This document shows, piece after piece, positions 1 through 31,958 of a DNA stretch of 31,958 nt. Each line of letters begins with the position of its first letter. Within the stretch, counting starts at the first letter, position 1. The notes under the pieces are model-generated. The model saw only the letters and a program-made list of their open reading frames with translations, was not told where the DNA came from and did no database searches. A program made the translations under genes and the position numbers. Where the stretch lies: the IMG/VR virus record IMGVR_UViG_3300034062_000966, positions 1 through 31,958 of that record. The stretch is one strand, 5' to 3'. This DNA is from a virus.

Positions 1-571
1 CACAATACTTCTGCAAGAATCTGTCATTGTAAACATCGGTGAATGTATCAGGATCAATTTTCTTGTAGCCTTCAATGATAATGAATTCACCAACAGTTAC
101 TTTTGTGTCCCAAGACATATCAATATACACTCTGTTGATATGGCGATTAAATCTGAGAGATTGTTTACCGACAAAGAGTTCTTCTGCTAGAGCAACGTTT
201 TGAAACGCCATGACGTATGGCGCAAACGGACCTGTGTTGAATGAATACAAGTCATTCAAAGAAATTTGATATCTTAGATTAAAAAGATTGTTTGTAGAAT
301 AGCTGTCACCAATGTCAAAAACATTCATCACACCAACAACCGAATCTGGTACTGTGATGTACTTATTTGTTTTATCTTCTTCTGTGACTGCGTGTGCTAG
401 ATAGACTTTTTCTGTTGCGTCATAGTGATAGTCGTAGTAATATTGAAATGCAATCTCTATGCAGTCTTCAACTTGTTCGTCAGCTACGTTTATCTCTAAG
501 AGAGGCGCACCTAGTCTTCTAAGGCAGAATTGTTTGAATTCTTCTCTTGTTGCTGGTTTGCTTGTACTCAT
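1..571 (-). CDS. 13: Neck protein gp13, N-terminal 190 residues (runs off the left edge)
   Basis: Partial gene. It starts at the ATG at 571 and is still open at base 1. T4 gp13 sits with gp14 at the neck joining the DNA-filled head to the tail. The N-terminus (KPATREEFKQFCLRRLGAP, then DEQVEDCIE and YYYDYHYDATEKVY) parallels T4 gp13 (KELKDVILRRLGAP, DQIYDCIQ, LYGEYHFDGVNK). The last readable residues, NDRFLQKYC, fall where T4 has the KDYATALAKELNG segment. T4 gp13 is about 309 residues, so roughly a third is missing to the left. The start is supported by AAGGGG about nine bases upstream and a perfect late-promoter box at 601-608. It follows the fibre genes in the same direction, as gene 13 follows the fibre and whisker genes in T4. 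Identification rests on remembered family sequence; a neck protein is very likely. Confidence 0.85.
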   Translation of the reverse strand, partial: MSTSKPATREEFKQFCLRRLGAPLLEINVADEQVEDCIEIAFQYYYDYHYDATEKVYLAHAVTEEDKTNKYITVPDSVVGVMNVFDIGDSYSTNNLFNLRYQISLNDLYSFNTGPFAPYVMAFQNVALAEELFVGKQSLRFNRHINRVYIDMSWDTKVTVGEFIIIEGYKKIDPDTFTDVYNDRFLQKYC

Positions 572-600
572 TTACTATGCCCCTTATGAATTTCATCTTC

Positions 601-608
601 TATTTATA
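601..608 (-). promoter_or_regulatory. T4-type late promoter box for gp13
   Basis: The minus strand reads TATAAATA, an exact match to the T4 late-promoter -10 element. It lies 30 bases before the gp13 start, leaving room for a short leader with the AAGGGG ribosome-binding site. It is placed just after the terminator at 621-649, so gp13 and genes to its left form a new transcription unit. Confidence 0.75.
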
Positions 609-620
609 ATAAGGGAGAAA

Positions 621-649
621 ATAAAAAACCCACCGAGAAGGTGGGTTTT
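621..649 (-). terminator. Rho-independent terminator after the Gly-rich adhesin gene
   Basis: A perfect 10-bp stem: AAAACCCACC at 625-634 against GGTGGGTTTT at 640-649, with a 5-base loop. On the minus strand the stem is followed by a T-rich tract (GGTGGGTTTTTTAT). It lies 15 bases past the stop codon of the minus-strand gene ending at 665 and closes the leftward fibre transcript. Confidence 0.85.
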
Positions 650-664
650 GTGAAGTTTATAATA

Positions 665-1915
665 TTAAACTTTAGTGATTTTAACGTAACCTGCACCAGA
701 GTGCGTGACCGGACTGACTTGTATTGTTCCAGCATTAAAATTAGCACCACCACCACCGTAACCGGCGGCTTGGTCATTTGTTCCTGTGCCTCCTCCAGAG
801 TATCCTCCAGCTCCGCCAGAGCCTCCCCATCCACCGTGACCGCCGCCCCCAAAACCACCGTGGGCTGGAGGATTATTTGGAGATGGGCCAAGAATGGCAC
901 CTCTACCGCCATTGATAAATGCTCTTGCGGGTAAAGAACCAGCACCAGCGCCATCGGGCGGACCAAAAGCATCACCAGTCAAACCAGCACCACCCGAACC
1001 ATCACCACCATTCCAGTTTGTGGCACCACCGCCGTTGGTGCCTTCTCCCGGCGGCGACTTGCCGCCTATGTTTCCTGAAGTATTGAAATCCATTCTAGCG
1101 TTTATATTTGTTTGGTTAAAAGTGTAGCTTGGCTCTGCTCGATTCGAGCCACCACCGCCAGCAATAGCTATCGGTGTGTTGTCTGATGCTGTTACGAAAG
1201 TGCCACCGCCAGCACCATTAAAGCAACCAGGAGAACTAGACTGAGTTCCACCATTATATGCAGTTACATATCCGCCATTGTTTGCTGGCAATTGACCACA
1301 TAAAATTTTTATAACAGTATTATAAGTTAATGCGTACCTAGTTGTGAATTTTGCACCCCTGCCGTAGCCATTGCTGGGGCTATTATAAAATTGAAGAACA
1401 GACGATGCGCCTGCCAATTCAATATCATAGTTCCCGCTCTTAGGAACCGTCCACAATTGAATTCCTGGACTTGACATATTCAAATATGTGCCTGTCCATG
1501 CTGGTTGACCAACTGCGGCTCGGGCCGCCGCAATACCTGGTCCGTCTGGACCAACGGTACTCGCATTAGTAAATGTTGCTGTTGTGAATGAATATAATTC
1601 CGGATCAGTCGGAGTAACAGAATTACTTGCAGCCGATGCAGGAGATGTTCCGATAGCATTTGTTGCAGTAACTGTAAACGTGTATGCAGTTCCGTTAGTC
1701 AAACCAGAAACTGTAATTGGTGACGAAGCACCAGTTCCTGTAATACCACTAGGACTTGATGTTACTGTAAAGCTAGTGATTGCAGATCCGCCATTGTTTG
1801 CTGGCGCTGAAAAAGTTACAGATGCAGAACTTGAACCTGCTGTAGCTGTTCCGATTGTTGGTGCGTCAGGCGCTCTAGCACCTGCACCACCAATCATCAT
1901 TGTTCTAATAGACAT
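665..1915 (-). CDS. FN3 plus glycine-rich adhesin/fibre-tip protein
   Basis: 416 residues. Residues about 14-105 form a fibronectin type III-like domain (APDAPTIGTATAGSSSASV, later GLTNGTAYTFTVTATNAIGT), of the kind found in bacterial surface and phage tail proteins. Residues about 106-230 are a beta-rich region. The last 180 or so residues are extremely glycine-rich, with CFNGAGGGTFV and AGGYSGGGTG motifs and the end SGAGYVKITKV, resembling the Gly-rich (ALK/LTK-type) domain. Proteins of this build often form the receptor-contacting tip of a fibre. The start overlaps the stop of the upstream fibre gene (TAATG). GGAGG at 1925-1929 lies nine bases before it, so the two are probably translated together. 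A terminator follows. The adhesin role is inferred from composition and position. Confidence 0.7.
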   Translation of the reverse strand: MSIRTMMIGGAGARAPDAPTIGTATAGSSSASVTFSAPANNGGSAITSFTVTSSPSGITGTGASSPITVSGLTNGTAYTFTVTATNAIGTSPASAASNSVTPTDPELYSFTTATFTNASTVGPDGPGIAAARAAVGQPAWTGTYLNMSSPGIQLWTVPKSGNYDIELAGASSVLQFYNSPSNGYGRGAKFTTRYALTYNTVIKILCGQLPANNGGYVTAYNGGTQSSSPGCFNGAGGGTFVTASDNTPIAIAGGGGSNRAEPSYTFNQTNINARMDFNTSGNIGGKSPPGEGTNGGGATNWNGGDGSGGAGLTGDAFGPPDGAGAGSLPARAFINGGRGAILGPSPNNPPAHGGFGGGGHGGWGGSGGAGGYSGGGTGTNDQAAGYGGGGANFNAGTIQVSPVTHSGAGYVKITKV

Positions 1916-3630
1916 TAGGTTAATCCTCCGCCGTTGATTACGAACTCATTAGAAGCAACGCATAGAACCGTGCATACGCCTCTCAATGCAAGACTTCTAT
2001 TGCCTGTGTTTGATGTACCAGCTTGTCTCAATGTTACGCTACCACCTTCAGTAATAGTAATCGTAGACCCTGAGTTATTGTAGATTGTGAAGTTATCACC
2101 AACTGCGAATACACCAGATGGAACTGTCACACCTGCCGTAGTGTTAATGAATCTACCAATATCAGCAACTGTCGCTGTATATGAGCCAGACTGTGCGTTT
2201 GGAGCCAATGCTCTCAAATTACCGTATTGGTCATGCACTATGTCTGCATGAACTCGACCTGCGACACCAACACCACCTGTTACGATAATAGTACCTGTCG
2301 TGTTACTTGTAGATGCTGTACCACCAACTGCTTCAATTGCACCTAGATACATTGTTGAATACGTTGCACCAGTAAAGTTAACTGTGTTTGATGGTCTGTT
2401 AGAGATACCAGAGAACAACTTGAATTTTCCGGAATCACTTGCATCACGAACAAGACCAGAGTACTTAGTGCCACTGGATGTAAATTCACCAATAACACCT
2501 AAGTCAAGTACGTCAGCGGCATTGTTTGCACCCAAGAAAATAAGTGGATTATCAACGCTCAATGATGATGTAGAAACTGTGTTACCGCCACCACCAAGTG
2601 TAATTGTACCTGTAATCGCTACGTTACCACCAATGTTCAAGTTACCAACAAGACCGATACCCCCGTTAACTGTCAAAGCACCTGTTGTTGTGTTTGAAGA
2701 TTGGGTATCAATTTCAATATGAATGTTTTGACCTGGAGTAATAACCATCTGTGTGTTATTTGCAGGGTCATCGAAACCGTCAGCAGAGAAAATAATCTTG
2801 TTGCCTGTGCCATTACCTGAAGTACCGATAACTAAGTCACCAGACTCTACTGTTCCGATAGGAGCAGAGTACAACAAGTAAGCATCGTCAGCTTTAGTAA
2901 CACTGAAAGCACCTTGGTCATAGTTTGTTGAGTTAACACCCATAGAAACCCAACCGTCTGCTGTGTTACCTGTAGCGTGAATCGCAATGAATTCTGCGTA
3001 TGCATTAGCGCCTTCACTCTGGTTGACAATCAACATGTCAACAGGTGCGTCTACTGTTGTGATACCGAATACTTTGTGTGTGTCAGAGTCATCGCCTTTT
3101 GATGTTGCCCAAGCCTCTAAGTCACCACCAGCACCAACGTGCCACTCGCCGTGAATGTGATTTGCGTCTACTCTGCCTGTTCCAACTGCATCACCCACTG
3201 ATGTTAGAATCAAACTGCCGTTTGCTGGATAGTAAACTGCATTGTTTGCACCAGAACCAAATGTAGTATTTCCGAGTAGTGTAGATGTACCAGTAACTGA
3301 TAAATTACCTGCCGTAAGTGTATTTGTAGATGTGTTATACGTCAACCCATCATCATCTTGTACTCTGCCTGATGCTCCAGCAAGAAGAACACGACCAGAA
3401 GTTAATGTACTTACATTAACGTTTGATGCGGATACGTTAGCACTTGCTGTGATTCCTATTGCAGTAAGAGTATTTGCAGTTACTGCATTAGTGTAAATTG
3501 ACTCGGTTGAATATTCTCCAGGACTAGCCGCAACAGTAGTTAAATCTGTTAATGTATTTGCTATATCGTTATGCGCTTGTCTGAATTCGTTGAACGTATT
3601 AGACAGTGCTACGTTTGTGAAAGTTGTCAT
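1915..3630 (-). CDS. Tail fibre / virion structural protein
   Basis: 571 residues, rich in Ser, Thr, Asn and Gly with repeating short beta strands, typical of trimeric phage fibres. Residues about 1-60 (TFTNVALSNTFNEFRQAHND) could be an attachment helix. Residues about 60-140 hold LSVTGTSTLLGNTTFG-like repeats. Residues about 140-260 include NHIHGEWHVGAGGDLEAWAT. Near residues 290-450 are runs such as TGALTVNGGIGLVGNLNIGG and its later copy TGTIIVTGGVGVAG. The C-terminus (YTATVADIGRFINTTAGVTV, GDNFTIYNNS, ITITEGGSVTLRQAG) looks like a common fibre-capping beta domain. It is followed by the adhesin gene with overlapping stop and start. A late-promoter box lies 110 bases upstream, inside the preceding small gene. 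It stands where T4 has its short-fibre and whisker genes. I see no clear T4 homologue. Confidence 0.7.
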   Translation of the reverse strand: MTTFTNVALSNTFNEFRQAHNDIANTLTDLTTVAASPGEYSTESIYTNAVTANTLTAIGITASANVSASNVNVSTLTSGRVLLAGASGRVQDDDGLTYNTSTNTLTAGNLSVTGTSTLLGNTTFGSGANNAVYYPANGSLILTSVGDAVGTGRVDANHIHGEWHVGAGGDLEAWATSKGDDSDTHKVFGITTVDAPVDMLIVNQSEGANAYAEFIAIHATGNTADGWVSMGVNSTNYDQGAFSVTKADDAYLLYSAPIGTVESGDLVIGTSGNGTGNKIIFSADGFDDPANNTQMVITPGQNIHIEIDTQSSNTTTGALTVNGGIGLVGNLNIGGNVAITGTITLGGGGNTVSTSSLSVDNPLIFLGANNAADVLDLGVIGEFTSSGTKYSGLVRDASDSGKFKLFSGISNRPSNTVNFTGATYSTMYLGAIEAVGGTASTSNTTGTIIVTGGVGVAGRVHADIVHDQYGNLRALAPNAQSGSYTATVADIGRFINTTAGVTVPSGVFAVGDNFTIYNNSGSTITITEGGSVTLRQAGTSNTGNRSLALRGVCTVLCVASNEFVINGGGLT

Positions 3631-3632
3631 AG

Positions 3633-3881
3633 TTATTCTCTCTCTTTAGTAATTTTTAATAATAGATGTTTGATTTCGTTGAGTTCTGACTTGATGTTGT
3701 CTACTTCTCCACGAATCAATGCGATTTCGTTCGTACTCTTATTTATATCAGAAATTTTTCTTTTCTGAATTTTGTACTTTAAGAGCGAGTCAATATCCGT
3801 ATTCAAAATGGCTTTAGAGTTCTTGTCCCTCTCTGTATACCCACGGACAGGTTCTGCAATTTTAATCTTTTCAACTATCAT
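3633..3881 (-). CDS. Small coiled-coil protein
   Basis: 82 residues. The N-terminus (MIVEKIKIAEPVRGYTERDK) is followed by a charged helix. Residues about 50-78 (EIALIRGEVDNIKSELNEIK) show I/V/L at heptad spacing, so a short oligomeric coiled coil is likely. The ATG overlaps the stop of the giant DUF4815 gene (ATGA, 3878-3881), implying translational coupling, and the stop falls two bases before the next ATG. No function recognised. Its place between the large baseplate-periphery protein and a fibre suggests a minor virion connector or a fibre-assembly factor, but that is inference. A late-promoter box lies within its coding sequence. Confidence 0.65.
   Translation of the reverse strand: MIVEKIKIAEPVRGYTERDKNSKAILNTDIDSLLKYKIQKRKISDINKSTNEIALIRGEVDNIKSELNEIKHLLLKITKERE
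3740..3747 (-). promoter_or_regulatory. T4-type late promoter box inside the small coiled-coil gene
   Basis: The minus strand reads TATAAATA exactly. It is 110 bases upstream of the fibre gene that starts at 3630 and inside the 82-residue gene. It could give the fibre and adhesin genes their own strong late transcript, separate from the long baseplate message. Chance occurrence in AT-rich DNA cannot be excluded. Confidence 0.55.
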
Positions 3882-6800
3882 GCTAGTGCTATCCCTCTTA
3901 AATCTTTAACTTTTGGTGCATAACTTGGATTGCTAGACAAGAAAACAATCTTAATTGCGAAGTTCTTATACCCTTGGAATGTTCTTCCATCGGGTGTCGT
4001 ATAAGCAACTGTGTTGTTTAGAACACGGAAAATGTCTTGGCTAGAAGCAACTGTGGAAAATGCAGACTCAACTGTCAACGAAGTGTTATTTGCAATACTA
4101 GAAACCACACGTTCTGTTCTAGCAGTACCGACAGCAATTGAATCGCCAATCTTCAAGTCTTCAATGAAGCGAGTAGATGTACCGATAACTGTTGTAGAAA
4201 CGTTAGAAATTGCAACTGTACCAGCAAGCAATTCAGAACCGCCTGTTTTTACTGTAGATGGCACAACATACTTTTCTTCTTTGTACTCATTTTGATTGAG
4301 TGTGAAGGTTTCTGTGCCAACTAAGTCCATTGGAGTATAGAACTTATCGTCAAATGCATCTGTGTCATTTTCATTCAACAGTTTACAGTAAACTTTAATC
4401 GATGTTCCTGGTGGTCTGTTAATCTTCAAGTATGTCACCAAGTCTGCGGCTTCAAATCCGTCATTCAACGTCACAACTTTAGTGATGTATCTAGACTGTG
4501 AAGAATAAGGTCCTACTGGATTCTCTTCATTGCGAGTTGTCATTGCTTGACTGACTGCATTAGATGTAGTGAAATTATTTTTAACAATCAAATGTACGTT
4601 GTTTGTAACGGCTGAAACTTCACGATATTCATCACCGAAGTATGCATACTCACCAGGGAACACTTGTGTAGTAAAACTTGTGCCAGTACCAACAACAACA
4701 TTATTACCAGAGTTGTACGTGATTGTTCCAGAGACAGCAGTTTCATCTAAATTATTGATGATGTTTTTGTCAAAGTGGAACAAGATGTGTTCGTTGTCAA
4801 TGTATGGACTGATATACTTATTTGTTGTAGATAATGTTGCTCTGACTAACAATGACTTAAAGCTAGATGCTGTCTCGGATGCTGTTGTAGAAATTTGTTT
4901 TCTAGAACGTAACACCAATCTTTCGTAGTTTTTGATTGTTGTATAATCAACATCAACCGCAAATGTGCTATCAGAAGTTTTAATGTCATACTTGATATTA
5001 GTTCCAGCAAGAACTTGATCTGCAAAAGATGGTGTCAACGCATCATACGTAAATGCAGTAGTTGTTGGAATGTTATTCCAGTACGCAACTTTAGAAGTGG
5101 TCGTATCGAATTCTGCGATCCTCATAGTAAACTTCATGTCGATGTTTTGCTTTACACTCCATGTCTTATCGTTAGACGATGAGAATAGAACACCACTATT
5201 ATATGCAGATTCAATTCTTGTCTGCTTGTCTGGTTCTGTAATGTCAATCGCACCTAATTCAGCAACCCAAAGTGCATAGTCTGGATCATTGTTTGATGGT
5301 TTAACTGTGAAACAGTAATCAACACCAGGACTCAGATAGATAGGATTCTTGAATGAAAACTTTGTTGCAGTAGTTGCGTCTACACTTACATTAATGTTTG
5401 GATTCTTAACGACTGCATTATCTCCATCACTAATTAATTCTGGTGATGGAAACCCATTGTCGAGTTCACGCACTTCAACTGTAACGTATGCGTCGGCCGA
5501 TTGTGACTTTGTTCTAAAGAATAAATCGATAGAAGTTAAATACATGCCACGCTCAAACGTATTTGGATCAACAAAGAAACTTTGTGACAACGGATCCCAA
5601 TTTCGTGGTGGCGCAGGTTCTGGTATAGTTACTCTACCAGTCTCAACCCTTGTTTCTGAAATTGTTCTTCTGCCCAATGATCGTTGCGTATTAAACGATA
5701 TGTTATTAAACGGCCTAGAATTAATCGAAAACTGTGCAGTCTTTTGTAGAATACCCTGCGAAGTAATGATGTTTCTTGCGCTTGTGAGTGTCGTGCCTTC
5801 TGAATTTGTTGGACTGTCTGTGATTTTAAATTCACGTTGACCAGTGTAAAATTTCTTAGATGGCACTTCAAACAACAAATAGATTTCACCGTTCTTAACG
5901 GTTAATGGTTGTGCCGTGTTTGCACCATCAGCAATTGCTTTCCATGTGACATTTTCATCTTCTAGAACGCCAGCGTTAGTGAATTTATTCAACGTCTGTA
6001 GAGTAGAAGTACCTAGCAATTGAATTTGGAAACAATTTGCAGTAACGTTAACACCATCAAAGAATGCGTATACTCTAGCATTGTTTTTCAGACCCTTAGC
6101 GTAAATTACGAATTCACGTTGACGCATCCATAGTGCAACTTCTACACTAACAACTCTATCGAAAGAAACTTCTTGTTTACTAGCTGCCGCTTGGCTACCA
6201 GATGCTATTCTCTCAAATGCTTCTTGTGTTACTGTGCGTAATGCAGTAGTAACATCTTGATTTCCCTGTCTTGTCGTTTGCTGTTGTGTATCTGCTGTCT
6301 GTTGTGTGCCGCCAAGCCATCTCTGATTTAACGGTGCAACTTCTGTGTTCCACGCTTCAACTAATGCTTTCCAGTTGTCTGCGCCTTGGTCATCATTGTA
6401 CACTCTTGCTTGAGTCGGATCATTTACTGTATCAAAGAACGTATCGCCAAATGGCATAACTGATAAATCACCAGTCCAGATAAAGTTTAATTCTTCAGCA
6501 AGTCTTAGTTGTCGAGAAGCATATTGTTGTTGCAGGCCAGGCGCTGGAACTTCAGTATACGGCAACATAATTTTGTTACCGACTTGTAGTTGAGTTGTTG
6601 AAGTAGTTGTGCCCGTAGTCGAGTAACGAAGACCCACAGTATTTGAGTTATCTTGTAGTGCTGTTACGAATTTATTTTTCTTGTCAATAGCACAATCTTT
6701 AGCATCATTAGATGTAGATGCTATTGCCCAACCAGTAAATGGATCAACAAGAATACCATTTTTAAATCTATCAAGACCATCGCTATCCAATTCAGTCGTG

Positions 6801-9800
6801 TCTGTTGCTTGTTTCTCTAAGAAACTCAATGCAGTGAAATACTCAAGTCTTTCGAGTCTTTCATTCATACGTGCAACTTCACGCATTGTAAATCGTTTGT
6901 TCTTCAACAATTTGACCTGAACATCTTTTGGTAAAGATGGATATGCTGGAATAATCAACTCCGCAATCTCTAACGTGTCTGGTTTTGTTGGTGGTGATTC
7001 TGCTCTCTGATTACCAGCTTGTGCAGGCACTCCATCATTGATACCGAATACGCCAGCATTGTTGATGTATACTTTTGAAATTCTACCTTTGTAGTAAATC
7101 AAGTCTGCATCAAAGTCTGAATTCGATTGTGGAACACGAAGACCAAATGTAGGCACTTGATATGTACCAACATCAATAGGATTCAAAGCTGTATTTGCAG
7201 TCTTGATTGGCCTAAAGTCAATCGAATCACGAAGACTAAAAACTTTCTTAGTCGTAGGACTTGTGAATGTAGGAATGTCACCAGTTGTGATTGTAGTATT
7301 TGATGATACATCATCATTTACTGGATAAGAGTCAACTGATGCATAACCGACACCTTGAGATGTGTCATGCACAAAGTTATCAAATACTGCTAACAATCTA
7401 CCAGAAGGAACAAATCCTGGCACTGGGCGAATTGTTCCATGCTCGTATGCATAGTCACGCTGTCCGTTGTCTAGTGTAAAACTAGAAGTAACATTTGTGT
7501 TTGCTGTACTAGCGGCAACTGCGAATGACGATGATTGATATACAGCGTGTAGTTGATAGATATCACCTAGGCCTAATCCAAACGGACCAGACAATCCGTT
7601 AGGATGTGTGTTTGGATTAATATTTGCTTGCGTCTGGAAATTCAACGTTTTGATTTTTTCTCTAGCATTTGATCTATCCATTGATACAATAACGTCAGCA
7701 GTAAATGTTGCGTTTTCTTGAATATCAATCGATGCAGTGCCTGGAGAAGTAACGTTAACAGTTCTTGTGCTTCCTTTTCCGCCATTTGCAGAAAGAGACA
7801 ACACCGTTCCTGCAGGTATAATCTTTGTATGTGCGACACCAGAAGCACCAGCACCGTGCGCTGTTGCTAAAGTTAGTGCAGTAGAACTTTCAATAGATGC
7901 AATTCTATGTGTAGTAGTTGATCCAATTTTAATTAAATCACCAACGTTGTATTGCGATGTAAATAATGTGCCGACTCCCGTAACAGCAGTATTTGCCGCA
8001 CCTACAGTAACAGTACCAGTCAACGCAGAAGTTTCTACGTTTGCGCCAGCATTGTTAACGACAACCATGTAGAAATCGTTTTTCTGTGTGGCATTTAATG
8101 TGTCAGTACCAACGAATGTTTCTGTAACGGCGTCAGTCGCAACTGTCGCAACACCAGATGTGAAAGAGACCGTAAATCTTTTCTTGAATCTGAAAGCAGT
8201 TTCAACGTTTTGTGATGTATCACGAACAGTTTGAATTGCGTCATATGGCAACGGAAAGATCATTGTGTCAAAAGACGTTTCTTGCAAAACAGCACCAGCA
8301 GATGTTGTTACAATATCGGCAAAACGTTTTGGTGTTGCAGAATCATAAACAGCACGAACATCAGAAAAAACTTTGCCCGTGTTCATCGCAATTTCATAGA
8401 TGTACAAATAATATCTTGCGTCAGCAGTGCCCTTAGTACCACTTACATATTCGATTGAACGAACTCTAGCAGTACCGATCAAATTTCCAGTGACTGATGC
8501 TGTTGAGTGTGCTGAGTTTGTGATAACCTGTTGCGGTGTGTCATACAAATCAACCAACGTTGATTCCATAACGTCCCATGCACCGACCAACTCTTTAACT
8601 TCAATGTATTGTCCATAGTTAATTTGAGTTTTTGTTTGTTCTACGTATTGAGTGTCTAGACCTTTTTCTAGTTCAATTTGCGTTTTTATAATAATTTGAT
8701 TTCTATATCCAGACACATAAGATGTAAATGGATCAACTTCAACCATAAGTAAATCTGAGTTACCACCTTCCGCAGAAGTGTACACACCAGTGTCTGCGCC
8801 AGATGTTGTCAAGTGTTCACGAACATAAACGATAGGATCGGACAATGTGTAGTTACCAGATTCTTCTTGTGTGCGTTTTGCTAAAACATCTTCTAGTTTA
8901 TTGTCAACAGTAATTACTTTTCTTTTTCTAGCAACACCGCCTTCAACTTCAGTGATTGTGATGAATTCGTTTTCATCTGTAGTAGTTGCATCTAACGCAA
9001 TTTTAGTGAGTGTCGTATCAATCTTCAGTCTATCAGCACCAGGTGCTTGAAAGTTTGGCGTACCCTGTGCATTGTCAACAAGTGACTGATCTTCAATATA
9101 ATCAACAAATGATTTTGATGGAACTAAACCAACTCTATATGATGGCTCATTCGTGTACTTGTCGAGAATAATTGTCTGACTTGTATGCTTAACAAAGTGA
9201 TCTGCAACATAGACAACACCTTCAGATACAGTAATCTTAGAACCGTAATCATAAACTTGTTCTGTGGCAAGACCTTCATCAACTACATTTCTAACTGCGT
9301 TTGTTGTAGCGGCAACAGCGTATGCTCTGCCAGTCGTATTTGCAGTGAAGATTGTTTCTGAGTTTGTGAATTTAGTATTTGCAGTAAAATCTGAAATTGC
9401 AGTAATATTAAGTACTTGATTTGCACCAGTGCTTAATGTTGTGTTTGCTGATGTTACTGTAAGTATACCACTAGTGTTAGAAACAAAAATTTTGTTTATA
9501 CTAGTAATTGGGTCTGTATAAAATGCTTCAATCGTAGCAGTATTACCTGTCGAAAAGGTAATCGTGTTTCCAGTTGTGAGCGTAGATGGCGCAACGTTTA
9601 CTGTCAGAACTTGCGTTCCATTTGTTGCATAGTTGATGAATAGTGTTTTTGGGTCATCACCATCAATGTCTGTAACAAGTCCACAATATGCTTTGATGCC
9701 ACTGTTTGCGCCATAGAATATGTTGTCTTTAAAGTCTGTAACATCAACTGCACTGCCATTGTAGTTAGTTTGAAGTTTTAAGAAACTTAAATTTAAATCT

Positions 9801-10021
9801 AAATTCTGTTCGCAACCATCGACTAGTGCGCCTTGCTTGAAAAAATATTCAGCAAAGCGTCTAGTCTGCACCTGTTGAAGAGTTTGTGCTTGAGTGAGTT
9901 CTCTAGCCTGAACAGCACGTCCAGGACGATAGAGAACCCGCACAAACTTTTTATCTTCATCATAATCATCAAAGTATGGACTGGTGTCTAAGTCTACACC
10001 ACCAGGATTTGTATTTGCCAT
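3878..10021 (-). CDS. Giant DUF4815-type virion structural protein (baseplate periphery)
   Basis: 2047 residues. The N-terminus (LDTSPYFDDYDEDKKF, VLYRPGRAVQARELTQAQTL, RFAEYFFKQGALVDG) matches what I know of DUF4815 proteins, common in T4-like phages of aquatic bacteria. Residues about 1500-1540 hold NWDPLSQSFFVDP and GMYLTSIDLFFRTKS, another hallmark of these proteins. Near residue 1045, VARMNERLERLEYFTALSFLEKQ is a likely helix. A small beta module of the form GTVT...VTGTGT.F...GD.I recurs at about residues 665-727, 1762-1820 and 1929-1990. It follows gp8 directly and fills the place of T4 genes 9-12, so it probably does the work of gp10-type peripheral wedge and fibre-attachment proteins. 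That role is inferred. No obvious Shine-Dalgarno sequence precedes the start; the leader is GAAAAATAA before ATG. Confidence 0.75.
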   Translation of the reverse strand: MANTNPGGVDLDTSPYFDDYDEDKKFVRVLYRPGRAVQARELTQAQTLQQVQTRRFAEYFFKQGALVDGCEQNLDLNLSFLKLQTNYNGSAVDVTDFKDNIFYGANSGIKAYCGLVTDIDGDDPKTLFINYATNGTQVLTVNVAPSTLTTGNTITFSTGNTATIEAFYTDPITSINKIFVSNTSGILTVTSANTTLSTGANQVLNITAISDFTANTKFTNSETIFTANTTGRAYAVAATTNAVRNVVDEGLATEQVYDYGSKITVSEGVVYVADHFVKHTSQTIILDKYTNEPSYRVGLVPSKSFVDYIEDQSLVDNAQGTPNFQAPGADRLKIDTTLTKIALDATTTDENEFITITEVEGGVARKRKVITVDNKLEDVLAKRTQEESGNYTLSDPIVYVREHLTTSGADTGVYTSAEGGNSDLLMVEVDPFTSYVSGYRNQIIIKTQIELEKGLDTQYVEQTKTQINYGQYIEVKELVGAWDVMESTLVDLYDTPQQVITNSAHSTASVTGNLIGTARVRSIEYVSGTKGTADARYYLYIYEIAMNTGKVFSDVRAVYDSATPKRFADIVTTSAGAVLQETSFDTMIFPLPYDAIQTVRDTSQNVETAFRFKKRFTVSFTSGVATVATDAVTETFVGTDTLNATQKNDFYMVVVNNAGANVETSALTGTVTVGAANTAVTGVGTLFTSQYNVGDLIKIGSTTTHRIASIESSTALTLATAHGAGASGVAHTKIIPAGTVLSLSANGGKGSTRTVNVTSPGTASIDIQENATFTADVIVSMDRSNAREKIKTLNFQTQANINPNTHPNGLSGPFGLGLGDIYQLHAVYQSSSFAVAASTANTNVTSSFTLDNGQRDYAYEHGTIRPVPGFVPSGRLLAVFDNFVHDTSQGVGYASVDSYPVNDDVSSNTTITTGDIPTFTSPTTKKVFSLRDSIDFRPIKTANTALNPIDVGTYQVPTFGLRVPQSNSDFDADLIYYKGRISKVYINNAGVFGINDGVPAQAGNQRAESPPTKPDTLEIAELIIPAYPSLPKDVQVKLLKNKRFTMREVARMNERLERLEYFTALSFLEKQATDTTELDSDGLDRFKNGILVDPFTGWAIASTSNDAKDCAIDKKNKFVTALQDNSNTVGLRYSTTGTTTSTTQLQVGNKIMLPYTEVPAPGLQQQYASRQLRLAEELNFIWTGDLSVMPFGDTFFDTVNDPTQARVYNDDQGADNWKALVEAWNTEVAPLNQRWLGGTQQTADTQQQTTRQGNQDVTTALRTVTQEAFERIASGSQAAASKQEVSFDRVVSVEVALWMRQREFVIYAKGLKNNARVYAFFDGVNVTANCFQIQLLGTSTLQTLNKFTNAGVLEDENVTWKAIADGANTAQPLTVKNGEIYLLFEVPSKKFYTGQREFKITDSPTNSEGTTLTSARNIITSQGILQKTAQFSINSRPFNNISFNTQRSLGRRTISETRVETGRVTIPEPAPPRNWDPLSQSFFVDPNTFERGMYLTSIDLFFRTKSQSADAYVTVEVRELDNGFPSPELISDGDNAVVKNPNINVSVDATTATKFSFKNPIYLSPGVDYCFTVKPSNNDPDYALWVAELGAIDITEPDKQTRIESAYNSGVLFSSSNDKTWSVKQNIDMKFTMRIAEFDTTTSKVAYWNNIPTTTAFTYDALTPSFADQVLAGTNIKYDIKTSDSTFAVDVDYTTIKNYERLVLRSRKQISTTASETASSFKSLLVRATLSTTNKYISPYIDNEHILFHFDKNIINNLDETAVSGTITYNSGNNVVVGTGTSFTTQVFPGEYAYFGDEYREVSAVTNNVHLIVKNNFTTSNAVSQAMTTRNEENPVGPYSSQSRYITKVVTLNDGFEAADLVTYLKINRPPGTSIKVYCKLLNENDTDAFDDKFYTPMDLVGTETFTLNQNEYKEEKYVVPSTVKTGGSELLAGTVAISNVSTTVIGTSTRFIEDLKIGDSIAVGTARTERVVSSIANNTSLTVESAFSTVASSQDIFRVLNNTVAYTTPDGRTFQGYKNFAIKIVFLSSNPSYAPKVKDLRGIALA

Positions 10022-10053
10022 TTATTTTTCAAGCCTACGTTTTTTAAAAAAGA

Positions 10054-11334
10054 TTAGAATTGAATAATTAGTTTAACGTCTTCAATTTGGTCAGCCGCTC
10101 TAGAGATTGGCACACGATTTTCGACATAGATAATGTCGCCGCTGTATGGTTGTAAGCCTGGTGTTGTGATTGCCGCAATTGTACCTGAAGCGGCTGATGT
10201 GCCACCAGAAACGCTTGCTGTGTTAGCGAATGGAAGGTTCAACGGCAACGTAGTGAACAAGTTAGGTGTTGTAAATTCAATAACGCTTGCTGTGTTAGAT
10301 CCGCTAGTGATAGTTTCATCTAGTGCAAATGTGCCAGAGATGCTGGACAATTGATATCTAAATGACTGTCTGAAAGAAGATGCAACTGCTCTTGTAGTTG
10401 TGCCATACAAGTACGGATCACGAACGATACCAACTTGACGGAACTCGTTAGCTGTAGAGAATGTATTAGATTCTGTGCCGTCTAAACGAACGTTAAGCAT
10501 GATGTACTTGCCACCAAGTTCTTCAACTGCATTCGAGCCGTGGCCACCTTTTGGTGAAATTACAGCAGTAGCGGCAGCGGCACCAGAAGCGAATGTAACT
10601 TGCGCTCTTGTGTATCCTGTACCAGGATTTGTAATCGTAACTTCGGTAACAACACCAGCAGTAATTGTTGAGTTTGCTGTAGCGCCTGTACCATCACCAG
10701 TAATAGTAACTGCTGGCGCTGAACCGTATGCTGAACCACCAGCTGTCACGTTAACTACGTGAATGCCACCATCAATTGCGGCAGTTTGAACGTCCCACTG
10801 ATCTGTTCCATCGTCAGACACTAATGTTTGAACAGGAATGTAATCATTCGTCAAGAATTTCAACGCTTTAGCAGTTGTGACTGTGTACATGTATTTCCAG
10901 ATGTATCCGTCAGCGGCTGTAAATGGCGTTGTGGATGTACCTGTTGGCTTTGTCGTTGATGCTGTTGCGCCGGCATTACCCAAAACTTTATACACATTAA
11001 AGTCTTCAGTAATTACATAAAAATCGTCAGACTCAAGCAAGTTTGTGTCTTGGTCATCATATCTGTCATAGACTGTACCAGAAGTCCAATTATATCTTGG
11101 AATAGCGTGTGTTACGTCAGCAGTAGTAATACGCTTTGCCGCATACATGTCACGCCATGGTGTGTACTCAACGTTAGCTGTAGAGTTTACTGGTGTTGGT
11201 GGGTTGTTATCATCTGGGAATGTCGTGTTCTTACCGATGAACAAATACATGATAGTATTTGATGTTTCAGAAAATGCTTCTGCGAACTGTTCTGCATTGT
11301 GTACTCTGAATTTTGTGGTTACAATTGATGCCAT
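10054..11334 (-). CDS. 8: Baseplate wedge protein gp8
   Basis: 426 residues against about 334 in T4 gp8. gp8 is a dimeric wedge component that binds gp7 and gp6. The start (MASIVTTKFRVHNAEQF) matches T4 VTSKFR; AADGYIWKYMYTV matches GDGYVWEYLFEI; the end (IIYVENRVPISRAADQIEDV) matches MIYMENRPPIIMAMDQTEEI. The extra length lies partly at residues about 194-260, which hold two repeats of the GGSAYGSAPAVTITGDGTG type. Such repeats also occur in the gp7-like neighbour and are absent from T4 gp8 as I remember it. AAGGAG lies eight bases before the ATG, and a perfect late box lies 50 bases upstream. Gene order gp6, gp7, gp8 is as in T4. Confidence 0.92.
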   Translation of the reverse strand: MASIVTTKFRVHNAEQFAEAFSETSNTIMYLFIGKNTTFPDDNNPPTPVNSTANVEYTPWRDMYAAKRITTADVTHAIPRYNWTSGTVYDRYDDQDTNLLESDDFYVITEDFNVYKVLGNAGATASTTKPTGTSTTPFTAADGYIWKYMYTVTTAKALKFLTNDYIPVQTLVSDDGTDQWDVQTAAIDGGIHVVNVTAGGSAYGSAPAVTITGDGTGATANSTITAGVVTEVTITNPGTGYTRAQVTFASGAAAATAVISPKGGHGSNAVEELGGKYIMLNVRLDGTESNTFSTANEFRQVGIVRDPYLYGTTTRAVASSFRQSFRYQLSSISGTFALDETITSGSNTASVIEFTTPNLFTTLPLNLPFANTASVSGGTSAASGTIAAITTPGLQPYSGDIIYVENRVPISRAADQIEDVKLIIQF

Positions 11335-11383
11335 GTGGTTTTCTCCTTGTGAATACTGTACTTAAAGTTGTTTTTCATTTACT

Positions 11384-11391
11384 TATTTATA
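11384..11391 (-). promoter_or_regulatory. T4-type late promoter box for gp8
   Basis: Exact TATAAATA on the minus strand in the 116-base gap between the gp7-like gene and gp8, one of the few gaps over 100 bases in the window. The predicted start of transcription leaves about a 40-base leader ending in AAGGAG and the gp8 ATG. No GC-rich terminator hairpin is visible in the gap. Confidence 0.75.
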
Positions 11392-11450
11392 CAAAGTTTT
11401 TTTAAATTTTGTGAATTCTACGCTTGTCTACCATTATTTAGAAGTCTATT

Positions 11451-14400
11451 TTATGCTGGAATCCTGTATGCAACAACACCACTAAATGGACTTGCTGGTA
11501 ACCTATCTGTTGTCATAAATGTGGTATTTGCAATGCTCTCTACTATGAAATACTCATTATTTGCAACAAATACACCACCCACAGCAAAGCCGAGCGGCAA
11601 AGACTCGTTAGAAAAGTCTGTTCCAGAACCAATCACTATCGGAACTAAATCTGAAAGCAATGAATCATCAACAACATCGATTGCAGTTGTGCTAAATGTT
11701 GAAAGCGGTAATGTAGAGAATCCTGCGTTAGCAGAAGAAACTGTTCCTACAATCTTTACGTATGATGTATAGTCTGATGCAGTATATAATGACGGATAAG
11801 TTGTACCGAATGTCTCGCCGCTTAATGGTATGTCATATAGTGTGCCCGATATAGCATAGTCAGCCAATGCTGAAACTGGCAAGTCACCATATGGCAATGC
11901 ATATCCATCAGATGCGCTTTGAATATCAACCCGTGTTTCATTTCTGAAAATATCGGTTGGGTTTCTTCTAGCAGACTGACCACCAGAATATGGTGAAGTT
12001 GTTGCTTTGATTGTCGTGTCATATACTGTATCTAAGAACGCATCGAATGTAATGTCGGACAACGTAGATATCGGAGTAGATTCGTAATCCGACAACAATG
12101 CATCGCCATAAATTCTAAATCTGAATCCGTGTCCGTCTTGTCTGACAACAATTTCTCTGTCAACAGACAGGTTGTTCAACTCTGTAGTTGTTGCAGGAAT
12201 TATCTTAATGTATTCTTGATACTGTTTAGGTTGTGAATTGTATATTGAATCAAACGTTGATGTTTCGTATGTTGTTGATATGCCTTCATAGATACTCTGC
12301 GGCAACAAATCAGTGAATGTTTGATCGGATACTTCAGCTATGCCAACATCACCCAAATTATTTCTGTATAAGTAAATTAGATTTTCGGCTGATGCAACTG
12401 ATTGCGGAACTGCCGCAGAAAATACAACAAACGCCTCAACGTTTATGTCAACTAAACTTGATGGCGATACAATATATTCATCAAAAAATGTATTTGCATA
12501 TGTTACAATAGGAAGTTCAGCAAACTCAGATAATAAAACTGAGCCATACTTCTTCAACGTAATTGCATGATTTGTTAATACATACTCTTTACTGATGTTC
12601 AGAGATGATGTTTCAACAACTAATACAGGCAACTCACGTTGCATTTCAGTTGACATAGATATGCCAACATCATTGAGTGTAAGGAAGATTGGTATTTCAG
12701 TATCAATGTCCAAATTCTCAGTAACAATAATAGATTCTAAAACGGGTATTGTTCCGCTAACAGCAAATGTTTCGTATTTGAGTCTTGTTGTTGTTGATAG
12801 CGTAGAAACATCAATCGTATTGTCGATGAATAGATTGAGTAGAGACTGGTACGCTGGATTCTCAAAATACAAATCGCTAAATCTTACGTCTTGCAAAACA
12901 GAAATTGGTGTTGAGCCAAAGTCATCACCATAGACACCACCTGTTGAAACTATCGGCAAATCGCCATATGTATTTTGGCCATATCCAGGAACAATATCAA
13001 ATTTCGAAACAACAAATTTTGTTGCAGGCAGTGCCGTAGAAGATGAAGTAACATCCAACTCAAATGGAGTCTGAATAACAAACGAATGTCTGATATCGCC
13101 CTGATTAATTACAACACCAACATCCGTGATTCCCGTTTCGTCATCGCCTTCAGGAACCAAGTGTATAACATACTCTTGAACATCAAGTAAGTTTGTGCTA
13201 ATGTTGACAACAGGCGGCTCAACTTTTACAGTCCAATTAATACTAGAATATTCATACTCTGCACCAACTGTAAGTTGTGTGAATATCTGAACAAGCATTC
13301 TTCGAATATTTTCAGCATTCACTAATGATGTAGAAATATCAATGTTGTTGAGAATCTGAATTTCACCAAAGTAAATCAAACCAGCAGGGTGAATGATTGA
13401 CTTCAGCGTGTCTGAGTATGTTTGGAATGTTAATCCACTCTTAATAACGTAAGAGTAGTCTTGATAGAAAAATGAGTCTTGAATAATCTTATAATCAATT
13501 TTACCATCATCGCCTACAAAAAAGCCTTCTCTGACACCAAGACCTGAAATGGTAGGCACTAGATTTGCATTGCCGTCACCAATTGTATTTGCAATTGCAT
13601 TTGCTGTAGTGTAGTTGATACCAAAATTTGTAATCTCAACTGCACGAATTGAGCCAATACCTGTAATGTTATTAGATGTGTCAACTGTGACGTTTGCGCT
13701 CTTACCTTGAATGTTTGTTGCAATCAAGTTTGCGCTAGAACCAGTTGTTGTATTAACAGTGATTGTTGGTAAATTTGCTGAAGTGTAGCCAGTACCAAAA
13801 TTAGTCAACTCGATGCGCTTAATTGCGCCAAGCACAGCCCAATCTTCATTCTTAATAATGTCATCGTAGCTTCCGTCAGCTAACATTTGTTGACCATCTT
13901 CAAAGAGAAGGTCGTATGTCGTAGATTCTACAACCGAAGCAATTCGCCCAGCCGCATTCGCACCAGCGCCACCAGTAAAGTTAAGAGTATTTCCAACGCC
14001 GTAGTTAGAACCAGCATTGCTAATAGTAATTAATTTATCAGACAACAAACCCAAAGATGTGATTGTAGTGTCTTGTAATGTGATTGTCGGCTTCTTGAAA
14101 TAACCTTCGCCTCTATTGATGATAGATACTTTAGAAATTTCACCAACATTAAATGTATTTGCGCCAGACGTTACTGTATATGTGTTTGCTAGTTCAGTGA
14201 CTCTTATGATGAGTCCTGATCCGCCAGTTCCCGAATTATCAATTGTTGCATTTGTATTTAATTGATATCCTTGTCCAACTGTGTTAACTGTCAACGCAGT
14301 AATCGGAGACTCTTTAATAGAAGACACTCTAGCTTGTGCTTCAGAACCATCGCCAGTTGTCGTGATAACATCACCAACTTCGTAGCCTGATCCGCCATCA

Positions 14401-15290
14401 ATAATTGTTATGCCAGCAATAATACCATAAATTGATGTGGTTAAGTTCGTGTCGTTAATGTCTTCAATGTCTTCATTGGCAAGGAATGTACCGCTGGCAA
14501 GTTTCAAAGTCATCTCAGCGACTTCAATTGATCCTATGAAGAATTTTTTAATGTCAACTACGTTAGCAAGAAAGCCTGAAGTTTTACCACGAATTGTTTT
14601 GTTTAGAAATAAAAATATATCTCTATTGAATTGATTGCCTAAAGCATTTATACCAAATGCTGATGCTTCTGTTCGAATGATCTGAGTCTTTTCGAAATTA
14701 CCATCAGACACACGCAGAACATCTTCGCCTGGATAATAAAACTCTACGTTTTCGTTGTATAATAACTTGAAAAGAAATCGATATGAATCTTCGTTACTTT
14801 TAGATTGAAAAAATTCTTTAAACTTTAAAGCAACATTTCTTTTGTCGCCGTTGAATGTAATCGGAATACTAGGAAATAATTCATCTTTCAAATACCCAAT
14901 GTAGTCATCAATGGATGTTTCAATATTACGATAGTCTAATATTTTTCCTGTCTTACGTATAACGTTATCTCGAACAACAGTTACAGTTGCGGTTGCTCCA
15001 GATGTTTGTCCAGTTACAGTTTCCAATAAATTGAATGGTGTTCTGGTATCAACTTGTACAATCAATTCACCAGCAACAACTTCTTTAACAATTGCTGTTG
15101 CGCCACCAGCAGAAATAATAGTTTCGCCACGAACGAATGTTCCGACTGTGCTTATTATTTCTATTTTGGTAGTTTGCATCCATTCATAGTATGCTTTCAT
15201 AAACAACAAAAACTTTTCGGACTCGACAGCCATGTCGCCCGAAAGTATTGTGTCTATGCCAAATGATGGCTTGAATTTAGATTCTGACAT
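11451..15290 (-). CDS. 7: Baseplate wedge initiator protein, gp7-like
   Basis: 1279 residues; T4 gp7 is about 1032. In T4, gp7 starts wedge assembly, binding gp10 and gp8 and linking to gp6 and gp53. The N-terminus (FGIDTILSGDMAVESEKFLL, then FMKAYYEWMQTT) is the conserved-looking part. Residues about 293-582 are an array of roughly six short beta repeats built around G-x-G-Y (GGSGYEVGDVITTTGDG, GQGYQLNTNATIDNSGTG, GEGYFKKPTITL, GSNYGVGNTLNFTGGAG, GTGYTSANLPTITVN, GINYTTANAIANTIGDG). The C-terminal half is beta-rich with repeated S-[ED]-[FY]-x-x-x-P-[IV]-S-x-L segments (LSDYESTPISTLSDITFDAF). It lies exactly between gp6 and gp8, two bases after the gp6 stop. Sequence similarity to T4 gp7 is not obvious to me; the name rests mostly on position and size. 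Confidence 0.7.
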   Translation of the reverse strand: MSESKFKPSFGIDTILSGDMAVESEKFLLFMKAYYEWMQTTKIEIISTVGTFVRGETIISAGGATAIVKEVVAGELIVQVDTRTPFNLLETVTGQTSGATATVTVVRDNVIRKTGKILDYRNIETSIDDYIGYLKDELFPSIPITFNGDKRNVALKFKEFFQSKSNEDSYRFLFKLLYNENVEFYYPGEDVLRVSDGNFEKTQIIRTEASAFGINALGNQFNRDIFLFLNKTIRGKTSGFLANVVDIKKFFIGSIEVAEMTLKLASGTFLANEDIEDINDTNLTTSIYGIIAGITIIDGGSGYEVGDVITTTGDGSEAQARVSSIKESPITALTVNTVGQGYQLNTNATIDNSGTGGSGLIIRVTELANTYTVTSGANTFNVGEISKVSIINRGEGYFKKPTITLQDTTITSLGLLSDKLITISNAGSNYGVGNTLNFTGGAGANAAGRIASVVESTTYDLLFEDGQQMLADGSYDDIIKNEDWAVLGAIKRIELTNFGTGYTSANLPTITVNTTTGSSANLIATNIQGKSANVTVDTSNNITGIGSIRAVEITNFGINYTTANAIANTIGDGNANLVPTISGLGVREGFFVGDDGKIDYKIIQDSFFYQDYSYVIKSGLTFQTYSDTLKSIIHPAGLIYFGEIQILNNIDISTSLVNAENIRRMLVQIFTQLTVGAEYEYSSINWTVKVEPPVVNISTNLLDVQEYVIHLVPEGDDETGITDVGVVINQGDIRHSFVIQTPFELDVTSSSTALPATKFVVSKFDIVPGYGQNTYGDLPIVSTGGVYGDDFGSTPISVLQDVRFSDLYFENPAYQSLLNLFIDNTIDVSTLSTTTRLKYETFAVSGTIPVLESIIVTENLDIDTEIPIFLTLNDVGISMSTEMQRELPVLVVETSSLNISKEYVLTNHAITLKKYGSVLLSEFAELPIVTYANTFFDEYIVSPSSLVDINVEAFVVFSAAVPQSVASAENLIYLYRNNLGDVGIAEVSDQTFTDLLPQSIYEGISTTYETSTFDSIYNSQPKQYQEYIKIIPATTTELNNLSVDREIVVRQDGHGFRFRIYGDALLSDYESTPISTLSDITFDAFLDTVYDTTIKATTSPYSGGQSARRNPTDIFRNETRVDIQSASDGYALPYGDLPVSALADYAISGTLYDIPLSGETFGTTYPSLYTASDYTSYVKIVGTVSSANAGFSTLPLSTFSTTAIDVVDDSLLSDLVPIVIGSGTDFSNESLPLGFAVGGVFVANNEYFIVESIANTTFMTTDRLPASPFSGVVAYRIPA
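13545..14414 (-). repeat. G-x-G-Y beta-repeat array within the gp7-like gene
   Basis: About six degenerate repeats of 30-55 residues encoded in tandem. Each has an aliphatic strand, a turn G-[SEQTI]-[GN]-Y, then a strand rich in T, I and V and a Gly/Asn/Ala loop. The same unit occurs about twice in gp8 (about 10560-10755). The repeats are recognisable in protein and diverged in DNA, so they are old rather than a recent duplication. Confidence 0.65.
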
Positions 15291-15292
15291 TT

Positions 15293-17119
15293 TTATGCGG
15301 TATATCTATTGACTAAGCTAATTGAGTTATCATCAACCACACTAACTGAAATGTCTTCATCTCGAATAGAAATGATTTGACCTCTTAATGGAAGTATGTC
15401 TTTGTTTTGTGGAAATGCAGTTATCTTTAATGTTGTACCACCATCATTGAATGCAGTTGGTGCAAAGTTTGTTAGAATAACTTTACCTGTTTCATAATTA
15501 ATATTTCCTGCGTTAACAGAAACAGGAATGTTTTCGATACCCAAAACTCTATAGATACGAATTATACCGTTGTTGTCTTCTAGAAAACAGTTTGAAAAAC
15601 CACCAAATGTGAATGCGTTTGATGTTATTTTATTACCTACACCACTTGGTTGTGTTGATGGTCTATTGTTTGTTGCATTGTCGATTGCATTAGAGAAATT
15701 GATTTCATATCGTGTACCAACGCCCAATTGAACGTCAAGTTCTTTTCTCATTTGTGCTGTTAACACGTTACTTAAAATAGAACGTTCTGCAACATCAATC
15801 AATCTCGATAGTTTAGAATATCTAAAATAAGTGCCAAACGTATCAATTTCTGTATCGTTATAATTTTTTATGGTGTCTGTAATTAAACCCGAGATTGTAT
15901 CTGCCGAAAGTGATGTTTTCTTTGCATCATAGTTTACCACACTTGATATAGTAACGTATAGAAACTCTGGGTCAACAATCTCAGTTTGTACTGTTAGAAT
16001 TTTCTTAGGATTAATTACCGAAGTAATTAAGTTTTGTTTTTCCGTTGCAGTCAATACAGAACCTGTTGTCGGTTTGATTGCAATGAATACTTTTCCGTAT
16101 GTAGGCGGATCATTGTCTTCACCACCCCATACAACAACTGAGTCTACAGTTGGTTGCGCTAACAACAATGATCTGTAGTCTTCGGCAGTAACTGCACGAT
16201 TTTGTGCTTCATATGATTTTGGAGCATTGAATTTAATTTGTGCTACGGATTCTCTAGCTGAACCACCAGATGCTGGACTAGATGCAGTAAAAGTTGCAGC
16301 CGTAACGTTTGTAATTGTGTCTGAATATGTCAGTGCGTTAATGTCATTTGCAAGTGCGCCATTAGACACTAGGTATCGAATGACTAGAATGTTTCCGTTG
16401 CTTAATGCTGTGCCAAAGACACCATCACCAAACTTCAATTCGTACAGTCCATCTTCAGCTTCTTGTAAGAAGTACACCAATGATGTTGAGTCAATTTCAA
16501 CCAAATTTTCTGATGGCGTAAATGTTCTTGTTGTACTGTCTACAGCAGAGTTTAAGACTGTTACATTTAATGTTGTGGTGTCTACTCTTGAGTTTGGAAT
16601 CAAAAATCTTTGATCCGCATCGGCAGTCACAACAGTATATCGTGTTGTGATAAGTGTGCCTTCTTTGAGTGTGATAGTATCAGAAAACACACCAGCGTTT
16701 GAGAAGATTGTTTTTGAATTGACGTTTAAGAATTTATACGCAACTCCGTCAATTGAGCCATTGAATTCTGTGAACTCTGGAATAGTAATGCTAGATGGCG
16801 CATTAGCAACTGTGAGTGCCAGTGTACCTGTGATAGATGCTGAAGATGTTGAACGAGGAACATAATTCAACGAATTTGCTAAGTTAACAACTGAATTTCT
16901 TTTTTGTGCTGTTGAGAGAAACGCCTCAGACGCTACCATGTTTAGATAGAACGAATTGTAGTAGGTGTTGTATGCCAACATATCCAGAAGAACCGAAATA
17001 CCAGCACCATCAAAGTTGTAATCTCTGAATTGATCCTGTGCTTGCAAGTATCTTTTGAAGTTAGTTTTAATACCTTCAAAGTTGAGTTCATCTACTCTTA
17101 AATTATTGTCTATGGCCAT
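15293..17119 (-). CDS. 6: Baseplate wedge protein gp6 (Baseplate_J type)
   Basis: 608 residues; T4 gp6 is about 660. gp6 forms the inner ring that joins neighbouring wedges and drives the hexagon-to-star change of the baseplate. The N-terminus (LRVDELNFEGIKTNFKRYLQ, FDGAGISVLLDMLAYNTYY, then ASEAFLSTAQKRNSVVNLA) is a clear gp6 signature. A central region with APKSYEAQNRAVTAEDYRSL and VDSVVVWGGEDNDPPTYG carries the baseplate J-like core, including the conserved R-A-V-T-x-x-D-Y motif. It follows gp25 by one base and precedes the gp7-like gene by two. Conserved order gp25-gp6-gp7-gp8 supports the call. Confidence 0.92.
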   Translation of the reverse strand: MAIDNNLRVDELNFEGIKTNFKRYLQAQDQFRDYNFDGAGISVLLDMLAYNTYYNSFYLNMVASEAFLSTAQKRNSVVNLANSLNYVPRSTSSASITGTLALTVANAPSSITIPEFTEFNGSIDGVAYKFLNVNSKTIFSNAGVFSDTITLKEGTLITTRYTVVTADADQRFLIPNSRVDTTTLNVTVLNSAVDSTTRTFTPSENLVEIDSTSLVYFLQEAEDGLYELKFGDGVFGTALSNGNILVIRYLVSNGALANDINALTYSDTITNVTAATFTASSPASGGSARESVAQIKFNAPKSYEAQNRAVTAEDYRSLLLAQPTVDSVVVWGGEDNDPPTYGKVFIAIKPTTGSVLTATEKQNLITSVINPKKILTVQTEIVDPEFLYVTISSVVNYDAKKTSLSADTISGLITDTIKNYNDTEIDTFGTYFRYSKLSRLIDVAERSILSNVLTAQMRKELDVQLGVGTRYEINFSNAIDNATNNRPSTQPSGVGNKITSNAFTFGGFSNCFLEDNNGIIRIYRVLGIENIPVSVNAGNINYETGKVILTNFAPTAFNDGGTTLKITAFPQNKDILPLRGQIISIRDEDISVSVVDDNSISLVNRYTA

Positions 17120-17120
17120 T

Positions 17121-17504
17121 TTATGCCGCCCTCGTTAACGATGTTGATATAGAACCGGCTCTATTGATGTTTTTTATAATATAAGATATGTTTAATTCGA
17201 TTGCATTTTCTTCAAATGTGATATCAACTTCACTGACAGAAACTCTAGGTTCATTTTTGCCGATTGCTTCAATTATTTCTTTTCGCAGATTGTATTCAGT
17301 AAATCCTGGTTCGTAGCTAAACAAGTAATCGCCGATATCGCATCCATACTGAGGATTAAAGGGTCGTGTGCCCTTCTTTGTTCTAATCAAATTCATCAAC
17401 GATCTTTTGATTGCCGTTTCATTTATGATCGGTCGAATGTCTCCACTCACCGGATGGGGAGTGAAGTCTAGAGATAAGTCTTTGTAGAATGCGATTTCTG
17501 CCAT
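17121..17504 (-). CDS. 25: Baseplate wedge protein gp25 (GPW/gp25 family)
   Basis: 127 residues, close to T4 gp25 (132). gp25 fastens the first sheath ring to the inner baseplate through gp6. TKKGTRPFNPQYGCDIGDYL parallels T4 TRKGSRPFDPEFGCDLSDQL, and KNEPRVSV holds the E-P-R motif found across contractile-tail gp25 proteins. It was once called a lysozyme, but the family is structural. It lies 13 bases after the stop of the histone-like gene. Just upstream is a one-mismatch late box, too close to the start to leave a normal leader. Confidence 0.95.
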   Translation of the reverse strand: MAEIAFYKDLSLDFTPHPVSGDIRPIINETAIKRSLMNLIRTKKGTRPFNPQYGCDIGDYLFSYEPGFTEYNLRKEIIEAIGKNEPRVSVSEVDITFEENAIELNISYIIKNINRAGSISTSLTRAA

Positions 17505-17514
17505 TTTTTTCTTT

Positions 17515-17522
17515 TATTTATG
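17515..17522 (-). promoter_or_regulatory. Weak late-box match (CATAAATA) before gp25
   Basis: The minus strand has CATAAATA, one mismatch from TATAAATA, overlapping the stop codon of the histone-like gene. It would start transcription about five bases before the gp25 ATG, giving an almost leaderless message, so a working promoter is doubtful. Confidence 0.25.
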
Positions 17523-17703
17523 TTGTTTGTTCTGCCGTTTTGGAGTCCTGAATTTCTTTTCTTCGTTCTTTTGCGACTTTTGTGAACTCAGCCAACGCTT
17601 TTCTGGCTCTTGTTCCTGCTGATTTGTTCTTTTTGTTCTCAAATTTGTCATTCTCTGCGAGATATGATTCAAATAAATTTACTAAGTTTTCGTGATTCGT
17701 CAT
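17518..17703 (-). CDS. Small basic histone H1/Hc1-like protein
   Basis: 61 residues from the ATG at 17703. An in-frame ATG 27 bases earlier (17730) exists, but AAGGAA lies six to seven bases before the 17703 start, which I prefer. The protein starts acidic (NLVNLFESYLAENDKF) and then becomes a basic helix (KKNKSAGTRARKALAEFTKV, AKERRKEIQ). The S-A-G-T-R-A-R-K-A-L pattern resembles small histone H1-like proteins in bacteria and aquatic phages (Hc1 type: G-x-x-A-x-x-R-x-R-K-x-L). It could bind DNA, or be a small virion or packaging factor; its place between gp5 and gp25 is unusual for a nucleoid protein. Gene is likely; function tentative. Confidence 0.65.
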   Translation of the reverse strand: MTNHENLVNLFESYLAENDKFENKKNKSAGTRARKALAEFTKVAKERRKEIQDSKTAEQTT

Positions 17704-17723
17704 TATTATTTCCTTATAAAGTA

Positions 17724-17752
17724 TTGACATTTGCTTGACAGTGTGTTATATT
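17724..17752 (+). promoter_or_regulatory. Sigma70-like promoter match facing against the operon
   Basis: Plus strand TTGACA at 17724-17729, a 17-base spacer, and TATATT at 17747-17752, in the 76-base gap between gp5 and the histone-like gene. A second TTGACA lies at 17735-17740. All genes here run on the minus strand, so transcription from it would be antisense to gp5. The consensus is good, but AT-rich DNA yields such matches by chance. Confidence 0.3.
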
Positions 17753-17779
17753 ACTGTGTAGACTGTGATTTTAGATATA

Positions 17780-18421
17780 TTAAGCCTCAAGTGCAGGAAG
17801 AGTCTTTGCAACAGCAATTTCGGCGTCTTGCAGTATGTTCTTTTCTTCGAGTGCTTCTATTCTAAGAATTAATTCTGTGAGGGTTGTATCGTAAAGACTG
17901 TCTCGTAAGGTTAAATCTGTGTTTGAACTGATTGTGACATTATTTCCAGTTAAAATTAAATCCGCATTCGAATTTATTGTAGAATTTTTTGCGTTTAGCA
18001 CCAAGTTTTTGTCTGTTTCAATCGTGATGTTGCTGTTTGCTGTTTGCCATACAATATCGCTTCTATTCGTAACAGTCGCAAAGTTTCTTATTGTGCTTGA
18101 TTCTGTGCCAAAGTATTCTAACGCTTCTTCTGGTATTGCAGGAAGATAGCCTAGAATTGCAGGCTCTTGTGCAGATAACGCATCTAGAAAAAACCCAAAG
18201 ACCCAATCACCCAGTTTCGGTGCACCATACAGATTCGGTGTATTCAAAGGGTGAATAGCTAACGCCCAAGGCAAATCTTCAGTCGGAACTAAATTTGTTT
18301 TCTTTGCTGGATGATAACCAAAGCATCTGACTTTACATCTACCGAGTGTGAGTGGATCGTTGATATCCTCAACAATTCCAATCCACCAAATAAAGCCGTC
18401 ATGCCCAATAAAATTTTTCAT
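17780..18421 (-). CDS. 5: Central spike protein gp5, short form without lysozyme
   Basis: 213 residues; T4 gp5 is 575. Residues about 1-100 form the OB-fold that seats the spike on gp27: FIWWIGIVEDINDPLTLGRC and KVRCFGYHP, then TEDLPWALAIHPLN, closely parallel to T4 gp5 (NWFVGVVEDRMDPLKLGRVR, TEKLPWMSVIQP). The T4 lysozyme domain (about residues 170-340 there) is absent. Residues about 127-172 (NITIETDKNLVLNAKNSTIN, ADLILTGNNVTISSNTDLTL) repeat like the gp5 C-terminal triple-stranded beta-helix needle but are much shorter. The C-terminus (TELILRIEALEEKNILQDAE) looks like a coiled coil. The ATG overlaps the stop of the P-loop gene (ATGA). This would be a piercing spike with no enzyme of its own. 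Confidence 0.85.
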   Translation of the reverse strand: MKNFIGHDGFIWWIGIVEDINDPLTLGRCKVRCFGYHPAKKTNLVPTEDLPWALAIHPLNTPNLYGAPKLGDWVFGFFLDALSAQEPAILGYLPAIPEEALEYFGTESSTIRNFATVTNRSDIVWQTANSNITIETDKNLVLNAKNSTINSNADLILTGNNVTISSNTDLTLRDSLYDTTLTELILRIEALEEKNILQDAEIAVAKTLPALEA

Positions 18422-19374
18422 AGTTTGTCTAATTCTGATGTGTCTACTGCGCCTGGAGGAACATTGTCTTTAATCCAAGTGAGTAATTGTTTTTTCACAT
18501 CAAGTTCTTTCTTTGCAGGCTTTCCTGGTTCTTTAAGAGTCAAATACTTAAAGTCTTTAATGACAGGATTGCCTTTCTTGTCTTTGTATGCTTTATTTGT
18601 TTTTGGGTCAACAATAAAGATTGTATTCTCTGGATTATTTAGAATGACGTAAATACCGCCTTGTACTGAAGGTGGCATAGCAGTTGTCACTAAGTTATAT
18701 ACAGTCTGTGCCGCACCCGCATGAGTCGCAAGCAGAATGTCTTCTGGCACAACTCTTGCTCTTGATTTGTTATTCTTGATTGCAATCTGATAGTTAGTCA
18801 AAACCCACGATACGTGAATGTTCTTTGGCTCATATCCAGCGGCAAATAGTTTTGGCAGAACATCTGTCATGTCTTCAACTTCTTTGAATGTACTGTCAAA
18901 AATAAGATTTGGCAATTGCCCTTTTTCAGCGCCAGCAAGCATCAAGTCTAACGTCTTGTTCTTTACGTCAGTCGCACGAATGAGAACGTGTAGAATGTAA
19001 ACATGAGTTGGAGTCTTAAGATTCAATTCACCCATCTTTAAATTCTTGTCAGTCAATTCTCTTTGAATAAGTTCTTTATCTTTCTCAGAAATCTTGTCAC
19101 CATATTTGTCGAGCAAGTCCTGAGTTGTGAATTTACCAAGCGCATCTAACTTTTGAAATGCAATCTTTAATTCATCAACGTCACGTATCTTAAACTCAGA
19201 CCCTTGCATAAAATGTTGAACAGCAAAACCTTTACCAGAGCCAGCGCCACCAGCGAGAAACACAATCTGTCCATACTTTGCGCCATTGTTGTAAAGAATT
19301 TGTTTCTCTACAAGTTGAGTCGCTTTGTAGTCTTTTAAATCTACGTACTCTGAAAATTTAAGTTTTAAAGTCAT
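18418..19374 (-). CDS. P-loop kinase/ATPase-like protein within the hub operon
   Basis: 318 residues. Walker A at 42-49 (FLAGGAGSGKGFA). At 158-171, IFDSTFKEVEDMTD follows an acidic-strand pattern that could be Walker B or the second substrate loop. NNKSRARVVPEDILLATHAG (201-220) carries paired Arg (R205, R207) of the sort found in lid regions of zeta-toxin or nucleotide-kinase-like P-loop proteins. The C-terminal 80 residues (IFIVDPKTNKAYKDKKGNPV onward) are a separate beta-rich part. It lies between the gp27-like hub gene (14-base gap) and gp5 (4-base overlap), so it is co-translated with spike parts. I do not know a T4 counterpart. Substrate is unknown: phosphotransfer to a small molecule, RNA or protein are all possible. 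Confidence 0.75.
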   Translation of the reverse strand: MTLKLKFSEYVDLKDYKATQLVEKQILYNNGAKYGQIVFLAGGAGSGKGFAVQHFMQGSEFKIRDVDELKIAFQKLDALGKFTTQDLLDKYGDKISEKDKELIQRELTDKNLKMGELNLKTPTHVYILHVLIRATDVKNKTLDLMLAGAEKGQLPNLIFDSTFKEVEDMTDVLPKLFAAGYEPKNIHVSWVLTNYQIAIKNNKSRARVVPEDILLATHAGAAQTVYNLVTTAMPPSVQGGIYVILNNPENTIFIVDPKTNKAYKDKKGNPVIKDFKYLTLKEPGKPAKKELDVKKQLLTWIKDNVPPGAVDTSELDKL

Positions 19375-19388
19375 TTAAAGTAACTCTC

Positions 19389-20834
19389 TTATAGGTATTG
19401 TAACTCTGACAAATCTTTTTGTGTCAAGTCGTTTTTATTGAAATCCATAGGAATTGAACCCCTAGACAATTCTAGCTTTTTAATATAATTTGTTAATGTG
19501 ATATTATGTTTAACGCCAAACACAAAATATTTGCCAGAGTGATACTCATCGGATAAAGGATTAGATTTACCTGGAAGCATTTTTTTCTCTAGTCCACTTG
19601 GTGCTATAAAATTCACAACATGCCCTGCACCAATGTTGTTTGTTGCGCCTTGAATATCAATTTCTATCTTAAACATGTTCTTAGATAAACTACCAAAGAT
19701 ATTAGTCTCTAGCCAATTGCTACGTTGGACTGTATCATTTAAGTACGGAGATGAAAAAACTAATTTTCTACCTTGAATCTCATTGTCATTGGTGTTATAT
19801 GTGTTAAAAATATTATTCTTGTCTAACAATTTATTTGAGTAAAAATCTTTAGTTAGCTTGTTTTCTTTTGAGTATCCAACATTGTTCACTGTGTGATTTC
19901 TTTTAATTGGATCAAGAGATGTTATTGTGGTATTGTAGTGTCCAAACAGCATTAATTCCAAATGATTGAAGTTATCTTTGTGTGTGAATCTTGCCGCACG
20001 AATGTAATTTGGTTCAATTTTGCCATCTTGATTCGGATCAAAATATATATTATGCACACCATAAGTTGTCGAATCTTCAACTAGTTTATCGTAACTACCA
20101 AAATAATGAGTTGCCGCAAATGGTTTTCCATCTGCATATGTACCAATAATTGGAAAAAATCTTTCAAAAAACAAATAAAACTTAGAGTTTGAACATGCTC
20201 TTTGCGCCATCGCCTCAATTGCTTTGTGTGGCATTAATCCTGTCGATATGAATGGCGTTGTCAATGTTATTCTTGGGTCTTCTAATATCAAATCATTTTT
20301 TGACATTTCACTAAACATAGATTTGACTGCACTTGCAAGCGATGTGTTTTTGTAACTTCTAAACAAATTCTTTTTCATCGAGTTTACAAAACTTCTAGAT
20401 GAGAAATATAACGCATATCTTGCACCCAAACTGTCCATATTGACTGTGTGTGCGCCAATCTTATTGATAATGAAATCTTCACGCCAAAGCAATATATCAT
20501 TCGTGATTGGTTTAGACAATTTTACAACTAATCGTTCACCACCTTGCAGTTGGAATTTTTCTATACCACCACCAATGTCAGTTAATATGACTGCACCAAC
20601 TACAGAAGATGAAAACACATTCTCATCAATCTCTATACTTTCAAATGAATCAAGCAAAGAAATTGTTAATCCTTGTCTTGTTATGATTGAAATTTCATTG
20701 ATAATGAAAGTTCCGCCAATGTTTTTACGAACAATGTCGGTTTTGTTTAGTGTTAAATCAGCACTCTCAAATCCTATATCATCTTCCGATCTTCCGAAAG
20801 GATTAGGCAAATTATAATATTGTGAAGTTGACAT
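19389..20834 (-). CDS. 27: Baseplate hub protein, gp27-like
   Basis: 481 residues; T4 gp27 is 391. In T4 a gp27 trimer forms the torus that adapts the six-fold tube to the three-fold gp5 spike. The first half includes FESIEIDENVFSSSVVGAVI, GGERLVVKLSKP, and SSRSFVNSMKKNLFRSYKNT, which fit the barrel domains of gp27/gpD-type hubs. The C-terminus (SGKYFVFGVKHNITLTNYIK, KLELSRGSIP) has the Y-x-V-x-x-x-x-H-x-I...Y...L-x-L-x-R pattern usual for these proteins. It follows gp53 by three bases without a clear ribosome-binding site, so coupling is likely. It lies two genes before gp5. The assignment relies on pattern and neighbourhood. Confidence 0.65.
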   Translation of the reverse strand: MSTSQYYNLPNPFGRSEDDIGFESADLTLNKTDIVRKNIGGTFIINEISIITRQGLTISLLDSFESIEIDENVFSSSVVGAVILTDIGGGIEKFQLQGGERLVVKLSKPITNDILLWREDFIINKIGAHTVNMDSLGARYALYFSSRSFVNSMKKNLFRSYKNTSLASAVKSMFSEMSKNDLILEDPRITLTTPFISTGLMPHKAIEAMAQRACSNSKFYLFFERFFPIIGTYADGKPFAATHYFGSYDKLVEDSTTYGVHNIYFDPNQDGKIEPNYIRAARFTHKDNFNHLELMLFGHYNTTITSLDPIKRNHTVNNVGYSKENKLTKDFYSNKLLDKNNIFNTYNTNDNEIQGRKLVFSSPYLNDTVQRSNWLETNIFGSLSKNMFKIEIDIQGATNNIGAGHVVNFIAPSGLEKKMLPGKSNPLSDEYHSGKYFVFGVKHNITLTNYIKKLELSRGSIPMDFNKNDLTQKDLSELQYL

Positions 20835-20837
20835 ATT

Positions 20838-21368
20838 TTAGATGATTGGTTTGCTCAGAATTGATCTTAATCCAGATTCAACTAAATTGATTGAACTTTT
20901 ATTTAAAATTTTAATTCTGGATTTGTTTATGTTCAATCTCAATTCGTACTCATATACAGTTTCCGCACTTCTGTTATTTGTCGCCAAATTTGAATATTCT
21001 ATTACATCAATTATATTTTTGTCTGCATCGTAGTAATATTTTGTTGTAGACAATGTGTTCTGTAGACTGCCATATTTGGATATAAGATATTCATTAAACG
21101 CCTCAGAATTTCTAGGCCAATCATCATAGATGCTATGAACACCATTAGTCAGCATGATGATCCAATCATATCCTGGATCTTCATAAAATTTATATGAAAT
21201 GAAGTCTGGACTTTCTCCATTGTTAACAACATATGGTGAATAAGAGATTGATCTGTATTGCGTAAGAAAGTCTTTTATCTTAGTAACTACATTGATATCA
21301 ATCGCTTTTAAGAAATTGTAGTCATCGACTTTGTATGCAATTTTGGGGTAGTATGTGAATATACTCAT
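20838..21368 (-). CDS. 53: Baseplate wedge protein gp53
   Basis: 176 residues; T4 gp53 is 196. gp53 clamps adjacent wedges of the inner baseplate. The start (MSIFTYYPKIAYKVDDYNFL) and the core (NGESPDFISYKFYEDPGYDW, IIMLTNGVHSIYDDWP, then EAFNEYLISKYGS) match the conserved family region; T4 has PRPEELANAIYGNPQLYWVL and MCNDNYDPYYGW at the same place. It begins one base after the stop of the gp48-like gene and ends three bases before the gp27-like gene. Confidence 0.88.
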   Translation of the reverse strand: MSIFTYYPKIAYKVDDYNFLKAIDINVVTKIKDFLTQYRSISYSPYVVNNGESPDFISYKFYEDPGYDWIIMLTNGVHSIYDDWPRNSEAFNEYLISKYGSLQNTLSTTKYYYDADKNIIDVIEYSNLATNNRSAETVYEYELRLNINKSRIKILNKSSINLVESGLRSILSKPII

Positions 21369-21369
21369 A

Positions 21370-22413
21370 TTAGAAAATCGTTCTTTCTGTGCTAGTATGA
21401 TTAGTTGACATAAAATCTGCTGTTGGTAATGTCGTTTCTCTTAAACCAATAGTCAGTGTTACTTCTGATGGATAATACTTACCGCCAGTAGGGGCACTAA
21501 AGAAAACCATTTTATTTTGTCCACCATAATCAACTTGTACGTTTTCTATAACACAATATCCACTATGAAAAATTTCTCCCATACTAATTTTTGAATCTGT
21601 GCCTTCGCCCGTATCAGTCTTCTTCAAAAGAATTTGAAATTGGCACATATCTGGATAACCGAAAGAAAAATTACCAGAATTCGAACCACCGCCAATTGCA
21701 TCACGATCAACACCAGTAATTTCTCTAATTTCGGCATCAGACAAAACCGTTGGGGCGGCATCTTGTGTTTGTTGATCCTTGGGCAATGCTTGGTTATTAA
21801 CACTACCGGATGTTTTGGCTTGAATGCTTTCAACCCCACCATCACCTTTTGGTGATGATGCTATCTGGAATGTTTTTATGATATCAATCATTCTTTCTGC
21901 TTCTGCTAGACTTGTTGGCTTCATAGTAAATGGCAATTGAAAATTTCTAAAAACTGGTCCATTATAAATCAGTTGTTGAAATGAATTTAAAACTCTTCTT
22001 GTCAAAAATTCATATTGTGCTTTTCCACTTAAACCAGCAGACCCAATAAATCCAGCGGCGCCAGCACCAGCACCAGCCAATTGTTTATATACGGCATCAA
22101 GACCACCTTTAGCTAAATTGGCTAAATTGCTGCCAATGTTTGCTTCTGGACCAGATTGTGGCGAACCGAAAATTGATGTTGTTTCAGTATATCGATTCGA
22201 CAGTCCAGTCTGAAACGTTCCACCCATACGTATAAATACGATTGGTGATGCCTTTGCTGTGCTTTCACCGAAAGCATTGAAAAATTGAAATCTCGCCATT
22301 GGTGTAACAAATCCCGAATGTCCATAATCCGAACCAAAAATTAATAGTTTGTTCGCAGGATAATCAGAACCACCTCTATTCGTAGCAAAAGGAGATAAAT
22401 CAACAGATGACAT
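21370..22413 (-). CDS. 48: Baseplate tail-tube cap protein, gp48-like
   Basis: 347 residues; T4 gp48 is about 364. gp48 sits on the hub and, with gp54, is the platform on which the tail tube polymerises. YNGPVFRNFQLPFTMKPTSL followed by AEAERMIDIIKTFQ is the tube-fold helix signature in such proteins. An Ala/Gly-rich stretch (AGAGAGAAGFIGSAGLSGKA) near residue 115 and a Gln/Asp/Pro-rich loop near 200-220 look like insertions. C-terminal KMVFFSAPTGGKYYPSEVTL precedes LTIGLRETT, a typical closing strand. AGGAA lies about eight bases before the ATG. It is the first gene of the leftward operon, with a near-consensus late box at 22443-22450. gp54 is the main alternative name. Confidence 0.7.
   Translation of the reverse strand: MSSVDLSPFATNRGGSDYPANKLLIFGSDYGHSGFVTPMARFQFFNAFGESTAKASPIVFIRMGGTFQTGLSNRYTETTSIFGSPQSGPEANIGSNLANLAKGGLDAVYKQLAGAGAGAAGFIGSAGLSGKAQYEFLTRRVLNSFQQLIYNGPVFRNFQLPFTMKPTSLAEAERMIDIIKTFQIASSPKGDGGVESIQAKTSGSVNNQALPKDQQTQDAAPTVLSDAEIREITGVDRDAIGGGSNSGNFSFGYPDMCQFQILLKKTDTGEGTDSKISMGEIFHSGYCVIENVQVDYGGQNKMVFFSAPTGGKYYPSEVTLTIGLRETTLPTADFMSTNHTSTERTIF
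22231..22238 (+). promoter_or_regulatory. T4-type late promoter box for the rightward operon
   Basis: Exact TATAAATA on the plus strand, inside the gp48-like gene and about 210 bases before the gp4 start. No other exact plus-strand box was found near gp4, so this is the best candidate for the rightward late transcript. That transcript would begin antisense to the gp48 N-terminal coding region. Confidence 0.5.
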
Positions 22414-22442
22414 GTTTTTTTTCCTAAATTAAATTCATATTC

Positions 22443-22450
22443 TATTTATG
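22443..22450 (-). promoter_or_regulatory. Late-type promoter box (CATAAATA) for the leftward baseplate operon
   Basis: CATAAATA on the minus strand, one mismatch from consensus, overlapping the gp4 start codon. It lies 30 bases before the gp48-like ATG, the same spacing as the perfect box before gp13, and AGGAA follows in the leader. Confidence 0.5.
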
Positions 22451-22891
22451 TCATACAAAGGTAAATTTAAACCTAAAAACTATCAAAAGTACAAAGGTGA
22501 TCCAACAAAAATTGTATATCGCAGTTTGTTGGAGAGAAGATTCATGGTATACTGTGATGAAACTCCTTCTATACTTGAATGGTCTTCTGAAGAAGTTGTC
22601 GTTCCGTATTTGTCTCCAATCGACAATCGGATGCATCGATATTTCGTAGATTTTTGGATGCGCTACAAAGATAAACATGGCATTATCAAAGCGGTGTTGA
22701 TTGAGGTGAAACCAGATATACAGACACGGGCACCAGAAAGAAAGAATACACCGAACGGCAAACCAACTAGACGATTCATTAATGAAGTAATGACATGGGG
22801 TGTCAATCAAGCCAAATGGAAAGCGGCAACAGAGTATTCACTTGATAGAAATTGGGAATTTAAAATCATAACCGACAAAGATTTGAGATAA
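22448..22891 (+). CDS. 4: Head completion protein gp4
   Basis: 147 residues; T4 gp4 is about 150. gp4 is needed to finish DNA-filled heads so that tails can join. The N-terminus (YKGKFKPKNYQKYKGDPTKI, then VYRSLLERRFM) and the core (WSSEEVVVPYLSPIDNRMHR, YFVDFWMRY) match the family closely. IEVKP and the preceding E/D residues recall a PD-(D/E)xK nuclease core: E in LLERR, D in YFVDF, E-x-K in IEVKP. The catalytic set therefore looks intact. It is the first rightward gene, 34 bases from the divergent gp48-like gene. No Shine-Dalgarno sequence is visible before the ATG. Confidence 0.9.
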   Translation: MSYKGKFKPKNYQKYKGDPTKIVYRSLLERRFMVYCDETPSILEWSSEEVVVPYLSPIDNRMHRYFVDFWMRYKDKHGIIKAVLIEVKPDIQTRAPERKNTPNGKPTRRFINEVMTWGVNQAKWKAATEYSLDRNWEFKIITDKDLR

Positions 22892-22899
22892 ATAGAAGT

Positions 22900-23496
22900 A
22901 TGATATTCGATAACATACTCATTCAAGGCGCTAGACAAGGCATCGTTCCCGCAAGAACTGCGGCGGCAAGGGACTGGTACAGAGAAGCGGCTGGCAAACT
23001 AACATCAAACATAACTCCTGGCGTTTTTGAGAGAAAAACAGACTCTGCTAGAAAAGTGACTACGATGGACTTTGGCTACATGTACGCATTTAAATACGAT
23101 CCAAAAACTAAAAAAGATTTGCCGTACTACGATACTTTTCCATTGATCTTTCCTGTAAGAATGGACGCTGATGGATTTTTAGGAATTAACTTTCACTATT
23201 TACCGCCAATCTTACGTGCTAAATTAATGAATGCATTGTACTCAACGCTCACAAATAAAAAATATGACGATTCGACAAGAGTGAAGATTTCATATTCTAT
23301 TCTGCAATCTGCATCTAAGTATAGATTCTTTAAGCCAATGCTAAAGAAATATTTAAGAAGCCAGGTTCGATCACAATTCTTAGAGATACAAGTGAACGAA
23401 TGGGACATTGCTATTTTTTTACCAACAGAATCTTTCAAGAAAGCAGACACTGGTCGTGTCTGGGAAGACTCACGCAAAAAATTAGGAAGAACATAA
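22900..23496 (+). CDS. Conserved phage protein, possibly virion/DNA-end associated
   Basis: 198 residues. The central segment (MYAFKYDPKTKKDLPYYDTF, PLIFPVRMDADGFLGINFHY, LPPILRAKLMNAL) is one I recognise as recurring in large myophages. I cannot place it with certainty; some annotations in T4-like phages link this region to DNA-end protection (T4 gp2), and gp2 is near gp4 in T4. The rest is basic (KYRFFKPMLKKYLRSQVRSQ). It begins nine bases after gp4 and its stop touches the next gene (one base between). The ribosome-binding site is weak (TAGAAG). Confidence 0.75.
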   Translation: MIFDNILIQGARQGIVPARTAAARDWYREAAGKLTSNITPGVFERKTDSARKVTTMDFGYMYAFKYDPKTKKDLPYYDTFPLIFPVRMDADGFLGINFHYLPPILRAKLMNALYSTLTNKKYDDSTRVKISYSILQSASKYRFFKPMLKKYLRSQVRSQFLEIQVNEWDIAIFLPTESFKKADTGRVWEDSRKKLGRT

Positions 23497-23497
23497 T

Positions 23498-24085
23498 ATG
23501 TCAACAGATGTAGTTTTAGGAACAGTTACTGTAACAGCCTCACGACCTGCAGATTATTCAATAAAAAATCTACGTGCAAAATTGGGTGCTGTCGCCAGAC
23601 CAAACAATTTTCTAGTAAAAATAAATTGTGCCAAAATACTCACAGGTAGTATTGATGGTACCTTTCAATTTAGATGCGAAAGAGCAGAATTGCCAGGAAG
23701 AACAATTGCAACTTCAGAAGATGTGGGTTCTGGTCCAACAATTAAAGTTGGATATGACATGACGTACAACGATATTCAGTTGTCTGTAGTGTGTGCCCAA
23801 GATATGAAAGAACGTATCTTTTTTGAAAGCTGGATGGACTATATCATAAAACCTTTTGGAGGTGGTGAGCAAGCTGGAACTATTGGATATTATTCAGATT
23901 ATGCATTAGGAAATAAACTTACTGTGACTCAACTTAACGATTTTGGTGAGTCAATATTGACTTATGAATGCATGGATGTTTATCCTATTGCAATTACACC
24001 CATGAATGCGACTTGGGAAGAAACTAACACTTATCAGCGATTTGGCGTAACACTTGCGTATAGATATCATACGTTCAAGAGATAA
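23498..24085 (+). CDS. Tail-tube-fold protein, gp54/gp19-like (tube initiator)
   Basis: 195 residues. ARPNNFLVKI followed by FQFRCERAELPGRTI parallels T4 tube protein gp19 (ARPNLFQVEI, FTFQCKATALPAG). The end (ILTYECMDVYPIAITPMNAT, TYQRFGVTLAYRYH) parallels T4 gp54 (MFTGCIPISVSAPELSYDG, TFDVTFAYRVM). Both T4 proteins share the tube fold. The main gp19 tube gene is expected beside the sheath gene gp18, outside this window. This copy next to hub and tape-measure genes is therefore more likely the tube initiator (gp54 role). AGGAAGA precedes the ATG at a good distance. Confidence 0.75.
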   Translation: MSTDVVLGTVTVTASRPADYSIKNLRAKLGAVARPNNFLVKINCAKILTGSIDGTFQFRCERAELPGRTIATSEDVGSGPTIKVGYDMTYNDIQLSVVCAQDMKERIFFESWMDYIIKPFGGGEQAGTIGYYSDYALGNKLTVTQLNDFGESILTYECMDVYPIAITPMNATWEETNTYQRFGVTLAYRYHTFKR

Positions 24086-24116
24086 ACTTTTTTAATATAA
24101 CTACCGGAGAAATACT

Positions 24117-24863
24117 ATGGCTTTACCAAAAATTAATAACCCAATATTTGAATTGACTTTACCATCAACAGGTGCAACTATCAAATACCGTCCATTCTTA
24201 GTGAAAGAACAAAAGATTCTTTTACTTGCTATGGAATCACAAGATCAAAAATCAGTATTGACAGCAATTAAACAGATTGTCAATAACTGCTCTATTGATG
24301 AAATAGACACAAGCAAAATTCCAACATTTGACTTAGAGTATTTCTTTATGAGACTCAGAGCAAAGTCAATTGGTGAAACAATTGATTTGAATTTGCGTCA
24401 TCCAACTGGATACAATTCTGACGTTCAAGAGTGTGACGGCATTACTAGTGCGACTTTAAATTTGTTAGAAGTTGAAGTTGTAAAGACAGAAAACCACACA
24501 GACAAAATTGTTCTTGATGAAGAAACTGGCATTGGCATTAAGTTGAAGTATCCTAACGTCAACATGGCTATAGATGCTGGTTTAAATACCGATGACAAAC
24601 ATCAAATGGATCTTGCGACAGATGCAATTATTAATAGTATTGAGTATGTGTTTGATAAAGAAAACATATTCAAGAAAGAAGACTACACAAAGAAAGAACT
24701 ATTAGAGTTCATCGAAAACTTGAATCAAGACCAATACTTGAAACTGACAAAGTTCTTTGAGTTGATGCCTAAGTTGAAACACAAAGTAGAGTGGAAATGT
24801 CAGAAATGTGGATGCAGAGATGAAATCACTATGGAAGGTCTGCAAAGTTTTTTCGGATTCTGA
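24117..24863 (+). CDS. 26: Baseplate hub / tail assembly protein gp26 (zero-frame product)
   Basis: 248 residues; T4 gp26 is about 208. gp26 belongs to the T4_baseplate family and is needed for hub assembly. The N-terminus (PKINNPIFELTLPSTGATIK, YRPFLVKEQKILLLAMES) is the family signature. Conserved acidic helices follow, and the end has a zinc-ribbon-like half site, KCQKCGC, near residues 229-234. GGAG lies about eight bases before the ATG. The gene ends F-F-G-F at the TGA at 24861, but the T TTT TTC run just before it and an open -1 frame for 66 more codons point to a second, longer product of 312 residues. Confidence 0.85.
   Translation: MALPKINNPIFELTLPSTGATIKYRPFLVKEQKILLLAMESQDQKSVLTAIKQIVNNCSIDEIDTSKIPTFDLEYFFMRLRAKSIGETIDLNLRHPTGYNSDVQECDGITSATLNLLEVEVVKTENHTDKIVLDEETGIGIKLKYPNVNMAIDAGLNTDDKHQMDLATDAIINSIEYVFDKENIFKKEDYTKKELLEFIENLNQDQYLKLTKFFELMPKLKHKVEWKCQKCGCRDEITMEGLQSFFGF
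24848..24854 (+). promoter_or_regulatory. Programmed -1 frameshift slippery heptamer T TTT TTC
   Basis: In the gp26 frame the codons are AGT TTT TTC GGA TTC TGA, so the run T TTT TTC has the exact X XXY YYZ layout of -1 slippery sites. After slipping one base, reading goes on CGG ATT CTG ATA GGA GGA and stays open to TAA at 25052. The stop in the zero frame is only two codons later. Confidence 0.8.
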
Positions 24864-25054
24864 TAGGAGGAGAAAGCCTAGCTACCTACTATCAAACGAA
24901 TTTTTCTCTAATGCAACATCATAAATATGATTTGGAAACGTTGGAGAATATGATACCCTTTGAACGTGAATTGTATATAATGTTATTATCTCAACATATT
25001 GAGAGTGTAAATGAACAACAGAAATTACAAGCACAACAAAGAGGAAGAAGATAA
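24854..25054 (+). CDS. Minus-one-frame extension of gp26: tail assembly chaperone-like domain
   Basis: 66 codons reached by -1 frameshifting at 24848-24854, giving a fused product of 246 + 66 residues. The peptide begins RILIGGESLATYYQTNFSLM and continues QHHKYDLETLENMIPFEREL, then YIMLLSQHIE. The pattern (NF-x-L-M-x-x-H-x-Y-x-L-x-x-L-x-x-M-x-P-[FW]-E-R-E) resembles T-domains of lambda-type GT tail chaperones. It has no credible start of its own: AGGAGG at 24865-24870 has no start codon in range, and the first in-frame ATG (24911) is 40 bases away. The stop lies directly before the ATG of the next gene at 25055. In T4 the related job may belong to gp51. Confidence 0.72.
   Translation, partial: RILIGGESLATYYQTNFSLMQHHKYDLETLENMIPFERELYIMLLSQHIESVNEQQKLQAQQRGRR
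24861..24894 (+). other. Possible frameshift-stimulating stem-loop
   Basis: TGATAG (24861-24866) can pair with CTATCA (24889-24894). After one G-A mismatch, AGG (24868-24870) pairs with CCT (24885-24887). The loop holds a small inner AGC/GCT stem. The stem begins 6 bases after the slippery heptamer, within the usual 5-9 base spacing. Alternative pairings of TAGG with CCTA exist, so the exact fold is uncertain. Confidence 0.5.
24920..24927 (+). promoter_or_regulatory. Weak late-box match (CATAAATA) before the holin-like and tape-measure genes
   Basis: One mismatch from TATAAATA, within the -1 frame extension and 128 bases before the holin-like start. It could boost the two large downstream genes. 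It also encodes part of the extension (HHKY), so the match may be coincidental. Confidence 0.3.
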
Positions 25055-25552
25055 ATGGCTACGCAAAAAGAATACGAAAAACTGAGTGATAGCGATAAGA
25101 AAAAAGAAGATTGGATGAACGCTAAGTGGCGTCCAATGATGGGTTGGATTTATATGCTAACCTGTGTAACAGACTTCATTATCTTTCCTGTATTATGGTC
25201 TATACTACAAGCCTCGCTGAAACAACCTGTGACTGCATGGCAACCAATCACCCTGCAGGGCGCAGGCTTGTTTCATCTCTCTATGGGTGCTATTATTGGT
25301 GTTGCGGCTTTCGGCCGTACGCAAGAGAAACTAGCAGGAGCAAACAATGGTGGAATGCAACCCATAGGACAAAGCGTGACAACAACATATGGCTCCCATG
25401 GGTCAATGGGAATGTCATCCCCATCATCATTTAATAGCGCACCATCAAGTATGGGTATGGGAAGCAACTCAATGGGAATGTCAAAACCTGCAACTGGAAA
25501 GTCAGCAAGATTCGCAGAAGCAGACCCAGACTCTGTATTCGACAGAGGGTAA
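25055..25552 (+). CDS. Holin-like membrane protein
   Basis: 165 residues. A charged N-terminus (KLSDSDKKKEDWMNAKWRPM) is followed by a membrane segment at about 29-50 (MGWIYMLTCVTDFIIFPVLW). A second hydrophobic stretch (about 68-86) contains LQGAGLFHLSMGAIIGVAAF, then GRTQEKL. The W-R-P-M...DFIIFP...LTLQGAGLFH...GRTQEK pattern resembles the 3TM holin family of gene transfer agents and tailed phages. The last 75 residues are Ser/Gly/Met-rich and look disordered. GAGGAAG precedes the ATG, and the stop is seven bases before the tape-measure gene. A holin would release lysozyme at lysis. A virion membrane-associated role is an alternative, because it lies between chaperone and tape measure. Confidence 0.6.
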   Translation: MATQKEYEKLSDSDKKKEDWMNAKWRPMMGWIYMLTCVTDFIIFPVLWSILQASLKQPVTAWQPITLQGAGLFHLSMGAIIGVAAFGRTQEKLAGANNGGMQPIGQSVTTTYGSHGSMGMSSPSSFNSAPSSMGMGSNSMGMSKPATGKSARFAEADPDSVFDRG

Positions 25553-25559
25553 TTAATAT

Positions 25560-28500
25560 ATGGCAAATGTAGGATACGCAAGCGCACTCGGTGGCATCGC
25601 AAAAGATGCTATTAGTGGTGCCGGAAAAGGATTCGTTGGCGGCTTAAAAGGCGCAATGATGAGTGAGGCGCCAGGTCTTACTGGAGCATACGCTTTCGGA
25701 AAAGAACTAAAGAATCGTGCAAACGCACCGAAGACAACAAGTTCTGGACCACTTTCATCGGGCGGATCATCTAATCAGTCTTCTAATTCATCTTCCAGTT
25801 CAGCTATGGGAGGTGGTTTAACTGCGGGCATATTTACAGTTGCTGGTCAACAAAAACAATCTAATGTCATTAATCTTGAGCAAGTTAGACAACTACGTCA
25901 ATTAAACAACAATGTAATTAATCAATCTAAACTTATTGCGTTTCAAGTCAATGAAGCAAAAAGAAAAGAATTGTTTGCAGAAGAACTTGCAAATGAACAA
26001 GCATTGCGTGATGATAAACTTTTAAACGCAATTCAAAATATTGGTGGTAATGGTAAGGGCGATAGAGGTGGTGCTGGCGGTGAAACAGAGGGAGACAGCG
26101 GAGGCACACTTGCATTTGTTTCTGGTTTGGTATTTAAAAGAATTCTCACTACAGTAATAACTGCGGTTGTTAGACACCCTTACGTTGCTGGTGGTCTTGC
26201 ACTTGGCGCTGGTGTGGCTGCGGCCGCAGCCGCCGCAAGAAATAGACCTGCTCCTCCAGCATCTACTGTCACAGGACGTGATGCACAAAACGATCCAGCA
26301 AATGCGGCAAGAAGAGCCAAAGATATGCAGGCAACTGGTAGAACAATTCCAAGACCAGCTGACTACGTTCCTAAACCAGGCGAAAATCGTGGGTATAGCC
26401 AAAATCAATCAAGAGCAAGACTAGCAGAACAGCAAAAGTGGGATGCGTTAAATAAAGGCACACATGACCCAGTTACGGGTATGCCGAAAAATAGTATCAT
26501 AATGAAACCTCCTGCAACAGGAGTAGTTAGTAGTAAATTCGGTGTACGAAAAGACCCTAAAACAGGAAAAGATACACAACATAATGGCGTTGATATTGCT
26601 ATGCCTATGGGCACTTCAGTAACGCCTGTTGCGCCAGGAAAAGTTGTTGCAGTTACAACAAGTAAAGACGCAGGAACATATGTTAGTGTTCAACATGCCG
26701 ATGGAAAAATTAGTGAGTATATGCATCTACAGAGAACATCTGTTAAAATTGGAGATGCAGTTGATGGCTCTACAGAAATTGGAAAAAGTGGCGGTGCAGT
26801 AGGTGATCCTGGTGCAGGAAAATCAACAGGTCCACATTTACATTTACAGATTAGAGATTCTGCTACTAATAAATTTATTGATCCCGTTTCATTGCCCGGT
26901 CTAACACATTTAGTTGCTGGCGCTAGTGTTAAAGGAACAGATTCTACTCCAGTACTAAAAGGACCCGTTTCACAAGATGCTCAACGAAAAAGACGTAATG
27001 ACGCATATCGTGCTGTAGGAACAGATTTTAATGTCATCACAAATTATGATGGAATGCCGAATGTTCTTAAAGATAAAGGACTAAGTAAAAAATCTACTTC
27101 AGCATACGATCAAATATTGGCCGCATTCTCTGCACCATTTGACAAAAATAAATATGGTCCTGGTATAAAACTAGCCGCTGGCGCTGGATTTAAACTTGAT
27201 GGCGGCGGTGGCGGTACAACAATTAAAGATGATGCACCTGTGTCTGTTCACGATAAAAAAGCATTTGAACAAGATGCAAAGATTGCAAAATTGCAAGGCC
27301 TTGATGTAGGAAATGGCTCTGTCAATAAGAGCGTTGCTGGATCTTACGGCAAAGCACTGAACACACAAGCGTTCAAACCGCTATTCCGTTCTAACAGCGA
27401 CATTATTGCACAAGTAAACAAAACGTTCTTACAGCAGTTTAGAAGTACTGCAACAGCCGCATTCACGCAAGCAATAACAAAAGGTTTATTCCCTAAAGGT
27501 GTTGGCGTATCATTTAGTCAAGCTAGTCAAGACGATATGTATCGTGGCCAGCAACTGCAAAAGATTTTTGGGACAAGCGATAAAATCAGTAGTGCTACAA
27601 CCAAACTGTTAGGTAAACAGTATGGCCCAATGTTTGCACCACTCTTTGATAATCTTGCACAAGGATATCTAGAAGTTGGTTCTAGAATGGCAGGGAAAGC
27701 AATTTTCCAAGGCATCGGTGGATTAGACGCAAAAGAAACCCAAGGTATCATGGGGCAAGTTCTTGGGAACTATGCCGCAGGAAATAAAAAATTAGCATTT
27801 GAACAATTATTGTTCGGTGCATCTGGTGGTGCAAAGAGTGGTATTGCATTGGGTCCAGAAACTCTTTTCGCTAAGTATGGTTTTGCTAATCCAATGGAAG
27901 GCATCTCATACTTTGCAAGCGCATTGGGTGAAAGAGCGACACAACCATTTGCAAAATTAATGGGCGCAGATGATAGAAATAAATCTGTAATATTTGATCC
28001 TAGAACTAAACAATATGTGTATGCTGATAGTGGTGCGCCTGCAAGTCAAGCAGACATTAGGGCGGCTGGTGCAGATTACGGTGGTCGTGTAAGTCAGACT
28101 CCAATGTTCGGCCCAGGTATGAACAATTATGGTATGCCGGGAGCACCATATCAAACGACTGCTGGTGTAAGAGGAACATATCAGATTAATAATTCTGGTG
28201 CTTACAGTCAAATATTAAATGCTAGACCGGGACAAGAAATATCAAGAGCGCAAGCATTCGGATTAACAGACCAACAGCAAGCCGCTGGTGGTGCTAGGTT
28301 AATTGCTGAACAAAATACAATGCTTAGAGCGCAAGGTGAAGTACAAAATAAACAATTAGAACAACAGGCTAAGTTAGCAGAAGAAGCCGCAAAGCGTGAA
28401 TTTGATATTGCAAGTAAACAGGCATCTAGTGAAGCAGAAATGGCTTCAGCACAAGCGGCATACGATAAAGCATTGAATGAAGCTAAGACTAGCACAGATA

Positions 28501-30734
28501 GAGTAGATACTGATAGAGTCATTGCAAAGTTAGATCAAGTTGGTGGTAAACCTTCTGGTGGTGGAACACAAGTTTTAGATAAAGATGGAAATCCTGTTAC
28601 CAGAAGGTCAGGTCAGTTGTTCGGTCAAAGTTATGATAAAGAAACTGGTCTAGCAATTAATGATCCAATGAAAGATATTGGAAACTTTGCATTTGACATG
28701 GCTAAAAACTTTGCTGGTCAGCAGTTGACTAAAGACATTAAGAACCCATATGCTCAGATGATTGCAAACTTTGCAATTCAAAAAGGTCTGAATGTTGTCA
28801 CAGATAAATTTCTTTCGCCAGTATTAGATAAAGGTGTAGACTTTCTAGTAGATAAGGGCGGCAGTTTCATAATGGATACTGCTATACCTTGGGTCACAAA
28901 GCTATTTGGTTTTGCTGATGGTGGCGTTGTAACTAAAGCAACTCCTGGTGTTTTCGGTGAAGCTGGCGCTGAAGCTATTATTCCTCTTGCAAATCCAACT
29001 GCAACAAAAGCATTGTCTGCGGCTATGGGTACAGACAAGACACTTGCATCATTGGGCGACCAAACAGACTTGCTAACAAGCATCGATGGTTCTCTCAGAA
29101 GAATTTCGGGGCAAGGAACATCATCTGGTACTGGACTCTCATTCGATAGTGGTCTAGGTGGTCTTTATGGTGGTAGTGGAGGCGGAAGCATATCTAGCGG
29201 TGGTGGTAGTGTAATAGTCAACGGTGTTGCTAGATCAAGACAGACACAACAAAAGCCATCAACGATGGATTACGTGACTGCAATTGGCGGTTCTTTATTG
29301 AAGAGTTTTGCAATCAATAAAGGCATCGGCATGGCATCAACAGCACTATTTGGTGCTACGCCAGGTGTGCTTGCTGGAAATGCACTTATCTCTGCTGGAT
29401 TCCCTACTCTCGGAACAATGCTCGGTGGTACAGTCGCAACAGGTACTGGATTGACAGCAGGAGCCGCTGGCGTTACTGGATTAACAGCGGGTGGTGGTGG
29501 CATAGGACTTACAGCAGGATCAGCGTCTTTAGGAGGCACTCTCGGAAGTAGCGTTGCCGCAATTGAAACTGGTGTTGCGGCATCTACTGCGGCTACTACA
29601 ACTGGTGCGGCGGCCGCAGGCGGTTCTACTATTGGCGCATCTCTAGCCGCGGCCGCACCATATGTATTGGCAGCCGTCGCTGTGTATATGATTGTGGATT
29701 CTGTATATGGCGGGGGCGGTGGTTCTGCACCTCCACCAAAAGAGCCTAAGTATCATGCTGGAATATATGTAGCAGGAAATAACAACATCAATGCAATTGC
29801 GCCTATACTTGAAACAGTTGATTATCATGCGCCACCTGATGTGTATAAAACAATTGCATATGGACTGTTGAGAGTAGCATTCAATGCAACTAAGTCATCA
29901 GAAGCTGTTACTAACATGACAGCATCATATGATTTCATTTACTTGAAAGTTCAGTTTGATAAGATATCAATGATTGTTGGTAAAGGAGCGCCTAATTCAT
30001 CATACACTCAAGATGGTGCAACAGATACATTAAGTTGGCCAGCACCTAGCGAAGGCACAAACCTTAACGCAATCGCAAAAGATATTATTACTTGGGTTAG
30101 AGATGACTTTAAGAAACTTGCAAAAGCTGAAAATTTAAGTAAGTTAGATACAGCCGCAGAAGGTTTAGGAACATATACACTTGATGAAATTAGTAAAGGA
30201 CTTATTCCCGATTTACAACGTGGTAAGTATAAACTAGACCAGAGTAAAGAAAAGGGAATATATGCAAACAATGTTGCAGAGTCAAATCGTATCGCTGAAC
30301 TAATTAACACAGCCGCCACAAAAGCCGCTTACATATCATCAGCAACGGCCGCAGAGTATGATTCGGATGGTAACATAACAAAAGAAGCAACACCGGGTGG
30401 TGAGAATATGGTGTATAGTATGAAACAAGGAAAGTTTGTTAAGAATCCTTTTGGACCTGATGCAATACTTCTCGATCAAAGTGATCGTCCTGTATACAAT
30501 CTTGAAGGAACATCAGCCGGTTTAACTGTTGACGATTTTGCTAGTGCATCTGTTGTTGGTTCTAACAGACCAGCAAACATATTGGCTGATACTCCAGCAA
30601 GTGGTGGATCAACAAGTAATATAGTTGTAGGCCCAACATCAACTAAAGTCGATAACTCTGCTATCACAAATTATTATACACCGACAAATGGAATAATTGA
30701 CGTTGTTAGGGGCGCAACTCCACAAGTTGGATAA
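25560..30734 (+). CDS. Tape-measure-like tail protein with M23 peptidase domain
   Basis: 1724 residues. The N-terminal 60 residues are Gly/Ala-rich; QNDPANAARRAKD and a hydrophobic stretch at about 197-222 follow. Residues about 318-450 form an M23 (LytM-type) endopeptidase: H341-N-G-V-D345, H389 in YMHL, and H426-L-H428, together the full metal-binding and catalytic set, cutting peptidoglycan cross-bridges. Near 905-970 is a coiled coil (KQLEQQAKLAEEAAKREFDI). At 1118-1145, FADGGVVTKATPGVFGEAGA, then EAIIPLAN, is the classic tape-measure motif. A second hydrophobic segment lies at about 1363-1383. Such proteins set tail length inside the tube and reach the host envelope on ejection. T4 uses gp29 (590 residues). 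AGAGGG precedes the start. Low-complexity Ala tracts are unusually GC-rich. Confidence 0.82.
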   Translation: MANVGYASALGGIAKDAISGAGKGFVGGLKGAMMSEAPGLTGAYAFGKELKNRANAPKTTSSGPLSSGGSSNQSSNSSSSSAMGGGLTAGIFTVAGQQKQSNVINLEQVRQLRQLNNNVINQSKLIAFQVNEAKRKELFAEELANEQALRDDKLLNAIQNIGGNGKGDRGGAGGETEGDSGGTLAFVSGLVFKRILTTVITAVVRHPYVAGGLALGAGVAAAAAAARNRPAPPASTVTGRDAQNDPANAARRAKDMQATGRTIPRPADYVPKPGENRGYSQNQSRARLAEQQKWDALNKGTHDPVTGMPKNSIIMKPPATGVVSSKFGVRKDPKTGKDTQHNGVDIAMPMGTSVTPVAPGKVVAVTTSKDAGTYVSVQHADGKISEYMHLQRTSVKIGDAVDGSTEIGKSGGAVGDPGAGKSTGPHLHLQIRDSATNKFIDPVSLPGLTHLVAGASVKGTDSTPVLKGPVSQDAQRKRRNDAYRAVGTDFNVITNYDGMPNVLKDKGLSKKSTSAYDQILAAFSAPFDKNKYGPGIKLAAGAGFKLDGGGGGTTIKDDAPVSVHDKKAFEQDAKIAKLQGLDVGNGSVNKSVAGSYGKALNTQAFKPLFRSNSDIIAQVNKTFLQQFRSTATAAFTQAITKGLFPKGVGVSFSQASQDDMYRGQQLQKIFGTSDKISSATTKLLGKQYGPMFAPLFDNLAQGYLEVGSRMAGKAIFQGIGGLDAKETQGIMGQVLGNYAAGNKKLAFEQLLFGASGGAKSGIALGPETLFAKYGFANPMEGISYFASALGERATQPFAKLMGADDRNKSVIFDPRTKQYVYADSGAPASQADIRAAGADYGGRVSQTPMFGPGMNNYGMPGAPYQTTAGVRGTYQINNSGAYSQILNARPGQEISRAQAFGLTDQQQAAGGARLIAEQNTMLRAQGEVQNKQLEQQAKLAEEAAKREFDIASKQASSEAEMASAQAAYDKALNEAKTSTDRVDTDRVIAKLDQVGGKPSGGGTQVLDKDGNPVTRRSGQLFGQSYDKETGLAINDPMKDIGNFAFDMAKNFAGQQLTKDIKNPYAQMIANFAIQKGLNVVTDKFLSPVLDKGVDFLVDKGGSFIMDTAIPWVTKLFGFADGGVVTKATPGVFGEAGAEAIIPLANPTATKALSAAMGTDKTLASLGDQTDLLTSIDGSLRRISGQGTSSGTGLSFDSGLGGLYGGSGGGSISSGGGSVIVNGVARSRQTQQKPSTMDYVTAIGGSLLKSFAINKGIGMASTALFGATPGVLAGNALISAGFPTLGTMLGGTVATGTGLTAGAAGVTGLTAGGGGIGLTAGSASLGGTLGSSVAAIETGVAASTAATTTGAAAAGGSTIGASLAAAAPYVLAAVAVYMIVDSVYGGGGGSAPPPKEPKYHAGIYVAGNNNINAIAPILETVDYHAPPDVYKTIAYGLLRVAFNATKSSEAVTNMTASYDFIYLKVQFDKISMIVGKGAPNSSYTQDGATDTLSWPAPSEGTNLNAIAKDIITWVRDDFKKLAKAENLSKLDTAAEGLGTYTLDEISKGLIPDLQRGKYKLDQSKEKGIYANNVAESNRIAELINTAATKAAYISSATAAEYDSDGNITKEATPGGENMVYSMKQGKFVKNPFGPDAILLDQSDRPVYNLEGTSAGLTVDDFASASVVGSNRPANILADTPASGGSTSNIVVGPTSTKVDNSAITNYYTPTNGIIDVVRGATPQVG

Positions 30735-30763
30735 AAAAAGGGGAAGCATTTTACTGCTTCCCC
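30733..30763 (-). terminator. Terminator after gp32, at the convergent junction
   Basis: Nine-bp stem: GGGGAAGCA at 30740-30748 and TGCTTCCCC at 30755-30763, six-base loop. On the minus strand it is followed by seven T (30739 down to 30733), a standard terminator for the gp32 transcript. In the plus direction the stem is followed by AAAGTCAC with no T run, so it would stop the tape-measure transcript less well. Confidence 0.85.
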
Positions 30764-30789
30764 AAAGTCACAAAAGAGATTGCGAAATA

Positions 30790-31695
30790 TTAATCTTCAG
30801 CCAACTTCTCAAAATAACTCAAGTCTTCATCATCATCAACTGAGTCTGCAACTGTAGTTTTCTTAGCAGGTGCTGGCGCTGGTTTAGATTCTTGCATCGC
30901 ACTGGCTCTAGGTGCGTAATCACTGCCAGAAGAAGAACCATCTTCAAGACCAAGCACTTTGTTCAAACGTGCTTTCAATTCATCATAAGACTTAAAGTTC
31001 TTCTCACTCAAGAATTCAGACAAGCTGTGTTCTTGTTTCCAGATACGCTCTAAGTCATCTTCATCACCAGACAATGGCGCAGGCGATTCAAACTCAGACT
31101 TATCATAGTTCTGATAACCTTCAACCTTACGAATCTTCAACTTGAAGTTCGCACCTTCCCAGAGGTCGAACGGGTTGACAGGAGTTTCATCTTCAAACTC
31201 GGGATTCATCAAGTCATTCAACTTGTCGAAAATCTTCTTACCGAATTTGAACAATCTAACTGTTCCGTCATTATCAGGGTTTGTTGGATCTTTGATAACG
31301 TAGATGTTTGCAATGTATTGCAACTTACGTTTTTGTTTACGTGCAATGTCTTTGTTAGCATCTGAACCTGAGTTCCAGAGAATGCTATTGTGTTCAGACA
31401 CTGGGTCTTTCTTGTTGAGTGTGGTCAACGAGTTTTCGATGTACCAACCACCAGGACCTTGAAAGGAGTGATTGAATACTTGAACCCAAGGCACGTCTTC
31501 ACCTGCGGGTGAGGGGAGAAAGCGAATCGTTGCGAATCCGTTGCCTGCTTTGTCTACTGTGGGTTTCCAGAAGCGAAGGTCTTCATAAGACTTCTTACCT
31601 TCTTCTTTGTTGCTGAGTTTAGAAACTGCGTCTGTCAGTTTTTCTAAATCTTTGGTGCGTGACTTTTTCATGTCTGCGAATGATGCTGATGCCAT
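30790..31695 (-). CDS. 32: Single-stranded DNA-binding protein gp32
   Basis: 301 residues, the size of T4 gp32. It coats ssDNA in replication, recombination and repair, and recruits other replisome proteins. Core matches to T4: AGNGFATIRFLPSPAGE (T4 AGNGQAVIRFLPSKNDE), GGWYIENS (GKWYIETC), YIANIYVIKDPTNPDNDGTV ([20 protein letters not shown]), FKFGKKIFDKLND, and PFDLWEGANFKLKIRKVEGY (T4 CPWEGANFVLKVKQVSGF). The acidic C-terminal tail (SVDDDEDLSYFEKLAED) is present. The zinc site of T4 gp32 (H64, C77, C87, C90) is not: the region reads TLNKKDPVSEHNSILWN, and the protein has no Cys at all. AAGGA lies about nine bases before the ATG. Confidence 0.95.
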   Translation of the reverse strand: MASASFADMKKSRTKDLEKLTDAVSKLSNKEEGKKSYEDLRFWKPTVDKAGNGFATIRFLPSPAGEDVPWVQVFNHSFQGPGGWYIENSLTTLNKKDPVSEHNSILWNSGSDANKDIARKQKRKLQYIANIYVIKDPTNPDNDGTVRLFKFGKKIFDKLNDLMNPEFEDETPVNPFDLWEGANFKLKIRKVEGYQNYDKSEFESPAPLSGDEDDLERIWKQEHSLSEFLSEKNFKSYDELKARLNKVLGLEDGSSSGSDYAPRASAMQESKPAPAPAKKTTVADSVDDDEDLSYFEKLAED

Positions 31696-31715
31696 ATGTA
31701 TGTATCCTTGTATGT

Positions 31716-31919
31716 TTAAGTATTGAATGTATGTTTTGCTTGTCCACTTTTATCATAATCTACTATAGTATATAGTCGATCACAATTCTCTATTCGTGTC
31801 AATAGTCGGCAAACCTTGTTCGGTTTACGCATTACTGCCACTACGTCACTACTAGTTCTCTTAGTGACTTTTTCATCCGTGCCGTATCGTAATTTAAAAA
31901 GGGCTGGTACTTTTTGCAT
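31716..31919 (-). CDS. Small basic protein upstream of gp32, unknown function
   Basis: 67 residues, basic (MQKVPALFKLRYGTDEKVTK, then RTSSDVVAVMRKPNKVCRL). AGAGG lies about ten bases before the ATG, so translation is plausible, and the stop is 20 bases before the gp32 start, suggesting one operon. No domain recognised. An overlapping minus-strand frame from an ATG at 31957 encodes 38 residues (MIHDPIYKEVSKLCKKYQP...) and could be a real alternative or a short upstream ORF. Confidence 0.5.
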   Translation of the reverse strand: MQKVPALFKLRYGTDEKVTKRTSSDVVAVMRKPNKVCRLLTRIENCDRLYTIVDYDKSGQAKHTFNT

Positions 31920-31958
31920 AGCTTGCTTACCTCTTTGTAGATTGGATCATGTATCATT

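Follow-up and report, generated by a model that had tools for sequence, protein, structure and literature searches.

The window analysed here is the whole 31,958-nucleotide stretch of IMG/VR virus record IMGVR_UViG_3300034062_000966 (positions 1 to 31,958). A gene of the T4 gp26 family ends in it within a short overlap of two reading frames, close to a tail tube gene and a very long ORF. The features considered below are as follows.

23498-24085, + strand: tail tube protein (phrog_45 'tail tube', 3.5e-34), just upstream of gp26 and the expected partner of its long form
24117-24863, + strand: gp26-family gene (T4_baseplate; PF12322, E 5.3e-59; phrog_150, 3.8e-63), 248-aa short form, TAC-N-like; AlphaFold2 model with mean pLDDT 91.9
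24848-24854, + strand: slippery heptamer T_TTT_TTC in the gp26 frame (codons TTT 24849-24851 and TTC 24852-24854)
24854-25054, + strand: extension read in the −1 frame, 66 codons followed by a stop (phrog_634, 1.2e-25; C-terminus of phrog_150)
24861-24863, + strand: 0-frame stop of gp26, six bases 3' of the heptamer
24863-24865, + strand: ATA in place of the overlapping ATG of relatives (TGATAGG in the window, TGATGGG at loci L017, L021, L028 and L036)
25560-30734, + strand: 1724-aa ORF with an M23 peptidase domain (PF01551, 2.4e-20), candidate tape measure by position

The 3' end of gp26 reads AGT TTT TTC GGA TTC TGA. The −1 frame is open throughout from CGG (24854) to TAA (25052-25054) and adjoins the ATG at 25055; both the in-frame heptamer and the 66-codon frame are thus where the original prediction placed them. 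The predicted fusion of gp26 and extension is 312 aa long, with junction S-F-F-R-I-L. The window is AT-rich and its + strand contains TTTTTTC at six places, so that the heptamer by itself is unsurprising and it is its conservation rather than its presence that carries weight. An assembly error was rejected as the source of the arrangement, which recurs in numerous independent contigs obtained from different samples.

No tape-measure profile matched the 1724-aa ORF of the window itself, whereas the syntenic long ORFs of phiM19 (1.8e-5), P-HM1 (4.8e-13) and S-SM2 (2.2e-5) match tape-measure PHROGs weakly. The long tape measure that had been noted nearby is a candidate, assigned in the window by position. 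The M23 peptidase domain is internal to this candidate (residues 340-435), and in P-HM1 the ORF at the same place is of peptidase M15 type. A small gene directly 3' of the extension (25055-25552), matching GTA_holin_3TM (PF11351, 4.8e-6) and a holin PHROG, separates the chaperone gene from the candidate tape measure. Further upstream, a T4 gp4-like head closure protein (22448-22891) gave a match to PF08722, the N-terminal fold of the TnsA endonuclease (6.5e-21).

Conservation of the heptamer and of the −1 frame

Related loci were retrieved using gp26 peptides that exclude the heptamer, annotated phages were added, and the extension was located by profile search downstream of gp26. This yielded 212 loci with a match, and 2 further gp26 loci were incomplete. 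At all 212 loci the extension occupies the −1 frame, and the overlap contains T TTT TTH at 210 of them (T TTT TTC at 189, T TTT TTT at 18 and T TTT TTA at 3), with 0-2 codons between heptamer and 0-frame stop in 206 of the 210. The two loci devoid of a heptamer, L088 and L091, are both from Ackermannviridae. The extension profile found no match at the loci of Vibrio phage K364, Aeromonas phage TSW001 and T4-type phage PG7, the last of which has a separate gene 51. Comparing the gp26 loci, as had been suggested, thus revealed neither a general loss of the heptamer nor, at the 212 loci, a ruined frame.

To allow for kinship, gp26 proteins were clustered at 60% identity into 36 groups with one representative each. 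Under a strict test, 35 of the 36 representatives carry the heptamer, while codon usage alone would give 13.4 (the probabilities multiply to about 1e-19), although these counts and probabilities are guides rather than exact values because the loci are mutually related. The remaining representative, L161, has the heptamer too, followed by a longer 0-frame tail.

A synonymous-site analysis of the fused reading frame over 89 sequence pairs placed the maximum of conservation at codons 243-251, that is, at the heptamer (528 observed against 416.8 expected, z 10.0), part of the signal at codons 247-250 being due to the overlap of the two frames. The TTT codon is identical in 89 of 89 pairs and the TTC codon in 88 of 89, against 66.6 expected. 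Constraint returns to background just 3' of the 0-frame stop, and a comparable level is found elsewhere in the fused gene only at its 5' end, the heptamer region being the strongest. A second strongly conserved nucleotide stretch lies within the extension at 24909-24931, about 65-70 bases 3' of the heptamer. Its codons CAT and AAA each score a z of about 4.5, and no structure was found there.

The stem-loop originally proposed to start 6-7 bases after the heptamer was not supported, as folding in the window was no better than that of shuffled sequence (z −0.3 to −1.7) and no conserved stimulatory structure was found across relatives. Single strong hairpins were seen in S-PM2 (z −3.3) and P-HM1 (z −3.1). 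A downstream stimulatory structure is not strictly required at −1 sites of the X_XXY_YYZ type.

Start codons and alternative origins of the extension

In the window, the stretch from the heptamer to the conserved domain is free of ATG, GTG and TTG, and the first ATG (24911-24913) falls inside this domain. The window and its nearest relatives read TGATAGG, the overlapping ATG being absent while heptamer and frame are retained. An AGGAGG at 24865-24870 was considered as a Shine-Dalgarno site and rejected, having no start at a usable distance and being lost in close relatives. Over 183 distinct junctions, an in-frame ATG precedes the domain in 131, only GTG or TTG in 30 and none of the three in 22. 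Shine-Dalgarno-like motifs accompany only 4 of 182 possible extension starts, compared with 152 of 209 for gp26 and 64 of 193 for the genes that follow. The contention that the extension has no usable start of its own thus applies to the clade of the window but not to every relative, and what would have counted against a frameshift there, a normal start with a ribosome-binding site, is found as far as the ATG goes but hardly ever with the binding site.

Annotations of this stretch differ. It is unannotated in ACG-2014d, ACG-2014b and S-MbCM100, in which no start precedes the domain, as well as in S-CAM7, where an ATG is present. It appears as a CDS of its own in P-HM1, S-PM2, S-SM2, phiM19, Mendera, K364 and KVP40. 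None of the deposited records examined has the two frames joined.

A gp51-like extension also follows gp26 in the −1 frame in Ackermannviridae (Kuttervirus and Taipeivirus; L088 3223-3405, L091 3289-3462 and L242-L256), at loci with neither a slippery heptamer nor an upstream ATG, GTG or TTG start. The gp26/extension junction of these loci, GARATTTTCATTTAATTTTTGAAATTG, hardly varies; in place of their ATT, Limestonevirus (L257) carries ATG (TAATG vs TAATT). An AUU start or another form of recoding is possible in these phages.

The annotated CDSs, together with the ATG present at most distinct junctions and the stop-start overlaps (TGATG or TAATG) seen at several loci, would suit a separate small gene, the cyanophage 'gp51', with an overlapping or nearby start codon used through coupling or re-initiation. 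Such a gene would nevertheless leave the invariant heptamer and its peak of synonymous constraint unexplained, and it is difficult to reconcile with the scarcity of Shine-Dalgarno-like motifs, with the clade of the window and other lineages that have no candidate start, with ACG-2014d, ACG-2014b and S-MbCM100, which have neither start nor annotated gene, and with T4 gp51, itself a fusion (see below). We consider this origin very unlikely. Because an ATG is present in most relatives, in some cases as a TGATG overlap with the stop, those phages could additionally make a gp51-like peptide on its own.

The run of six T, extended to seven in 18 of 210 loci, could alternatively cause transcriptional rather than ribosomal slippage, giving mRNAs with one base more or less. 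In bacteria, transcriptional slippage usually requires longer runs, of about eight or more. The run is moreover nearly always closed by a C in register with the frame, as X_XXY_YYZ allows, and shows no drift toward greater length over the 210 loci, making this route very improbable. It might also be argued that the FF pair, which is invariant across the family alignment, is kept for protein reasons, the heptamer following from codon usage and the extension being a decaying remnant. Yet the choice of codons is as invariant as the residues, the heptamer occurs at only 4 of 45 other Phe-Phe pairs within the same genes, and the extension is conserved in phages as varied as cyanophages, Vibrio phages, rhizobial phages and those of T4 type, all of which renders this explanation extremely improbable. 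By contrast, we are highly confident that gp26 yields a short and a long tail assembly chaperone through −1 slippage at T_TTT_TTC, in the manner of lambda G and GT. This reading draws together the conserved heptamer and frame, the synonymous peak, the missing starts, the predicted fold of gp26 and the fusion found in T4 gp51.

Relation to T4 gp51 and to tail assembly chaperones

In profile searches, the extension matches phrog_634, 'baseplate hub assembly catalyst' (gp51). T4 gp51 (249 aa) matches PF12322 over residues 1-201 (3.9e-52) and phrog_634 over residues 147-246. Judged by these profiles, T4 gp51 is a gp26 paralogue with the extension fused in frame, and the extension of the window is homologous to its C-terminal domain. 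The junctions align as well, window ...LQSFF-RILIGGESLATYYQTNFSL... against T4 gp51, and the KVP40 annotation likens a small ORF to a 40-residue stretch at the T4 gp51 C-terminus. The comparison with gp51 proposed at the outset was thus borne out for both gp26 and extension, whereas the homology found for the latter, at first called a T-like domain, is with the gp51 C-terminal domain rather than with lambda T.

Whole records, where fully searched, contain one PF12322 gene in the single-gene layout and two in T4 and six other T4-type records (in that of L225, the short copy is split across the record ends). In the two-copy records, the extension family matches the second PF12322 gene, in frame. 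Phylogenetic analysis resolved the gp51s, the T4-type gp26s and the single-copy gp26s as three groups, the single-copy one weakly supported (85/49). Such a tree, which is unrooted, fits a duplication whose direction we infer.

The AlphaFold2 model of gp26 was compared with known structures, candidates from Foldseek being realigned to obtain Z scores. For residues 1-94 the top PDB matches were 3FGX (Z 8.2), 2OB9 (Z 7.6) and 3KLU (Z 7.3), with 84-85 residues aligned, followed by 5IR0 (Z 5.5) and 6VEK (Z 4.4). The first three, RBSTP2171, HK97 gp13 and YqbN respectively, are solved tail assembly chaperones (PMC9603447). As the Foldseek E-values of these chaperone matches are not significant (1.4 to 3.7) and a Z near 8 is about the level that unrelated models can reach, support for the fold comes from the ranking of the proteins. 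The likeness concerns the predicted fold of residues 1-94, at an identity of about 5-11%, and gp26 continues for about 150 residues beyond that part. A tail assembly chaperone-like fold of gp26 is thus supported by modelling. The gp51 model gave neither a chaperone match nor any informative structural match, and gp26 and gp51 profiles searched against the PDB by sequence found no relative.

The lambda tail assembly chaperones G and GT are produced by a −1 frameshift (Levin 1993, Xu 2004 and Xu 2014, via PMC5009743). The window shares with them a short gene that ends in a heptamer and, as predicted, a short form and a −1 long form; its gene follows a tail tube gene and precedes, after the small holin-like gene, a long ORF that is the candidate tape measure by position. 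The lambda heptamer is GGGAAAG and hence differs from that of the window; gp26 is longer than G and has added domains, its extension resembles T4 gp51, and the likeness to lambda is one of layout. T4 gp26 and gp51 are counted among the hub assembly chaperones; gp51 is described as essential, of unknown function and absent from the particle, and reports on gp26 conflict (PMC3004832). T4 and the window have in common the protein families and, as predicted for the window, a pair of products, one short and one extended C-terminally; T4-type phages encode them by two genes, whereas in the window and its cyanophage-type relatives a single gene carries a slippery site.

We predict that the majority of ribosomes would stop at 24863 and release the 248-aa chaperone, while a fraction would slip back one base at T_TTT_TTC and add 66 codons, giving the 312-aa gp26-gp51 fusion. 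Both forms would come from one mRNA, the 312-aa form being the minor one. Like lambda gpG and gpGT, they would jointly cover the tape measure and bring in subunits of the tube. Slippage, its rate, tape-measure coating and tube-subunit recruitment are what we infer here; that gp26 and gp26-51 would function like G and GT follows from the relation to gp51, the copy numbers and the predicted fold. In T4 and its close relatives, each of the two equivalent products has its own gene, 26 for the short form and 51 for the fused one.

Probable routes to the chaperone pair across T4-like phages

That T4 gp26/gp51 are connected with tail assembly chaperones, at first thought undescribed, is already known from Vladimirov, Gautam and Davidson 2022 as presented in papers citing it. 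According to the PRFect article (PMC10885494), that study describes some T4-like phages in which a short gene is accompanied by a long, fused one; the article on phage Adele (PMC12846349) refers to it regarding poly-T slippery sites in the chaperone genes of T4-like phages. Our analysis adds, from sequence comparison, a near-universal predicted frameshift signal in cyanophage-type relatives, the breadth of which may or may not be covered by Vladimirov et al. Vandenendeviridae and Andersonviridae (phage Adele, PMC12846349) also have a conserved poly-T site, GTTTTT, and a −1 extension upstream of the tape measure gene; they are a different phage lineage, and the likeness is one of site and layout.

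E. coli phage T4 would have replaced the frameshift by separate genes 26 and 51. Rather tentatively, the frameshifted single gene could be the common, possibly ancestral state among members of the T4 superfamily other than the T4-type phages (Kyanoviridae, KVP40-like, rhizobial, Stenotrophomonas and Acidovorax phages). T4 gp51 would therefore be a fixed, duplicated frameshift product, and hundreds of sequenced cyanophages would have their long chaperone missing or misannotated, a situation perhaps unreported for cyanophages.

Slippage can be tested simply in laboratory phages. The finding would correct how a conserved part of the gene, omitted or called separately in many cyanophage genomes, is annotated, and it suggests an identity for T4 gp51, probably the long form of the chaperone. 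One virus superfamily would thus have taken two routes to the same chaperone pair, ribosome slippage or gene duplication.
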